64,000 nucleotides of DNA from contig NZ_JSVC01000008.1 in the NCBI RefSeq assembly GCF_000814475.1, positions 124,001 through 188,000 on the forward strand. The letters run 5' to 3'. The DNA is from Flavihumibacter solisilvae. Lineage in GTDB: Bacteria > Bacteroidota > Bacteroidia > Chitinophagales > Chitinophagaceae. Below are positions 1-64,000 of the stretch, in pieces. The notes beneath the pieces are model-generated. The model was given only the letters and a program-made list of their open reading frames with translations, was not told where the DNA came from and searched no databases. A program made the position numbers and the translations under genes. Each line of letters opens with the position of its first letter. Within the stretch, counting starts at the first letter, position 1.

Positions 1-1725
1 AGAAAACAGGAGACCTTCAAACCAGTAAAGATCTTTACAACACCGGCAGGGGAGAAAGTGATCGACTTCGGCCAGAACCTGGTAGGCTGGGTAGTAATGA
101 GGTTCAACGGAAAAGCAGGCGACAGCATTTTTATAACGCATGCCGAAGTGCTCGACAAACAGGGGAACTTCTATATTGACAACCTGCGTTCCGCGAAATG
201 CAGGAACATCTTTGTACTCAGAGGTGGACAACAGGAAGTTTTTGAGCCTCACTTCACGTGGCAGGGATTCCGATATGCACGGATTGAAGGCATAAAGGGT
301 GAACTGCTGCCGGAAAATTTTGAAGCCGTTGCGTTGTACTCCGATATGGAACCTACCGGCACGTTTACGTCTTCAAACCCGTTGATTAACCAGCTGCAGC
401 ATAATATCCAATGGGGGCAACGTGGCAATTTCCTGGATGTTCCGACTGATTGCCCGCAGCGCGACGAACGGCTGGGCTGGACCGGTGACGCACAGGCGTT
501 TTCGCGGACCGCTTCCTTCAATATGAACGTGAACAGCTTTTTTGCAAAATGGCTGCGGGATGTTGAGGCCGACCAGGTTGAAGGGAAAGTGCCGTTTGTG
601 GTTCCCAACGTGCTGGGAAAAAATGAAGTGAACAGCGCCGGCTGGGCCGACGTGGCAACCATTGCACCCTGGAATATGTACCTCGCGTATGGTGATAAAA
701 GATTGCTGGAGACCCAGTACAACAGTATGAAGGAATTTGTCGAAAGCATGCGGAAGATCGCAAAAAACGATTTGTGGAACACCGGCTTTCATTTTGGGGA
801 CTGGTTGTTTTATCGTCCGGGTGATGATAACGACGGACGTGCTGCGGTTACCGATAAATACCTCATCGCACAGTGCTTCTATGCGCATTCCACTGAACTG
901 CTTGTAAACGCCGCCAAAGTCCTGGGTAAGACAGAAGATGCGGCTTCTTATTCAGACCTGTTGAAACGCATCAGGACAGCTTTCGTCAATGAATACCTGA
1001 CACCTTCGGGCCGTTTGGTTTCAAGCACACAGACCGCCTACGTGCTTGCCCTGCAATTTGACATGTTCCCTGAACAACTTCGTGAGCAGGCAGCTAAAAG
1101 GCTCGCAGACAACATTGAGTCGTATGACTATCACCTGACAACAGGCTTCCTGGGAACCCCTTATCTCTGTCATGTACTGACCCGATATGGATATTCGGAT
1201 ATTGCTTACCGGTTGTTGCTGCAGGATTCATATCCATCGTGGTTATACCCGGTAAAAATGGGCGCTACCACTATCTGGGAAAGGTGGGACGGCATCAGGC
1301 CGGACAGTACTTTCCAGACACCGGGTATGAACTCATTTAACCATTATGCCTATGGAGCAATTGGTGACTGGATGTATAGGTCAATGGTCGGGCTCGATAC
1401 CGAGGAAGATGGACCGGGCTACCGGCATATCAGGGTAAAACCGCATATTGGTGAGGGTTTCACCCATGCGTCTGCCAGCCTTAAAACATATTACGGTACA
1501 GTATCAGGTGGATGGAAAAAAGAAAATGACGAGTTGCAGATGACTGTTGAGATCCCTGCTAATACAACTGCCAAAATCTACATTCCTGCTGCTAATGCGG
1601 AGTCGGTTACTGAATCCGGTAAAGCATTGTCTGCAATCGCGGGAATTAAAATCAACGGTGGGGAAAAAGGATATGTTGTAATCGAAACCGGTTCCGGCAA
1701 ATACAATTTCATAGTAAAAAAATAG
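1..1725 (+). CDS. Alpha-L-rhamnosidase, GH78 family (5' end missing)
   Basis: The reading frame is open from base 1, so this is the C-terminal 574 residues of a longer protein; the GTG at 58 is an internal codon, not a start. GH78 enzymes remove terminal alpha-L-rhamnose from glycans and glycosides by inversion. The catalytic (alpha/alpha)6 domain is recognisable from PTDCPQRDERLGWTGDAQ at about 430-485 nt, which carries the conserved Asp, Glu and Asp of the family, and from TTIWERWDG near 1269-1295, which carries the second catalytic Glu. The C-terminal beta-sandwich (roughly the last 100 residues, including GYRHIRVKPHIG) is complete and ends in TAG. The N-terminal signal and the upstream beta domains lie outside the window. 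Family assignment is firm; the exact substrate is not known. Confidence 0.95.
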   Translation, partial: RKQETFKPVKIFTTPAGEKVIDFGQNLVGWVVMRFNGKAGDSIFITHAEVLDKQGNFYIDNLRSAKCRNIFVLRGGQQEVFEPHFTWQGFRYARIEGIKGELLPENFEAVALYSDMEPTGTFTSSNPLINQLQHNIQWGQRGNFLDVPTDCPQRDERLGWTGDAQAFSRTASFNMNVNSFFAKWLRDVEADQVEGKVPFVVPNVLGKNEVNSAGWADVATIAPWNMYLAYGDKRLLETQYNSMKEFVESMRKIAKNDLWNTGFHFGDWLFYRPGDDNDGRAAVTDKYLIAQCFYAHSTELLVNAAKVLGKTEDAASYSDLLKRIRTAFVNEYLTPSGRLVSSTQTAYVLALQFDMFPEQLREQAAKRLADNIESYDYHLTTGFLGTPYLCHVLTRYGYSDIAYRLLLQDSYPSWLYPVKMGATTIWERWDGIRPDSTFQTPGMNSFNHYAYGAIGDWMYRSMVGLDTEEDGPGYRHIRVKPHIGEGFTHASASLKTYYGTVSGGWKKENDELQMTVEIPANTTAKIYIPAANAESVTESGKALSAIAGIKINGGEKGYVVIETGSGKYNFIVKK

Positions 1726-1729
1726 TGAA

Positions 1730-1807
1730 GTAAGGGAGCGGTCGAAGTAGCCAGATCTATGTCTTCAAAAAACTTAATACGTGGCGCTGCAAAAGTTGCT
1801 CCCTTAC
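1730..1807. repeat. Inverted repeat after the rhamnosidase gene
   Basis: GTAAGGGAGC at 1730-1739 and its exact complement GCTCCCTTAC at 1798-1807 are separated by 58 bases. They could pair in the 3' untranslated RNA of the rhamnosidase transcript. There is no T-run immediately after the second arm, so a classical terminator is not supported. The rest of the 1726-1914 gap shows nothing I recognise. Confidence 0.4.
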
Positions 1808-1914
1808 CTGCTTATTTCAAATATTCTTTGTAATCGCTTCTCCTGTTTTTCAAATTCCTTGCCAGAAGGCAAAATGGGGAATAAATAATTTGTCAATTCA
1901 CAAAGGGCAACTCA

Positions 1915-2592
1915 TCATGCTTTTCGTGCACGGACCATTTCCCGTTTACCCGGGGGACCAGGAATTTTTTCTACCTGGTAGCCTGCTGCGGTCAATGCGC
2001 GGCGCACATCACCCTTGCTGCAATAGGTAACGAGTATTCCACCGGGTTCGGTCATTCGGTAAAGTTGTGTGAACACTTCAGCAGTCCATAACTCCGGCTG
2101 TGCATTCGGTGCAAAGGCATCAAAATAAATACAGTCGAAGGGAAATTCTGACCAGAACCTGTCCAATTTAAGCAGGTGTTTCGTTAGCGTAAACTGTGGA
2201 GTAATTGCAACCGGCTGGTTCCATTCGGAATTGTGCATGAGATCGAAATAGTCCTTCATGTCAGGATGATGCAACTGTTCGCAGTAGTTAAGGTTTACTG
2301 CCACCGATGGTTCCAACGGGAATGCTTCCACGCTTTCATACCTGATGGCGATCTCCGGTCTTGATTCCGTTTGTTCGATCAATGTCAGCAGCGCATTCAA
2401 CCCCGTGCCAAATCCCATTTCAAGGATGGCAACGGGCTTGTCATCCTTCCTGTTTAGCTCCCTGAAGCCAGCGTTTATGAAGACATGTAATGATTCCTGG
2501 ATGGCGCCATGACGACTGTGATAGGTCACCTGCATCCCGGGAATGGAAATGGTATGTGAGCCATCGGCTGTTGCCTGTACGATTCTTTCCAT
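1915..2592 (-). CDS. mnmD: tRNA 5-methylaminomethyl-2-thiouridine methyltransferase, MnmD-like
   Basis: A 225-residue SAM-dependent methyltransferase of the MnmD/DUF752 family. MnmD methylates the aminomethyl group on the wobble uridine of several tRNAs; in enterobacteria it is fused to the oxidase MnmC, while here it is a stand-alone protein, as in many Bacteroidota. The SAM-binding glycine motif is LEMGFGTGLNALL (about residues 57-69). The family signature FDAFAPNAQPELWT follows at about 156-169, and the C-terminus contains GPPGKREMVRA. The gene starts at the ATG at 2592 and is divergent from the glycosylase gene, with 29 bases between the two start codons, so both promoters must overlap there. 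Confidence 0.9.
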   Translation of the reverse strand: MERIVQATADGSHTISIPGMQVTYHSRHGAIQESLHVFINAGFRELNRKDDKPVAILEMGFGTGLNALLTLIEQTESRPEIAIRYESVEAFPLEPSVAVNLNYCEQLHHPDMKDYFDLMHNSEWNQPVAITPQFTLTKHLLKLDRFWSEFPFDCIYFDAFAPNAQPELWTAEVFTQLYRMTEPGGILVTYCSKGDVRRALTAAGYQVEKIPGPPGKREMVRARKA

Positions 2593-2621
2593 GCCACAAA
2601 GTTATTGCATACTTTCGGGGT

Positions 2622-3245
2622 ATGTCTTATATCGAACACCTGTCGAAAGATAAAAAGTTGGCCAAAATCCTCGCTAATGGTCCTTCAAAAGATCCATTCA
2701 AACTCAAAAAAGAAAAGCAGGTGTACCTACAGCTTTGCGGGTCAATTATGAGCCAACAGCTAAGCACAAAAGTGGCGGCAGTTATCTGGAAGCGGTTCCT
2801 CGAACTATATAAAGATGGAAAGCCGACGCCGGAACAAATCGTGAATACGCCTTATGATACTTTACGTGGCATCGGTTTGTCCAATGCCAAGGTCAGGTAT
2901 GTACAGAATGTAGCGCAATTTGCCATTGATCATGGAATGGAGTGGACCCAGTTGCAGAAAATGAGCAACGAGGAAGTGATCACTCACCTGACCCAGATAA
3001 AAGGAGTCGGAAGATGGACAACCGAAATGCTGCTCATGTTTGCACTTGGCAGGGAAGATGTGTTTGCCATAGACGATCTGGGGATCCAGACAGCAATGAT
3101 CAAACTTTATAAACTGGACAACTCGGACAAGAAATCATTCCGCGACAAAATGCTCCGGATTTCCGCAAAATGGGCCCCTTTTCGCACTTTTGCATGTCTT
3201 CACCTCTGGGAATTTAAGGATGGGAAAAAAGAATCGGAACGTTGA
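2622..3245 (+). CDS. DNA-3-methyladenine glycosylase 2 family protein
   Basis: A 207-residue HhH-GPD base-excision glycosylase, related to AlkA but without its N-terminal domain. It would remove alkylated purines such as 3-methyladenine from DNA. The helix-hairpin-helix is the stretch TQIKGVGRWTTEM (about residues 122-134), followed by the AIDDLGIQ segment that supplies the catalytic Asp. No Cys cluster for an iron-sulfur site follows, so it is not a Nth/MutY type. I chose the ATG at 2622 (MSYIEHL), because an upstream in-frame start at 2490 would run deep into the divergent mnmD gene. Together with ada at 6227 it adds to the alkylation-repair capacity of this region. Confidence 0.9.
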   Translation: MSYIEHLSKDKKLAKILANGPSKDPFKLKKEKQVYLQLCGSIMSQQLSTKVAAVIWKRFLELYKDGKPTPEQIVNTPYDTLRGIGLSNAKVRYVQNVAQFAIDHGMEWTQLQKMSNEEVITHLTQIKGVGRWTTEMLLMFALGREDVFAIDDLGIQTAMIKLYKLDNSDKKSFRDKMLRISAKWAPFRTFACLHLWEFKDGKKESER

Positions 3246-3298
3246 GCAATCGTGGTGATATCGTGATGCTATCGTAGTGCCGACGTAGACGGAATGTA

Positions 3299-3363
3299 GT
3301 CTCGTAAATGTCTCGTAAAGGTCTGGTGAAGGTCTGGACAAGGTCTTGTAATGTCTTCCACCA
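3299..3363 (+). repeat. Degenerate 11-bp tandem repeats
   Basis: Six units with a period of 10-11 bases, each beginning GTCT: GTCTCGTAAAT, GTCTCGTAAAG, GTCTGGTGAAG, GTCTGGACAAG, GTCTTGTAAT and GTCTTCCACCA. They fill the gap between the glycosylase stop and the convergent lipoprotein gene. The preceding 50 bases also carry looser TCGTG/CGTAG echoes. No coding frame or hairpin explains them. Confidence 0.7.
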
Positions 3364-3380
3364 TGTAGTACTCACTTTAT

Positions 3381-3827
3381 TTATTGTCGCTCATATTTTT
3401 TGAGCACCCCGGCATCAACTGCAAAACAACCGGACGCCAGCATAAGATTTGTTTTGTCAAGATTTAAAAACGTCTTCTTGGCATCACGATTATTGTTAAA
3501 GATGATCCGCTGCCGGAACTGGTTGTCAGGGAAAACCAGGCAAACCGATTCCTCAAAGGTATCGTCACCTTCTATCACAAAAGTACCACTTGACTCAAGC
3601 TGGCCGTTCGCATGAATTTCGAATTGATTGCCACTGAATTTAATTGTATTCCCGTTGCCTGCAGGAAGGGTAGTGGTTGGCATGCTGCTGGAAACCTCCC
3701 GCAATTCCCACGTACCCGTTAAGCCATCGGGGCCTGGAGGCGGAACGCAACCACAGTCCATCTGTTTTTTGCATGTAACGCCGGTTATGACCAAAGCGAT
3801 AACCACGAAGGCCGGGAGCTTATTCAT
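3381..3827 (-). CDS. Small predicted lipoprotein of unknown function
   Basis: A 148-residue protein with a hydrophobic N-terminus followed by a Cys (VIALVITGVTC, Cys about residue 19), which fits a type II lipoprotein signal. The mature part begins with a Cys-rich CGCVPPPGPDG stretch, then a domain starting LTGTWELREVSSS. Openings of the type GTWELRE with later FSGNQFEI and SGTFVIEGD resemble lipocalin-like or META-type domains common in Bacteroidota, but I cannot assign a family with confidence. It is followed downstream by the 11-bp repeats and lies just downstream of the ECF sigma gene in the same direction (52 bases between), so the two may be co-transcribed. No function is proposed. Confidence 0.75.
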   Translation of the reverse strand: MNKLPAFVVIALVITGVTCKKQMDCGCVPPPGPDGLTGTWELREVSSSMPTTTLPAGNGNTIKFSGNQFEIHANGQLESSGTFVIEGDDTFEESVCLVFPDNQFRQRIIFNNNRDAKKTFLNLDKTNLMLASGCFAVDAGVLKKYERQ

Positions 3828-3879
3828 AAAGCAGTTTTGACAATAGACAAGTTTTACGAGTATTTCGTTGCAATGTTGG

Positions 3880-4554
3880 TCAGCTTACCTGTCTGTCAGC
3901 CGCAACCTGTGACGATACCTGTAAGGTAATACGGTTGCAACGGTCCAGGTGGAACTGAAGCAATTCCTCCTTATCATACACAGCAGACAATAACTCCTTC
4001 AACATATTCTTTGCGCGGTTAAGCCTGACTTTTACATTCACTTCGCTGATGTCCAGGCAGTCCTGGATCTCGGCAATATGCATGTCCTCAATTTCACGCA
4101 TAATGAACACTGTCCGGTATATTTCGGGTAGCTGCCTGATCGATCTTTCCAGCAGTGCCTTCAATTCAGTGTTATCCAGGTTGTTAAGCGGTGTTCTGTT
4201 GAGGCCGGGCAGGCGTTCCTGTAATTCCTGTTCCATTGCAGAATCATCCAGGATGATTGTTCTACCTCTCAACCTTAAGCGAAGCAGGCATTCGTTGATC
4301 ATGATCCTGGTCAGCCAGGTTGCGAAACCGGACTTAAAAGAGAATTTTGAAAGACTAAAGTACGCATTCATATATGCTACCTGCATCGCATCTTCAATTT
4401 CAACATCATCATTGATAATAGACATACCAACGCGGTAAAGCCTGCGGTTATACCGTTTCACAATGACAGAGTATAATTCATTTTCACCATGGAGTATTCT
4501 TTCAATAATCTCCTGGTCTGAAAGGAGGGTTAATGCAGGTGGAACTTCTCTCAT
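3880..4554 (-). CDS. RNA polymerase sigma factor, ECF subfamily
   Basis: A 224-residue sigma-70 family protein. Region 2 runs from about residue 25 to 95 (YSVIVKRYNRRLYRVGMSII, IEDAMQVAYMNAYFSL, FATWLTRIMINECLL) and region 4 from about 130 to 185 (LPEIYRTVFIMREIEDMHIAEIQDCLDISEVNVKVRLNRA, of which the HTH is the second half). A C-terminal tail of about 30 residues follows, with FHLDRCNRI, longer than a minimal ECF factor. There is no anti-sigma gene beside it; the next gene downstream is a small lipoprotein. The regulon is unknown. The start is the ATG at 4554. Confidence 0.92.
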   Translation of the reverse strand: MREVPPALTLLSDQEIIERILHGENELYSVIVKRYNRRLYRVGMSIINDDVEIEDAMQVAYMNAYFSLSKFSFKSGFATWLTRIMINECLLRLRLRGRTIILDDSAMEQELQERLPGLNRTPLNNLDNTELKALLERSIRQLPEIYRTVFIMREIEDMHIAEIQDCLDISEVNVKVRLNRAKNMLKELLSAVYDKEELLQFHLDRCNRITLQVSSQVAADRQVS

Positions 4555-4616
4555 TGTTACAACACAAAATTACTTGTTTTTGTAACCTTTTCATGTCGAC
4601 TTTATCTAATCAATAG

Positions 4617-4847
4617 ATTTATGTCCTTTTCGGTTGCGCGGGAAAATCATATAGGGTTGACATCCGGGACATGAAGTTTATTCCTGCCGAACTGGAAGTG
4701 AAGAAAGGTGATAAAGTCGTTTTTGTCAACCATGACCTGGTGAACCACAATGTAATAGATGCTTCGGGTGGGAAGTGGTCGTCGTCCGTGCTTGCCCCGG
4801 ATTGCAGCTTTCACCCGGTAATGAAAGGAAAAATTGTTATTAGGTAA
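4617..4847 (+). pseudogene. Cupredoxin (amicyanin/plastocyanin-like) gene remnant with an internal deletion
   Basis: The frame is open from 4617 to the TAA at 4845-4847 and reads like a blue-copper protein of the amicyanin type: YRVDIRDMKFIPAELEVKKG, then VVFVNHDLVNHNV with a copper-ligand His, then LAPD directly joined to CSFHPVMKGKIVIR. In intact relatives I would expect about 12-15 residues between the LAPG loop and the YYC strand that carries the Cys, His and Met ligands. That strand is missing here and the join is in frame. The signal peptide and start are also absent: only a short FGCAGK stretch precedes the domain and a TAG lies at 4614. An ATG at 4671 is available but would give a 58-residue fragment. 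Most likely a decayed gene; it abuts a c-type cytochrome gene. Confidence 0.7.
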
Positions 4848-4865
4848 CATTAAAACGAATCCATC

Positions 4866-6173
4866 ATGACCTACAGGAAACAACTGCTTGTTATTTTATC
4901 AATGCTCGCAGTGGTGACAATGACCGTTTGTACCCGTACAGACATCGACAAGATCCTGGACCACCATGCACCTCCCAAACTGGTGAATGAAGGAAAGAAC
5001 ATCTTCCGCTTCGACACCTTTGGCGACGAGGAATTCTGGTCGGGGTTGCTTCACATCGACAAAGCTATTGCCGGAAGGGATAATGGTGGCTTTGGCGATG
5101 GTGTAAGTCCGAACACCGCCCTGAAAGTGGGACTGAAGGTTGATGCGGAAGCACTGCCTCCGGATGTTGTTGCCAAAATACAATCCGGGGAGATCAGCCT
5201 TGACAATCCTGCGTCCACCCTGGCATTGCTTAAGTTAAATGCAGTAGTAGGCGTCAAAGGGAATTTCAATGAAGACGGTTCTCTGAAGAATATCGGGATC
5301 ACCTGTGCCTCCTGCCATTCCACAGTTGATAATTCCTTCGGGGAGGGAATTGGGAAACGGCTCGACGGATGGCCAAACCGCGACCTGAATGTGGGAGCGA
5401 TCATTTCACTGACAGACAATGCGCAACCAATAGCTGATTTGTTGCACGTCGACGAGGGCACACTTAGAACGGTTCTTGGTCTCTGGGGTCCCGGAAAATT
5501 CTCTGCTATCCTGTTTATGGATGGTAAAGCACTCCGCGACGATGGCAAGGTTGCGGCTAACCTCATCCCCGCGGCATTTGGACTCCGGGACGTGGCGCTA
5601 ACCACCTATACCGGCTGGGGTGACATCACTTACTGGAACGCTTTTGTTGCCAACCTGGAAATGCATGGCAAAGGAACATTTTTTGATCCCCGCCTGAACG
5701 ACCCGGTGAAATACCCGATCGCAGTGGAGAACAGCTTCTGGAATGTGAGAAACGATCCCGATCTTATCACAGCAAAGTTGCCTGCATTAAGGTTGTACCA
5801 GCACTCACTCGAAGTTCCAAAGCCATCATCCCGGGACTATAATTCAGTTGCAGCCGGAAGAGGTAAGGGACTATTCACCGGGAAAGCGAAATGTGCAACC
5901 TGCCACGCAGACCATTTGCTTAAGAATGAAAGCACAATCCTTCATTCGGCAGAAGAATTGGGCATTGACGATTTCGAAGCCATGCGGTCACCGACAGGAA
6001 AGTACAGGACTCCACCACTGGGAGGACTCTTTACGAGAACCAAAGGCGGACTTTACCATGATGGCCGGTTTGCTGACTTTAATCAACTTATTAATCATTA
6101 TAACAAACAGTTCAGGCTTAAACTTAGTGATTCGGAAAAACGTGATCTCGCAGAATACCTGAAATCTTTATAA
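4866..6173 (+). CDS. Di-heme c-type cytochrome, CcpA/MauG-like
   Basis: A 435-residue exported protein with two CxxCH heme sites: CASCH at about residues 152-156 and CATCH at about 344-348. The N-terminus (LLVILSMLAVVTMTVCT) is a signal peptide, possibly of a lipoprotein. The C-terminal YRTPPLGGLFTRTKGGLYHDGRF followed by NHYN resembles the second heme domain of bacterial cytochrome c peroxidases and MauG-like proteins. The first half lacks the usual peroxidase domain arrangement, so peroxidase activity is not certain; an electron-transfer or oxidase role in the periplasm is equally possible. A decayed cupredoxin gene ends 18 bases upstream, which could once have been its redox partner. Confidence 0.8.
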   Translation: MTYRKQLLVILSMLAVVTMTVCTRTDIDKILDHHAPPKLVNEGKNIFRFDTFGDEEFWSGLLHIDKAIAGRDNGGFGDGVSPNTALKVGLKVDAEALPPDVVAKIQSGEISLDNPASTLALLKLNAVVGVKGNFNEDGSLKNIGITCASCHSTVDNSFGEGIGKRLDGWPNRDLNVGAIISLTDNAQPIADLLHVDEGTLRTVLGLWGPGKFSAILFMDGKALRDDGKVAANLIPAAFGLRDVALTTYTGWGDITYWNAFVANLEMHGKGTFFDPRLNDPVKYPIAVENSFWNVRNDPDLITAKLPALRLYQHSLEVPKPSSRDYNSVAAGRGKGLFTGKAKCATCHADHLLKNESTILHSAEELGIDDFEAMRSPTGKYRTPPLGGLFTRTKGGLYHDGRFADFNQLINHYNKQFRLKLSDSEKRDLAEYLKSL

Positions 6174-6226
6174 TTCCTTGTCCATTTTCCGGTTGTTCTA
6201 CTCTGCAATTTTGGGTTGCTTTGCAT

Positions 6227-7294
6227 ATGGAAAAGACAATGACCAGGGAAATGCAGACAGACGACATCTTCTACGAGGCGTTAGTTGCAAAAGATAGTTC
6301 CTACGAAGGAACCTTCATTGCTGCGGTTAAGACTACCGGGATCTTTTGTCGTCCGACTTGTACAGCAAGGAAGCCGAGGCGGGAGAATGTAGAGTTCTTC
6401 CGGGATACGAAAACGGCGATCCTGAAAGGGTACCGCCCATGTAAAGTGTGCCGTCCGCTAGAACAGGCCGGTGAAACCCCGTCATATGTGAGGGAATTAC
6501 TGGCCGACCTGGGTAATGATCCATCTGTTAAATTCAAAGATTTTGATCTCAGGAAGCGTGGCATAGAACCAGCTACCCTCAGGCGCTGGTTCCTTAAAAA
6601 CCATGGAATCACCTTCCAGGCTTACCAGCGGATGTTCCGGATCAATTCAGCATTTAAGAAAATCCAGGATGGGGAGAAAATAACGGATACCGCCTACTTA
6701 TCGGGATTTGAATCACTGAGCGGATTCGGCGATTCATTCAAATCGGTCTTTGGGATCTCGCCCAAAAAAAGCAGGCAACAACAGGTGATAGACCTGGCCA
6801 GGATTGAAACTCCACTGGGCACGATGATCGCCTGCGCAACAACAGAAGGCTTATGCCTGCTCGAGTTCTCTGACCGTAAAATGCTGGAGACAGAGTTAAA
6901 GACCCTGTCAACCCGGCTGAATGCAACAATCCTGCAGGGTGATAATCCACATTTTATATTGTTGCGGAAAGAGCTTGCTGAATATTTCGACGGTCAACGC
7001 AAACAATTCACTGTTCAACTCTTTACTCCCGGTACTGCGTTCCAGCAAAAGGCCTGGAAGGCCCTGGGTGAAATTCCCTATGGTCATACTCGCTCTTACC
7101 GGCAGCAGGCCGCTCTGTTACACAGCCCGGAATCAGTGCGTGCGGTTGCGCAGGCGAATGGAATGAATACCATTTCCATCCTTGTGCCCTGTCATCGCGT
7201 AATCGGATCGGATGGCAACCTGACGGGATACGGTGGCGGTCTATGGCGCAAGAAGTGGCTGCTCGATTTTGAAAAGGAAAATAATATTGGCTAA
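6227..7294 (+). CDS. ada: Bifunctional Ada: methylphosphotriester/O6-methylguanine methyltransferase and AraC-type activator
   Basis: A 355-residue Ada protein with the full domain order. The N-terminal zinc domain has the four Cys in IFCRPTC and CKVC (first Cys being the methyl acceptor from DNA phosphotriesters). An AraC-type helix-turn-helix follows (ATLRRWFLKNHGITFQAYQR, then SGFESLSGFGDSFKSVFG). The C-terminal O6-alkylguanine methyltransferase carries IPYGHTRSYRQQA and the active site LVPCHRVIGSDG. Methylation of the N-terminal Cys turns Ada into an activator of its own and other repair genes. I chose the ATG at 6227; ATGs at 6239 and 6251 are also possible. The gene overlaps the end of the convergent hydrolase gene by 4 bases. 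Confidence 0.93.
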   Translation: MEKTMTREMQTDDIFYEALVAKDSSYEGTFIAAVKTTGIFCRPTCTARKPRRENVEFFRDTKTAILKGYRPCKVCRPLEQAGETPSYVRELLADLGNDPSVKFKDFDLRKRGIEPATLRRWFLKNHGITFQAYQRMFRINSAFKKIQDGEKITDTAYLSGFESLSGFGDSFKSVFGISPKKSRQQQVIDLARIETPLGTMIACATTEGLCLLEFSDRKMLETELKTLSTRLNATILQGDNPHFILLRKELAEYFDGQRKQFTVQLFTPGTAFQQKAWKALGEIPYGHTRSYRQQAALLHSPESVRAVAQANGMNTISILVPCHRVIGSDGNLTGYGGGLWRKKWLLDFEKENNIG

Positions 7295-8427
7295 TTGGCT
7301 GCAGTGGCAACACCCATAATAAAATCACGGACCTTCTTCATAACGCTATGCATGTTGATGTCGTCCGTGTTGCTCAATAATACAAACGAAATGCCGGCAT
7401 CAGGCATAAGCATGAGCTGACTTTTGTAGCCATCATCGCCGCCGGAATGCTCTGCGATGCTCTGTCCCTGGTATTTATAAAGAAACCAACTCAGGCCGAT
7501 GGAGATCTGCTGTTCTTTGCGGGCAATAAATCCTGGTGTCATCATCATGGCGTGCGTCTTAGGCGTCAGGATCTGCTTGCCTTTATAAACCCCATGGTTC
7601 ATGTTTGCGATCGCCCAATGCGATAACTCAAGCACATTTGAATTCAGTGTGGAACTTGGTGCATGCATCCGGTTATATGGATAGTATTGCCTCACAGTGG
7701 GAGGTATGCCGGTATGTGGACTGGTTCGCAGTGTCCCTTTGATCTCAGGGTAGTAGAAACTGCTCTCATTCATGCCTAATGGAATCAGGATATTTTCTTT
7801 GACGTATTGCTCGAAAGTGATTCCGGAAACTTTGGCAATAAGGTCGGCCATCACATCGTAAGCCATATTGCTGTAGTGGAATTCAGTTCCAGGCGCGCTG
7901 ACCATCTTTTTACCTGTCAGGCTCCTGGTATAACGTTCGGCTGCGCCTGCATCGGCGACAGCCTTTTCCCATTCATAATCTTCGACATCTGGCATTCCGG
8001 AAGTATGATTGAGAATCTGGTGTATGGTAATCTGTTTGTAGCGATCATCGGCCAGCCGGAAGTAAGGTAGATATTTAACCAGTGGTTCTTCAAGGCCTAC
8101 CAGGCCTTTTTCCACGAGTTGCATCACCGCTGTTGCCGTAAAAGTTTTCGAGATGGATGCCACATGAAAGATCTTCCTGGGCGTAAGTTTTTCTTCCATG
8201 ATCACATTTCCTACCCCGAATGCATTGGCATAGACTATATCCTGTCCACGGGTGATCGCAACAGTGATACCCGGCACCCCGCCGGTATCTATAAGCGACT
8301 GCAGGTAGGATTCGATTTTTATTAATGTCGTGCTGTCAGTCCGCGGTGTAACCTGTGCATTGATTACCGTTGTGCATGCCAGACTTATCGTGATGAGGAA
8401 TACTACAAGGAAGGTTTTTCTGATCAT
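7291..8427 (-). CDS. Serine hydrolase, beta-lactamase class C / penicillin-binding-protein-like
   Basis: A 378-residue exported protein. It has a cleavable signal peptide ending near VINAQ, and the three motifs of the class C/esterase family: SISK at about residues 91-94 (nucleophile Ser and general-base Lys), YSN in FHYSNMAYDV, and HSGG near the C-terminus in place of the KTG box. Such proteins act in the periplasm as D,D-peptidases, esterases or aminopeptidases more often than as antibiotic-degrading enzymes, and the HxG box argues against a true AmpC. It is divergent from the ABC permease gene with 65 bases between. Confidence 0.88.
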   Translation of the reverse strand: MIRKTFLVVFLITISLACTTVINAQVTPRTDSTTLIKIESYLQSLIDTGGVPGITVAITRGQDIVYANAFGVGNVIMEEKLTPRKIFHVASISKTFTATAVMQLVEKGLVGLEEPLVKYLPYFRLADDRYKQITIHQILNHTSGMPDVEDYEWEKAVADAGAAERYTRSLTGKKMVSAPGTEFHYSNMAYDVMADLIAKVSGITFEQYVKENILIPLGMNESSFYYPEIKGTLRTSPHTGIPPTVRQYYPYNRMHAPSSTLNSNVLELSHWAIANMNHGVYKGKQILTPKTHAMMMTPGFIARKEQQISIGLSWFLYKYQGQSIAEHSGGDDGYKSQLMLMPDAGISFVLLSNTDDINMHSVMKKVRDFIMGVATAAN

Positions 8428-8492
8428 TTTTTGTTATATTCCAGTAGATGAAAGTTAAGAAAACTTACACAACCTCCGCTAATTGAAGACCT

Positions 8493-10883
8493 ATGATCCG
8501 CCATTATTTCCAGGTGGCATTCCGCAATCTGTGCAGGAACCCGCTATATGCGACAATTAATATAACAGGTCTTGCATTGGGAATGTCGTGTGTATTGCTG
8601 GTTGTTTTATTTGTCAGGACTGAACTCAGCTTTGACAATTTTCATTCGAATTCGTCAAGATTGTACCGCATTACAACTACCATCACAGACAAGGAAGGCA
8701 TTGTAAAAACGGTAGGCTCCACCGGCCAGGTCCAGGGACCGGCATTCAGGGAAGTCATTCCGGAAGTGCAGGAGTTCACCCGTTTTTGGAATGTGGGCGG
8801 GTTTAATATCATCGGCAACCAGAAAGCGTTTATACTGCAGGGATTGTTCGCAGACAGCAGTTTCCTGACGATGCTGGATTTTCCGGCCTTGTATGGGAAT
8901 GCAGGTACCGCTCTCAAACAGCCGGCATCCATAGTGTTAACGGAAAGCACTGCACGCAAATATTTCGGCCGTACGGATGTGTTGGGGGAAGTTCTTAAAA
9001 TCGAGGAACAGGGCTTTCAGCCGCTGACAGTTACCGCCGTGCTGAAGGATATTCCACCAAATTCTTCCATCAGGTTTGATGCCCTGCTTCCATTCCGGTT
9101 CGTCGAGACATTCTTTAAAGACGGGTTCTGGTTCAATCAATACCTAAGCACATTCATATTGCTTCAACCTGGTGCCGACCCAGCAAATGTTGCAAAGAAG
9201 TTCAATGCAGTATTTGCAGGGAAATCGAAAGAACAACTGGAAGATCCCAGGCAGACAGAGGGCTTTCCTGTACAGCTGAAAATGGGGCTGCAGCCTATCA
9301 GTGACATGCACCTGGGTACTGAGTCTGTTTCAAATGATAGTGCGGTCTTGTTGGGGAGCAGTCATACTGCGAACAATATGCTCATTGGCATTGCTGCATT
9401 TATCCTCCTGATGGCAACCATCAACTTCGTGAACCTGGCAATTGCTCAATCGCTTAAAAGGACCCGGGAAATCGGGATCCGGAAGATTAATGGTGGCAGT
9501 CGCCGGCAACTTGTTAGCCAGTTCATGCTGGAAGCGGGTGTGCTGTGTTTGACTGCATTCCTTCTGTCCATTGCCGTTAGTTTCCTGCTCCTGCCAACTT
9601 TCAATATTCTCACTAACCGGCAGATCCGCTTTGACCTGCTCAACGAGACTTCCACATTGATTGTACTGGCGGGTGTGGTGGTAACCAGTACTATCCTTAC
9701 CGGGCTTTATCCTGCATGGATAGTTTCCCGCGTTAATGCAGTTGCGGTACTTTATAACAGGCAGAAGTTATCCTCGCGCGGATGGGTAGGAAAGAGTCTC
9801 GTCATCTTCCAGTTCACACTTGCGATCGGGCTGATAATCGCTTCTCTCGTGTATAACAGGCAGATGAATTTTATGCTGAACAAAGACCTTGGTTATACGC
9901 CACAGGGTCTGATCCAGGTTAGTCTGCCACCGCAGCGGGACCCGGACAAACTGGTAAATATGTTCCGTAATGAACTTGTTTCAGAGCCCTCCGTGTTAAG
10001 TGTTTCCGGCAGCAACTCATGGGGTACGGGGAACCCGGTGCGCTTCGGTGACCGGGAGATCGCGACTGTGAAGCTGCGGACCGATGAGCAGTTTATCCCG
10101 GTAATGGGAATCCAATTGACAGCGGGAAGAAATTTTTCTTCTTCCATGGGAGCAGATTCGCTTCAATCAATAATTGTCAACGAAACATTTGTAAAACAGG
10201 CGGGATGGCAGCATGCGATCGGTCAACAGGTGAAGACAACAGATTGGGAAGGAGAACTTAACAGGACGGTAATCGGTGTCATAAAAGATTATCATTACAG
10301 CTCAATGCGTGAAAAGATAGGCCCCCAGGTGCTGGTCATGAAACACTATGGAAACCTGGTTGTGAAAACGCAGCCCGGCCAATCTGTACGGGCGTTGGGC
10401 AGGCTGGAAAAACTATATAAAAGCAAGCTTCCGGACAGCCCTTTCCAGTTCAGTTTCCTTGATGAGGAGATCAGGAACCAGTACCAGCAGGAAAAGCTCT
10501 GGCAACGGATCATCGGATATGCCACATTGCTGGCTATTGTAATCAGTTGCCTGGGATTGTTTGGACTATCCCTGTTCGCGGCCCGGCTTCGCATCCGGGA
10601 GATCGGGATTCGTAAAGTTCTGGGTGCAACTGAAATGAATATTGTAGGCATTTTGTCTTTCGATTTCCTCAAGCCGGTTGGTTTAGCGCTTTTGATGACC
10701 ATGCCATTAAGCTGGTTGCTGATGAACAAGTGGCTGGAGAATTTTGCTTACAGGATTACAATTAGCTGGTGGATCTACTTTTCAGCAGCACTCATTTCGC
10801 TGGCAATAGCGCTGTTTACCATCGGTTACCAGGCGATCCGCGCGGCTTTAGCGAACCCGGTCGACAGTTTGAGAAGTGAATGA
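8493..10883 (+). CDS. ABC transporter permease, MacB/FtsX type
   Basis: A 796-residue inner-membrane protein with two FtsX-type permease units, each preceded by a periplasmic MacB core domain. The first TM helix is in TINITGLALGMSCVLLVVLFV, three helices lie around residues 290-430, a further helix opens the second half (SLVIFQFTLAIGLIIASLVYN), and three more close the protein (ATLLAIVISCLGLFGLSLFA to ISWWIYFSAALISLAIALF). The sequences RTREIGIRKINGGSRRQLVSQF and RIREIGIRKVLGATEMNIV are the paired coupling-helix motifs. In Bacteroidota these are usually orphans working with a distant ATPase, in lipoprotein or small-molecule export. No ATPase gene is adjacent. Confidence 0.9.
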   Translation: MIRHYFQVAFRNLCRNPLYATINITGLALGMSCVLLVVLFVRTELSFDNFHSNSSRLYRITTTITDKEGIVKTVGSTGQVQGPAFREVIPEVQEFTRFWNVGGFNIIGNQKAFILQGLFADSSFLTMLDFPALYGNAGTALKQPASIVLTESTARKYFGRTDVLGEVLKIEEQGFQPLTVTAVLKDIPPNSSIRFDALLPFRFVETFFKDGFWFNQYLSTFILLQPGADPANVAKKFNAVFAGKSKEQLEDPRQTEGFPVQLKMGLQPISDMHLGTESVSNDSAVLLGSSHTANNMLIGIAAFILLMATINFVNLAIAQSLKRTREIGIRKINGGSRRQLVSQFMLEAGVLCLTAFLLSIAVSFLLLPTFNILTNRQIRFDLLNETSTLIVLAGVVVTSTILTGLYPAWIVSRVNAVAVLYNRQKLSSRGWVGKSLVIFQFTLAIGLIIASLVYNRQMNFMLNKDLGYTPQGLIQVSLPPQRDPDKLVNMFRNELVSEPSVLSVSGSNSWGTGNPVRFGDREIATVKLRTDEQFIPVMGIQLTAGRNFSSSMGADSLQSIIVNETFVKQAGWQHAIGQQVKTTDWEGELNRTVIGVIKDYHYSSMREKIGPQVLVMKHYGNLVVKTQPGQSVRALGRLEKLYKSKLPDSPFQFSFLDEEIRNQYQQEKLWQRIIGYATLLAIVISCLGLFGLSLFAARLRIREIGIRKVLGATEMNIVGILSFDFLKPVGLALLMTMPLSWLLMNKWLENFAYRITISWWIYFSAALISLAIALFTIGYQAIRAALANPVDSLRSE

Positions 10884-10912
10884 TTGTTTTTATATTCCGA
10901 TCAAATAACCTT

Positions 10913-11539
10913 ATGTCCAACTATTTCACATATGCCCGGTTCCAGACCATGGATGATGCGGAAATGCTCACGGATATGCTTACGAGGCACTCCGTGAAGT
11001 ACAGAATAGAGCATGAAGCAAACCAGTTGGACAAAATTTATTTAGGTGAAAGCCTCGATCCGCTTTTCGTAATTAAAATTCAGCAGAAGGATTTTCGTGG
11101 TGTAAACAAGTTGTTGTCTTCACAGGCAGATGCAGATATCAAACACCCTCAGTTCCATCACTACTTCAGGGGTTATGATCAGCATGAGCTCGAGGAAGTA
11201 ATCCGGAACCCGAATGACTGGAATGCCTACGACCACCGGATGGCAGTGCTTCTCTTAAATCGGGTTACCGGTGGACTTTCCCCTGTTGACATGCAAATCG
11301 CATTTTCATACCGGCCTGAGACGTTGGAATTCAAATGGATCATGGTTGGCTATGCCTTAAGTTGCCTTACTATTTTTGGGGTGTTTTTTGGCCTCGCCAT
11401 CACGCAGGCAAAGAAAGCGCTGCCTGACGGTGAACTGGTTCAGATCTATGACAGGCAGACAATCGGGCACGGAAAAAATATGGTTGTTTTTGGAACGATT
11501 ACTGCAGCCGTTGTGATCTTTTTTAAATTCATCGGTTAG
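10913..11539 (+). CDS. Membrane protein with N-terminal DUF2007-like region, function unknown
   Basis: A 208-residue protein. The first 70 residues (SNYFTYARFQTMDDAEMLTDMLTRHSVKYRIEHE) resemble the small ferredoxin-fold signal-transducing domains called DUF2007, which is a tentative match. The C-terminus has two hydrophobic helices (WIMVGYALSCLTIFGVFFGLAI and MVVFGTITAAVVIFFKF). I prefer the ATG at 10913; a second ATG at 10880 forms an ATGA overlap with the stop codon of the ABC permease gene and would add 11 residues. Either way it is probably translated from the permease transcript. No function can be given. Confidence 0.7.
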   Translation: MSNYFTYARFQTMDDAEMLTDMLTRHSVKYRIEHEANQLDKIYLGESLDPLFVIKIQQKDFRGVNKLLSSQADADIKHPQFHHYFRGYDQHELEEVIRNPNDWNAYDHRMAVLLLNRVTGGLSPVDMQIAFSYRPETLEFKWIMVGYALSCLTIFGVFFGLAITQAKKALPDGELVQIYDRQTIGHGKNMVVFGTITAAVVIFFKFIG

Positions 11540-11650
11540 CACAGTCAGGCGAAGGACATATCCAGAACAAAGTAAAATTTGTACAAGACGGAATTCCTGT
11601 TCTATTTCGACAGGTTGAAAAAAGCGAATATCGTGTATAATTAAAGGGAC

Positions 11651-12790
11651 ATGGAAAGATATACGCTGCAGCAGCTGGTGGTCTATTTCCTGAAGCTTGG
11701 AACCATAGGCTTTGGTGGTCCTGTAGCCCTTGTGGGTTATATGCACCGTGACCTCGTGGAGAAACGGCAATGGATAACCGAAGAAGACTACAGGGAAGGG
11801 ATGGCGCTGTCACAGCTAGCACCCGGTCCGCTTGCTGCGCAATTGGCCATTTATATCGGGTTCATTCATTATCGGATCATAGGCGCTACGCTTGCAGGGC
11901 TTGCCTTTGTCCTGCCTTCTTTCATCATCGTGCTTGCACTCGGATTTGCCTACGTACATGCAGGTGGGCTGCCATGGATGCAGGCAATATTTTACGGGAT
12001 AGGGGCAGCTGTGATCGGAATTATAACCATCAGCGGCTATAAACTGGTGCGGAAAAGCCTCGGGAGTGACAAGCTTTTGTGGATCATCTCCATTGTACTT
12101 GCAATTTCTACAGCACTCACTGAGAAAGAAAATATCTGGCTGATTCTTGCAGGTGGTGCAGCGGTATGGTTTTACCGTGAGCCGTTGGCACGCAAGATCC
12201 TAGGTACCTGGTACCCGCTTCCGATGTTGTTACAAGTGCAACAGAATTTTTTCCAGGATGAAAAGCTGGCATCACTGGGTTGGTTTTTTTTCAAGGCCGG
12301 AGCATTTGTATTTGGCAGCGGACTTGCTATCGTCCCATTTCTTTATGGTGGAGTTGTCAAAGATTACCAGTGGCTGAATGAGCAGCAATTCCTCGATTCC
12401 GTTGCTGTTGCGATGATCACCCCGGGACCGGTAGTTATAACGGTTGGCTTTATCGGTTACCTTGTTGCCGGAGTGCCGGGTGCATGTGTCGCTGCACTGG
12501 CAACTTTTCTTCCCTGTTATCTATGCACTGTGTTGCCGGCACCTTATTTCCGGAAATACGGAAAGCATCCGGGAATTAAAGCCTGGGTCGACGGCATTAC
12601 TGCCGGGGCGATCGGCGCTATTGCAGGTGCAGTGTTTGTATTGGGGAAAAGACAACTTACCGATCTCCCTTCGATATGCATTGCATTAATAACCATTCTG
12701 TTACTGTTGAAGTTCAGGAAATTGCCTGAGCCGCTTTTAATCCTGCTTGCTGCAATAACGGGCCTGCTCATACGTTTCTATTCGTCGTAG
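11651..12790 (+). CDS. chrA: Chromate transporter, long two-domain form
   Basis: A 379-residue membrane protein of the CHR family, which exports chromate by exchange or proton coupling. Both homologous halves are present: the first has FGGPVALVGYMHRDLVEKRQW and SQLAPGPLAAQ, the second FGSGLAIVPFLYGGVV and MITPGPVVITVGFIGYLVAG. The repeated PGP and FGG/FGSG motifs are the family signature. It is a complete bidomain protein, in contrast to the paired short chromate transporters. No regulator or resistance gene lies beside it, so induction by chromate is unproven; some members move sulfate or have no known substrate. Confidence 0.9.
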   Translation: MERYTLQQLVVYFLKLGTIGFGGPVALVGYMHRDLVEKRQWITEEDYREGMALSQLAPGPLAAQLAIYIGFIHYRIIGATLAGLAFVLPSFIIVLALGFAYVHAGGLPWMQAIFYGIGAAVIGIITISGYKLVRKSLGSDKLLWIISIVLAISTALTEKENIWLILAGGAAVWFYREPLARKILGTWYPLPMLLQVQQNFFQDEKLASLGWFFFKAGAFVFGSGLAIVPFLYGGVVKDYQWLNEQQFLDSVAVAMITPGPVVITVGFIGYLVAGVPGACVAALATFLPCYLCTVLPAPYFRKYGKHPGIKAWVDGITAGAIGAIAGAVFVLGKRQLTDLPSICIALITILLLLKFRKLPEPLLILLAAITGLLIRFYSS

Positions 12791-12869
12791 TTAACAATAC
12801 TTTATCCTGTCGTAGCTTTTAAATGAAAGGAACATTTTTCATCTTGATGAAGAATTCAATTCTACCCCT

Positions 12870-15583
<2,714 letters not shown>

Positions 15584-15586
15584 AGA

Positions 15587-17740
15587 TTACCTGACCAGCT
15601 TCAGTTCATCAACCAGGTGTTTTGCTCCACCGAGCTTGTCGATACACCAGAGTACATAACGGATATCAACACAGATGGTGCGGTTCAGGTCCTTGTCGAA
15701 TGCAATCTTATGACTCAGCGCTTCATAGTTGCCATCGAAAGCAAGGCCGATAAGATTTCCGTTCGCATCCATAACAGGTGATCCTGAATTACCTCCCGTA
15801 ATGTCATTGGTAGTTATAAATCCTACTACAAGATCGCCCCGCTGTTTGTCTATATATTGCCCATAATCCTTGCGGGAGGCCATGTCAACGAGTGATTTCG
15901 GCAGATCGAATTCATAGTCACCCGCTTTGTATTTTTCCAGTACGCCTTTCATCGTGGTGACATAGTCATAAGTAACCGCATCGCGGGGCTTGTAACTTTT
16001 TACATTTCCGTAGCTTACCCGCATGGTAAATGTTGCGTCCGGGTAAAACTTTTTTGTTGGGTTCATTTGCATAATGCCCTTCAGGTATAACCGCGCCAGG
16101 TCATTATTCCTGTTCATGAATTGTTGCGATAGTGGCGCATACTTACCTGTCCAGTTCTTCACGAAGGCCGAAGTGTACGCAAATGCCGGATCCTGCTGGA
16201 TGCTTGCCGGATTTTTTTTGATGGCTTCCCATTTGTCGTCGTTTATGAGCCCTGTATTCCGAAAAATATCAGCTGCCCATTTGCGCCAGGTAGCTTCATC
16301 TTTCAGGTCGCCATAATTGGCCTTCAATGATTCAAAGTAGCCAATCGGATGCTGGCTTTTGTCTACGTTCTCATAAAACATCCGGGCAGTTGTAGCCAGG
16401 ATCTTTTCATCGGCGACGAGATTAATACTTTCCAGGATCTGGTGGCGACGCTTTTCCGCTTCTTCAATTGTTTTCTTTAAGTCTTCTGCCTTGGTGTTTG
16501 GTGTAACGGCAAGTCGCTCAACATTCATCATGTAGCCCGCAAGCGCTGCAAGTGAAGATCCAAATACGCCTTCATTCAGATAAGTACGGAGTTTGGTATA
16601 AGGCGCCCAATCCTGGTACGCTTTCTCCCATTCTGTAAAAATATTCTCAAACTCAGGCTTTCCTTTAGCCCATTGCCTGAATGCTGCTTCTTCCTTTTGT
16701 TTCTGTTCGTAGACCTTATATTTAAGCAGCTGTTTGGTCTCGCCGTCGAAAAACTTCCAGTAGTTGGCGATCATTGCATAATCAGATGCAAGCTTCAACT
16801 TAACTTCCGGATCCTTTTTCATCTCTTCAAACATATATTTCAGCCGGATATCACGAAGGCCAACGAGAGAGGGATTTTCAACTTCTGTTTTGAGTTTTAC
16901 GCCATAGGAAGTTTCATACCTGTTGGTACTTCCAGGATAACCGAAGATCATGGCATAATCGCCATCTTTTACACCTTTGATGGAAACGGGTAAATAATGT
17001 TTCGGCTTCAGGGGAGAATTATCCGGCGAATAGTCGGCAGGCGCATTATCCTTTCCGGTATAAACCCTGAACACCGAGAAATCACCGGTATGACGTGGCC
17101 ATTCCCAGTTGTCGGTATCCCCGCCATACTTGCCAATGCTCTCGGGAGGAGTTCCTACAAGCCGGATATCTTTATATCGCTGATATATGAATAAAAGGAA
17201 CTGGTTGCCTTTGAACAAAGGGCTCACCCGTGCTTCAATACTTTTCACTGAATCCCGGTATTGTGCATTGATCTTTGCGATCACTTCCGATTGTTTCTTC
17301 CAGCGGTCTGATCCCGACAATCCCTTTAATGCAGAGTCAACTGTTTTTGTAACATCCTCAATCCGCACCAGGAACTGAACACTCATTCCCTGTGCTGGAA
17401 TTTCTTCCTGCCTGTTCCTTGCATAAAAACCATCCTTAAGGTAATTTTTTTCAATTGAGCTGGCGTTTGCGATCGCATCATAACCGCAATGGTGATTGGT
17501 GAAGATGAGGCCCTGGCTGCTCACAATTTCTCCCGTACAACCACCACCGAAAATGATGATCGCATCCTTGACACTTGCCTTATTGATGCTGTACAATTGT
17601 TCAGGTGTAAGTTTCAGCCCGCGTTTAACCATGTCCGCATACACTTGCTTTCCCAGCAGCAGCGGAAGCCACATACCCTCGTCCGCATAACCGCGTACGA
17701 AATGAAACAAAAGAACAATTGCTACTACCAGTTTTTTCAT
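15587..17740 (-). CDS. S46 family dipeptidyl-peptidase, DPP7-like
   Basis: A 717-residue periplasmic serine exopeptidase of family S46, which removes dipeptides from oligopeptide N-termini. The signal peptide is MKKLVVAIVLLFHFVRGYA. The catalytic His is in GLIFTNHHCGYDA (about residue 84), an Asp is in the WEWPRHTGDFSVFRVY segment, and the nucleophile Ser is in GGNSGSPVMDANG. Eighteen residues after that Ser is a Gly (LAFDGNYEA). In the family, Gly at this place marks DPP7 (hydrophobic P1 preference), while Arg or Ser marks DPP11 (Asp/Glu preference); the assignment rests on my residue count. It probably feeds peptide catabolism. It is convergent with groEL, 3 bases apart. Confidence 0.92.
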   Translation of the reverse strand: MKKLVVAIVLLFHFVRGYADEGMWLPLLLGKQVYADMVKRGLKLTPEQLYSINKASVKDAIIIFGGGCTGEIVSSQGLIFTNHHCGYDAIANASSIEKNYLKDGFYARNRQEEIPAQGMSVQFLVRIEDVTKTVDSALKGLSGSDRWKKQSEVIAKINAQYRDSVKSIEARVSPLFKGNQFLLFIYQRYKDIRLVGTPPESIGKYGGDTDNWEWPRHTGDFSVFRVYTGKDNAPADYSPDNSPLKPKHYLPVSIKGVKDGDYAMIFGYPGSTNRYETSYGVKLKTEVENPSLVGLRDIRLKYMFEEMKKDPEVKLKLASDYAMIANYWKFFDGETKQLLKYKVYEQKQKEEAAFRQWAKGKPEFENIFTEWEKAYQDWAPYTKLRTYLNEGVFGSSLAALAGYMMNVERLAVTPNTKAEDLKKTIEEAEKRRHQILESINLVADEKILATTARMFYENVDKSQHPIGYFESLKANYGDLKDEATWRKWAADIFRNTGLINDDKWEAIKKNPASIQQDPAFAYTSAFVKNWTGKYAPLSQQFMNRNNDLARLYLKGIMQMNPTKKFYPDATFTMRVSYGNVKSYKPRDAVTYDYVTTMKGVLEKYKAGDYEFDLPKSLVDMASRKDYGQYIDKQRGDLVVGFITTNDITGGNSGSPVMDANGNLIGLAFDGNYEALSHKIAFDKDLNRTICVDIRYVLWCIDKLGGAKHLVDELKLVR

Positions 17741-17840
17741 AACGCGAAGATTTCACCCTGCAAAGTACACGTAAATTTTCAATGGGGCATGCAACGTATA
17801 TACAGTTGTAGTCATCTGAAATATATCTACTCAAACTATC

Positions 17841-18158
17841 ATGATACTATCTACAACCAACCAACTAGATAACCGCCCGGTTCAACAATACCTCGGCGTG
17901 GTAACTGCTGAAACCATTATCGGCGCAAATGTGATCAAAGACATATTTGCGGGACTTCGCGATTTCTTCGGTGGTCGTTCCGGGACTTATGAACGCGTAT
18001 TGCAGGAAGCTAAAGACACCGCGCTCCAGGAATTGATGAGCAAAGGACATTTGTTAGGTGCAAATGCGATCATTGGCGTGGATCTCGACTTTGAAACAAT
18101 CGGTTCAAACGGTAGCATGCTGATGGTAATTGCTTCCGGAACTGCGGTAAAAATTTAA
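17841..18158 (+). CDS. YbjQ/DUF74 family protein
   Basis: A 105-residue cytosolic protein of the YbjQ (UPF0145) family: LGVVTAETIIGANVIKDIFAGLRDFFGGRSGTYERVLQEA, of which the GGRSGTYE stretch is the signature, then GANAIIGVDLDFETIG and a beta-rich end. Family members form pentameric barrels; the biochemical role is unknown. It is a single gene between two minus-strand genes. Length is typical for the family, and the start is the ATG at 17841. Confidence 0.88.
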   Translation: MILSTTNQLDNRPVQQYLGVVTAETIIGANVIKDIFAGLRDFFGGRSGTYERVLQEAKDTALQELMSKGHLLGANAIIGVDLDFETIGSNGSMLMVIASGTAVKI

Positions 18159-18173
18159 ATATACCCGATAGTG

Positions 18174-20480
18174 TCATTGGGCCGTGCCGCGTAGCAGCAG
18201 TGCTTCTAAGCGCGGCTGTGATTTCAAACGACTATCTATCTGGTGGCGAACACTATCCGACATGAACCAGTTCATGGCATATGGTCCATTCGACAATGTG
18301 TCACTCCTGATTTCAAGGTCATTGTATAAATGGATGGGGTAATATGTCGCTTTAATATCCTTCAGATAAGTAATGATGCGCCTGTCGTTGACTGTTGTTT
18401 GCATGTCGTAGGCCCCGATTATGGTTAACAATGGTGCCAGTACATCGTTCTTGAACGGGCCAATCGGAACGAGTGGTACAGTTCCCTGCGGGCTGTTCGT
18501 TATGTGAATTACCCGCAACGAGATTTTACTGAAGCGATTCCTGAGAATGCTGTCTTTGGAAGCAGACATAACCTGGAACATATTCCGGATCATTTCCTGT
18601 ACAACTCCTGCACCGGAGTTGTCAAAATATCCGCCGTCGACGAAATAATTGGCGCGCAATGTGTCGCCGGGTTTCGTTGAGTCGCGGGGCGGACGGTAAC
18701 TGTCTATCCTGCCGGCCGGGCTTATGAATGGAAAACGTGCACCCAGGATGGCCGCAGTACTCATGCGGATTGTTTTATCCTGTTGAAGTAGTCCAAGCAC
18801 ATCAACCCTGCGGTTGAAGATCTCCGGGGAAAGCGAAATGTTGGAGACGACACCCGGACTGCCATCCTTTACTCTCGTGGTATTGATGAACAATATTGGC
18901 AGGTTGTGTTGCCTGCCTTTGAGGGTAATGGCTTCATCAAACCAGGTAGAGTCGAAACCCACATAATAATAGCTGTCGTCGCGTGCCCGTTCGAAAGCCT
19001 GTTCCAGAGCTTCTGCGCGGTCTTCATCCGGGATGAGAAGGTTCAGAACAGGTATGTAATTGAAGAAATCCGCTCCCAGCATGCGTCCCATTGTGTAAGT
19101 CAGGAAATCCTGCCGCAGGTAGTTGCGCGCGGCAGTTTCAAATCCGACTGTCGGAGCTTTTTCCTGCTGGTGCATCAGCATATTGTAGTAGGTAGCTATG
19201 CCGACTCCGCCGCCGGAAGTGCCCGACAAACAAAAGAGCTGCCGGGAGAATCTTGTACTACCCCGTCGGATCGAAGAATCTTCCAGTCTGCCCAATACGG
19301 AAGCCACCCAATATGCCGAACGCGATGCGCCTCCATTGGCCAGCACGACATACATCGGGTAGGAATTCATGGTATCAATCTCCGGCCGGTCACGAAGCCA
19401 CCGGTTTAAGTATTCTGACAGGTCCTGCCGATGCCTGTAAATATCGGGCCGGACGTTCCTGGTACTGAGTTTTTCATTCCTGACCCTGTGGTGATCTGGC
19501 GTAGGAAGAAATGCCGCCAGTATGAATATGAAGAAGTGAAGATTGAGTCCAATCTTGCAGGACAGTCCTGAAACGATATTGCCAAACCCCATTAATACTG
19601 TAAAAGCCAGTAACATGAAGGGTAGTGGCCCGACGAATGCGCCTGCACCCATGAACAGCACCACCGAGAGATATGCAGAGAGGCCCACGAGACAGATCAG
19701 GTTGAATGCCGCGAAGTATCCTCTTTCTTCCTTTGGCAGATGGAGAAAGGCCATCAGCTTGTCTGCATATTTTCGCCATCCGTGATAGTGTACCTGCGTA
19801 ATACGGGCAGACCGTCTTTCGAGTTCCTGCATCCGGTGTCGCCGGAGGTTGATGTACAACATATACACCAGCAGCAGGATTAATATGAGCAGGATTATAA
19901 AAAATGGTTTGCGGAAAAGGCCAGAGTAAGAGAAAATTATCAACAGCAGGGGAACAAGTATGGCAGCGGTGAGCAGCAGGGCTTTGAGCATCCTGCCTTC
20001 CCTTGCAAACCCGCTCAGGCGTATCATCTGCCTGTCGGCAAGCCAGAGCAGGATCATTCCAGCTATGAGAAAGAGAAAAGGTTGCGCGGTAAGCCAGGTG
20101 AGCTGGTCAAATAACGTCAGTAACGCCAGCACAATTACCAACAGGCATGAATAGCCGATAATACGTGGAAACCTGTGTAGGAAACGCAATTCCATCCGGT
20201 TCCAGTCTGTTCGCTGGCTGGTCTTGATGTATGCTACCATGCGGGATGCATACCAGCTGACATATACCCAGAAAATTATGGCAACCAGGAAAATAAACTT
20301 TGTGAGCAGGTTATTGCCCGGCGACCCCTTCGTTTCAGTGAAAGCAATTAAAATATCTTTTCCCTGGCCCAACTGGGTAAGGCAGATGAGCGCCAGTGCA
20401 ACAAACAACAGCGAAGGGAAGAAGAGCCAGATACAGCGTAACAGATTAGCCAGAAATTGTACCAGGTAATTGTTGCGCAT
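18174..20480 (-). CDS. Membrane-anchored patatin-like phospholipase
   Basis: A 768-residue protein in two parts. The first 330 residues hold about eight hydrophobic helices with basic turns (for example PFFIILLILILLLVYMLYI). The second part is a patatin-type lipid acyl hydrolase: VVLANGGASRSAYW is the oxyanion-hole glycine stretch, CLSGTSGGGVGIA carries the GxSxG nucleophile, and FVDGGYFDNSGAG carries the catalytic Asp in a DGG motif. It would hydrolyse acyl chains of phospholipids at the inner membrane, on the cytoplasmic side if the helix count is even. The polytopic anchor is unusual for a patatin. The gene begins 11 bases upstream of the end of nothing else: it follows obg on the same strand with a 10-base gap. 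Confidence 0.85.
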   Translation of the reverse strand: MRNNYLVQFLANLLRCIWLFFPSLLFVALALICLTQLGQGKDILIAFTETKGSPGNNLLTKFIFLVAIIFWVYVSWYASRMVAYIKTSQRTDWNRMELRFLHRFPRIIGYSCLLVIVLALLTLFDQLTWLTAQPFLFLIAGMILLWLADRQMIRLSGFAREGRMLKALLLTAAILVPLLLIIFSYSGLFRKPFFIILLILILLLVYMLYINLRRHRMQELERRSARITQVHYHGWRKYADKLMAFLHLPKEERGYFAAFNLICLVGLSAYLSVVLFMGAGAFVGPLPFMLLAFTVLMGFGNIVSGLSCKIGLNLHFFIFILAAFLPTPDHHRVRNEKLSTRNVRPDIYRHRQDLSEYLNRWLRDRPEIDTMNSYPMYVVLANGGASRSAYWVASVLGRLEDSSIRRGSTRFSRQLFCLSGTSGGGVGIATYYNMLMHQQEKAPTVGFETAARNYLRQDFLTYTMGRMLGADFFNYIPVLNLLIPDEDRAEALEQAFERARDDSYYYVGFDSTWFDEAITLKGRQHNLPILFINTTRVKDGSPGVVSNISLSPEIFNRRVDVLGLLQQDKTIRMSTAAILGARFPFISPAGRIDSYRPPRDSTKPGDTLRANYFVDGGYFDNSGAGVVQEMIRNMFQVMSASKDSILRNRFSKISLRVIHITNSPQGTVPLVPIGPFKNDVLAPLLTIIGAYDMQTTVNDRRIITYLKDIKATYYPIHLYNDLEIRSDTLSNGPYAMNWFMSDSVRHQIDSRLKSQPRLEALLLRGTAQ

Positions 20481-20490
20481 GTATTGAATT

Positions 20491-21495
20491 TTATGGGGAT
20501 GGCTGGTTCAGCACTTTCCACAACAGGTCTTTCAATTCGGACAAACCCTGTTGGGTAACCGAAGATATAAAGACATGTGGAATATCCGGCGGTAGTTCCC
20601 GGCTGATTGCTTCTTTCAATTCATCGTCAAGCATATCGCTTTTGCTGACCGCGATCACAAAATCTTTCTGCAGCATTTCCGGGTTGTATTGTTCCAGTTC
20701 GTTATGCAGGATATCATATTCCTTTTTGTGGTCTTTACTATCTGCAGGGATCATGAACAACAGGATACTGTTCCGTTCAATGTGGCGCAGGAAGCGGTGT
20801 CCAAGGCCGCGGCCTTCTGCTGCGCCTTCGATAATGCCGGGGAGGTCCGCAATACAAAATGAAGTGCCGTTACGGTATTCAACCATTCCCAGTTGCGGGT
20901 TGATGGTTGTGAAAGCGTAATCTGCGATTTTGGGCTTTGCGGCAGTAACTACGCTCAGCAATGTGGATTTCCCGGCGTTGGGGAAACCTACGAGCCCTAC
21001 ATCTGCCAGTACTTTCAGTTCCAGGATTTTGAAGCCTTCCTGTCCGGGTTCTCCTGGCTGGGCATATTCAGGTGCCTGGTTGGTCGGAGTGGCGAATTGT
21101 GCGTTCCCGAGTCCGCCCCTGCCTCCCGGCATCAGGATTACTTCCTGGCCATCTTCCAGGATCTCGGCCTCTTTGACGCCGGTTTCTTCATCGAGGGCAA
21201 TAGTTCCGAGAGGTACATCTATGTAAACATCTTTTCCGCTGCGACCAGTAGAGTTGTTTCCGCTGCCGCTTTCGCCATTTTCAGCGAGGATGTTTTTATG
21301 GTAACGAAGGTGCAGGAGGGTCCAAAGGTTCTTATTTCCCCTGAGGATAATATGGGCTCCCCGTCCGCCGTCGCCGCCGTCGGGACCGGCCATTGGATTG
21401 AATTTGGTACGCATGAAATGTTTACTGCCCGCACCACCATGGCCACTTCGGCAAAACACCTTGATCTGATCGACAAAATTTGATTTCTCTGCCAC
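20491..21495 (-). CDS. obgE: GTPase Obg
   Basis: A 334-residue Obg GTPase, involved in 50S ribosome assembly and stress control. The N-terminal glycine-rich Obg fold is [21 protein letters not shown] to about residue 158, followed by the GTPase with G1 [10 protein letters not shown]3 DLPG and G4 SKSD (the last in place of NKxD). No C-terminal OCT domain is present, as in many Bacteroidota. The start codon is GTG at 21495, because the only in-frame start next to MAEKSNF is that codon; it lies 2 bases after the stop of paaY. Obg is thus placed at the end of the phenylacetate operon and may be partly transcribed with it. Confidence 0.95.
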
Positions 21496-21497
21496 GT

Positions 21498-22106
21498 TTA
21501 AACGCTGTTAGGATGCGAAGGTAAACTCTTCCACGTTTCATAAAGCTTTTCCTGGTCAGGCCGGTCTTCAGGAACCGATTCCAAAGGCTCGCAGGGTGAC
21601 CAGTCGGCCTTCATTTCCGCTGCCAGGGACTGGTACAGCCGGGTGCCGCGCGATTTCCATCCGATCATTTCATCACTCACTTCCTTGATTATCCTGGCCG
21701 GATTTCCAACCACCAGGCTCCGGGACGGAATTATTGTTCCTTCCCCGATAAAGCTCAGGGCGCCGACAATAGATTCGTCCCCGAGTTCCACGTGGTCCAT
21801 CAGTACACTGTTCATGCCCACCAGGCAGTTACGGCCGATCTGAGCACCGTGGATCACCGCGCCGTGACCAATATGCGAGCCTTCCTTTAAGCGAACCGTG
21901 ATACCCGGGAACATATGGATGGTACAATTTTCCTGCACATTGCACCCGTCTTCAAGGACAATGCCGCCCCAATCGCCCCTTAGCGCTGCACCGGGACCTA
22001 TGTAACAATTTTTGCCTATGATTACATTGCCAGTTACCACAGCCTGTGGATGAACGAAAGATGAAGGATCGACGACGGGCGTAAAGCCCTTGTACGCATA
22101 GAACAT
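21498..22106 (-). CDS. paaY: PaaY-like gamma-class carbonic anhydrase/hexapeptide protein of phenylacetate catabolism
   Basis: A 202-residue left-handed beta-helix protein. Hexapeptide repeats run from [18 protein letters not shown] to [13 protein letters not shown]. His residues in HMFPG, SHIGHG and IHG occupy the metal-ligand positions of the gamma carbonic anhydrase family. PaaY is thought to act as a thioesterase that rescues dead-end CoA adducts in the pathway. It aligns along its whole length with E. coli PaaY, including the W-K-x-x-G-T segment in the tail. Start: the ATG at 22106, one base after the paaI stop; the further-upstream TTG was rejected. Confidence 0.88.
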
Positions 22107-22107
22107 C

Positions 22108-22533
22108 TTATACAAGTGTTTTGCCGGTTCGGAAACAGGTGCCCTTGAAAAGTGCCACCTGCTCGTTACGCTGGTTGTGAATAGTGATCAGGTAAACACC
22201 CGTGCTCTTTCCGTTGTGAACTTCCTTTGCTTCTGCTAATAACGTATCACCAATGACAACCTGTTTCGTAAATGTTATGGTGACATCAAGGGCTACAGAC
22301 AAATTGTTGCGGTTATTGCAGGCAAAGGCGAAAGCACTGTCGGCCAGGGAAAAGGCAATTCCCCCATGAGCAATATTGAAACCATTGACCATCTCTTTAC
22401 GAACCACCATTCTGATTCGGCTGTAACCCTCTTTGATTTCAAGGATTTCAATGCCCAGCCACTGGCTGAATGCATCCTGTTTCATCATCTGGTCCACAAC
22501 CTGGCGATGACTGACCATATTTATAGTTTCCAT
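22108..22533 (-). CDS. paaI: Hydroxyphenylacetyl-CoA thioesterase PaaI
   Basis: A 141-residue hotdog-fold thioesterase. The active-site segment NGFNIAHGGIAFSLADSAFAFACNN matches the PaaI subfamily, with the HGG turn and the catalytic Asp in LAD. It hydrolyses ring-hydroxylated phenylacetyl-CoA esters that block the pathway. It lies 2 bases downstream of paaG and 1 base upstream of paaY, so translational coupling is likely. Confidence 0.92.
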   Translation of the reverse strand: METINMVSHRQVVDQMMKQDAFSQWLGIEILEIKEGYSRIRMVVRKEMVNGFNIAHGGIAFSLADSAFAFACNNRNNLSVALDVTITFTKQVVIGDTLLAEAKEVHNGKSTGVYLITIHNQRNEQVALFKGTCFRTGKTLV

Positions 22534-22535
22534 GT

Positions 22536-23309
22536 TTATTTTCCTTTGAAAACGGGAACTCTTTTTTCCAGGAAGCTGAGTACACCTTCATTGAAATCTT
22601 CTGTTGCAGCTGCCCGTTGCTGTAGCGTGTCCTCATTCAAAAGTTGTTCCGAAAGTGAATTGGTCAACGACCATTGCAAAGCCTTTTTCGTATACGCGAG
22701 ACCGGCAGTTGGCATCGATGCAAGCATGTTGGCAATCTTGTTCGCCTCGTTCATAAAGCCCTCGTCTTCGAAATATTTATAAATCATTCCCATCCGTTCT
22801 GCCTCTTCTGCACTGATCTTATCGCCCAACATCATAATGGCGCTTGCTTTCTGGTGGCCGATAAGGCGTGGAAGGAAATATGTACCTCCACTGTCGGGAA
22901 TAAGTCCGATGCGGGAGAAAGCCTGTATAAAGGACGCTGAACGAGATGCCACCACGATATCACAACACAGTGCTATATTGGCGCCTGCGCCGGCTGCAAC
23001 CCCATTCACAGCTGCTACCACCGGTTTTTTGAGGTCCTGGATGGCCAGGATGATCGGGTTATAATGTTCGGAAAGAATTCTCTTCATACCCGGACCATTA
23101 GGATCCACGGCTTCCGCCAGGTCCTGGCCGGCACTGAAGGCCTTGCCTGTTCCAGTGATCAATACGCAACGAACCAGGTCTGTTTCACACGCCTTTAAAG
23201 CGTCCTGCATTTCCAGCGCCATATGACGGTTAAAGCTATTGAGCTTGTCCGGCCTGTTCAGTGTAATATAACCAACGGCTTGTTCGATCCTGAAGTCAAC
23301 TACGTTCAT
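22536..23309 (-). CDS. paaG: Ring-1,2-epoxyphenylacetyl-CoA isomerase PaaG
   Basis: A 257-residue crotonase-family protein that converts the epoxide made by PaaABCDE to the oxepin-CoA. The oxyanion hole is formed by KAFSAGQDL and NGVAAGAGANIAL, and the catalytic Asp is in GLIPDSGGTYFLPRL. The start is the ATG at 23309 (MNVVDFRIE), 10 bases after the paaD stop; an in-frame TTG at 23342 would overlap paaD and was rejected. PaaZ, PaaF/H, PaaJ and PaaK, which complete the pathway, are not in the window. Confidence 0.9.
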   Translation of the reverse strand: MNVVDFRIEQAVGYITLNRPDKLNSFNRHMALEMQDALKACETDLVRCVLITGTGKAFSAGQDLAEAVDPNGPGMKRILSEHYNPIILAIQDLKKPVVAAVNGVAAGAGANIALCCDIVVASRSASFIQAFSRIGLIPDSGGTYFLPRLIGHQKASAIMMLGDKISAEEAERMGMIYKYFEDEGFMNEANKIANMLASMPTAGLAYTKKALQWSLTNSLSEQLLNEDTLQQRAAATEDFNEGVLSFLEKRVPVFKGK

Positions 23310-23319
23310 ATCTCGATTT

Positions 23320-23829
23320 TTAGTGGCATTTGAAGTAATCAAAGGGCTCTAAGCAGTTTTCACACCTGTACAATGCCTTGCATGCCGTTGATCCGAACTC
23401 ACTGATCATTTTGGTGTGCCAGGACTGACAGTGCGGGCACTGAACGGCCTCCTCACGCTTGAAGTACTCGTTATCGCAAACCTGCTGTTTTGGGTTGGGA
23501 GCCGCAATTCCGTAGGAGCGGAGTTTGTCTTTACCGGCGTCTGTCATCCATTCGGTTGTCCATGCCGGAGAAAGTACGGTTTTTATGGTAACGGGATCAT
23601 AGTGTTTCGCCCGGATCAGTAACCGGATCTGCATGGAGATTACGTCCATTGCCGGGCATCCGGAATAAGTAGGAGTAATTGTCACTTCTACTGCCCTGCC
23701 TTCTACATGCACCGCACGTACAATACCCAGGTCGATTACCGAAAGAACGGGAACTTCCGGATCCATTACTTCTTCCAGCGCCTTCCAGATTTCCTTTTCA
23801 ACGGGTGATATATCAGCGGTATTTACCAT
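23320..23829 (-). CDS. paaD: Phenylacetyl-CoA epoxidase maturation subunit PaaD
   Basis: A 169-residue protein with an N-terminal MIP18/DUF59 domain (EEVMDPEVPVLSVIDLGIVRAVHVEG) and a C-terminal zinc-ribbon-like part with CPHCQS and CENC pairs. PaaD is needed for assembly of the iron centre of the epoxidase complex. Its ATG overlaps the last 7 bases of paaC, which signals tight coupling. Confidence 0.92.
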   Translation of the reverse strand: MVNTADISPVEKEIWKALEEVMDPEVPVLSVIDLGIVRAVHVEGRAVEVTITPTYSGCPAMDVISMQIRLLIRAKHYDPVTIKTVLSPAWTTEWMTDAGKDKLRSYGIAAPNPKQQVCDNEYFKREEAVQCPHCQSWHTKMISEFGSTACKALYRCENCLEPFDYFKCH

Positions 23830-24629
23830 TCACTGTTGGGGTAGGTTCTTTGAAGGTACTGCATCTCGGCCAGCAGGAAACCTAGCTGTTCTGTGTGAAT
23901 GCCCTGTTTACCGCCCTGCTGGATCCAGCCCTCTTTTGGGATGGGCAATGTCGCCTGTTCCAGGGTTGCGGTAATTTTTTTCAGCCATTCTTCTTTAAGT
24001 GATTCGGGTGCAAAACCGCCTCCCCTGCGCGCCATTTCTTCTTCGTAAGGTGCGGAAAGAAACAGTTCGCCAGTATATTTCCAGAGCGCGTCAATGGCAT
24101 TGATCATGCGCTCCCGGCTTTCTTCCGTTCCGTCGCCGAGCCGGATCACCCATTCCCCGCTCCACCGAACATGGTAGGTAATTTCTTTAAGAGATTTTTC
24201 CGCAATCGCCGAAAGTGTTGTGTCAGCGCTACCTTCCAGCCTGCTGAATAGCAATTGCTGGTATGAGCTGAACAGGAATTGGCGGAGGATCGTTTTTGCC
24301 CAGTCGCCCCGGGATTGCTCTACCAGCAGGCAGTTATAAAATTCATTGGCGTCGCGGAGGTAGGCGAGGTCGTCTTCGTCAATTTCTCCGGTGACCTGCT
24401 GGAAAGCCGGGGCTTTAATAAGACCGTTTAATTCTGGCTTATTGCCGTTGTATAATGTTGCCGCATACTGGTAGAAGTTTCTCGCCTGGCCGATCAGATC
24501 CAGCGCAATATTGGAAATGGCAATATCCTGTTCAAGGATCGGCCCGTGACCCGTCCACTCACTGTTCCTATGACCCAGGATCAGTGCGTTGTCAGCCAGA
24601 TGCAGCGTGTATAAAAACTCGAAATTCAT
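23823..24629 (-). CDS. paaC: Phenylacetyl-CoA epoxidase structural subunit PaaC
   Basis: A 268-residue ferritin-like protein, structural partner of PaaA. Diagnostic segments are ISNIALDLIGQARNFYQYA and ITYHVRWSGEWVIRLGDGTEES. It lacks a full set of di-iron ligands, as expected for PaaC. A 63-base gap separates it from paaB and holds no gene. Confidence 0.93.
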   Translation of the reverse strand: MNFEFLYTLHLADNALILGHRNSEWTGHGPILEQDIAISNIALDLIGQARNFYQYAATLYNGNKPELNGLIKAPAFQQVTGEIDEDDLAYLRDANEFYNCLLVEQSRGDWAKTILRQFLFSSYQQLLFSRLEGSADTTLSAIAEKSLKEITYHVRWSGEWVIRLGDGTEESRERMINAIDALWKYTGELFLSAPYEEEMARRGGGFAPESLKEEWLKKITATLEQATLPIPKEGWIQQGGKQGIHTEQLGFLLAEMQYLQRTYPNSEW

Positions 24630-24692
24630 TTTGTTCTTCTGTGCATTAACTAGTTGATTGACCGTTTTTGCCTTTTCACTTTTAGCTGTTCC

Positions 24693-25061
24693 CTACATGT
24701 GAGTTAGTTCGTCCGGCAGATTGTAAAAAGTAGGATGACGGTAAATTTTATCGTTTGCCGGATCGTAAAGACTTTCGGCTTCATCAGGATTGGAAGCATG
24801 AACGTGCTTGCTTTCCACAACCCAGATGCTTACCCCTTCCTGGCGTCGTGTATAAACGTCACGGGCGTTCTCGATGGCCATTTGCGCATCTGCGGCATGC
24901 AGGCTGCCGACATGCTTGTGGTCAAGTCCCTGTTTGCTGCGGATAAAGACCTCCCAAAGCGGCCAGTCAGCCGATCCCAGTGTTACTTCTCCTGAGCCTG
25001 CTTTTACCTGCTCACGGTCGCCGTAGTCCCCATATAAATATTTGACCATAAAAGTTTTCAT
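24693..25061 (-). CDS. paaB: Phenylacetyl-CoA epoxidase subunit PaaB
   Basis: A 122-residue subunit that bridges the PaaAC dimers. The core LWEVFIRSKQGLDHKHVGSLHAADAQMAIENARDVYTRR is typical, with WVVESKHVHASNP after it. It is longer than enterobacterial PaaB by about 27 residues. The start is the ATG at 25061 (MKTFMVKYL); the extension upstream of it is not homologous. Confidence 0.92.
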   Translation of the reverse strand: MKTFMVKYLYGDYGDREQVKAGSGEVTLGSADWPLWEVFIRSKQGLDHKHVGSLHAADAQMAIENARDVYTRRQEGVSIWVVESKHVHASNPDEAESLYDPANDKIYRHPTFYNLPDELTHM

Positions 25062-25090
25062 ATATATAGTTTCTTGGTTCAGATATAGCC

Positions 25091-26041
25091 TTATTGGCGG
25101 TGTTTTTTTGCATAGGCATTGGCTGCCTGCCTCACCCATTCTCCTTCTTCATGTGCTTTCACTCTTGCGTCAAGACGTTCTTTATTACATGGTCCGTTAC
25201 CACTGATCACACTCCAGAATTCTTCCCAGTTGATCGGCCCGAAATCATAATGCTGCCGAACTTCGTTCCAGTTCAATAAAGGATCAGGCAATGTCATGCC
25301 AAGTAATTTTACCTGTTCTGCACAGATGTCGACAAATTTCTGACGCAGCTCATCATTGGTAAACCGCTTGATCTTCCATTTCATGCTCTGTGCCGTATGA
25401 GGCGATGCATCGTCTGATGGTCCAAACATCATAACACTTGGCCACCACCATCGGTTGATGGAATCCTGGCACATATGTCGTTGCGCTTCAGTGCCACGGC
25501 TAAGGGTAAGCAGGATTTCGAACCCCTGCCGCTGGTGAAAGCTTTCTTCCTTACAAATTCTTACCATCGCCCGGGCATAGGGTCCGTATGATGTACGGCA
25601 CAACGGCACCTGGTTCATTATTGCCGCACCATCAACCAACCAGCCGATTGCCCCCATATCTGCCCATGAAATTGTCGGGTAATTAAAAATGGAGGAATAT
25701 TTTGCCTTTCCGTTATGCAGTTGTTCGATCATTTCAGTGCGGCTGGTTCCCAGGGTTTCTGCTGCACTGTACAGGTAAAGACCATGCCCTGCTTCATCCT
25801 GCACTTTGGCAATGAGTGTGGCCTTGCGACGTAGGCTAGGAGCGCGGGTAATCCAGTTCCCTTCCGGCAACATTCCAACGATTTCACTGTGGGCATGTTG
25901 TGAGATCTGGCGCACGAGGGTTTGACGGTATTTGTCAGGCATCCAGTCCCGTGGTTCGATCCGGATTTCCTGGTCAACCTTGCTGTCAAACACCTGTTCC
26001 GGTGTCAGGGCAATCGCCCCCGTTTCTGTCGCAGTGTTCAT
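25091..26041 (-). CDS. paaA: Phenylacetyl-CoA epoxidase catalytic subunit PaaA
   Basis: A 316-residue di-iron monooxygenase subunit. It makes ring-1,2-epoxyphenylacetyl-CoA from phenylacetyl-CoA with O2 and electrons from PaaE. The two ExxH iron-ligand motifs are EAGH in [19 protein letters not shown] and ESFH in [14 protein letters not shown]. It is the first gene of the operon; the palindromic operator lies about 30 bases upstream of its ATG. The reductase PaaE is encoded separately at 35963-37045. Confidence 0.96.
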
Positions 26042-26070
26042 TATGTAAATGTAGTCAATCCCCTGCTACC

Positions 26071-26090
26071 ATACTAACAAATGTTAGTAT
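26071..26090. promoter_or_regulatory. Perfect palindrome upstream of paaA, probable TetR/PaaR operator
   Basis: ATACTAACA and its exact complement TGTTAGTAT are separated by AA (20 bases in all). The central CTAACAAATGTTAG (26074-26087) fits CNAACRNNYGTTNG, one change per half-site from the CNAACGNNCGTTNG consensus that I recall for the Thermus PaaR repressor. A related site precedes the TetR gene at 37680. Confidence 0.75.
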
Positions 26091-26092
26091 AT

Positions 26093-26148
26093 CCCGTCGG
26101 GTCCCACCCGTCGGGTCCCACCCGTCGGGTCTCACCCGTCGGGTGAGG
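26093..26148. repeat. Four 14-bp tandem repeats with self-complementary core
   Basis: Four copies of CCCGTCGGGTCCCA (the third ends CTCA, the fourth GAGG), exact period 14 bases. Each unit contains the mirror-symmetric ACCCG-T-CGGGT core. They sit between the paaA operator and the ECF sigma gene of the GH30 locus. Too short and too regular for a CRISPR array. Confidence 0.85.
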
Positions 26149-26225
26149 ATAGGTGAAAACACCTGAAGCTAACGATTACTTAAAACTTCATAATTTGCCG
26201 AACAAATTCATATCCCTGCGATTGC

Positions 26226-26837
26226 ATGAATTCCTGTAACGATTCAAAAAAGCCACTCCCTGAGAATATTGCCGTGCAGATAGCTTCGGGAAGCGAAGCT
26301 TCTTTCAGGCAATTGTATCATGCATTCTATTCCCGGCTCGTTCAATTTTCTGCTGCGATTACCCGGAACACCGAATCTGCGGAAGAGATAGTAGAGGATG
26401 TGTTCGTAAAAATCTGGCAGCAAAAGGAGAAATTCGGAGAGGTCCGGAGCCTCCGGGTCTACCTGTATACAGCAGTAAAAAATGGTTCACTTAACTACGT
26501 TTCGACTGCAGCGCGAAGAAATATTACTGCTCCGTTCGATGAAATCGATATCCAGATTGCGGAAGAAACAGTTTTACCCGACCAGATCATGATTACCGCG
26601 GAAATGTTCGCCAGGCTCCATACTGCTGTTGAGTCACTGCCGCCACGATGTAAGATGATCTTCAAACTTATCCGCGAAGACGGTCTGAAATACAAAGAAG
26701 TAGGAGAGATCCTGAATATTTCCGTTAATACCATCGATGCACAGATGGCTATAGCCGTAAAGCGGCTGATGCTGGCACTTCAGACAGAATGGAAAATCAC
26801 CCCACCGGCCAAAAAAGTGGAGCGTCAAAAAGGCTGA
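26226..26837 (+). CDS. FecI-type ECF sigma factor of the GH30 locus
   Basis: A 203-residue sigma factor. Region 2 is FRQLYHAFYSRLVQFSAAI to IVEDVFVKIWQQKEKF and region 4 is LPPRCKMIFKLIREDGLKYKEVGEILNISVNTIDAQMAIAVKRL. It is of the FecI/RagA-associated class of Bacteroidota and is followed by FecR and an STN-carrying SusC, the arrangement in which a ligand-bound receptor signals through the anti-sigma protein to release the sigma factor. Divergent from paaA across a 184-base gap with the operator and repeats. Confidence 0.93.
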   Translation: MNSCNDSKKPLPENIAVQIASGSEASFRQLYHAFYSRLVQFSAAITRNTESAEEIVEDVFVKIWQQKEKFGEVRSLRVYLYTAVKNGSLNYVSTAARRNITAPFDEIDIQIAEETVLPDQIMITAEMFARLHTAVESLPPRCKMIFKLIREDGLKYKEVGEILNISVNTIDAQMAIAVKRLMLALQTEWKITPPAKKVERQKG

Positions 26838-26913
26838 GGTTAAAAAATATTTGAATCCAGCTTAGTAGAAAGGCGCCAAAAAACTGTCTATGTAGACGGA
26901 GATTGCGCCAGCC

Positions 26914-28035
26914 ATGCCAAATAACCATATCTATCTGCTCATATCCAGGAAACTGTCGGGTGAAGCCACGCCGGAAGAACTGGAACGTTTGCAGGATTTA
27001 TTGGCAGCCAGCACCGATCAACAATTCCAGGCTGAAATCTTATCTGCCTATTTCAACACGCCACATAATTATAACTCCGAGAGCGATATATCGCAGGAGG
27101 AAAAAATTCAACGCATACTTCATGCCGGTGATGCATTTGCCCGGGACGAAGAGAATGTTGTCGGGCTGACATCCCTCAAGAGCCGAAGGAAATGGTATTT
27201 CGCTGCGGCAGCGGTATTCATGATTATGTTCACAAGTGGATGGTATTTCTTCCATCAAAAAGAAGTGATGATTCATCAGCCCTTACCACGCCAGGTTGCA
27301 GGGAACCCGGGGAAGCTGAAAGAAGTGGTCACCAGGTCTGGAGCCCGGACTATGATGGTGCTGCCCGATGGCAGCAAAGTCTGGCTAAATGCTGGCAGCA
27401 AGCTCAGGTATGATGAAGACTTCAACAAAAAACTGCGAGAAGTTGAACTTGAGGGCGAAGGATTTTTTGATGTCGTAAAAAATCCTAAAATGCCTTTCAT
27501 CGTCCATACATCAGATATTGACATCAGGGTGCTGGGGACAGCCTTCAATGTTAAATCATATGCCGGGGATGATAATATTGAAGCCACATTGCTGCGGGGA
27601 CAGATTGAAGTGGTTAGAAAAGACGATCCGTCAGCGCCGAAAGTAATCCTGAAACCGAACGAGAAACTGATATTCTCAAGAGAAGTAACTCCTGCTCGCG
27701 TGCGGTCTGCCGATAAAATACCAGATACCGTACCGATGTCTCCGGTGATTTCAATTACACCTGTTTCCGGCTCTATTCCTGACAGCGAAAAATCGGAAAC
27801 CAGCTGGTTATATAACCGACTGGTATTCGAGGGCGACAGTTTTGCCGAACTGGCGCGCAAAATGGAAAGATGGTACGATGTAAAAATTGTATTCAGGGAT
27901 GAACGTTTGCAGCACATAAGATTATCAGGTGTCTTTGATAATGAGGGACTCGAGCAGGCCCTGCAGGCACTGCAGATCATCACACCTTATTCATATGAGA
28001 TCAACGGAAAGGAGGTCGTACTATATGAGAAGTAA
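26914..28035 (+). CDS. FecR family anti-sigma factor
   Basis: A 373-residue single-pass protein. Residues 1-90 are cytoplasmic and should bind the sigma factor; the TM helix is WYFAAAAVFMIMFTSGWYFF (about 94-113). The periplasmic part has the FecR domain (TMMVLPDGSKVWLNAGSKLRY to GEGFFDVVKNPKMPFIVHTSDIDIRVLGTAFNVKSY, given here in pieces of the frame) and a C-terminal STN-contacting DUF4974 domain (LVFEGDSFAELARKMERWYDVKIVF). Gap to the sigma gene is 76 bases. Confidence 0.93.
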   Translation: MPNNHIYLLISRKLSGEATPEELERLQDLLAASTDQQFQAEILSAYFNTPHNYNSESDISQEEKIQRILHAGDAFARDEENVVGLTSLKSRRKWYFAAAAVFMIMFTSGWYFFHQKEVMIHQPLPRQVAGNPGKLKEVVTRSGARTMMVLPDGSKVWLNAGSKLRYDEDFNKKLREVELEGEGFFDVVKNPKMPFIVHTSDIDIRVLGTAFNVKSYAGDDNIEATLLRGQIEVVRKDDPSAPKVILKPNEKLIFSREVTPARVRSADKIPDTVPMSPVISITPVSGSIPDSEKSETSWLYNRLVFEGDSFAELARKMERWYDVKIVFRDERLQHIRLSGVFDNEGLEQALQALQIITPYSYEINGKEVVLYEK

Positions 28036-28104
28036 AACACATTCGCCATAAGAAGGTAAAAACGGGAAATGTTGCCGCATTCCCCGCTGATGGATTTTTG
28101 ATCA

Positions 28105-28138
28105 GAAACTTGTGTGTTTGACCGCACAGGCAAGTTTC
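28105..28138 (+). promoter_or_regulatory. Hairpin in the leader of the STN-SusC gene
   Basis: GAAACTTG (28105-28112) plus TGTG can pair with CACA (28125-28128) and CAAGTTTC (28131-28138), with a 2-base bulge. It ends 29 bases before the susC ATG. No T-run follows, so it is more likely an mRNA stability or translation element than a terminator. Function is not shown. Confidence 0.5.
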
Positions 28139-28167
28139 CTATTTAGTAAACCCACAATTGTAAATGT

Positions 28168-31100
28168 ATGAAAAAATGTCAACCCCCTTTACGGCGGGGG
28201 ACAAAACGATTGCTCTTTAAAACCCTGGTGATCATGAAGCTATCCTTGCTCTTATTGCTTGTTGGGGTACTGCAGGTTCGGGCTAATGTACTTGCTCAGG
28301 GAAACATTACGCTTTCCATGAAGCAGGCAGAAATTGAAAAGGTTCTGAACAGGATTCAGAAATCCGGCGAATTCAAATTCCTCTACAACTTCGATCTGAA
28401 AAGTCTTCGCAAAAAAGTTGATGTTAATGTAGAGAATGCCAGCCTGAAAGAAACCCTTGACAACCTCTTTGCGAACACAGATCTCACTTACCGTGTACTT
28501 GAAAATAATCTGGTTGCGGTCATTTCCTCAGCACCTGATCAACAGGAAAAACGCATAACCGGCCGCGTTACAAGCGATGCCGGTGAACCCATTTCCGGCG
28601 TCAGTGTGATTGTAAAAGGCACAACACGTGGCACTAATTCCGATGTCAATGGGAACTATATGATTACGGTTCCGCCAAATGCAACCCTTGTGCTCAGCGC
28701 TATCGGGTTCGAGCAACAGGAAGTGGTTGTGGGTGACCAGGAAGTGGTGAATGTGAAACTGGTCACATCGAATAAGAAACTTGACGAGGTAGTGGTGATC
28801 GGATATGGATCCCAGCGACGCAGGGATGTTACCGGCGCTGTGGCAACTGTTACAGCAAAAGATTTTGAAAACAGGCCGGTGGTTACTACTGCACAGGCCT
28901 TACAGGGTAAAGCGGCAGGTGTGCAGGTAACGCAGCCTTCCGGTAAACCTGGAGTTGATTTTTCCGTGCGAATCCGCGGAGCCAGTTCTATCAATGCCAA
29001 TAATGACCCGTTGTATGTTATCGATGGAATCCCGACTACTGATACCCGGGGTCTGAACCCGAACGACATTGAAAACATGCAGGTGTTAAAAGATGCTGCT
29101 TCCGCTGCGATCTATGGTGCTCGTGCTGCCAACGGTGTGGTGCTGATCACAACTAAGCGCGGTAAAGCTAACCGTTCCACAGTTGGCTTCAATACTTATC
29201 TTGGGTTTAACCAGCTGGCCAACAAGATTGATGTCCTGGATGCAGAGCAATATAAGTTACTGATGACCGAGATCCCCAGTGCAGGCCCTGTTGATCCGGC
29301 ATATGACAAGAACACCGATTGGGTCGACGAAACTTTTGGAACAGGTGTTAACCAGAACTACCAGCTTTCATTCACCGGGGGCAGTGAAAAAACCCAGTAT
29401 TTCCTGAGCCTTGGTTACCTGCAGGATAAGGGTATGGTGGACCCTGCAAGGTTCGATCGTTATACTGCACGACTCAACCTCGATAACAAGGTTAACAATT
29501 GGCTTAAGGTCGCAGCCAATATCAACTATAACCGTAACAGTACTACGAATACGGGCGATAACCTGAGTTCAGGTCGTGGTGGTGTGATCATGAGCGCCCT
29601 TAACACACCGCCGGTTATTGGAATTTACAAAGACGATGGAAGCGGCGAATTCGAGCAGAACCCATACCAGGGGTCATGGGAATCCCCGCTTGCCTACATG
29701 AGCCGTTCTGAAAAGACCATAACCAATCGGCTTCTTGCAAACTTCAATGCCGATGTAAGGCTGTTTCCCGGTTTTACCTATAAAATGAACATCGGTACAG
29801 ATATTTCCAATACTCAGGGTGATACTTATATAGACCCGAAACGTACTGTGTATGGTCGCCAGCAGAATGGCGTTGCGAATACTACACGTAATGATTTCTT
29901 CAGTTGGATTTGGGAGAACACGTTAAATTATACCAAAAGATCAGGAGATCATAACCTGAATATTCTCGCCGGCATTTCAGCCCAGGAAAATAACTTCGGC
30001 ACTTCCTGGATCAATACTCACGACTTGCATGAAACCGTTCCGACCACCAATGCAGGTAATATCATCGATGCGGCAGGAAATACCAAGACTTCAAATTCCC
30101 TGGTCTCTAACTTTGCCCGTCTGAATTATGACTTCGCCAGTAAATACCTGCTTTCGGCAGCTTTCCGTTATGATGGTTCATCCAAACTGGCATCCGGGAA
30201 TAAATGGGATTTTTTCCCGGCATTCACTGCAGGATGGCGGATCTCGTCCGAATCGTTTATGCAGAATGTGGATGCAATAAATGATCTTAAAATCCGGGCC
30301 AGCTGGGGCCAGAATGGCAACCAGGAAGGAATTTCTGATTATACTTCTTTCGGGCTTTCAAGCTTCAGCAGGGTGCCGCCCACGAACCCGCTGTCCGGTC
30401 CTGCAGTTAAGCCATACAGTATTGCAAATCCCGACCTGACCTGGGAGAAAACCACTTCTTTTAACATCGGGGTTGATGTGTCCATGCTGAACAACAGGCT
30501 ATCACTAACCGCGGATGCGTATTGGAAACATACAAAAGACCTGATAATGGAAGTTGTGCTGCCGGATTTTATGGGTATTCCCGCACCATTCCTTAGGAAT
30601 GACGGGGAGTTGAAAAACAAGGGTTTTGAACTGGCTATTTCAAGCAAAAACACTGTAACTGAACTGCGTTGGAATACCGACCTGAACATTTCCTGGAATA
30701 CCAATGAGATCACGAGTCTGAACCTGATGCCTGTCATCGACGCGGCTAACATCTATTCTACAAATCAGTATGCCACCCGGGCGACTGTAGGTCAACCTCT
30801 GGGTGCCTTTTACGGTTATATCTCCAGGGGCGTTGATCCGCAAACTGGAAAAATCATTTATGAAGATCTTGACAAGAATGGCACTATTACTCCTGACGAC
30901 CGAACATTCATCGGGTATGCCGCTCCCAAATTCATTTATGGTATGACCAATACGCTTAATTACAAGAATTGGGATCTGAATATTTTCATTCAGGGAGTAC
31001 AGGGCAACGATATTTTCAATGCTACCCGTGTTGACCTGGAAGGTATGTTTGACAGTAAGAACCAGTCAACAGTTGTTCTCGACCGCTGGAAGCAACCTGG

Positions 31101-31422
31101 TGACATTACAAGTGTACCCGGGGCCGGTGATATCAATAACTCGAACAACTCAACACGTTTTATTGAGGACGGTTCCTTCCTGCGCCTGAAAAGCATCACT
31201 TTAAGTTACTCGTTTCCGCAAAAGATGTTACAATCTGTGAAGTTGCAGCGCCTGTCTCTCTACGCTACAGCCCAGAACCTGTTCACAATCACCAGCTACA
31301 ACGGGTTCGATCCTGAAGTGAACGCCTTCGGAAACAGCAGCAAAGGAACAGAAGTGGGGGTGGATTATGGAACTTATCCGCAGACACGCACGGTGGTTTT
31401 TGGACTAAATGTTGAATTCTAA
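28168..31422 (+). CDS. SusC/RagA-type TonB-dependent receptor with STN domain
   Basis: A 1084-residue outer-membrane importer. After a long signal region (about 44 residues), an STN domain (NITLSMKQAEIEKVLNRIQ to YRVLENNLVAVI) contacts FecR. A carboxypeptidase-like regulatory fold follows (ITGRVTSDAGEPISGVSVIVKG), then the plug (VVIGYGSQRRRDVTGAVATV, DPLYVIDGIPTTD, VLKDAASAAIYGARAANGVV) and the beta-barrel ending VVFGLNVEF with the terminal Phe. It forms the import pair with SusD, which begins 10 bases downstream. Judging from the GH30 enzymes, the cargo is probably an oligosaccharide of a beta-glucan. Confidence 0.95.
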   Translation: MKKCQPPLRRGTKRLLFKTLVIMKLSLLLLLVGVLQVRANVLAQGNITLSMKQAEIEKVLNRIQKSGEFKFLYNFDLKSLRKKVDVNVENASLKETLDNLFANTDLTYRVLENNLVAVISSAPDQQEKRITGRVTSDAGEPISGVSVIVKGTTRGTNSDVNGNYMITVPPNATLVLSAIGFEQQEVVVGDQEVVNVKLVTSNKKLDEVVVIGYGSQRRRDVTGAVATVTAKDFENRPVVTTAQALQGKAAGVQVTQPSGKPGVDFSVRIRGASSINANNDPLYVIDGIPTTDTRGLNPNDIENMQVLKDAASAAIYGARAANGVVLITTKRGKANRSTVGFNTYLGFNQLANKIDVLDAEQYKLLMTEIPSAGPVDPAYDKNTDWVDETFGTGVNQNYQLSFTGGSEKTQYFLSLGYLQDKGMVDPARFDRYTARLNLDNKVNNWLKVAANINYNRNSTTNTGDNLSSGRGGVIMSALNTPPVIGIYKDDGSGEFEQNPYQGSWESPLAYMSRSEKTITNRLLANFNADVRLFPGFTYKMNIGTDISNTQGDTYIDPKRTVYGRQQNGVANTTRNDFFSWIWENTLNYTKRSGDHNLNILAGISAQENNFGTSWINTHDLHETVPTTNAGNIIDAAGNTKTSNSLVSNFARLNYDFASKYLLSAAFRYDGSSKLASGNKWDFFPAFTAGWRISSESFMQNVDAINDLKIRASWGQNGNQEGISDYTSFGLSSFSRVPPTNPLSGPAVKPYSIANPDLTWEKTTSFNIGVDVSMLNNRLSLTADAYWKHTKDLIMEVVLPDFMGIPAPFLRNDGELKNKGFELAISSKNTVTELRWNTDLNISWNTNEITSLNLMPVIDAANIYSTNQYATRATVGQPLGAFYGYISRGVDPQTGKIIYEDLDKNGTITPDDRTFIGYAAPKFIYGMTNTLNYKNWDLNIFIQGVQGNDIFNATRVDLEGMFDSKNQSTVVLDRWKQPGDITSVPGAGDINNSNNSTRFIEDGSFLRLKSITLSYSFPQKMLQSVKLQRLSLYATAQNLFTITSYNGFDPEVNAFGNSSKGTEVGVDYGTYPQTRTVVFGLNVEF

Positions 31423-31432
31423 ACTGATTGTC

Positions 31433-32896
31433 ATGAAAAAAACGATTATTTATTTATCCATACTCGGAGTCATCGGCACAATGGCTTCCTGCAGCAAATT
31501 CCTGGAAAAGGAGCCTATATCAGATCCGATCAGCAATCCTACCGGGGACAGCGCACTTTATAAAACTGCTGATGATGCAGAAAATGGTCTGAAGGCCGTT
31601 TATTCAGGCTTCAAAACCGACCAGAGCGAGTTGTTCATGCTGGACATTTTTGTAAATGGCGATGCACGCTCTGACGACAGTTATGCCGGTGCAGATAACC
31701 CGGCCAATTTCCAGATCGATGAATTCAAAGTAGTGTCAACCAATGCGAACGTGAGTCGCGACTGGGCATATTACTATGCACTTATAGCTCGTGCAAACAA
31801 TGTGATAAACAACGTTCCTCTTGTGACCGATCCCGCACTATCAGAATCGAGGAGAAAGGAGATGATAGGAGAAGCAGCATTCGTACGGGCTTACCTGTAT
31901 TTTGACATGGTACGCATCTGGGGCGAAGTTCCACTGGTATTGAAACAGGTTCAAAGTATCAGTGCAGAGAATTTCGATGAAGTGTATCCGTTACTGTATC
32001 CTGTTCGTGATTCTGTTGAGAAAATATACCAGCAGATCATATCTGACCTGAATACTGCTATCGCCGATGGACCAGCTTCCGGCGCAAGCAAGTTCGTAGC
32101 AACAAAGGCGGCTGCGCACGCGGTGCTCGCCAAAGTTTACGCAACTATTGAACCGCACGATTGGAATAAAGTGAAAGAACATACAGATGCAGTTCTCGGT
32201 TCCGGGTTCGCACTTCTGCCAAACTACGACTGGTTGTGGGATGGTGCCCATGAAAACTCAGTAGAAGCCATCTTCGAAATTGACTGTATCGATTGGGGAA
32301 CAGGCGGCAATTGGGGAGTGTTCATGTTCTACGGTGATGACTGGAAAAAGTTCAACACACCATCAAATGACCTGGTAAGAGCATTCGATGCGGAAGGGGA
32401 TGTGATAAGAAAAAATTCATCTATTCAGTTTCTCGATGTCAGTGGCAAGTGGACCGACAGGTATTGGCCCGCAACAACCTATCCATTTATAAACAAGGGA
32501 CGTGATTTCAGCGGTGGTCAGAACTACATTCTCATTCGCCTTGCAGATATTATTTTGCTCAAAGCGGAAGCACTTAATGAGCTTGGAGACCTCGAAGGTG
32601 CGCGGGCATTGGTTGACCAGGTGAGGGATCGCGTAAATCTTGAAGGAACTACTGCCGCTTCCCAGCAGGATATGCGCCTGGCTATTGAAAAGGAAAGACG
32701 GCTTGAACTTGCATTTGAAGGTCATCGCTGGTATGACCTGGTTCGCACAGACCGCGCTATTCCAGTAATGAATGCAGTAACCGATGGCAGCGGCGCTAAC
32801 CTGAACTATGGGTTGAATGAGCAGAAACTGCTCTGGCCAATTCCGCAGTCAGAACGCGACAAGAACAACAAGCTCACTCAAAACCCGGGATACTAA
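31433..32896 (+). CDS. SusD/RagB family outer-membrane glycan-binding lipoprotein
   Basis: A 487-residue lipoprotein (lipid Cys in GVIGTMASCSKF). SusD proteins cap the SusC barrel and bind the glycan. It has the TPR-rich N-terminus (RDWAYYYALIARANNVINNVP, AFVRAYLYFDMVRIWGEVPL) and the C-terminal RagB region (FEGHRWYDLVRTDRAIPVMN, LLWPIPQSERDKNNKLTQNPGY). I chose the ATG at 31433; an ATG at 31409 would place 8 residues before the signal peptide and overlap the susC stop. Confidence 0.95.
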   Translation: MKKTIIYLSILGVIGTMASCSKFLEKEPISDPISNPTGDSALYKTADDAENGLKAVYSGFKTDQSELFMLDIFVNGDARSDDSYAGADNPANFQIDEFKVVSTNANVSRDWAYYYALIARANNVINNVPLVTDPALSESRRKEMIGEAAFVRAYLYFDMVRIWGEVPLVLKQVQSISAENFDEVYPLLYPVRDSVEKIYQQIISDLNTAIADGPASGASKFVATKAAAHAVLAKVYATIEPHDWNKVKEHTDAVLGSGFALLPNYDWLWDGAHENSVEAIFEIDCIDWGTGGNWGVFMFYGDDWKKFNTPSNDLVRAFDAEGDVIRKNSSIQFLDVSGKWTDRYWPATTYPFINKGRDFSGGQNYILIRLADIILLKAEALNELGDLEGARALVDQVRDRVNLEGTTAASQQDMRLAIEKERRLELAFEGHRWYDLVRTDRAIPVMNAVTDGSGANLNYGLNEQKLLWPIPQSERDKNNKLTQNPGY

Positions 32897-32916
32897 TGTT
32901 ATCCTGATTTCCTAAC

Positions 32917-32962
32917 ATTCGTTGGTCTGTGACCCTGGTTGCGGGCCAACGAATTATTTTTT
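32917..32962 (+). terminator. Hairpin and T-run between susD and the first GH30 gene
   Basis: ATTCGTTGG (32917-32925) pairs exactly with CCAACGAAT (32946-32954), followed by TATTTTTT. The 20-base loop is large. The T-run ends 6 bases before the ATG of the GH30 gene, so the element may partly stop transcription and set a lower level of the enzymes. Confidence 0.65.
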
Positions 32963-32968
32963 CCAGGC

Positions 32969-34414
32969 ATGCAAAACATTTTCCGATTTTCACTCTTATT
33001 TATCTGGTGCACATTCATATTTGCGACCTGTTCCAAAACCTCATCAGGGGGAAACCCACCACCCACGCCACCTGTAGATGATAAGTCTGTGCCTGTTGAA
33101 TACTGGATCACCAAACCAGATTCAACAGTTCTGCTGCAAAAGCAGGCAGCCAGTCTTTCATTCAATTCCCTGTCCAATGATTATACGGTAATTGATGTTG
33201 ACAGCTCACAACAGCTACAGCCTATAGAAGGTTTCGGATTTACCTTAACAGGTGGAAGTGCTTATGTGATCAACAAAATGACTCCGGCAGCAAAGGCCGC
33301 GCTGCTGAAGGAAATATACACTACTGAAAACAACGGCATCGGAGTTAGTTATATCCGGGTCAGTATCGGCGCATCTGACCTCAACGCAGAAGCATTTACT
33401 TATGATGACCTCGCTGACGGTGAGACTGATCTGAATCTCAATAAATTCAGTCTTGAAAAAGATAAGACAGATTTTATACCTGTTCTGAAAGAAGTGCTTC
33501 AGCTTAATCCTGGTCTTCCGGTATTGGCTACCCCCTGGAGTGCGCCTGCCTGGATGAAAGATAATAACAGCCTTAAAGGTGGAAGTCTCAAGCCGGAATA
33601 CTATAGTGTGTATGCACAGTATTTTGTCAGGTATATCCAAGCTATGAAGGCAGAAGGCATTACCATCTCTGCGATCACACCGCAAAACGAGCCCCTGCAT
33701 CCGGGCAATAACCCAAGCATGTACATGACTGCGGAGCAGCAGACAGTTTTTATCCGCGATCACCTTGGACCTGCGTTCCGGAATGCCGGCATTACAACTA
33801 AGATCATTGTATACGATCATAACTGTGATCGTCCTGATTACCCACTGACTATTCTTAATGACGCTGCAGCCCGTGAGTTTGTGCATGGATCAGCGTTTCA
33901 CTTGTATGCCGGTGATATTAAAGTGCTTTCTGATGTGCATGCTGCATATCCTGATAAAGCACTATATTTTACTGAGCAATACACCGGTTCCGAAGGTCAG
34001 TTCAGTGGTGACCTGCAATGGGCACTTAAGAACATAATCATCGGTTCAACCCGTAACTGGAGCAGGGTCGCACTGGAATGGAACCTGGCTAACGATCCGC
34101 AATTCGGTCCGCATACTCCCGGCGGGTGCACTACATGTAAAGGAGCAGTTACCATTGACGGCAATTCTTTTAAACGAAATGTAGCCTATTATATAGTTGC
34201 CCACGCGTCGAAATTCGTTCCTTCAGGTTCAAAACGAATTACCAGCAATGTCAGTGGCAGTATCCAGAACGTTGCGTTCCTTCGTCCCGATGGGAAAAAA
34301 GTATTGATCGTATTAAACGATTCTCAAAACACAGCCAACTTCAGGATAAGGTTCAAGGGTCAGTGGGCAACGACCTCACTGATTGGTGGTGCTGTTGCAA
34401 CATATATTTGGTAA
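32969..34414 (+). CDS. GH30 family glycoside hydrolase, exported (probable beta-1,6-glucanase or glucosylceramidase type)
   Basis: A 481-residue retaining glycosidase. A lipoprotein signal (LLFIWCTFIFATCSKTSSGG) is followed by a proline-rich linker. The (beta/alpha)8 barrel has the acid/base Glu in ITPQNEPLHPG and the nucleophile Glu in YFTEQYTGSEG. The end is a beta-sandwich (KVLIVLNDSQNTANFRIRF). The GH30 family includes endo-beta-1,6-glucanases of gut Bacteroides and glucosylceramidases; TPWSAPAWMKDNNSL is shared by both. The start is the ATG at 32969. Confidence 0.9.
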   Translation: MQNIFRFSLLFIWCTFIFATCSKTSSGGNPPPTPPVDDKSVPVEYWITKPDSTVLLQKQAASLSFNSLSNDYTVIDVDSSQQLQPIEGFGFTLTGGSAYVINKMTPAAKAALLKEIYTTENNGIGVSYIRVSIGASDLNAEAFTYDDLADGETDLNLNKFSLEKDKTDFIPVLKEVLQLNPGLPVLATPWSAPAWMKDNNSLKGGSLKPEYYSVYAQYFVRYIQAMKAEGITISAITPQNEPLHPGNNPSMYMTAEQQTVFIRDHLGPAFRNAGITTKIIVYDHNCDRPDYPLTILNDAAAREFVHGSAFHLYAGDIKVLSDVHAAYPDKALYFTEQYTGSEGQFSGDLQWALKNIIIGSTRNWSRVALEWNLANDPQFGPHTPGGCTTCKGAVTIDGNSFKRNVAYYIVAHASKFVPSGSKRITSNVSGSIQNVAFLRPDGKKVLIVLNDSQNTANFRIRFKGQWATTSLIGGAVATYIW

Positions 34415-34443
34415 GCTCAAAAGCAAAATAAAACCGGAACGAA

Positions 34444-35946
34444 ATGAAAAAGATACTTTCTGCAGGTATGATTGCTTTCGCAACACTGGCCGGATGCCAA
34501 TCCCCTTCAGGTAGAGATAGTGGTGCCGGAGAAGTTGCTTCTACAAAGTCTCCGGACACAAAGCAGTCATTCGATGTAACAGGGAAGGGCGCCCTGATTT
34601 ACACAACTGCCGATAGTACCAATTACAGGTTGTCGCGTACAGATAGCCTCACGTTCACCGATTTCGGTCAACCGCTCGAAACGCAGCCTTGTATTTTTAT
34701 TGACCCCTCACATCGCTTCCAGGAACTGTTGGGAGTAGGCGGCGCTCTAACAGACGCGTCAGCTGAAACATTTGCTAAATTACCTGTTCCAAAACAACAG
34801 GAGTTTCTGCAGGCGTATTTCAACACGGACAAGGGGATCGGGTATTCGCTTGCCCGGACGAATATTCACAGCTGTGATTTTTCCAGTGGAAGTTACACTT
34901 ATGTCAGGGAGAATGACAATGAGTTAACGAGCTTCAATGTCGACCACGATAAACAATATCGGATCCCGTTTATTAAAAAGGCAATTGAGGCAGCTGGTGG
35001 TAAGCTAACCCTGTTCGCAAGTCCATGGAGTCCCCCGGCATTTATGAAGGACAATAATGACATGTTGCATGGTGGAAAATTGAAACCGGAATCCTTCCAG
35101 TCCTGGGCGAATTATTACACCAGGTTTATCAAGGCCTACGAAAAGGAAGGAATTCCCGTATGGGGAGTGTCAGTGCAGAATGAACCGATGGCAAAACAGA
35201 TCTGGGAGTCATGTATTTATACGGCGGAAGAAGAACGTGATTTTGTTAAGAACTTTCTCGGACCAACAATGGCGAAAGAAGGCCTGGGTGAAAAGAAGAT
35301 CATTGCCTGGGACCATAACCGTGACCTGGTTTTTCAACGGGCAAATACATTGTTGAGTGACCCGGATGCGGCTAAGTATATCTGGGGTATCGGACACCAT
35401 TGGTATGAAACATGGACCGGTGGTATGCCGCAGATCGACAACCTGAAACGGGTAAAGGAAGCTTTTCCAAACATAAACCTGATGTTTACTGAAGGTTGCA
35501 ATGGCCCGTTTCAAATGGAACGTGTCAGGGAATGGCATTGGGGAGAGATCTATGGCCGGAATATGATCAACGATTTCAACGCAGGTACAGTGGGTTGGGC
35601 AGACTGGAACATATTGCTTGATGAGACCGGTGGACCGAATCATGTGAAGAATTTCTGTTATTCCCCGATTCACGCTGATACCCGCTCAGGCGAGTTGATT
35701 TATACCAGTGCATATTTTTACATTGGTCATATTTCAAAATTTGTACGTCCGGGTGCCCGTCGCATCAGTGCAGCTTCCAGTCGTAGCGAACTGCTTACCA
35801 CCGCATTCATTAATCCGGATGGTAAACTTGCAATAGTAGTCATGAATGAATCCGGCAAGCGTATTCCCTACCGGTTATGGATAAACGGGAAGGCGACAGG
35901 GGAAGTTATAAGCCTTCCGCATTCTATTGTTACTGCAATTATCTGA
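34444..35946 (+). CDS. Second GH30 family glycoside hydrolase, lipoprotein
   Basis: A 500-residue paralogue of the preceding enzyme, with lipoprotein signal MIAFATLAGCQSPSG. The acid/base Glu is in VSVQNEPMAKQIWE and the nucleophile Glu in MFTEGCNGPF. The barrel motif SPWSPPAFMKDNNDM and the end LAIVVMNESGKRIPYRLWING are conserved. The neighbouring enzymes differ around the active site (QNEPLHPGNN versus QNEPMAKQIW), so they probably act on different linkages or chain lengths of one glycan. The gap between the two genes is 29 bases. Confidence 0.9.
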   Translation: MKKILSAGMIAFATLAGCQSPSGRDSGAGEVASTKSPDTKQSFDVTGKGALIYTTADSTNYRLSRTDSLTFTDFGQPLETQPCIFIDPSHRFQELLGVGGALTDASAETFAKLPVPKQQEFLQAYFNTDKGIGYSLARTNIHSCDFSSGSYTYVRENDNELTSFNVDHDKQYRIPFIKKAIEAAGGKLTLFASPWSPPAFMKDNNDMLHGGKLKPESFQSWANYYTRFIKAYEKEGIPVWGVSVQNEPMAKQIWESCIYTAEEERDFVKNFLGPTMAKEGLGEKKIIAWDHNRDLVFQRANTLLSDPDAAKYIWGIGHHWYETWTGGMPQIDNLKRVKEAFPNINLMFTEGCNGPFQMERVREWHWGEIYGRNMINDFNAGTVGWADWNILLDETGGPNHVKNFCYSPIHADTRSGELIYTSAYFYIGHISKFVRPGARRISAASSRSELLTTAFINPDGKLAIVVMNESGKRIPYRLWINGKATGEVISLPHSIVTAII

Positions 35947-35962
35947 GTCTGACGAACTGGAA

Positions 35963-37045
35963 TTATTTCGAATCGAAATCGACTACCACGGTTGTACTTC
36001 GGGGATGACTTTGGCAGGTCAGGATGAATCCCGCCTCAATCTCTTCCGGCTCGAGTGCATAATTGAGATCCATTTCCACTTCGCCGTTCACCAGTTTGGC
36101 GCGGCAGGTGGCGCATACCCCGCCTTTGCAGGCATAGGGGAGATCGGCTCCCTGCTGCAGAGCTCCATCAAGAATACTTTTTCCTTCGAAGGGAAGGTCA
36201 AAGTCGAAGGAAGACCCATCCAGCCGCACAGTTACCTTCGAAATTTCACCTTTATCTGAGGTTGATTTTTCTTTTTTTGCAGCCGCTGCCAGGTTTTGCC
36301 CGGGAGTATTGAATAGCTCAAAATGAATTTTTCCCGGATCAACACCTTTGGATACCAGGTAGTCACGTGTCAAAAAAATCATGGATTCCGGTCCGCATAA
36401 AAAAAAGTGATCAACTTTCTGCCAGTCAATGATATGCCTTCCAAGCTGTTCGCATTTTTCAACATCAATCCGGCCATGATTGAGGTCGGCATCCATTTTT
36501 TCCCGGCTTAGCACATGGATTACTCTGAACCGGTCTATGTATTTGTTTTTGAGCGCTTCAAGGCTATCCCTGAAAATAATGGAAGCCCGGTTGCGATTGC
36601 CGTACACCAACGTGAAGCTGCTTTCCGGTTCAGTTGCGAGAGTGGTTTTAATTATACTTAGTATCGGAGTTATACCACTTCCGGCAGCAAAAGCAACATA
36701 TTCTTTTTTGTTTCCCGGGTGAAGCTCCGTATAAAATTTCCCGGTAGGAGGCAGTACTTCAAGTGTATCTCCTTTTTTTAGCTGCGAATTTGCAAAAGCC
36801 GAAAAACGTCCATCGGCAACGGATTTGACTGCAACCCTGAGTTCATTGTCCAACGGTGAGCTGCAGATAGAATACGAGCGGCGCAGGTCCTCACCATTTA
36901 TTGACATTCGCAGCGTTATGTTTTGCCCATGCTGGAATGCAAAGACGTCCTTTAAGGATTCAGGAACTTCAAATGCGACTGATACGCAATCATTGGTTTC
37001 GTTTCGGATATCGCAAATAGTAAGTGGATGAAAATGGATGGACAT
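35963..37045 (-). CDS. paaE: Phenylacetyl-CoA epoxidase reductase PaaE
   Basis: A 360-residue ferredoxin-NADP reductase-like protein. The FAD-binding part has RRSYSICSSP and the NAD(P) part has FAAGSGITPILSIIKTTL and FFLCGPESMI. The C-terminal plant-type [2Fe-2S] domain has the Cys pattern CKGGVCATCRAKL and a distal Cys in LTCQSHP. It delivers NADPH electrons to PaaA. In most operons it is next to paaD; here it is separated from paaA by 9.9 kb and sits behind the TetR gene, with a 25-base gap. Confidence 0.93.
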   Translation of the reverse strand: MSIHFHPLTICDIRNETNDCVSVAFEVPESLKDVFAFQHGQNITLRMSINGEDLRRSYSICSSPLDNELRVAVKSVADGRFSAFANSQLKKGDTLEVLPPTGKFYTELHPGNKKEYVAFAAGSGITPILSIIKTTLATEPESSFTLVYGNRNRASIIFRDSLEALKNKYIDRFRVIHVLSREKMDADLNHGRIDVEKCEQLGRHIIDWQKVDHFFLCGPESMIFLTRDYLVSKGVDPGKIHFELFNTPGQNLAAAAKKEKSTSDKGEISKVTVRLDGSSFDFDLPFEGKSILDGALQQGADLPYACKGGVCATCRAKLVNGEVEMDLNYALEPEEIEAGFILTCQSHPRSTTVVVDFDSK

Positions 37046-37070
37046 AATGAACGTTCTAACTTTTGGATGT

Positions 37071-37661
37071 TCAGGCCTTCAGGCCTTCGGTCATGATCAG
37101 TACCATGTTGTCTTCAAGTTGCTTCGCGCTGATCTTTTCTCTGCTGCGGTGCCAGCTTTCAATGCCATTAACGGCATGGAGCATTATCAGAACAACAGTC
37201 GGGGCATCTACCGGTTTAATTTCATTATTGGCAATGCCGGCTTCAATTATCCCCGCCAGTCTCTTCCTGTATGCCCTGCGCTGATTATGAAAGTTGGAAA
37301 GGTATGGATCACTGAGGTGGCGCCAGTCGCGATCCGCAACAATGACCATTTCGTAATGTTGAAACATTTGCCTGATGTGAAAACGCAGCATTGCTTCAAC
37401 CTTTTTAATTGACGGAAGATCGCTGTTCTCAATTTCATCGAACTTCTGGTTGAATTCATTCGCAACCTTGAAGCAGATCTCCTGTAGCAATTCCTCCTTA
37501 GACTGGATATGGTTATAAAGGCTGGCAGCTTCCACGCCCACAGCCTCCGCAAGGTCACGCATGGATGCAGCTTTGAACCCTTTTTCCCTGAATAGCCGGG
37601 TTGCGGCTTCAACGATCACTTCTTTTTTCGTGCCGTTGTTTTTGCTCTTGATCTTGGCCAT
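37071..37661 (-). CDS. TetR family regulator, probable phenylacetate repressor
   Basis: A 196-residue TetR protein. The HTH is in FKAASMRDLAEAVGVEAASLYNHIQSKEELL (about residues 29-60). It is the first gene of a two-gene operon with paaE. A PaaR-like half-matched palindrome lies 19 bases upstream of its ATG and a perfect version lies upstream of paaA, so I infer that it represses both units and is released by a phenylacetate CoA ester. The paaR name is not given because ligand and target were not tested. Confidence 0.88.
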   Translation of the reverse strand: MAKIKSKNNGTKKEVIVEAATRLFREKGFKAASMRDLAEAVGVEAASLYNHIQSKEELLQEICFKVANEFNQKFDEIENSDLPSIKKVEAMLRFHIRQMFQHYEMVIVADRDWRHLSDPYLSNFHNQRRAYRKRLAGIIEAGIANNEIKPVDAPTVVLIMLHAVNGIESWHRSREKISAKQLEDNMVLIMTEGLKA

Positions 37662-37679
37662 AACTTCCAAATATACAAA

Positions 37680-37693
37680 CGAACGGCTGTTAG
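37680..37693. promoter_or_regulatory. PaaR-like operator upstream of tetR-paaE
   Basis: CGAACGGCTGTTAG fits CNAACGNNYGTTNG, one base off the CNAACGNNCGTTNG consensus I recall. It shares the TGTTAGTA right arm with the perfect palindrome in front of paaA. It lies 19 bases upstream of the TetR ATG, in place for autorepression. Confidence 0.65.
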
Positions 37694-37714
37694 TAGAGCG
37701 TAAACCCGCTCTAC
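37693..37714. repeat. Inverted repeat between tetR and the PfkB kinase gene
   Basis: GTAGAGCG and CGCTCTAC surround TAAACC, an 8-bp perfect stem with a 6-base loop. It overlaps the last base of the PaaR-like site and could be a second operator or a terminator arm. No T-run follows on either strand. Confidence 0.5.
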
Positions 37715-37818
37715 CGCCCGATTATTGGAAAAAAACGGCTACTTTCGCGGCCGGAAAACCGGAAATTGTACGGAATCCGGGAAATTATTCTTATCACCTT
37801 CAAAATTCATTGCTCCCC

Positions 37819-38745
37819 ATGTCTTTAATCGCAGTTGGTACCATGGCATTTGATGCTATTGAAACACCCTTTGGAAAAAGCGGCCAGATCGTAGGCGGAT
37901 CGGCCACCTACTTAGCCTGGAGTGCCTCGAATTTTGTAAAACCCGTTAACCAGCTGTCTGTAATAGGCTACGATTTCCCGAAGGAAGAACTTGACGCGCT
38001 GGAAGCCAGGGGGGTAAAACTGGATGGTGTGCAGATCAAACAGGACGAAAAGTCATTTTTCTGGGCTGGACGATATCACCTTGATATGAATACCAGGGAT
38101 ACGCTTGACACCCAACTGAATGTACTCGCCGGTTTTGAGCCGGTTGTACCCGAAAGCTACCAGGGTGCTGAATTCCTGATGCTGGGAAACCTGATGCCGA
38201 AGCTGCAACTCAGCGTTATCCGCCAGCTCAAAACCCGCCCCAGGCTCATTGTCCTCGATACTATGAATTTCTGGATGGATACGGCTATGGAAGACCTGGA
38301 GGCTGTATTGAAAGAAATTGATGTTCTGATGATCAATGATTCGGAAGCCCGTCAGCTCAGCGGCCAGTTTTCCCTTGTTAAAGCAGCCAAAATCATCCGC
38401 AAAATGGGGCCAAAATATCTGGTTATCAAAAAAGGGGAGCATGGCGCACTGCTCTTCCATGAAAACGAAGTGTTCTTTGCTCCGGCGCTTCCACTTGAAG
38501 AAGTGTTTGATCCTACCGGGGCTGGTGACACATTTGCCGGTGGATTTATCGGGCATCTTGCTGCCACAAAGGACATCTCTTTTGCAAACATGAAAACAGC
38601 CATCATCAAAGGGTCTGCACTTGCATCTTTCTGCGTGGAAAAATTTGGTGCAACCCGCATGAAGGAGATCACAAAGAAAGACATCGATGCCCGGGTGCAG
38701 CAGTTCGTTGACCTGGTGAATTTCGAGATTGTAATCAGTGAATAA
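37819..38745 (+). CDS. PfkB family carbohydrate/nucleoside kinase
   Basis: A 308-residue ribokinase-superfamily protein. The N-terminal glycine-rich hinge is KSGQIVGGSATYLAWSASNF, and the ATP-site signature with the catalytic Asp is FDPTGAGDTFAGGFIGHLA. The closest architecture is adenosine kinase or 2-keto-3-deoxy sugar kinase, but the substrate cannot be told. Start: the ATG at 37819 (MSLIAVGTMAFD); the frame is open further upstream across the TetR gene, which I regard as chance. A strong hairpin terminator follows. Confidence 0.87.
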   Translation: MSLIAVGTMAFDAIETPFGKSGQIVGGSATYLAWSASNFVKPVNQLSVIGYDFPKEELDALEARGVKLDGVQIKQDEKSFFWAGRYHLDMNTRDTLDTQLNVLAGFEPVVPESYQGAEFLMLGNLMPKLQLSVIRQLKTRPRLIVLDTMNFWMDTAMEDLEAVLKEIDVLMINDSEARQLSGQFSLVKAAKIIRKMGPKYLVIKKGEHGALLFHENEVFFAPALPLEEVFDPTGAGDTFAGGFIGHLAATKDISFANMKTAIIKGSALASFCVEKFGATRMKEITKKDIDARVQQFVDLVNFEIVISE

Positions 38746-38748
38746 GCT

Positions 38749-40443
38749 CTATGGAAAGCCCAGCGTTACCGCATGTCGGTAACGCCGGGTTTTTCCATTC
38801 AACCGGAAAATATCCGTTACTACAATATATATTCCGGCAGGCAGCCGGTTTCCTTTTTTATTTTCACCTCTCCAGCTGAACCGTCCACTCGTACCACACA
38901 GGGCATTATCTGCAAGTATCTTTTCAAGTTGCCCGTTCCAGTTATAAATACGGATGTTACATATAGTGCCAGGCTCGCTGAACTGATAACGTACTTCGCA
39001 GATTTCATCCAGACCGTCTCCGTCCGGCGTGAAAAATTCCGGTACTATTTTTACATCCTCCTTTCCTGATGCGGAAAGAACCTGCGAATTAATATAACCC
39101 GGCGTTCCATAACCAGCATGCATGGCTGCAGAGTGCCAGTTATTTCTGTCACCGGAAGCTGTATTCACATCCAATCGTTCGAGCGAAACGCCTTCACGCA
39201 CGCGTATCAGTGGGGCATGCCAGTTTTCTGAATAATTGACCTCGTCAAGAATCTTACCATCCGAAGTCGCCAGTAATACAGAGCCATTTTTATCCGGATA
39301 GGGTGGTAACGATTCCAGACTTATGATTGCCCCCGGGTAACGGGAATGATAATGCTTTTGTAACCAAACTGCATCAGGTGTAAAAACTGCGTATTCGCCT
39401 GGGAAAAGGTTCCGGTTATTACATTTTACAGGTCGGGGCGAAGTAATATCCCCACGATTATTTCGGGTAGCCAAAACCAGGGTCTGCAGATTTACAATAT
39501 TGCTTCCCAAATTGTAAACTTCAATGAAATCGGATCCGCCCGCAGGAGGATTGGTCATGAGTTCATTCAATACGATTCCATTCGCGACACTATCAGGAAG
39601 TGCCACCTTCACGGCCTCGCTGTTGGCATCAGCAGGTACTCCCATACAACTGCGGAGCTTAACGGGACCGATCTCATAAATGCGGTTGCGCTCGATTGGC
39701 CGGTCGAGCAGCAATTTTACTTCGCTGAAAAAAATCCCACTCGCTTCGGAAGACAGGACAGTGAGTCCTGGAAGAACAGAAAATGATGATGCCACCAACG
39801 CTTCTGCGAAATTGACAGTTTCGTTAAATACCAGGATTACACTCAGGCTATCGGGGCACCAGGCATGGCGGAGTTGGAATGGAGGGGCCGTACCTGGCTG
39901 GGGTTCATGACTATTTTTTCGCCCGGGTGTACCACCGCTTTCTGCATTACTTGGAAGCCAATTGTCAATCCTGCTGCATGCGCGGCTGAGATCAATCATT
40001 TCCAGGCTCCACCCTCCATTGCGTTTTACCCCTTCATACAGTTGCTCATTATAACCGACAGTGTGGACCGGTTTATTGTTCTGATCTGATAGGATCACGG
40101 TGTCACCTGCGTTAGTAAGGGCCGGAAAAGGGGAAATGGCAATTGTACGGCCCAGCCTTGAAAAGCCAGCCTTGCCATTAATTGAACAAATGATCACTAT
40201 ATCCCCGGGTAAGAGCACCGAACTGTCTGGTAATTTGCCTGTCGTTCGCCCATTCGAAACAGTCCAGCCTGAAATATCCAGCTCTACACCGCTGACATTT
40301 GTTAGCTCAATAAATTCTTCTTCCGGTAATCCAACAGAAGGCGAGGGGTCTGGGAAGACCTCACTGATCACCACCTGAAATGCCTGACCAGCAAGGCTTT
40401 CCGCCAACATTACCAGAACCGCACAAAACCATGTTCTCATCAT
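38749..40443 (-). CDS. Exported lamin-tail domain protein with FlgD-like C-terminus
   Basis: A 564-residue secreted protein. Signal peptide up to SLAGQAFQ. Two lamin-tail domains are visible: residues about 22-130 (VVISEVFPDPSPSVGLPEEEFIELTN) and about 295-410 (GIVLNELMTNPPAGGSDFIEVYNLGSN). The C-terminus (FFTPDGDGLDEICEVRYQF to WRGENKKGNRLPAGIYIVVTD) is the FlgD-Ig-like fold that ends many surface proteins of this phylum and may act in type IX secretion. Two lamin-tail folds are often found with nucleases, but no nuclease motif is present. Role: cell-surface protein, unknown binding partner. Confidence 0.85.
   Translation of the reverse strand: MMRTWFCAVLVMLAESLAGQAFQVVISEVFPDPSPSVGLPEEEFIELTNVSGVELDISGWTVSNGRTTGKLPDSSVLLPGDIVIICSINGKAGFSRLGRTIAISPFPALTNAGDTVILSDQNNKPVHTVGYNEQLYEGVKRNGGWSLEMIDLSRACSRIDNWLPSNAESGGTPGRKNSHEPQPGTAPPFQLRHAWCPDSLSVILVFNETVNFAEALVASSFSVLPGLTVLSSEASGIFFSEVKLLLDRPIERNRIYEIGPVKLRSCMGVPADANSEAVKVALPDSVANGIVLNELMTNPPAGGSDFIEVYNLGSNIVNLQTLVLATRNNRGDITSPRPVKCNNRNLFPGEYAVFTPDAVWLQKHYHSRYPGAIISLESLPPYPDKNGSVLLATSDGKILDEVNYSENWHAPLIRVREGVSLERLDVNTASGDRNNWHSAAMHAGYGTPGYINSQVLSASGKEDVKIVPEFFTPDGDGLDEICEVRYQFSEPGTICNIRIYNWNGQLEKILADNALCGTSGRFSWRGENKKGNRLPAGIYIVVTDIFRLNGKTRRYRHAVTLGFP
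38756..38794 (+). terminator. Rho-independent terminator of the PfkB kinase gene
   Basis: AAGCCC-GCGTTACCG (38756-38771, one mismatched A at 38762) pairs with CGGTAACGC-GGGTT (38777-38792), loop CATGT, then TTTTT. It lies inside the last codons of the convergent lamin-tail gene, whose stop is at 38749. Confidence 0.85.
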
Positions 40444-40491
40444 AAACCAAAACTAACAGGCTCCGGCACTATTTGCAATAGCAAAGAATTA

Positions 40492-40523
40492 TTTGGGTGA
40501 AAACACCCTGCACCTTATTTTCG
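40492..40523 (+). promoter_or_regulatory. Candidate Bacteroidota promoter of the asd leader
   Basis: TTTG at 40492-40495 (-33 element) and TATTTTCG at 40516-40523 (-7 element, one base from TAnnTTTG) are separated by 20 bases, the usual spacing. Transcription would start near 40530, at or just before the leader-peptide ATG, so the leader may be translated without a long 5' region. An upstream alternative promoter is possible. Confidence 0.35.
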
Positions 40524-40529
40524 CAAACT

Positions 40530-40592
40530 ATGACAATGATGAAACATACAACGAAGATTAAGAAACAGCTCCCCAACCAGGAAGGTGTATAA
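40530..40592 (+). CDS. Leader peptide of the asd attenuator
   Basis: A 20-residue open frame beginning MTMMKHTTKIKK and ending QEGV, stop TAA. Of the first 12 residues 11 are Met, Thr, Lys or Ile, the products of the pathway branch that starts with Asd. This codon bias is the signature of a leader peptide whose translation senses charged tRNA, as in thrL. It is followed 28 bases later by a strong terminator and then asd. ATGs at 40536 and 40539 are alternative starts and would keep the bias. Confidence 0.75.
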   Translation: MTMMKHTTKIKKQLPNQEGV

Positions 40593-40629
40593 TTGTAGTG
40601 TATGTTCTCAAAATAGACTCAAGCCTTCC
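40580..40629 (+). promoter_or_regulatory. Antiterminator arms of the asd attenuator
   Basis: GGAAGG (40580-40585) is complementary to CCTTCC (40624-40629), and the next pair is a possible U-G. The second arm is the left arm of the terminator stem, so the two structures exclude each other. A second alternative is CTCCCC (40569-40574) with GGGGAG (40635-40640). A ribosome stalled at codons 1-12 leaves GGAAGG free; a ribosome at the stop codon covers it. Confidence 0.65.
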
Positions 40630-40651
40630 CAAACGGGGAGGCTTTTTTTTT
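40621..40651 (+). terminator. Attenuator terminator upstream of asd
   Basis: AAGCCTTCCC (40621-40630), loop AAAC, GGGGAGGCTT (40635-40644), then nine T in total to 40651. Stem of 10 base pairs with one G-U. It lies 23 bases before the asd ATG, with no gene for it to end other than the leader peptide. Confidence 0.9.
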
Positions 40652-40674
40652 AAACCAAAAGCATACAAACGAAA

Positions 40675-41670
40675 ATGAAAGTCGCAGTTGTCGGTGCCAC
40701 CGGTCTCGTCGGCACCAAAATGTTACAGGTTCTGGCAGAACGTAATTTCCCCGTTACCGAACTTCTTCCGGTAGCTTCTGAAAGGTCCGTTGGAAAAGAA
40801 GTGGAATTCAAGGGAAAGAAATACAAGGTGGTTAGCATGACAGACGCGATTGCTGCCAAACCCGCTGTTGCGATTTTTTCAGCCGGTGGTGGTACGTCAC
40901 TTGAGTGGGCTCCGAAATTTGCAGAAGCAGGTATAACTGTTATCGACAATTCTTCCGCCTGGAGGATGGATCCTACAAAAGCACTTGTGGTTCCAGAGAT
41001 TAATGCTGATATTCTTACAAAGGACCACAAGATCATTGCAAATCCTAATTGTTCAACCATCCAGATGGTTGTTGCGTTGAACCCACTTCACAAAAAATAT
41101 AACATCAAGAGGCTGGTGGTTTCTACCTACCAGAGTGTTACAGGAACCGGCGTAAAAGCTGTTACTCAGCTGATGAACGAGCGCAATGGTGTGGAAGGTG
41201 AGATGGCGTATAAATATCCAATTGATCTTAACGTAATTCCTCAGATTGACGTTTTCCTGGACAACGGCTACACAAAGGAGGAAATGAAGATGGTCAATGA
41301 GACCAAAAAGATCATGCGTGACGACAGCATCCGTGTAACTTCTACAACTGTGCGCATACCTGTAATGGGTGGACATAGTGAGAGCGTAAATGTGGAATTT
41401 GAGAGTGACTTTAACCTGGAGGAAGTAAGATCACTCCTGTCAACATCACCTGGGGTGGTAGTGGTGGATGATCCTGCCAACGCACAATACCCGATGCCCA
41501 AAGACGCACATGAGCGTGATGATGTATTTGTTGGCCGCCTGCGTCGCGATGAATCACAGCCGAATACTCTAAACATGTGGATCGTCAGTGATAACCTTAG
41601 AAAAGGTGCCGCAACAAATGCTGTTCAGATAGCTGAATACCTGGTTGAAAAAAATCTTCTTGCGGTTTAA
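40675..41670 (+). CDS. asd: Aspartate-semialdehyde dehydrogenase
   Basis: A 331-residue enzyme that reduces aspartyl phosphate to aspartate semialdehyde, the branch point to lysine (and diaminopimelate for the cell wall), threonine, methionine and isoleucine. The NADP motif is VVGATGLVGTKMLQ, the active-site Cys is in ANPNCSTIQMVVAL, and the substrate-binding His is in VPVMGGHSESV (sequence IPVMGGHSESVNVEF). The gene is preceded by a leader peptide and terminator and followed by a bidirectional terminator, so it is transcribed alone. Confidence 0.96.
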   Translation: MKVAVVGATGLVGTKMLQVLAERNFPVTELLPVASERSVGKEVEFKGKKYKVVSMTDAIAAKPAVAIFSAGGGTSLEWAPKFAEAGITVIDNSSAWRMDPTKALVVPEINADILTKDHKIIANPNCSTIQMVVALNPLHKKYNIKRLVVSTYQSVTGTGVKAVTQLMNERNGVEGEMAYKYPIDLNVIPQIDVFLDNGYTKEEMKMVNETKKIMRDDSIRVTSTTVRIPVMGGHSESVNVEFESDFNLEEVRSLLSTSPGVVVVDDPANAQYPMPKDAHERDDVFVGRLRRDESQPNTLNMWIVSDNLRKGAATNAVQIAEYLVEKNLLAV

Positions 41671-41675
41671 TATTG

Positions 41676-41710
41676 AAATCACCGGTAGTCGAAGAGACTA
41701 CCGGTGATTT
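41676..41710. terminator. Bidirectional terminator between asd and a dsrE-like gene
   Basis: AAATCACCGGTAGTC and GACTACCGGTGATTT form a perfect 15-bp stem around GAAGA, followed on the plus strand by TTTTTT. It ends asd and, read on the other strand, the convergent DsrE-family gene. Confidence 0.95.
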
Positions 41711-41719
41711 TTTATTTTA

Positions 41720-42136
41720 TCAGTTCGCTTCCTTGATATAGCCCCAGCCTTCCTTTTGTTTCGCCACAATTTCGATGATTGCATCGGGAACAACTTTCAC
41801 CCCGGCTACAAGGTGGCTTTGGTCAACATTGTATCGTTTCATGGTTTGAGCACATACGACAATGTCAACATTCTTCTGATTGGCAAGTTTCCGGATGTCA
41901 TCGCCTACGACAGTCTTATCCTTCAGCACCATATTGATTGCTCCGCCATAGATGACCACTTCCAACCTGGAATCCGGGTATGCTTTGCTGGTGCCGGCTA
42001 CATGGCGCACGAGCGTATGATGATCAGCGGTGTCCTTGCTGGTGATGTCAAGAAGAATCCTATGTGCCGAAGCCTGAGGATAACAGTAGGCTGCCGCCAG
42101 TAAAAGCAGCGCTGTCAGGAGCTTGTACTTTTTCAT
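41720..42136 (-). CDS. Exported DsrE family protein
   Basis: A 138-residue protein with a signal peptide (LLTALLLLAAAYCYPQASA). The C-terminal half has the DsrE-type pattern VDIVVCAQTMKRYNVDQSHLVAGVKVVP and ends EGWGYIKE. The conserved Cys in VCAQT could carry a persulfide. The family is used in sulfur relay and sulfur oxidation, but periplasmic versions like this one are often of unknown function. It is divergent from a second, Tat-exported DsrE-like gene. Confidence 0.85.
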   Translation of the reverse strand: MKKYKLLTALLLLAAAYCYPQASAHRILLDITSKDTADHHTLVRHVAGTSKAYPDSRLEVVIYGGAINMVLKDKTVVGDDIRKLANQKNVDIVVCAQTMKRYNVDQSHLVAGVKVVPDAIIEIVAKQKEGWGYIKEAN

Positions 42137-42238
42137 GACGTAACATTTGTGTACTATAATTTATGCCTTTTTTTTCGTATCTTCTCTGCATCCCCATAGA
42201 TGCAAGTTCTTTTCCATTCTTCATTTAAAGCCTATGTT

Positions 42239-42943
42239 ATGTCAGTGAATAAGCATTCCCATCAAACCGGTCGTCGTAGTTTTTTGGAATCACTGGCCAC
42301 CGGAGCGGCAGCCCTCAGCATCGCCACTTTATCTGCTCCATTAAGTCTGCAGGCTGCAGCAGATCACCTGGCATCCGATACCTTTTCAGATCCTGATGAA
42401 TGGTTTAACAAAATCAGAGGAAAACATCGTGTAGTTTTTGATGTACCCGAACCTAATGGCGTTTTTCCATTTGCATGGCCACGCATTTTCCTGGTTACCA
42501 ATTCAAAAACAGGTACACCGGAGAAAGATTGCAGTGTAGTTGTGGTGCTACGCCACAATGCTATGGGATATGCATTGAATGAAAACGTCTGGAGCAAATA
42601 CAAACTCGGAGAGGCACTTGAAATTCCAGAGCCTGGCGGCAAAAATCCTGCAGCCAAAAACCCTTTCTGGCAACCTGCACAAGGAACTTTTAATGTGCCG
42701 GGACTTGGACCCGTTGCAATCGGAATTAATGAACTCCAGAGTAGTGGAGTGATGTTCTGCGTTTGTGATATGGCTCTTACCGTATATAGTGCTGCAGTTG
42801 CAGGTAAAACCAACCAGGATCCGGCCACAGTCAGAAAAGATTGGGTGGAAGGTGTATTGCCCGGTATCCAGGTCGTGCCGTCCGGCGTCTGGGCACTCGG
42901 ACGTGCTGCTGAAAAGGGTTGTGCATATATTTATGCCAGCTGA
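42239..42943 (+). CDS. Tat-exported DsrE-like protein
   Basis: A 234-residue protein with a twin-arginine signal (GRRSFLESLATGAAALSIATL), which implies export of a folded, perhaps cofactor-bearing, protein. The C-terminal half (VMFCVCDMALTVYSAAV to GVLPGIQVVPSGVWALGRAAEKGCAYIYA) aligns with the DsrE pattern of the neighbouring gene: VxPG/AGxxVVP..G..(A)YI. Cys residues FCVC may be redox or persulfide sites. The start is the ATG at 42239, which gives a normal short Tat n-region; an ATG at 42200 would add 13 residues. It ends one base before the convergent cytochrome gene. Confidence 0.8.
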   Translation: MSVNKHSHQTGRRSFLESLATGAAALSIATLSAPLSLQAAADHLASDTFSDPDEWFNKIRGKHRVVFDVPEPNGVFPFAWPRIFLVTNSKTGTPEKDCSVVVVLRHNAMGYALNENVWSKYKLGEALEIPEPGGKNPAAKNPFWQPAQGTFNVPGLGPVAIGINELQSSGVMFCVCDMALTVYSAAVAGKTNQDPATVRKDWVEGVLPGIQVVPSGVWALGRAAEKGCAYIYAS

Positions 42944-43945
42944 TTATTTTCTTGCTTTTGCCTGCTGATTTTTCCGGTACTCTGCGATGGGTTTAAATGG
43001 CCCATATTTATGCTGCGTTTCAGTAAACGGATCAGTATACGGACCGAAGGGGTAGTCAATTGCCTTGCGGGCAAGGTCCGGCCAATCCTCAGGAAAGTCT
43101 TTTTCAGGCCTGGGTTGTGTGTTGACATAAGCCGCCACATCCCAGGCTTCTTCATCAGTCAAAATCGGTTTCGCATGCGAGGCTCCGACAGGCATACTGC
43201 TTTTCACATAGCCGGCGAAGCGTGTCAGGCGGTAAAGTCCCGCCCCGGTATTATAGCTGCGTTCCCCCCACAATGGCGGATACACAAATCCGGACGAATC
43301 TTCATTGAACTTACCTTCCCCGTTGGTACCATGGCAACTCATGCACTTTGAAGAATAAACAAGATGTCCTTTACCAGCATCTGCTGCACGATCGATATAT
43401 GGCAGCTCGGCAATATTCGCCCCATCAGGTTTTTTACCTTTCGGAACATCTCGGCCTACCCACTTGAGATAAGCAACCATTGCCTGCATTTCTTTTCCTG
43501 TACTGTCAATAGTAGAGCCATTCAGGCTTCTTTTAAGGCAGTCATTGATCCGGAATTCTATTGATTCAATTATGCCGCTTCTGGGCCGGTACATCGGGTA
43601 CATCGACGATACACCGGAAAAACAATTCGCAAATGGCACTGTGCCGGCATCGATATGGCAGTTCTGGCAATTCATGCCATTGCTGATTGATGCAACGGAA
43701 CCTTTCGGTCCGAGGTATCGCGAAGTGTTGGCAATCAGTTCCCGTCCATACCTGATCAAGTCGCCGTTTTCGTGTGCCCGGAGCCTGGTAATGTCAGGAG
43801 CCTGCCAGATGCCGGAGGCTGGAAGGGTTGCAGAAACGTCGGCAATGCGCGAACGGTTGCGGGATAGAATCCAGAACAACGATACGGCAAAGATTAATGT
43901 TGCAACTGCAGAAAGGAAATACCTGTATCGTGGTACCCATTTCAT
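42944..43945 (-). CDS. Di-heme cytochrome c, thiosulfate dehydrogenase (TsdA)-like
   Basis: A 333-residue protein with an N-terminal membrane anchor (FLSAVATLIFAVSLFWIL). Two CxxCH sites: CQNCH (in GMNCQNCHIDAG) and CMSCH. The order of LWGERSYNTGAGLYRL, SSMPVG and DEEAWDVAAYVNTQPRP is the TsdA pattern. INDCLKRSLNG contains a Cys at the place where TsdA has the axial Cys ligand of heme 1. TsdA oxidises thiosulfate to tetrathionate or the reverse. The assignment is by motif; relatives with other substrates exist. The neighbours are two DsrE-like proteins, which supports sulfur chemistry. Confidence 0.8.
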   Translation of the reverse strand: MKWVPRYRYFLSAVATLIFAVSLFWILSRNRSRIADVSATLPASGIWQAPDITRLRAHENGDLIRYGRELIANTSRYLGPKGSVASISNGMNCQNCHIDAGTVPFANCFSGVSSMYPMYRPRSGIIESIEFRINDCLKRSLNGSTIDSTGKEMQAMVAYLKWVGRDVPKGKKPDGANIAELPYIDRAADAGKGHLVYSSKCMSCHGTNGEGKFNEDSSGFVYPPLWGERSYNTGAGLYRLTRFAGYVKSSMPVGASHAKPILTDEEAWDVAAYVNTQPRPEKDFPEDWPDLARKAIDYPFGPYTDPFTETQHKYGPFKPIAEYRKNQQAKARK

Positions 43946-43994
43946 GGCGTAAGTATGCCACTACTTAGTGCTTACTGTAAAGTTAGCTACTTCC

Positions 43995-44660
43995 TCATTC
44001 CATGCTGCGATTAATAAAGGCGAGTAGTGGCTGAAGAACAACAAAAGCATCTGTAATCAGTTTGACAAGGTTTTTATCTGTCAGCATTTCATCGGGGAGA
44101 TCAATAAATGCGATGTAACTTTTATACTTCAGGTATTCGGCTATCGGCGATTCCTTATCGAAATCTTTTGGAACCCGTGAAATTTTCAAAGCCGGGTCAT
44201 TGTCAAGCGTTCCAAAAACCGATCTGAATTTTTTTGATTCAACTATTGACCGGAACTCGTCGGGGTTATAGTCGATCTCCTGACGCATTTTCTTCAGCTC
44301 CGTAGCTTCCGGCTGGTATAAACCCCCGCCGGCAAAACTTCCTCCGGGTTCCAGGTGAACGTAATAGTCTGCAAAAGGAAATTTCTTCGCACCAGTCCTG
44401 ATCCGGACGCCAAAATTCGTTTTATAGGGTGATTTGTCTTTTGAAAAGCGGATATCACGATTTATGCGGAAAATGCATTCTTTTGCGGTTAAGGTAGCGA
44501 CAAACGGATCATTTTTCGCATGTTTGTCAAGTATGGCCTGTACCAGACGCTCCACATCCGCGCGCGCTGATTCATAATCCTTCCTGTGCTCATCGAACCA
44601 AACCTTATTGTTATTTTTCTTCAGCGATCTCAGAAATGTGAGAGTGGACGGCTGTAACAT
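43995..44660 (-). CDS. DUF2461 family protein
   Basis: A 221-residue protein of the DUF2461/TIGR02453 family. Signature: TLTFLRSLKKNNNKVWFDEHRKDYESARA and CIFRINRDIRFSKDKSPYKTNFGVRI, then YYVHLEPGGSFAGGGLYQP. The function is unknown; no catalytic site has been established to my knowledge. Length is normal for the family. Confidence 0.93.
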   Translation of the reverse strand: MLQPSTLTFLRSLKKNNNKVWFDEHRKDYESARADVERLVQAILDKHAKNDPFVATLTAKECIFRINRDIRFSKDKSPYKTNFGVRIRTGAKKFPFADYYVHLEPGGSFAGGGLYQPEATELKKMRQEIDYNPDEFRSIVESKKFRSVFGTLDNDPALKISRVPKDFDKESPIAEYLKYKSYIAFIDLPDEMLTDKNLVKLITDAFVVLQPLLAFINRSME

Positions 44661-44683
44661 TCCGGTAGTTTATCATACAGAAA

Positions 44684-44708
44684 AAGAACCGGTTGGCTAC
44701 CGGTTCTT
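44684..44708 (-). terminator. Terminator hairpin of the NUMOD4-HNH gene
   Basis: AAGAACCGGT and ACCGGTTCTT form a 10-bp stem around TGGCT. On the minus strand the stem is followed by TTT from the A-run at 44681-44683, so it fits termination of the gene at 44751-45314. A further T-run on the plus strand lies 6 bases downstream of the stem. Confidence 0.75.
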
Positions 44709-44750
44709 GGTAATTTTTTTCGCTGGCATTGCGCAATGCACGGAAACATT

Positions 44751-45314
44751 TTATTTCACTTTCGCCCAGTTTTCACCACTCTTGATGCGGTACATAGTCA
44801 TTTCGCTTACTCCGTATTTTTCTGCTAGCTGACGGATAGTGAGCGTACGCTTCTTACTGCTCAATGTCTTCTTTATGGACCGTACCTGAGAAGCATTCAG
44901 CTTCAAACCGGTTGCACGGTTAGCCTGGATCTTCTTATAAGCCACTTTAGCGGGACTGCTCTGCTGATGTTCGATCATCTCCTCTAGTGTCGACCATTTC
45001 AGGTTCTTTACTGAGTTGTCAGTCTTGTTGTGGTTCACGTGGATCACATAACGGTGCTTCGTTGAAGCTTTTTTCAAAAAAAGGCGGGCAATTTCGCGGT
45101 GGATATACAATGTTCCATTATTACCAGGCCTGTGCAGATTCAGTGTCTTGTAACCTGTTGTCAATGAACCGTTCAGCAATTTCCCATCTTCCTGTACGGA
45201 ATCTGTGTAACTGGCAACCCGGCCGCTGGAGGACAATGCATACTGTTTGCGAAGATGTTTCCATCCTGGAAACTGAAGTGGTTTCCATGATTCGCCAGAT
45301 AATGGTTTAATCAT
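44751..45314 (-). CDS. NUMOD4/HNH protein with C-terminal helix-turn-helix
   Basis: A 187-residue protein of a family common in Bacteroidota. The N-terminal NUMOD4-type region is ESWKPLQFPGWKHL to YALSSSGRVASY. An HNH-like motif follows (YIHREIARLFL, YVIHVNHNKTDNSVKNLKWSTLEEM), but it lacks the IDG insert of the typical VNHIDG loop, so nuclease activity is uncertain. The C-terminus (LNASQVRSIKKTL to IRQLAEKYGVSEMTMYRIKSGENW) is a DNA-binding HTH. It is not inside another gene, so it does not behave like a homing endonuclease. A transcriptional regulator is likely. Confidence 0.8.
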   Translation of the reverse strand: MIKPLSGESWKPLQFPGWKHLRKQYALSSSGRVASYTDSVQEDGKLLNGSLTTGYKTLNLHRPGNNGTLYIHREIARLFLKKASTKHRYVIHVNHNKTDNSVKNLKWSTLEEMIEHQQSSPAKVAYKKIQANRATGLKLNASQVRSIKKTLSSKKRTLTIRQLAEKYGVSEMTMYRIKSGENWAKVK

Positions 45315-45367
45315 CGTTCCCTTTTTTCTAAAGTTACGAAAAGATATGCAGCAAAACTATTATGCGT

Positions 45368-47458
45368 TTACCCATTCCCGATTAATTTCAAAAATTCTTC
45401 TTCGGTTATAATGTGGATCTGTGGGATCTTTTTGGCCTTTTCCAGCTTCGAGCCCGCATCGTCACCTACCACCAGATAATTGAGCTTGCTGCTCACTCCG
45501 CTCAGCAGCTTCCCGCCCTGTGCCTCCACCATCGATTCCGCTTCATTCCGCTTCAAGCGGTTGAGGGTTCCCGTGAACAGGAAGGTCTGCCCTGACAGGC
45601 TGCCCCCGCCCAGTTTTTCACGTTTGTCACTACTCATATTCAATCCCAGCGACTCCAGGTCTTCAATCAACTGTCGGTTGGCGGGGTTCCTGAAAAACTG
45701 GAATATACTGCCGGCCACCTTCACCCCAATGTCTTCCATTTGTTGCAACTGCTCAATACTCAGTTCGCCAAGATCATTGAGGTGATTTATTGCCTGCGCC
45801 AGGGTCTTGGCAGTCGTTTCACCCACATAACGGATACCAAGGGCGAAAATCAACCGGTGCAGTGGCTGTTTCTTAGATTGTTCTATTGCACTCGACAAGT
45901 TGCTGATCGATTTTTCACCGAATCCTTCCAGCCCGCGTAACCTCTCGAAGGGAATCCTGTATATAGACGGAATGTCAGTTAGTACACCCATCTCGTGGAA
46001 TTTACGAATATTGGCCTCACCAAAGCTCCTGATATCCATTGCATCCTTTGACACGAAATGAATCATGCGCTCAAGCACCTGGGCCGGACAATCAATGTTC
46101 GTGCAGCGCCATACCGCTTCACCCGGATCACGGGATAGCGGCTTTTCACAGCGTGGGCAATCCTTAGGGAAAACAATCGGTTGCTCGTCTCCGTTACGTG
46201 CTTCCGGAAGCGATTTTACGATGTAGGGAATGACATCTCCCGCCCGTTCAACAAGTACCATATCGCCTATCATGAGATCTTTTTCCTTAATCACATCTTC
46301 ATTAAAAAGCGAAATAGAGCCAACGGTTACTCCACCTATAGGGACCGGATCGATCTTCGCGACAGGAGTAATAGCCCCTGTCCGGCCAACCTGGAATTCA
46401 ACAGCCCGTAAACGGCTCGTTGCCTGGCGTGCCTTGAATTTATAAGCGATTGCCCAGCGCGGATGATGCGTCGTCATTCCGAGCATGTCCTGCAGCTCAA
46501 TACTATTCACCTTTATTACCATGCCATCTATCTCATAAGGAAGATCATCTCTTCCTGATTCATAGTCACTGCACCAGGCGATTACCTCATCTATTCCGGA
46601 AAAAACGCGTTTCTCTTTGGCTGGACTTCTGAATCCAAGCTGCCACAACATTTCCAACGTTCCGGAATGGGTAAGTAATGCCGGATTCGTTTCACCCGAA
46701 TCAATATGATAGCTTACATGGTACAAAAACGCTTCCAGGTTACGCCGCTTTACTTCCCCGGGATCTTTGATGCGTAATGACCCCGAAGCCGCATTTCGGG
46801 GGTTCGCCAGCGGAGGGAGATTTTGCTCGGCAAGTTTGTCGTTGAATGCCTTGAAGTTTTTCTTCGTCAGCATTACTTCGCCCCGGATCTCTATTTGCTG
46901 AATATCATATGATGAGAATCGTGCTGACAATGGAACTGAGCGGATCTGCCTGATATTGGTAGTCACATCATCACCCTGAACACCGTCACCGCGCGTTGCA
47001 CCACGCACCAGCAGGTCATTTTCATAGATCAGGGAAATGCTCGCTCCGTCAAACTTCGGCTCTACACTGTATTCAACAGTTTTCTGCTTTGTGCCTTCCC
47101 TGACCCGGCGGTCCCAGTCACGAAGGTCATCAGCATTATAGGAGTTATCAAGAGATAACATCGGTACCAGGTGCGCAACCGTAGGGAACGCAGATGTAAG
47201 TCCGCTTGCAACCCGTTGCGTTGGCGAATCTGTCCGGATCAGCGATGGATCCGTCTTCTCCAGCTTCTCCAGTGCCTTAAACAACTGGTCATACTCGTAA
47301 TCTGCCACCAGCGGCTCATCCATCACGTAATACCGGTACTCGTGAAACCGGAGAATATTTCTCAGCTGCTCTATGTCATCAACTCCCAGTGTAGTGACCA
47401 GCGATAACAATTTTGTCGTCTGTTGCTGAAGTTCATTTGTTTGTTGCGGCGTATACAT
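45368..47458 (-). CDS. ligA: NAD-dependent DNA ligase
   Basis: A 696-residue LigA of full length. The adenylation domain has the Lys nucleophile in EPKFDGASISL and VKVNSIELQ. The OB fold, a four-Cys zinc finger (CPRCEK and CTNIDCPAQ), tandem HhH motifs (IRSFGEANIRKFHEMG, LEGFGEKSISNLSSAIEQSKKQ and others), and a C-terminal BRCT domain (SLSGQTFLFTGTLNRLKRNEAE) are all present. It seals nicks in replication and repair. The divergent gene at 47536 has an NrtR box in the shared promoter gap. Confidence 0.97.
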   Translation of the reverse strand: MYTPQQTNELQQQTTKLLSLVTTLGVDDIEQLRNILRFHEYRYYVMDEPLVADYEYDQLFKALEKLEKTDPSLIRTDSPTQRVASGLTSAFPTVAHLVPMLSLDNSYNADDLRDWDRRVREGTKQKTVEYSVEPKFDGASISLIYENDLLVRGATRGDGVQGDDVTTNIRQIRSVPLSARFSSYDIQQIEIRGEVMLTKKNFKAFNDKLAEQNLPPLANPRNAASGSLRIKDPGEVKRRNLEAFLYHVSYHIDSGETNPALLTHSGTLEMLWQLGFRSPAKEKRVFSGIDEVIAWCSDYESGRDDLPYEIDGMVIKVNSIELQDMLGMTTHHPRWAIAYKFKARQATSRLRAVEFQVGRTGAITPVAKIDPVPIGGVTVGSISLFNEDVIKEKDLMIGDMVLVERAGDVIPYIVKSLPEARNGDEQPIVFPKDCPRCEKPLSRDPGEAVWRCTNIDCPAQVLERMIHFVSKDAMDIRSFGEANIRKFHEMGVLTDIPSIYRIPFERLRGLEGFGEKSISNLSSAIEQSKKQPLHRLIFALGIRYVGETTAKTLAQAINHLNDLGELSIEQLQQMEDIGVKVAGSIFQFFRNPANRQLIEDLESLGLNMSSDKREKLGGGSLSGQTFLFTGTLNRLKRNEAESMVEAQGGKLLSGVSSKLNYLVVGDDAGSKLEKAKKIPQIHIITEEEFLKLIGNG

Positions 47459-47500
47459 AATACGGGTTGGCGTTAAGTTAATTTGGACAATTGGTTCAAT

Positions 47501-47517
47501 TGTGTATTTTTAACACA
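47501..47517. promoter_or_regulatory. NrtR-type box upstream of the GH13 gene
   Basis: TGTGTA-TTTTT-AACACA, matching TGTGTA-N5-TACACA with one change. It lies 19 bases upstream of the amylase ATG and repeats in the susC promoter at 51312 and 51336. Confidence 0.6.
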
Positions 47518-47535
47518 TTATAGGATTGAACTGCC

Positions 47536-50433
47536 ATGAGAAAATTTCTGCTGCTGGTAACCGGCACTTTATTGTATTTCTGCCTGTCTGCCCAGCTGAT
47601 CAAAGTTAGCCCCGCTTTTCCGGATGATGATGATGTAGTTACTATTGTTTTTGATGCTTCGCTTGGAAACAGGGGACTCTTTGATTATAACGGTGACGTT
47701 TACGTGCATACCGGTGTCATCACCAGCCAGAGCACCGTTGCAGGTGACTGGAAATATGTGCCAACCAGCTGGAACTCCAATAACGCAGCCCATCGCCTGA
47801 CTTCCCTTGGAGGCAACCGGTACAGTTTTACCATCAATGGTATCCGAAACTTTTACCAGGTACCGGCAGGCGAAGCCATAAGGAAAATGGCATTTGTTTT
47901 CAGAAGTTATAACCCTTCAGGAAATGTACTTGAAGGTAAAGCCTCAGATCTTTCTGTTGACCAGGGGAATATTTACTGGAACGTTTACCCATCCGGTACC
48001 CATGCGGTAAAAATTATCAGCCCAATCTCTGAGCCGCGTTACCAACCGCATTTTTTCCCGCCCGCCGTATCCCCTGGCGACTATATCGGTTTCCGGGCAG
48101 AGGCAAGTAAAAGTGGATTGATGCAGGTGAAGCTGAATGGAACGGTAATCAGGGAGGAGGCTGACAGTACAGGCATTTCTGTTGATGCGACGATTACAAT
48201 GCCGGGTGAAAATGTGCTCATCGCAAGCTCTGAGGCGAATGGCCTGACTATCGGCGATACCTTGAAGTTTTTCGTGGCCGCGCCTGTCACAGTGCAACCC
48301 TTGCCTCCAGGTGTCAGGGAAGGTATTAATTACGAGGGAAGTGATGCAGCTACACTTGTATTGTTTGCGCCTGGCAAAACCAGGGTGAATGTTTTGGGTG
48401 ATTTTAATAACTGGACGGAAACAACAGCCTACCAGATGAACCGTAGCCCGGATGGAAAATATTTCTGGTTGAAGCTTACGGCATTAGATCCTGGAAAGGA
48501 ATATGCTTACCAGTACCTCATTGACGGTTCAATGAAAATTGGTGATCCGTATTGTGAAAAGATCCTGGACCCGGTAAATGATCCTTTCATTTCGTCATCA
48601 ACATATCCCGACCTCATCGCGTATCCTACCGGCAAGACTACTGGAATTGTGAGTGTACTGCAGACGGATCAGGCGCCATATAGTTGGCAGGTTAACCAGT
48701 TTCAGCGGCCGGATAAGAGAAGCCTGATTATCTATGAAGTACTGGTGCGTGACTTTATTGAAAAACATGACTGGAAAACCCTTAAGGATTCCATAGGTTA
48801 TTTTAAGTCGCTTGGTGTGAACGCTCTTCACCTCATGCCTTTCAATGAATTTGAAGGGAATCTTAGCTGGGGATATAACCCTTCCTACTATTTCGCTCCG
48901 GATAAATACTATGGAACAAAGAATACGTTGAAGGCCTTCATCGACGAATGTCACAAAAATGGAATAGCGGTAATCATGGATATGGTACTGAATCATTCTT
49001 TCGGTCAGTCCCCAATGGTTCAACTGTATTTCGATGGGTCGCAAAATCGTCCGGCTCCCGGTAATCCATGGTTCAATCCAGTTGCGCGACATGCCTTCAA
49101 TGTCGGTTATGATATGAACCATGAGAGCATTGACACGAAACGATTCTTCAAAAATGTATGCAGCTTCTGGCTTTCTGAGTACCGGCTCGATGGGTTCCGT
49201 TTTGACCTGTCAAAAGGTTTCACACAGAAAAAAACATGCGATGACAATGGTGGAAATTGTGATGTGAATGCCTGGAGTGCTTATGATGCCAGCCGCGTGG
49301 CGATCTGGAAATCATATTACGATACGCTGCAAAAAAAAGAACCTGGTTGTTATGTCATCCTTGAACATCTTGGTGTGAATAATGAGGAAGCTGAACTTGC
49401 AGATTATGGCATGTTACTATGGGGAAATATGAACTACCAGTTTACCGAGGCAACAAAAGGCCAGGTGACTAATTCAAATTTTTCAGGGGGCCTGTATAAT
49501 GCCCGAAACTGGCAAAGGCCACATCTTATCAGCTATATGGAAAGTCATGATGAGGAAAGATCCATGTACAGGTGCGAGACAGAAGGACTTAGCGGGTCTG
49601 GTTATAATATCCGGGACGAGAACACAGCCCTGCGCAGGAACGGCATGGCAGCCACGTTTTTGCTCGCAATACCCGGACCTAAACTTATCTGGCAATTTGG
49701 TGAACTGGGATACGACTACTCCATTAATCAGTGTAGCAACGGAACAGTGAACAACAACTGCCGTACTGACTTAAAACCGATCCGGTGGGATTATTATTCC
49801 ATGGCAAACAGAATAACATTGCGAAATGTATATAAGGCTATGATTAACCTGAGGACGAACCCATATTACCACAACCTGTTCATCGGTGGAACAACGTCTT
49901 ATGACCTTTCGGGAGGCATTAAATGGTTAAGTGTCACAACTGATACGTCTGCTTTGATGGCTGTGGGTAACTTCGGTCTGAATAGCTCCAACGGCACAGT
50001 GACGTTTCCAAAGCCAGGTGTCTGGTTCGATCTCTTTTCCGGCGAACTGCTGTCGGCTACCGGTGGCGCACAGTCGATTACACTGCCGGCTGGCAGCTAC
50101 CGCCTTTTTCTGAATAGGAATCTTAATGGTACCATACCTACAGCGGTAAATGAAGTTGTTAACGACAATAACTTGCAGGTAAATGTCTATCCAAATCCCG
50201 TGGGATCCGCCAGCATCATACATTACACCGTTTCTGAAACCAGTGCTGTCGGCTTCCGCCTCATGGATTTGAATGGCAGAGTTTTACAGGAAACACGGGT
50301 AGGAACAAAGGCTCCCGGCCAGTACCGGCAAAAGCTGAATTCTGTGTTGCCTTTATCAGTACAAAGTGGCTTGTATTTACTCCATATGCAGTCAAATGGA
50401 AAAAGAAAAGTCATCAAACTTATGTTGCCCTGA
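47536..50433 (+). CDS. Secreted GH13 alpha-amylase family enzyme with type IX sorting domain
   Basis: A 965-residue starch or maltodextrin hydrolase. Signal peptide up to LSAQ. Two beta-domains precede the catalytic part: a region to about residue 160, and an E-set (CBM48-like) fold with VNVLGDFNNWTETTAYQM. The GH13 barrel has region I DMVLNHSF, region II GFRFDLSKGF (nucleophile Asp), region III VILEHLG (acid/base Glu) and region IV ESHDEERS (third Asp in HDE). The C-terminal 80 residues (VNVYPNPVGSAS to KLMLP) are a type A sorting domain for type IX export to the cell surface. It belongs to the starch locus with the NrtR, Sus and SusE/F genes. Confidence 0.93.
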   Translation: MRKFLLLVTGTLLYFCLSAQLIKVSPAFPDDDDVVTIVFDASLGNRGLFDYNGDVYVHTGVITSQSTVAGDWKYVPTSWNSNNAAHRLTSLGGNRYSFTINGIRNFYQVPAGEAIRKMAFVFRSYNPSGNVLEGKASDLSVDQGNIYWNVYPSGTHAVKIISPISEPRYQPHFFPPAVSPGDYIGFRAEASKSGLMQVKLNGTVIREEADSTGISVDATITMPGENVLIASSEANGLTIGDTLKFFVAAPVTVQPLPPGVREGINYEGSDAATLVLFAPGKTRVNVLGDFNNWTETTAYQMNRSPDGKYFWLKLTALDPGKEYAYQYLIDGSMKIGDPYCEKILDPVNDPFISSSTYPDLIAYPTGKTTGIVSVLQTDQAPYSWQVNQFQRPDKRSLIIYEVLVRDFIEKHDWKTLKDSIGYFKSLGVNALHLMPFNEFEGNLSWGYNPSYYFAPDKYYGTKNTLKAFIDECHKNGIAVIMDMVLNHSFGQSPMVQLYFDGSQNRPAPGNPWFNPVARHAFNVGYDMNHESIDTKRFFKNVCSFWLSEYRLDGFRFDLSKGFTQKKTCDDNGGNCDVNAWSAYDASRVAIWKSYYDTLQKKEPGCYVILEHLGVNNEEAELADYGMLLWGNMNYQFTEATKGQVTNSNFSGGLYNARNWQRPHLISYMESHDEERSMYRCETEGLSGSGYNIRDENTALRRNGMAATFLLAIPGPKLIWQFGELGYDYSINQCSNGTVNNNCRTDLKPIRWDYYSMANRITLRNVYKAMINLRTNPYYHNLFIGGTTSYDLSGGIKWLSVTTDTSALMAVGNFGLNSSNGTVTFPKPGVWFDLFSGELLSATGGAQSITLPAGSYRLFLNRNLNGTIPTAVNEVVNDNNLQVNVYPNPVGSASIIHYTVSETSAVGFRLMDLNGRVLQETRVGTKAPGQYRQKLNSVLPLSVQSGLYLLHMQSNGKRKVIKLMLP

Positions 50434-50479
50434 ACTTTCATATTATTTTTGGACCAGACGTAAACCTCAGAAAGACCAT

Positions 50480-51184
50480 ATGAAGCAAATTTCCCGGTTC
50501 AGTCATTTAGGTGAATTAAGTGATAAAGACTATTTCCGCATTGCCCTTTCAGTTGACTGTGTAATATTCGGATTCGAAGACGATGAGCTGAAAGTGCTGG
50601 TGATCAAGTGTAACATCAAGGAATATAAGGGGAAGTGGTCCTTACTCGGTGACCTTGTAAGGCCGGACGAGGATCTCGAAGGTGCGTCTTACCGGATCCT
50701 TAAGGAAAGAACCGGTTTGGACGATGTTTACCTGGAACAGGTCCAGACCTTCGGTAAAGTAAACCGGCACCCTGCCGGAAGAGTAATTACGATCGCCAAT
50801 TTTTCACTGGTTAATATTAAGGATCACCAACTGAAACTTTCAGATAATGAACTCCATTGGCACCCTGTGAATGACATCTCCGAAATGGCATTCGATCATA
50901 AGGAGATCCTCAGCACCTGCCTGGAGCGGTTGCGTGAGAAAGTAGCGGATCATCCCGTGGTTTTTAACCTTCTTCCCAAAAAATTTTCCCTTCGGGAACT
51001 GCAAAGCCTGTACGAATCCATTCTGAATATCAAACTCGACAGGAGGAATTTCAGGAAGAAATTCTTTATGATGGATTGGCTCGTGGACCTCGACGAACTC
51101 GAGCAGGATGTGCCCCATCGCCCGGGAAAACTCTATAAATTCAACCAGGCAAAATTCGGGCGGAAGCCAAAAAAGGTCTCCTGA
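50480..51184 (+). CDS. NrtR-type Nudix transcriptional regulator
   Basis: A 234-residue protein with an N-terminal Nudix-like fold (CVIFGFEDDELKVLVIKCNI, KWSLLGDLVRPDEDLEGASYRILKERTGL) and a C-terminal winged helix (FSLRELQSLYESILNIKLDRRNFRKKFF). The Nudix box is not in catalytic form (no full GxnExnREUxEExGU), as in regulators of this family such as the arabinose regulator AraR of Bacteroides. A sugar or sugar phosphate probably releases it from DNA. It stands between the GH13 and susC genes, both of which have the same palindromic box upstream. The start is the ATG at 50480. Confidence 0.85.
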   Translation: MKQISRFSHLGELSDKDYFRIALSVDCVIFGFEDDELKVLVIKCNIKEYKGKWSLLGDLVRPDEDLEGASYRILKERTGLDDVYLEQVQTFGKVNRHPAGRVITIANFSLVNIKDHQLKLSDNELHWHPVNDISEMAFDHKEILSTCLERLREKVADHPVVFNLLPKKFSLRELQSLYESILNIKLDRRNFRKKFFMMDWLVDLDELEQDVPHRPGKLYKFNQAKFGRKPKKVS

Positions 51185-51311
51185 TCTTATCATGTTCTTA
51201 CTGCTTCCTTTAGTTTAGAATCAGTCTTTCAGGGCCGAACTGCCCCCCTCAACTTATCCCTCAAAATTTTTTTTAAAAAAAATTAACAACCTTCGAAAAA
51301 GTACATATAAT

Positions 51312-51328
51312 TGTGTACTTTTTACACA
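51312..51328. promoter_or_regulatory. NrtR-type box 1 upstream of susC (starch locus)
   Basis: TGTGTA-CTTTT-TACACA, perfect 6-bp arms with a 5-base spacer. It is part of a larger 10-bp inverted repeat (AAAAAGTACA to TGTACTTTTT). It lies 74 bases upstream of the susC ATG. Confidence 0.65.
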
Positions 51329-51335
51329 TCGTTAA

Positions 51336-51352
51336 TATGTAATTAGTACACA
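51336..51352. promoter_or_regulatory. NrtR-type box 2 upstream of susC (starch locus)
   Basis: TATGTA-ATTAG-TACACA, arms with one mismatch, same spacing as box 1. Centre-to-centre distance from box 1 is 24 bases, near two helical turns, so dimers could bind side by side. Confidence 0.55.
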
Positions 51353-51402
51353 TAGTCATCAGCCGAATTTTTCTTTCATTATAAACGCTACAATTATTGA
51401 TT

Positions 51403-54366
51403 ATGTCCGCGAAACGCTTGCTTATGATTGCCTTGCCATTGCTATTCCACTTAGCATTGCAGCAGGGCATTTCTGCACAAACCAAAACTATCTCGGGAAA
51501 GATTACTGACAGGGACGGTCATCCCGTATCCGGTGCAACTGTGATGGTGAAAGGTTCCCGATCCGGTGCGCAGTCCGGTTCCGATGGAAACTTCACAATT
51601 ACATTGCCCGAATCAGCGAAAACGCTGATAATTTCTTCAATTGGATTTGCCAAACAGGAAATTGTCATTGCCCAGGCAGTGAATTACAACATTACCCTTG
51701 CGCCAGACAATGCAGCATTGGGTGAAGTGGTGGTAGTGGCTTATGGCACCAGGAAAAAGGCAGACCTGACTGGGTCAGTCGTCGCCGTATCCGCAAAGGA
51801 TTTTCAAAAAGGAGTAAACAACTCACCCGAACAATTGCTTCAGGGTAAAGTGGCTGGCTTGCAGGTAACTACTGGAGGTGGAGCTGCGGGTGGAGGAAGC
51901 AAAATCCGGATCAGGAGCGGCGCCTCACTGAACAGCAGCAATGATCCGCTTATCGTTATCGATGGAGTTCCAACAGATGCCGGCGGTATTGCAGGTTCCT
52001 CTAATATCCTGAACACAATTAATCCAAATGATATTGAATCGATGAGTGTTTTGAAAGATGCTTCTGCTACCGCTCTATACGGGTCCAGGGCTTCCAATGG
52101 AGTAATCATTATCACGACAAAAAAAGGTAGCACAGGAAAACCAAAATTCAACTTTAATACGACACTCTCTGCCGGAGTGCTCACTGGTAAAGTGGATGTG
52201 CTGACGGGCGATGAACTGCGCGACTTGCTTGGAAAACAGGGAACTGCCGATTATCAGAATATGCTTGGAACGGCAAATACGGACTGGCAGGATGAGATTT
52301 TCCAGACGGCAGTCGGGTTTGATAATAACTTAAGTGTGGCTGGTTCACTTGCCAAAAAATTACCTTACCGGTTGTCAATCGGTTATCTCAATCAGGAGGG
52401 AACTCTGCGTACGAATGAGTTCGATCGCTTCTCTTCCTCGCTGAACCTGAATCCTAAATTGTTTAAAGATCATTTAATCCTCAACGTTGCAGCAAAAACT
52501 GCCCATACTTCCAACAGGTTTGCAGATGAAGGGGCGATTGGCTCGGCAGTCACTTTTGATCCCACACAGCCTGTGTATGCGGAAAACAAGTTTGGCGGTT
52601 TTTATGAGTGGCTCCAGGCCAATGAGAAGCCTGTCGATCTCGCAACGAGAAATCCTCTCGCCCTTCTACAGTTGCGGAACAACAATTCAAATGTGTTTCG
52701 TTTCATTGGCAATGTGCAGGCAGATTACAAACTTCATTTCTTACCTGACCTTCATGTATTGCTAAACCTGGGTATCGAATATAATGAAGGTGCCGGTAAC
52801 GATAATATAGATTCGGTTAGCGCTACTAACTATAAGACTGCAGGACGATTCACACATTATGAACAGGTAAAGCGGAACACACTGGCAGATTTTTCCATGT
52901 TCTATACAAAAGAGCTCGATAACCTTCGCAGTAAGTTTGATGTGCTGGCGGGCCACAGTTACCAGGATTTTTATACTTACAACAAAAATTATTACTCATA
53001 CGGCCAGAACGGTGTACGCATCGAAGATTCAAAACCCACTAATGAGGTTAGCCCGGCGCGCTACCGTCTTGAATCTTACCTCGCACGGTTAAACTACACT
53101 TTTGCAGACAAATACCTGTTAACCGCATCTATCCGTCGCGATGCGAGTTCGCGATTCAGTGAAGAAAACCGCATAGGTTATTTCCCGGCAGTGGCACTTG
53201 CATGGCGATTGAATCACGAGTTCTTCCAGGGCAGCAATGTAATCAGCGACCTGAAGCTGCGTGGTAGTTGGGGAGTTACCGGTCAGCAGGATATCGGCGA
53301 TTATTATGGTTACCTGCCACGCTATTCCACCAGTTCCCAAACAGCCCAGTATCAGTTCGGCAACACATATTATACTTATTTGCGCCCGGCCGGATACGAT
53401 CCCAATTTGAAATGGGAAACTACTGAAACAGTGAACCTTGGCCTCGATTTCGGTTTCCTGGACAATCGTATCTCCGGATCGGTAGATGTGTATAAGAAGA
53501 AGACACACGATCTGCTCGCGGCGATAACGCCTCCTCCCGGTTCTAATTTCACCAACCTGCTAATTACCAACGTAGGAAATATTGAGAACGAAGGCATCGA
53601 ACTGGTGATCAATACCACTCCTGTCAGGAAGAATGATTGGCAATGGGATTTTGGATTCAACCTGGCATTGCAGGAATCAGAAATAACTCGGTTGCAAAAA
53701 CAGGAGGACCCGAATTTTATCGGGAATGAAACCGGTGGTATAGGCGGTGGTACGGGAAATAAAATCCAGATCGACGCAGTTGGCTACCGTCCAAAATCCT
53801 TCTATGCATATCAGCAGGTATATGACCAGGCTTCAGGTTTACCGATTGAAGGTCTGTATGAGGATATCAACCGTGATGGAAAAATTGATCCTCTCGACAA
53901 GCGCATCTATAAATATGGCTCACCTGACTTTCTGTTTGGTATCAATACACAGGTAAGTTATAAGAAGTTCAGCTTCGGAATCGCTGCACACGGAATGGCC
54001 GGAAACTATTTGTACAACAACGTAAACAGTGAACGCGCGACTTTCAGGAATGTTCAGAATCCGATTGGCTTTGTTCAGAACACAACAGCCAGCTACTTCG
54101 ACACCAAATTCTTCAACAACCAGTATAACTCTGATTATTACATCGAGAATGGTTCTTTCTTCCGTCTTGACAACATTAACCTCGGTTACACAGTTGGACG
54201 TGTGCTGGAAGGGAAAGCCAATCTGCGTCTTGCTGCAAGCATTCAGAATGTATTTGTGGTTACAAAATACACAGGACTTGATCCTGAGCTTGCAAACGAT
54301 GGTATAGATAATACGATCTATCCTCGTCCGCGCATTTATTCACTTGGTGTGAACCTCGATTTCTAA
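51403..54366 (+). CDS. SusC/RagA-type TonB-dependent receptor of the starch locus
   Basis: A 987-residue outer-membrane importer without an STN domain, which agrees with regulation by the NrtR protein and not by a sigma cascade. Signal peptide to GISAQ. Carboxypeptidase-like fold ISGKITDRDGHPVSGATVMVKG, plug with VVVAYGTRKKADLTGSVVAV, DPLIVIDGVPTD and VLKDASATALYGSRASNG, and a barrel ending IYSLGVNLDF. It should import maltodextrins across the outer membrane. Start: the ATG at 51403. Confidence 0.95.
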   Translation: MSAKRLLMIALPLLFHLALQQGISAQTKTISGKITDRDGHPVSGATVMVKGSRSGAQSGSDGNFTITLPESAKTLIISSIGFAKQEIVIAQAVNYNITLAPDNAALGEVVVVAYGTRKKADLTGSVVAVSAKDFQKGVNNSPEQLLQGKVAGLQVTTGGGAAGGGSKIRIRSGASLNSSNDPLIVIDGVPTDAGGIAGSSNILNTINPNDIESMSVLKDASATALYGSRASNGVIIITTKKGSTGKPKFNFNTTLSAGVLTGKVDVLTGDELRDLLGKQGTADYQNMLGTANTDWQDEIFQTAVGFDNNLSVAGSLAKKLPYRLSIGYLNQEGTLRTNEFDRFSSSLNLNPKLFKDHLILNVAAKTAHTSNRFADEGAIGSAVTFDPTQPVYAENKFGGFYEWLQANEKPVDLATRNPLALLQLRNNNSNVFRFIGNVQADYKLHFLPDLHVLLNLGIEYNEGAGNDNIDSVSATNYKTAGRFTHYEQVKRNTLADFSMFYTKELDNLRSKFDVLAGHSYQDFYTYNKNYYSYGQNGVRIEDSKPTNEVSPARYRLESYLARLNYTFADKYLLTASIRRDASSRFSEENRIGYFPAVALAWRLNHEFFQGSNVISDLKLRGSWGVTGQQDIGDYYGYLPRYSTSSQTAQYQFGNTYYTYLRPAGYDPNLKWETTETVNLGLDFGFLDNRISGSVDVYKKKTHDLLAAITPPPGSNFTNLLITNVGNIENEGIELVINTTPVRKNDWQWDFGFNLALQESEITRLQKQEDPNFIGNETGGIGGGTGNKIQIDAVGYRPKSFYAYQQVYDQASGLPIEGLYEDINRDGKIDPLDKRIYKYGSPDFLFGINTQVSYKKFSFGIAAHGMAGNYLYNNVNSERATFRNVQNPIGFVQNTTASYFDTKFFNNQYNSDYYIENGSFFRLDNINLGYTVGRVLEGKANLRLAASIQNVFVVTKYTGLDPELANDGIDNTIYPRPRIYSLGVNLDF

Positions 54367-54384
54367 TCAACAATTGTTTGCAGT

Positions 54385-55986
54385 ATGAAAAATATGATTG
54401 TAAAAAAACTTTCAATAGTGATGGTTGCAGCTGCAATGGTAACATCATGTGCCAAGAAGCTTGACCTGTTTCCACCGAATGATCTGACACCTGAAACCAC
54501 CTATTCAACAGCAGCGGGATACAAAGCTGTTTTGGCCAAGATCTACGGTGGTATGGCTACTACAGGTAACCAGGGTCCTTCAGGTGCCTCCGATATACAA
54601 GGACTTGATGAAGGCTCACAGTCCCCTTTCATTCGTGGATTCTTCAACTGCCAGGAGCTGCCTACAGATGAGGCAATTGTGACCTGGAATGACCAGACGA
54701 TCCATGATTTTCACAACATGCGGTGGACAAGTGCCGATCCGTTCCTCCTGGGAATGTATGCACGTCCAATTTACAACATCACGATTTCAAATGAGTACCT
54801 GCGGGAGTCTACTGATGAAAAGGTCGCAGGTCGCGGGATAACCGGTTCGGATGCGGAAGAGATCAGGGGAACCCGTGCTGAAGTACGTTTCCTGCGAGCC
54901 TTCAACTACTGGGCAATGCTGGATCTGTTTGGTAAATCAACCTTTGTAACCGAAGAGGATAAGATTGGGTCAGACCTACCGAGGCAAATCGAACGCCCCG
55001 AACTGTTCGCATTCATTGAAACAGAATTGAAGGCTATAGAGAATGATCTGGCTGCAGCGAGATCTATGGAGTATTCACGCGTTGACCGTGCGGCAGCCTG
55101 GGCATTGCTTGCAAGGCTCTACCTGAATGCCGAAACATATACCGGAACTCCCCGTTATGCGGACGCCCTTACTTACGCTAAGAAAGTTATTGATGCGGGT
55201 TATTCCCTGCACCCTGATTACCGGCAGGTATTTATGGCCGATAACGACCAGGCCAAGAATGAATTCATTTATGTTATAGCCTGCGATGGTGCCAGGATCC
55301 AGAGTTATGGTAATACAACTTTCCTGGTGCATGCAGCTTGCGGTGATGACCACGATGAATACGGGGTCGCAGGTGGCTGGTCAGGATACCGTACCACTGA
55401 GGCATTTGCAAACCTTTTTGCAGATAAATCAGGAAATTCTGATCAACGCGCGCTGTTCACTAATCTCGGTAATCCTGAAATCACAACCGTAAGCGCATTT
55501 GCTGAAGGTATTCATGTGCGGAAGTTTATCAATATCCGCTCAGACGGCAAACCCGTAAATGATCCAAAGCGTGATTTCGTAGACATAGACTTTCCCATAT
55601 TCCGCCTGGCAGAAATGTTGCTCATCTATGCCGAAGCGCATATACGTGGTGGTGGAGGTGATGCTTCAACTGCACTTGACTACCTGAACCAGCTTCGTTA
55701 CAGGGCATACGGCGGAAGTTTTGGAACCGGTGATGTCGGTAAGCTGAACGGTGGGGACCTGAACCTGCAGACTATCCTTGACGAGCGGGGTCGCGAATTA
55801 TATTGGGAAGGACACAGGCGTACAGATCTCATCCGCTTTGGCAAGTTTACCTCTGCGTCTTATCTGTGGCCATGGAAAGGTGGTGTTTCATCCGGTACAG
55901 CAGTGGATGACAAATATAAACTCTTCCCGGTTCCTTCCGCAAATCGAACAGCCAACCCTAACCTCGACCAGAATGCAGGTTACTAA
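54385..55986 (+). CDS. SusD/RagB family lipoprotein of the starch locus
   Basis: A 533-residue lipoprotein (lipid Cys in AAAMVTSCAKKL). The typical TPR core is RAEVRFLRAFNYWAMLDLFGKSTFV, and the end is WEGHRRTDLIRFGKFT to LFPVPSANRTANPNLDQNAGY. It forms the cap of the SusC barrel and binds starch. It is 18 bases downstream of susC. Confidence 0.95.
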   Translation: MKNMIVKKLSIVMVAAAMVTSCAKKLDLFPPNDLTPETTYSTAAGYKAVLAKIYGGMATTGNQGPSGASDIQGLDEGSQSPFIRGFFNCQELPTDEAIVTWNDQTIHDFHNMRWTSADPFLLGMYARPIYNITISNEYLRESTDEKVAGRGITGSDAEEIRGTRAEVRFLRAFNYWAMLDLFGKSTFVTEEDKIGSDLPRQIERPELFAFIETELKAIENDLAAARSMEYSRVDRAAAWALLARLYLNAETYTGTPRYADALTYAKKVIDAGYSLHPDYRQVFMADNDQAKNEFIYVIACDGARIQSYGNTTFLVHAACGDDHDEYGVAGGWSGYRTTEAFANLFADKSGNSDQRALFTNLGNPEITTVSAFAEGIHVRKFINIRSDGKPVNDPKRDFVDIDFPIFRLAEMLLIYAEAHIRGGGGDASTALDYLNQLRYRAYGGSFGTGDVGKLNGGDLNLQTILDERGRELYWEGHRRTDLIRFGKFTSASYLWPWKGGVSSGTAVDDKYKLFPVPSANRTANPNLDQNAGY

Positions 55987-56010
55987 TCAATTTAAAAAAA
56001 GCACACAGTT

Positions 56011-56835
56011 ATGAAAATGCTTTATAAAATATGCGTACTCTTTTTGTTTGCTGCCACAATGTGGTCATGCGAAAAAGATGAGAACAGGATCAATTTTGAA
56101 GGTGGCACGGCGCCGGTGCTTGCTATCACGGACAATGCACCTGAGTTGTCCTTCAACAATTCAGCAATGGAGGCGTTTACACTGAACTGGACCAATCCGG
56201 ACTACCAGTTCACGACCGGGGTCAGCTCTCATGATGTCAGCTACGTCATTGAGATCGATACGGTGGGAGCGAATTTTACCAATCCCGTTAAACATTCTGT
56301 TTCCATCAGCAAGGACCTTAGCAAATCATTTACGATCGGCGATTTCAACGATATCCTGCTAAACTCGCTGCAACTGAAACCAGCTATGCAACACAATATC
56401 GAAATCAGGGTCAAAGCGAATATTGCAGTGTCAGCGGCCACCTTGTTTTCAAATGTAATGCAGTTGACCGCTACGCCATATTCTATCCCGCCCAAGGTGA
56501 CACCCCCCTCGTCCGGAACACTCTATATTGTCGGCAGTGCGACCCAGGGCGATTGGTCAAATCCCGTTCCGGTTCCTTCACAGCAGTTCACACAGGTTAG
56601 TGAAACGATTTACGAGATCACGGTAAATCTTAAAGGAGGCGGCGCATACCTATTCATTCCCCGAAACGGTGAGTGGGCGAAATACAATGTGAAAGATGAC
56701 AAAGCCGCAGGCATTCAATCGGGCGGTGACTTTGGTGCAGAACAGGCCAAGGATATCCCTGGCCCTGATGCTGCTGGTAACTATAAGATTACCGTTGACT
56801 TCCAACGTGGAAAGTTCACTGTAGTGAAACAATAA
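56011..56835 (+). CDS. SusE-like starch-binding lipoprotein with one CBM
   Basis: A 274-residue lipoprotein (MWSCEKDEN). The N-terminal SusE Ig-like domain is EAFTLNWTNPDYQFTTGVSSHDVSYVIEID. One C-terminal carbohydrate-binding module (GTLYIVGSATQGDWSNPVPVPSQQF to GKFTVVKQ, about residues 170-274) has the aromatic pattern of SusE/SusF starch modules. It is 24 bases downstream of susD and probably holds starch at the surface. Confidence 0.9.
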   Translation: MKMLYKICVLFLFAATMWSCEKDENRINFEGGTAPVLAITDNAPELSFNNSAMEAFTLNWTNPDYQFTTGVSSHDVSYVIEIDTVGANFTNPVKHSVSISKDLSKSFTIGDFNDILLNSLQLKPAMQHNIEIRVKANIAVSAATLFSNVMQLTATPYSIPPKVTPPSSGTLYIVGSATQGDWSNPVPVPSQQFTQVSETIYEITVNLKGGGAYLFIPRNGEWAKYNVKDDKAAGIQSGGDFGAEQAKDIPGPDAAGNYKITVDFQRGKFTVVKQ

Positions 56836-56859
56836 TCCTCATCCATTCAACAACAGAAA

Positions 56860-58008
56860 ATGAAATTCATTTTAAAATATTCTTTTGTTGTGTTGCTGGC
56901 AGTATTGTTCGCTACTGGCTGCGACAAAGTAAACGACCTGCCGGAATATGAAAGCGGCAACGCCCCCGCGCTCGCTACATCGGTAAGTGCAATTGCACCG
57001 GCTCCGGCTGATTCACTTGAGCCCGCGGTTACATTTACGTGGTCATATCCTGCCTACGCATCAGATTCATCCAGTATTAAGTATGTGATAGAGATCGACT
57101 CTGCAGGCAGAAATTTTTCCAATGCATCAAAACGGGTGGTTACAGGCGCCTTAAGTTCAACTTATCTCTCCAAAGAGATCAATGAAATCCTGCTTGGATT
57201 TGGTTTTGAATTCGGTAAGCCATATGACATGGAAGTACGGATAACATCTTCCTACAGTAATAACAATGATAAAAAAATGTCCAATGTCATTGCTATGAAG
57301 ATGACTCCCTACAAAATACCGCCACGTGTTGAACTGCCTTCATCCGGTAAACTCTTCCTGGTCGGTGACGCCTCTGATGGGGGCTGGAGTAACCCGGTTC
57401 CCGCTCCTTCACAGGAGTTTTCGCGACTCGATGAAACAACATTCGAAGGCGTGTTTCACCTGACCGGTAGCAAGCAATATCTCATTCTTCCCGTAAACGG
57501 TAGTTGGGATAATAAGTATTCCGTGGAAGACAACAGTATTCCAGGGCTGAGCAGCGGTGGCGATTTCGGATATAACAAACCAGGCAATTTCCCTGGCCCT
57601 GCCAACGATGGAATGTATAAGATCGTGGTGAATTTCCAGACTGGTAAGTTCAGTGTAACTCCATATTCTGAAAATAATCTTCCAACAAACCTGTACATCG
57701 TTGGAAATGCGACGGCCGGCGACTGGGGAAACCCGGTTCCTGTTCCTGGTCAACAGTTCACCCGGATCAATTCTGTTGAATGGGAAATTACGCTGCCTTT
57801 ATTTGGTGGGAAACAATACCTGTTCCTCCCTGTGAACGGCGACTGGAGCCACAAGTATTCAGTTGATGACAATACATTAACCGGCCTCGCGGAAGGTGGA
57901 AAATTCGGCTATGATCTAAGCCAGAATTTTCCTGGCCCTTCTGCAGATGGAACTTATAAGATCAACGTCAATTTTGCCACCAGCAGGTTCATTGTGACAA
58001 AACAATAA
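56860..58008 (+). CDS. SusF-like starch-binding lipoprotein with two CBMs
   Basis: A 382-residue lipoprotein (VLFATGCDKVN). The N-terminal Ig-like domain EPAVTFTWSYPAYASDSSSIKYVIEIDSAG is homologous to that of the SusE-like protein. Two tandem CBMs follow, starting at SGKLFLVGDASDGGWSNP (about 164) and TNLYIVGNATAGDWGNP (about 275), 60% or so identical by eye. The two lipoproteins thus differ in the number of CBM copies, as SusE and SusF do. A strong terminator follows. Confidence 0.9.
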   Translation: MKFILKYSFVVLLAVLFATGCDKVNDLPEYESGNAPALATSVSAIAPAPADSLEPAVTFTWSYPAYASDSSSIKYVIEIDSAGRNFSNASKRVVTGALSSTYLSKEINEILLGFGFEFGKPYDMEVRITSSYSNNNDKKMSNVIAMKMTPYKIPPRVELPSSGKLFLVGDASDGGWSNPVPAPSQEFSRLDETTFEGVFHLTGSKQYLILPVNGSWDNKYSVEDNSIPGLSSGGDFGYNKPGNFPGPANDGMYKIVVNFQTGKFSVTPYSENNLPTNLYIVGNATAGDWGNPVPVPGQQFTRINSVEWEITLPLFGGKQYLFLPVNGDWSHKYSVDDNTLTGLAEGGKFGYDLSQNFPGPSADGTYKINVNFATSRFIVTKQ

Positions 58009-58059
58009 TCAACTGCACTTCCTTTTCCGTTAGTTTTCAAAAATTGCATCATTAGTTAG

Positions 58060-58090
58060 AAAGGGTTGCCCGGATCGGGCGACCCTTTTT
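58060..58090 (+). terminator. Terminator of the starch locus
   Basis: AAAGGGTTGCCCG pairs with CGGGCGACCCTTT around GAT (13 pairs with one G-T), followed by TTTTT. It ends the susC-D-E-F transcript. Confidence 0.95.
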
Positions 58091-58133
58091 AGTTGAAATA
58101 AAAATTCTGCCGCTAAACATAAACGGTTAAGCT

Positions 58134-58156
58134 GATATTTAATAATATTGAATATC
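58134..58156. promoter_or_regulatory. Near-perfect 23-bp palindrome upstream of the GH116 gene
   Basis: Arms GATATTTAATA and TATTGAATATC match at 10 of 11 positions around a central A. It is 25 bases before the GH116 ATG and fits an operator for a dimeric repressor. The rest of the gap, 58091-58133, shows nothing I recognise. Confidence 0.6.
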
Positions 58157-58181
58157 ACTTGTGCCAAAAAACAATGTTTGT

Positions 58182-60725
58182 ATGAGCAAGAATCAACGCC
58201 GCTCATTCCTGAAAAATATAACATTGGGCGGCCTGGGCGCTGTCACCGTTCCGGGTTCGATTGGTCAGGGCGAATTACATGAAAATGCAGGCAATGCAGA
58301 TCGTGCCCCCATTGATCAGGAGACCCACTCATTTAATGGCACTTATTCCGGTAAATTTCTCACCAGGCTTGCTTTTCCAATCGGGGGTATTGGTGCAGGA
58401 ATGTTCTGCATGGAAGGAACAGGTGCTATTTCACACATGAGCATCAGGCACCGGCCGGAAATATTTCATGAGCCGGGAATGTTTGCCGCAGTGTCAATCA
58501 AAGGTGACAACCCCCGCGCAAAAGTGCTGGAAGGACCTGTGCCTGAATGGAAATTCTTTGGGCAACGAGGAACCGGCAACGGAGCCGCTGGCACTACCTT
58601 CGGCTTGCCACGATTCGGGGAAGCGAGTTTTAAAACGGAATTCCCATTCGGAAAGGTTGAGCTCTCTGACCATCAGTTCCCCCTTTCAGTCACCATCATC
58701 GGCTGGAGTCCTATTATCCCGGGCGATGCAGATGCATCATCACTTCCAGTTGGCGCTTTCGAGTATACGTTCCACAACAATAGCCCCGATGTACAGGACG
58801 CCGTCTTTTCCTTCAATTCCAAAAACTTTCTTGCCACCGATAAAGCAACCAACTCGGTTCGCGCTGCAACAAACGGTTTTATACTTAAAAACGAAAACGC
58901 AGGCAAGCCACAGGAGAATACGGATTTTGCCGTCTTCACGAATGAACCGGATACCAGGACTGACCATTGCTGGTTTCGTGGCGGATGGTGGGATCCTTTG
59001 ACTATGGCATGGAACACTGTTAAACAGGCAGGCATAGTTGAAAATCCTCCGGTTGACAAAGACGCCCCGGGGGCTTCCCTGTTTGTCCGTTTCAAACTTC
59101 TGCCAGGTGAAAAACGTAGTATCCGCCTGTGCTTTGCCTGGTTTACACCGGAATCTGATCTCCAGATTGGTGAGAAGAGCGTTTCAGAAAAATTGTTTTA
59201 CAAACCCTGGTACGCAGGAAGATTTAAGGATATTAATGAACTAATAAGTTACTGGCAAAACAACTACCATGAACTCAAGTCAGGAAGCAGGTCATTTTCC
59301 GAGGCATTTTATGCAAGCACTTTACCTCCCGAAGTAATGGAAGCCGTTGCCGCCAACCTGACAATTCTCAAATCCCCGACAGTAATGAGACAGACGGACG
59401 GCAGGTTGTGGAGTTGGGAAGGTTGTGGCGACGAGGGTGGTTGCTGCCATGGATCCTGTACACATGTCTGGAACTACGCCCAGGCAATACCACATCTGTT
59501 TCCTGCTTTGGAAAGAAGCCTGCGTGAAACCGAATTCGGTGAGAACCAGGACATGACGGGACACCAGGGCTTCCGGGCTAACCTGCCAATTACAGTCGTA
59601 AAACACGAATTCCATGCTGCAGCAGATGGTCAGCTCGGCGGTATAATGAAGGTTTACCGCGACTGGCGCATCAGTGGTGACGTTAACTGGCTGCAAAGGA
59701 TCTACCCCAGGGTGAAAGCGAGCATGGACTACTCTATAAAAACCTGGGATCCCCGTGGAAAGGGTATCGTCGAAGAACCCCATCATAATACATATGACAT
59801 TGAGTTCTGGGGCCCGGATGGAATGTGTACCAGCTTCTACCTTGGCGCCTTGCATGCCATGGTGGAAATGTCAGTCTTCCTTAAAAAAGATCATAAGCAA
59901 TATGCCATACTCCTTCAGAAAGGGAAAGCTTACCTGGAAAAAGAATTGTTTAATGGCGAATATTATTATCAACAAATAAAAGTGGATGGACTCAATGCAC
60001 CTGATCCCGCGAAGGCACAGTCTTTCGGTGGCGAATATTCCCGGGAGGCAGTTGAATTACTGAAGAAAGAAGGGCCGAAATATCAGTATGGAACGGGATG
60101 CCTGAGTGATGGTATTCTTGGCGCATGGATGGCGCAGGTTTGCGGTTTGCCGGAAGTATTTAATCGAAGCCAGGTAACCAGCCATCTGCTATCGGTGCAT
60201 CAAAATAATTTCAAAGTTGATCTAAGTACTCATGATAACCCACAGCGCCCCGCATATGCTCTCGGTAACGAAGGCGGTTTGTTATTATGTACATGGCCGA
60301 AAGGTGGCGAACTTTCACTTCCTTTTGTTTACAGTGACGAAGTATGGACCGGCATCGAATACCAGGTTGCCGCGCACCTGGTGATGATGGGCAAACAGGA
60401 TGAGGGACTTTCAATTGTCCGCGAATGCAGAAAACGATATGATGGAAGGGTAAGGAATCCATTCAACGAATATGAATGCGGTCATTGGTATGCGCGGGCG
60501 ATGTCCAGTTATAGCCTTCTGCAGGCACTCACAGGTTTGCGTTACGATGCTGTTGCTCAAAGTTTATATATGCATTCGCAGTTTGGAGATTTTACTTGCT
60601 TCCTTTCTACTGCCGGAGGTTTCGGAACAGTTAAACTTAAAGACGGACGTCCCGCCTTGAACGTCGTCTCCGGCAAGATCCCTGTAAGGAAATTCATTGT
60701 AGACTCAAAGATTATACCTGCATGA
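58182..60725 (+). CDS. GH116 family glycosidase, non-lysosomal glucosylceramidase-like, Tat-exported
   Basis: An 847-residue protein. The N-terminus NQRRSFLKNITLGGLGAV is a twin-arginine signal. The first beta-sandwich domain (AFPIGGIGAGMFCMEGTGAISHMSIRH) and the C-terminal (alpha/alpha)6 domain (GGCCHGSCTHVWNYAQAIPHLFPALERSLRE; EFWGPDGMCTSFYLGALHAMVEM) follow the GH116 order of GBA2-like enzymes. Family members act on beta-glucosides, beta-xylosides or N-acetylglucosaminides. Its final codon overlaps the start of the next gene in an ATGA-type junction, so the two are probably translated together. Confidence 0.9.
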   Translation: MSKNQRRSFLKNITLGGLGAVTVPGSIGQGELHENAGNADRAPIDQETHSFNGTYSGKFLTRLAFPIGGIGAGMFCMEGTGAISHMSIRHRPEIFHEPGMFAAVSIKGDNPRAKVLEGPVPEWKFFGQRGTGNGAAGTTFGLPRFGEASFKTEFPFGKVELSDHQFPLSVTIIGWSPIIPGDADASSLPVGAFEYTFHNNSPDVQDAVFSFNSKNFLATDKATNSVRAATNGFILKNENAGKPQENTDFAVFTNEPDTRTDHCWFRGGWWDPLTMAWNTVKQAGIVENPPVDKDAPGASLFVRFKLLPGEKRSIRLCFAWFTPESDLQIGEKSVSEKLFYKPWYAGRFKDINELISYWQNNYHELKSGSRSFSEAFYASTLPPEVMEAVAANLTILKSPTVMRQTDGRLWSWEGCGDEGGCCHGSCTHVWNYAQAIPHLFPALERSLRETEFGENQDMTGHQGFRANLPITVVKHEFHAAADGQLGGIMKVYRDWRISGDVNWLQRIYPRVKASMDYSIKTWDPRGKGIVEEPHHNTYDIEFWGPDGMCTSFYLGALHAMVEMSVFLKKDHKQYAILLQKGKAYLEKELFNGEYYYQQIKVDGLNAPDPAKAQSFGGEYSREAVELLKKEGPKYQYGTGCLSDGILGAWMAQVCGLPEVFNRSQVTSHLLSVHQNNFKVDLSTHDNPQRPAYALGNEGGLLLCTWPKGGELSLPFVYSDEVWTGIEYQVAAHLVMMGKQDEGLSIVRECRKRYDGRVRNPFNEYECGHWYARAMSSYSLLQALTGLRYDAVAQSLYMHSQFGDFTCFLSTAGGFGTVKLKDGRPALNVVSGKIPVRKFIVDSKIIPA

Positions 60726-62101
60726 CAGTAGGCGTCAAGATGATCGTAGGCATCCGGTTTAACATGTATGATGAATCCGGTCAGCTGCTGGAAGCAGGAT
60801 TTGATGCTCCGCCGGTATGCTACTTCCACGGCGGCGATTTGATCATGCGGGCGCTACAGGAACAGCTATGCGGACTTTCTGCCGGTGATTCCCGGCGTGT
60901 GTTCCTGGCTGAATCGGAAAACCCCCTGGGGAAAAAGATCTTTTTCGATGTGGTGATAGATTCTGTCCGGCCCGCCACATCAGCAGAAATGGTAGCAGGG
61001 CATCATCTGCCCGGGCATGGAAATACAGAAAGCCAACTGGTAGTACACCTGGTTAGCGGTTTTCTCGGAAGTGGAAAGACTACGGCTATTTACCAGGCTT
61101 GCAAATCATTACAGGCTAACGGATCAGAGCCCATCGTTATAACGAACGACCAGGGTCGCCTGCTGGTTGATACCCATTTTTTTTGCAGCAAAGGAATTCA
61201 GGCATTACAGATCAGCGGTGGTTGTTATTGTTGCAACTATACGACACTCGAGGGAATGATCGCGGGCATTATGACCAGAGCTTCCGAACGGTCAATAGTA
61301 TTTGCTGAGGCAGTTGGTTCCTGTACAGATATTGTGGCAACGGTAATGAAGCCATTGTTGAATTCCCTTCCAGGGGCTGTTGTTACTGTAACATCCTTTG
61401 CCGATGCCCGATTGTTGCTGAACCTTATTCGCGGTGGTCAAATTTATGCGGACGATGTCGGGTATATCTATCATAAACAACTTGAAGAAGCCTTCGTGAT
61501 CGTCCTGAACAAAATTGACCTCTTACACGAAAACGAATTAAAGGAAGTAAGGCAATACCTCCAATCGGCTTATCCGGACAAAACAATTCTTGAACAGAAC
61601 AGCCTGGTTGACAATGGAACAAGTGCCTGGCTTTCATGGCTGGAAAAACAAAAGACTTCTCTAAGGCTGCCGTCACTTGAACTTGACTATGACCGTTATG
61701 CCGCGGGAGAAGCGAAAATGGCCTGGCTTGATAAAGAACTGATTATAGAATCCCAAACCGGTATGGCAAATATCATGGCCCGTGAGCTTGCAGGCGACAT
61801 AGTAGCCAGGATCAAAGCAAAAGAAATGCCCATAGGTCACCTGAAGTTCTGGATTAACGGAACCGACAAACTGGGTTTTACTGCAGCCAGCAATAAGGAT
61901 GTGACTGATACGCAGGAACCTGGGGTTATGAGTGCGTCCATACTGATTAATGCGAGGGTAGAAGCAGAACCTGAAGATCTCGACGAAATCGTCCGTGATG
62001 CTATCAGTAACCTGTCAGCAGGAAATGAGGTACAAGTAATAATAAAACATGCTGCATTGTTCAAACCGGGATACCCGGTACCTGTTCAAAGAATAGCATA
62101 A
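60722..62101 (+). CDS. FKBP (SlyD-like) domain fused to a G3E-family (COG0523) metallochaperone GTPase
   Basis: A 459-residue protein with an unusual layout. Residues about 7-90 match the FKBP fold of SlyD: VGIRFNMYDESGQLLEAG, VCYFHGGDLIMRALQEQLCGLSAGD, then NPLGKKIFFDVVIDSVRPATSAEM, which mirrors the last FKBP strand of SlyD; the chaperone insert of SlyD is absent. A short His-bearing linker GHHLPGHG follows. Residues 105-290 are a G3E GTPase: Walker A GFLGSGKTT (113-121), the metal-binding CYCC (168-171) in SGGCYCC, EAVG, and NKID (263-266). Residues 340-459 are an unassigned tail. The protein probably delivers Zn, Co or Ni to a target. Start: ATG at 60722 overlapping the GH116 stop; the ATG at 60740 is the other choice. 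Confidence 0.88.
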   Translation: MTVGVKMIVGIRFNMYDESGQLLEAGFDAPPVCYFHGGDLIMRALQEQLCGLSAGDSRRVFLAESENPLGKKIFFDVVIDSVRPATSAEMVAGHHLPGHGNTESQLVVHLVSGFLGSGKTTAIYQACKSLQANGSEPIVITNDQGRLLVDTHFFCSKGIQALQISGGCYCCNYTTLEGMIAGIMTRASERSIVFAEAVGSCTDIVATVMKPLLNSLPGAVVTVTSFADARLLLNLIRGGQIYADDVGYIYHKQLEEAFVIVLNKIDLLHENELKEVRQYLQSAYPDKTILEQNSLVDNGTSAWLSWLEKQKTSLRLPSLELDYDRYAAGEAKMAWLDKELIIESQTGMANIMARELAGDIVARIKAKEMPIGHLKFWINGTDKLGFTAASNKDVTDTQEPGVMSASILINARVEAEPEDLDEIVRDAISNLSAGNEVQVIIKHAALFKPGYPVPVQRIA

Positions 62102-62123
62102 ACGAAATAACAATCCCCACGTA

Positions 62124-63284
62124 ATGAAGAATATACTATTGTTTGCCAGTTTGTTTTTTTGTATTGCAGCTTTTTCACAACAGAAGTTCAATGGACTTGA
62201 CATGAATCTTTCCAACCTGTCGCGTCTCTCAGATGCAAAAACCCGTTCGATAAGTCCGGAGAACTTCAGTGGTGGTAAAGGGCAGGGTGGTATGGCTGAT
62301 CCCAGGGAAAAGGATAAGCGAAATGTGGCAAATGCAAGTAATGCCGCACGTGATCTCGGGAAAGGCTGGAAAGTGAATCCATTCATCCTTATTGAACCAG
62401 GAGAAACAATTACGATTGCTGAAATGGAAGGTCCTGGCGCTATTCAGCAGATCTGGATGACACCAACCGGAAACTGGAATTTTTCGATTATCCGGTTTTA
62501 TTGGGACGATGAAAAGTCTCCGTCAATTGAAGCACCTGTTGGTGCATTTTTTGGAATGGGATGGAATGAATTCGCTCCGCTCAATTCGCTTGCAGTTACT
62601 GTGAATCCTGGCAGTGCATTCAACTGCTACTGGAAAATGCCCTTCCGTAAAAAGTGTCGTGTTACGATGGAAAATGTAAATCCAACCGAAAGGATGAGCC
62701 TTTACTACCAGATCAATTACACTCTTACAGAAGTGGGCGATGATGAAGCATATTTTCATGCGCAATATCGTCGGTCCAACCCGACCAAAGGTGCGGAACA
62801 TACAATAATTGATGGCATCAAAGGCAAAGGACATTACGTGGGAACCTATATGGGCGTGGGAGTGAACAATAACGGCTGGTGGGGCGAAGGGGAGATCAAG
62901 TTCTTCATGGATGGGGACAAAGACTATGCTACAATAGTAGGTACCGGTACAGAAGACTATTTCTGTGGTTCCTACAATTTTGAGAATAAGGTGACAAGGC
63001 AATACCAGGAATTTTCAACTGCCTATGCAGGGCTGCACCAGGTTATTCGTCCTGACGGCGTTTACCGCTCACAACAACGTTTCGGAATGTATCGCTGGCA
63101 CATCATGGACCCCATTCGTTTCGATGGCGATCTTAAAGTAACGATCCAGGACCTCGGCTGGCGACATGGTGGCCGTTACCTCCCCCAGCAGTCCGACATT
63201 ATCACCGTTGCATACTGGTATCAGCGCGAACCACATACTGGCTACCCCAAGCTGAATGGCAGGGACCTGCTGGAAGTTAATTAA
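62124..63284 (+). CDS. GH172 family (DUF2961) glycosidase
   Basis: A 386-residue exported protein with a signal peptide ending AFSQQ. It has the DUF2961 jelly-roll pattern: GKGWKVNPFILIEPGETITIAEMEGPGAIQQIW, FYWDDEKSPSIEAPVGAFFGMGWNEF and VGTGTEDYFCGSYNFE, where the Glu of GTGTEDYF is the candidate catalytic residue. GH172 enzymes act on fructofuranose or arabinofuranose linkages, often as trimers or hexamers. The gap from the upstream gene is 22 bases. Confidence 0.92.
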   Translation: MKNILLFASLFFCIAAFSQQKFNGLDMNLSNLSRLSDAKTRSISPENFSGGKGQGGMADPREKDKRNVANASNAARDLGKGWKVNPFILIEPGETITIAEMEGPGAIQQIWMTPTGNWNFSIIRFYWDDEKSPSIEAPVGAFFGMGWNEFAPLNSLAVTVNPGSAFNCYWKMPFRKKCRVTMENVNPTERMSLYYQINYTLTEVGDDEAYFHAQYRRSNPTKGAEHTIIDGIKGKGHYVGTYMGVGVNNNGWWGEGEIKFFMDGDKDYATIVGTGTEDYFCGSYNFENKVTRQYQEFSTAYAGLHQVIRPDGVYRSQQRFGMYRWHIMDPIRFDGDLKVTIQDLGWRHGGRYLPQQSDIITVAYWYQREPHTGYPKLNGRDLLEVN

Positions 63285-63295
63285 TGTATGCATGC

Positions 63296-64000
63296 ATGAA
63301 AAAATCATCAATATCACTTCTTGTTGGAACAATAATGACTGTTGCCTGTAGTGAACAACCAACTGAAGGCAGCTTTGCTTACGACTATAATTTCCTTTTA
63401 CGGCACGATAGCAGCCTGGTTGAGTTAAAAGCCGGGAAAGCAGGCGTGCTGGTTTCCCCTAAATACCAGGGCAAAGTATTCACTTCTTCCGCCGATGGTA
63501 AAGGGGGGAGGAGTTTTGGCTGGATCAATTACAAAGCCTTTACCGCCCCTGAGGATTCACATATGAATGCATACGGTGGTGAGAACAGGCTTTGGCTGGG
63601 TCCGGAAGGCGGTAAATATTCGGTCTTCTTCCGGCCAGGTGATACAATGATTTTCAATAACTGGAAAACGCCTGCAGCAATCGATACGGAGAGCTGGGAT
63701 CTCGCATCAAAAGGTGACAGGTCGGTAACCCTGAAGAAACAAATGCAGGTCACCAATTATACCGGCAACAAACTCGATCTTCAGATAAACAGGACCGTTA
63801 CCATCCTTTCTAAAACTGAAATTGAAAATAACCTGCAGCTACAACTTGGTGATTCTATCAGCTTTGTAGGTTATTCCACTTCCAATCAACTGACCAACAC
63901 GGGCGGAACCGGATGGACTGAACAAACGGGCATGCCCTGCATCTGGATCCTTGACATGTTCAATCCCTCGCCTGCTACTACAGTTGTCATTCCATATAAA
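63296..64000 (+). CDS. DUF6786 family lipoprotein (3' end missing)
   Basis: The frame is open from the ATG at 63296 to the last base of the window (235 codons) and continues beyond. The N-terminus is a lipoprotein signal (SLLVGTIMTVACSEQ). The following region SFGWINYKAFTAPEDSHMNAYGGENRLWLGPEGG is the aldose-epimerase-like fold that I know from DUF6786 proteins. It follows GH172 at 11 bases and is probably in the same operon as GH116, FKBP-G3E and GH172. Its role is unknown. Confidence 0.8.
   Translation, partial: MKKSSISLLVGTIMTVACSEQPTEGSFAYDYNFLLRHDSSLVELKAGKAGVLVSPKYQGKVFTSSADGKGGRSFGWINYKAFTAPEDSHMNAYGGENRLWLGPEGGKYSVFFRPGDTMIFNNWKTPAAIDTESWDLASKGDRSVTLKKQMQVTNYTGNKLDLQINRTVTILSKTEIENNLQLQLGDSISFVGYSTSNQLTNTGGTGWTEQTGMPCIWILDMFNPSPATTVVIPYK

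Follow-up and report, generated by a model that had tools for sequence, protein, structure and literature searches.

A Lys- and Thr-rich leader frame upstream of asd in Chitinophagaceae: a likely ribosome-mediated transcription attenuator

The thrL leader of the enterobacterial thr operon reads Thr and Ile codons and controls thrABC, and in multivalent attenuators of the ilvGMEDA type a single leader reads more than one product of a branched pathway. No Lys-dominated leader is known to us in the textbook set of attenuators. The nearest published relative that we found of the element described here is the SEP5 small ORF of Sinorhizobium meliloti, in which six Thr and three Lys codons are clustered in the 5′ UTR of a gene called aspartate dehydrogenase (PMC10117765). 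Its authors suggest that SEP5 encodes a leader peptide, and it is conserved only in Sinorhizobium (PMC10117765). The leader ORF trpL of the same species is leaderless, and both its peptide and its attenuator RNA function in trans (PMC7298713). Among Bacteroidota, clues to leader-peptide attenuation have been described upstream of amino acid biosynthesis operons in Flavobacterium psychrophilum (PMC9723704), and small ORFs occur in 5′ UTRs of B. thetaiotaomicron (PMC7366714).

The element considered here lies upstream of asd in a stretch of 64,000 nucleotides from Flavihumibacter solisilvae, hereafter the window. Like thrL, it has pathway-product codons placed 5′ of an aspartate-pathway gene, and the position of the ribosome would set the choice between terminator and antiterminator. 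Unlike thrL, it is Lys-dominated with Thr, and it would control asd (and, through copies in some genomes, dapA). With attenuators of the ilvGMEDA type it shares the reading of several products, although the pathway is different. SEP5 belongs to another phylum, no antiterminator analysis appears in the relevant sections of its description, and its likeness to the asd leader is apparently convergent. The F. psychrophilum and B. thetaiotaomicron cases are likewise 5′-UTR frames of Bacteroidota, but neither asd, dapA, nor a Lys/Thr leader is named in the relevant main-text sections. Finally, trpL and the asd leader both have their ORF at the 5′ end of the mRNA (for the asd leader this is only predicted), but trpL concerns Trp and belongs to an alphaproteobacterium.

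A first-pass annotation made without database searches knew of no asd attenuator described in this lineage, while allowing that such leaders may have been predicted in other Bacteroidota, and we found none in the open-access literature that we searched or in Rfam. A leader of this kind before asd is not described in that literature, although the attenuator survey of Lopatovskaya 2010 (cited in PMC4833913) could hold an earlier prediction; neither 'asd' nor 'Bacteroid' occurs in the main text of PMC2965389. Across the 64-kb window, no match to any Rfam 15 family attains the gathering score, which holds also for the lysine riboswitch, the SAM riboswitch, and the T-box. A permissive Rfam search of 40400-40700 gave only sub-threshold matches. 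The best was to RF01859 (Phe_leader), at 29.6 bits against a gathering score of 55 and spanning only 40585-40650, while RF00506 (Thr_leader) reached 13.8 bits, also against 55. The type of attenuation is known, whereas a Lys/Thr variant that would serve asd and read several pathway products appears, from the literature searched and Rfam, to be undescribed.

All features of the locus lie on the plus strand. The gene that would be regulated, asd (40675-41670), encodes aspartate-semialdehyde dehydrogenase, as identified by TIGR01296 (429.6 bits versus a cut-off of 324.2). Upstream of it, direct reading of the sequence gives a 20-codon frame (40530-40592) that runs from an ATG at 40530 to a TAA at 40590-40592 and encodes MTMMKHTTKIKKQLPNQEGV. 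Its putative control codons 1-12 (40530-40565) read M T M M K H T T K I K K, such that Met, Thr, Lys, and Ile make up 11 of the 12 N-terminal residues and His6 is the sole exception. An antiterminator strand follows at 40580-40586, with GGAAGG at 40580-40585. Its alternative partner is the left arm (40621-40630) of an intrinsic terminator, which was located by terminator search, geometry, and RNAalifold and whose right arm (40635-40644) together with the T-run occupies 40635-40652. The locus therefore presents two defining traits of an attenuator, namely a short ORF 5′ of a biosynthetic gene that is enriched in pathway-product codons and an intrinsic terminator between that ORF and the gene. 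The first-pass annotation had proposed the same frame, the same GGAAGG, a terminator at 40621-40651, and the 11 aspartate-family residues, and all of these claims held on direct reading. Its GGAAGG scheme also held, and is now joined by a conserved helix between an arm in the codon region (strand 1, 40540-40550) and strand 2 (40598-40610), which contains GTGTATGTT. The folding of 40492-40690 is better than that of 200/200 dinucleotide shuffles (z -3.96). Because the neighboring ORF on the 5′ side (38749-40443, minus strand) is divergent from asd, the terminator would act solely on asd transcripts and would be premature for that gene.

We consider it likely that this element is a ribosome-mediated transcription attenuator of asd that responds to the charging of tRNA-Lys first and of tRNA-Thr second, and possibly to that of tRNA-Met and tRNA-Ile. 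This function is inferred, as there are no expression data. It rests on the anatomy of the locus, on conservation at the level of both codons and base pairs, on the placement of the stop codon, and on copies of the leader before dapA, all of which are shown. Leader translation, ribosome stalling, kinetics, the response to amino acids, and the transcript start are inferred in the scheme that follows. Transcription would begin in the vicinity of the leader AUG, giving a leaderless or nearly leaderless mRNA on which a ribosome would load. Under a shortage of Lys or Thr, this ribosome would stall at codons 5-12 and cover strand 1, such that the 1:2 helix could not form and GGAAGG would stay uncovered. 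The free GGAAGG would then pair with CCTTCC before the right arm of the terminator is made, and transcription would read through into asd. With ample amino acids, the ribosome would arrive at the stop codon and cover GGAAGG, the terminator would form, and transcription would end.

The distribution of the element was examined in the regions 5′ of asd from 152 genomes, of which 15 belong to the genus and 137 to other Chitinophagaceae; 14 further rows, comprising weak paralogues and fragments and including all rows of genomes G059 and G134, were left out. A search blind to the peptide found a terminator 5′ of asd in 110 of the 152 genomes, and 104 of these 110 terminators are preceded by an ATG frame that ends 20-47 nt 5′ of the stem. 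Three genomes (G015, G114, G152) were dropped from the leader count because their ORFs are non-homologous, and three others (G023, G076, G111) were added by eye. The final count is a homologous leader frame with a terminator 5′ of asd in 104/152 genomes, which yield 103 unique leaders. Within the genus the leader is present in 14 of 15 genomes, and the fifteenth (G012) lacks upstream sequence. No leader was found in 48 of the 152 genomes, with upstream sequence missing or cut in three (G012, G092, G030). Loose Lys-rich frames in G106 and G119 were not counted, since no terminator was found in those regions.

A covariance model built from 84 diverse leaders recovers the element in 94/147 genomes of the family at E<=1e-4. 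In an order-wide draw searched at E<=1e-5 with stricter filters, it recovers the element in 16 of 159 genomes, all 16 of which are Chitinophagaceae. Among named loci, 24/80 carry it (22 by script and two by eye; at L058 and L091 the leader is present by eye but below the thresholds of the script), and the carriers include Niastella yeongjuensis (L056), Limnovirga soli (L054), and records of Filimonas and Parafilimonas. The script found no leader at the named loci of Mucilaginibacter, Pedobacter, Sphingobacterium, Dyadobacter, Hymenobacter, Algoriphagus, and flavobacteria. Less than 250 nt of upstream sequence was available for the leader-negative loci L076 and L082, and two Polaribacter flags raised by the script were dropped because the frame is the C-terminus of a transporter-like gene. 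The Asd protein of the window itself finds its best match among the named records in Flavihumibacter sp. UBA7668, with 91% identity.

The leader is conserved as a reading frame, beyond its conservation as RNA. Met, Thr, Lys, and Ile account for 52.6% of residues in the leader frame versus 18.5% and 19.4% when the same DNA is read in its two other frames (104 frames, a set that still holds the non-homologous ORFs of G015, G114, and G152). In a codon alignment of 84 leaders, selected from the 103 to be <=0.86 alike, Lys is the most conserved residue, being present in 62-77 of the 84 at four positions. Position 8 is Lys in 77 leaders (AAG 46, AAA 31), Thr in five, and Ile in two, and hence K/T/I in 84/84. 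Lys11 and Lys12 each occur in 71/84, the latter encoded by AAA in 53 and AAG in 18. Position 10 is Thr in 46 of 83 leaders and Ile in 14, and this Thr is encoded by all four synonymous codons (ACA 16, ACC 13, ACG 11, ACT 6). When positions 5, 8, 11, and 12 are not Lys, they are T/I/M in 35/55 cases, where one-step base changes would predict 2/7 (p 8e-8, uncorrected for phylogeny).

Positions 6 and 9 behave differently, in that their residues (Arg, Lys, Cys, Asn, Val, and others at position 9) as a rule are not of the aspartate family. These residues might be explained by base pairing, and the conserved codon-region helix may account for the frequent retention of His6 (CAT). Most leaders of the genus read KHTTK(I/T)KK, and so have an aspartate-family codon even at position 9; that of G006 does not.

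Conservation of the RNA was assessed by comparing the pairing of each leader with its own partner strand to its pairing with the partners from all other leaders (103 unique leaders; relatedness not removed). The terminator arms pair better with their own partner in 97/103 leaders (p 7e-18), as does the codon region with the GTATGT stretch in 89/103 (p 5e-13). For the antiterminator strand and the terminator left arm, own pairing exceeds the cross mean in only 71/103 (p 7e-7). The antiterminator sequence is nearly fixed, and among the 15 leaders that lack CCTTCC, five have own pairs that fall below the cross mean. RNAalifold retains the terminator, for which 7/9 consensus pairs show compensatory changes. 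The codon-region helix (40540-40550 with 40598-40610) shows changes on both sides in 6/8 pairs, with 72.5% of cells paired.

The covariation evidence for the antiterminator is more mixed. Across the 84 leaders, 88.1% of its cells are paired and seven cells are changed on both sides, a number reached by 0/500 shuffles, and its covariation score is matched by 1/500. However, other measures lie within the range of the shuffles (paired cells, 35/500; pair types, 486/500; pairs changed on both sides, 265/500). Shifting the structure by 1-3 columns gives 4-19 cells changed on both sides versus the observed seven, but with far fewer paired cells. By eye, matched variants can be recognized, such as GGAAAGG with CCTTTCC (G041, G135) and GAGAAGG with CCTTCTC (G028, G083). 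We take the own-versus-cross comparison and the covariation together to satisfy the expectation that antiterminator and terminator be mutually exclusive, while acknowledging that some measures are not above shuffles. The first-pass annotation had proposed an alignment of asd 5′ regions from relatives as a check on its reading. In the relatives examined, the frame, the GGAAGG/CCTTCC pair, and the terminator do co-occur (104/152) and co-vary, with the same caveat that not every antiterminator measure exceeds its controls.

These data bear on the possibility that a chance terminator and an A-rich stretch near asd merely mimic an attenuator. All Met, Thr, Lys, and Ile codons begin with A, so A-rich DNA by itself inflates their count, and 11 such residues among 12 are less rare in DNA of this composition than they would otherwise be. 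Yet 104/152 genomes conserve the element, with covariation in three helices, and 13 genomes carry a copy 5′ of dapA. Chance resemblance is thus all but excluded.

Ribosome geometry gives further support to the attenuator reading. In 103/103 leaders the stop codon lies close to the antiterminator strand: relative to the first base of that strand, its start falls anywhere from 15 nt downstream to 6 nt upstream (-15..+6). Only ORFs with an end 20-47 nt 5′ of the stem had entered the set, a filter that narrows the possible placements without dictating the one observed. The stop placement falls into two classes, just before or just after the strand, and in both a ribosome at the stop is inferred from the geometry to cover the antiterminator strand. 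Codon 12 starts a median of 17 nt 5′ of that strand among the 84 aligned leaders, and the value for the window is also 17 nt. Because codon 12 lies this far 5′, a stalled ribosome would leave the strand free, although in 32/84 leaders the distance is 11-14 nt, which is borderline.

The same outcome was obtained by folding, with the ribosome-covered bases masked, a transcript cut off after the first 4 nt of the terminator's right arm. In these computations the antiterminator has P>0.5 in 101-102 of 103 leaders with a stalled ribosome and in 0/103 with a ribosome at the stop. As computed, a ribosome at the stop therefore masks the antiterminator and a ribosome at the control codons does not, as an attenuator demands, with codon 12 remaining borderline in the 32/84 leaders noted. 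Without a ribosome, the antiterminator has P>0.5 in 68/103 leaders before the right arm is made, and thus the outcome in the absence of translation is ambiguous. For full-length RNA at equilibrium, the terminator has P>0.5 even with a stalled ribosome in 71-77 of 103 leaders, and in the window's own full-length RNA its P is 0.43, 0.06, and 0.93 at three stall positions. Because equilibrium favors the terminator even when the ribosome is stalled, the antiterminator must win kinetically, during transcription. The switch claimed in the first-pass annotation, in which stalling yields the antiterminator and arrival at the stop yields the terminator, is supported by the stop placement and by footprint folding, although read-through itself is inferred.

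A different explanation would be that a ligand-binding riboswitch or a protein-bound leader controls the terminator and that the short frame is accidental. The RNA helices are indeed conserved, and base pairing could explain why some of the peptide residues (KHT, codon 9) are conserved. However, codons 10-12 lie outside the 1:2 helix as counted and are nonetheless synonymously variable, the stop codon tracks the antiterminator strand by falling just before or just after it, and the Rfam search of the window detected no family at its gathering score, whether lysine riboswitch, SAM riboswitch, T-box, or other. We regard this explanation as very unlikely.

The probable start of the RNA can be predicted from promoter boxes. 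The promoter consensus of Bacteroidota is TTTG with TAnnTTTG. In the window, a predicted -33 element (TTTG, 40492-40495) is separated by a 20-nt spacer from a predicted -7 element (TATTTTCG, 40516-40523), which is of the TAnnTTTG type with one mismatch and ends 6 nt before the leader ATG. A perfect TAnnTTTG occurs within 60 nt of the leader ATG in 60/103 leaders versus 4% in base-shuffled stretches, and in 49 of those 60 it lies 4-13 nt from the ATG. Of the same 60 leaders, 48 have a perfect TTTG with a spacer of 16-21 nt, and 47 have one with a spacer of 19-21 nt. Because the predicted boxes end 6 nt before the ATG, the RNA likely starts close to 40530 rather than at 40492, where the first-pass annotation had placed the start of the feature, and the leader mRNA would be leaderless or nearly so. 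If the predicted promoter is correct, then the GGGTGAAAACACCC repeat (40495-40508) is likely promoter-spacer DNA and not part of the RNA.

Given the precedent of S. meliloti trpL (PMC7298713), it could be argued that the leader mainly yields a short terminated RNA or a peptide that acts in trans, with attenuation being secondary. However, no sequence data call for such a role, and the C-terminal half of the peptide is variable in both length and sequence. A function chiefly in trans therefore strikes us as quite improbable, and we retain attenuation in cis as the preferred reading.

In seven genomes the covariance search of the family gave a second match at E<=1e-4, in 7/7 cases directly 5′ of dapA, the first gene of the lysine branch (identified by TIGR00674). 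Searches around two of those genomes added six more dapA copies, for a total of 13 genomes; G305 of that second search set has the asd copy only. Five genera account for the 13 dapA leaders, and hence the following counts are not independent. Within the first 14 residues, the dapA leaders have on average 4.38 Lys versus 4.46 for the asd leaders of those genomes, but only 0.85 Thr versus 1.69 and 1.15 Met versus 2.31; Ile is not lower (1.46 versus 1.15). At the level of the five genera, Thr is lower in the dapA leaders of four and equal in one, Met is lower in three and equal in two, and Lys is higher in two, lower in two, and equal in one. At position 10, an M/T/K/I residue is present in 65/83 asd leaders versus 0/9 alignable dapA leaders (p 5e-6, with related sequences). 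The dapA residues at this position were read by eye, and four dapA leaders of genus g24 that are gapped there were excluded.

These copies inform the question of which amino acids are sensed. Because the dapA copies keep Lys and, where alignable, lose the Thr or Ile of position 10, and because a leader found before lysA in genus g2 is Lys-rich, we infer sensing of Lys, with Thr in addition at asd. The first-pass annotation had claimed that three or four amino acids are sensed at once. Sensing of four is not shown; Lys is best supported and Thr comes next at asd, while Met and Ile are less certain, as frequent substitutes.

It remains possible that the attenuator senses only Lys, or Lys with Thr, and that the Met and Ile codons are incidental to an A-rich start region. 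No residue is better conserved than Lys (62-77 of 84 at the four positions noted), the dapA copies keep Lys on average with less Thr and Met, and genus g2 has Lys-rich leaders before lysA (MTLIANIKTIKTKKPYLYG and a close variant). Those leaders lie 5′ of lysA in two genomes, which are the 2/30 lysA loci with such a leader, and a GGTGAGC/GCTTACC pair can be seen in them by eye. The g2 LysA match has 224.8 bits, below the cut-off of 297.9, with only 276 residues given, and no asd leader was found in this genus. A weak candidate before another lysA (L349) was not counted. Against a Lys-only sensor, most of the residues that replace Lys are T/I/M (35/55), Thr10 is kept with all four of its synonymous codons, and the asd leaders exceed the dapA leaders of the same genomes in Thr and Met.

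The leader appears to have moved to dapA in at least two separate transfers, as suggested by a crude similarity score, because the dapA leaders of genus g24 resemble the asd leader of their own genome (59, versus <=43.5 with dapA leaders of other genera), whereas those of G042 and G098 resemble each other (73) more than any asd leader. The dapA leaders of G016 and G115 are close calls, and that of G049 fits neither asd nor dapA leaders well. A bolder reading is that the near-leaderless peptide acts as an OR-gate for Lys, Thr, Met, and Ile that was copied at least two times to dapA, shedding Thr and Met codons while keeping Lys. We lean slightly against this proposal, but if it is true, then the leaders would document how an attenuator evolved from sensing the whole pathway to sensing a single branch.

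On the attenuator interpretation that we favor, many Chitinophagaceae may raise an early step shared by lysine, threonine, and methionine synthesis when these run short, and the short frames in some hundred genomes now have a likely meaning. The element also provides a well-conserved and apparently classical example of attenuation in Bacteroidota. Genomes that carry both asd and dapA leaders offer a natural experiment, in which Thr limitation should raise asd alone and Lys limitation should raise both. The data further suggest that in this family it is at asd that transcription of the aspartate pathway is tuned, and not at thrA, where terminators were found at 3/30 loci and only one (L393) has a preceding ORF, giving a leader candidate at 1/30. 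Other forms of thrA control were not covered, and the script misplaced the thrA gene start in at least L383 and L384.

Some lesser matches were set aside. L338, the second match in G035, resembles an ordinary terminator, as do the lesser matches in the window's own genome (L241-L244 and L246). In that genome, no leader was seen by eye before dapA, which closely follows another reading frame, and no terminator was found 5′ of lysA (L353). The asd leader scores 103.1 bits there, and the next matches score 36.7 bits or lower.

Copies of the asd-type leader, a predicted Lys/Thr leader-peptide attenuator, are located immediately upstream of dapA, the first gene of the lysine branch, in 13 genomes (loci L288-L294, L326, L328, L330, L332, L333 and L335). 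At most of the other dapA loci inspected, dapA instead comes after another reading frame. Lys-rich leaders with a strong terminator, MTLIANIKTIKTKKPYLYG and MSLITSIKTIKTKKPYLYG, precede lysA in two genomes of a single genus (L340 in G015 and L341 in G114, respectively), and the asd leader was not found in that genus. At the flavobacterial loci L100, L124, L125 and L129, a channel-like gene is followed by a plain terminator and then by asd, and no leader frame was seen upstream of asd.

One of the 30 thrA loci (L393, genome G043) also carries a candidate, in which a 31-codon frame, MNNRNIISSASSGSYIIAGGTIIITCENSWR, precedes a strong terminator located 18 nt before the gene. This frame is Ile-rich and includes two Thr residues, and perhaps it serves as an Ile/Thr leader.

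In the putative promoter of asd, the two predicted boxes (-33 and -7) flank a short inverted repeat, GGGTGAAAACACCC (40495-40508), which is kept across much of the window's genus. It might be an operator rather than an RNA structure. Divergent to asd is an open reading frame of 564 residues (38749-40443, minus strand), for which an NCBIfam search at 1e-10 returned no match. By eye, a reading frame of similar look is also divergent to asd at L285 (genome G042).
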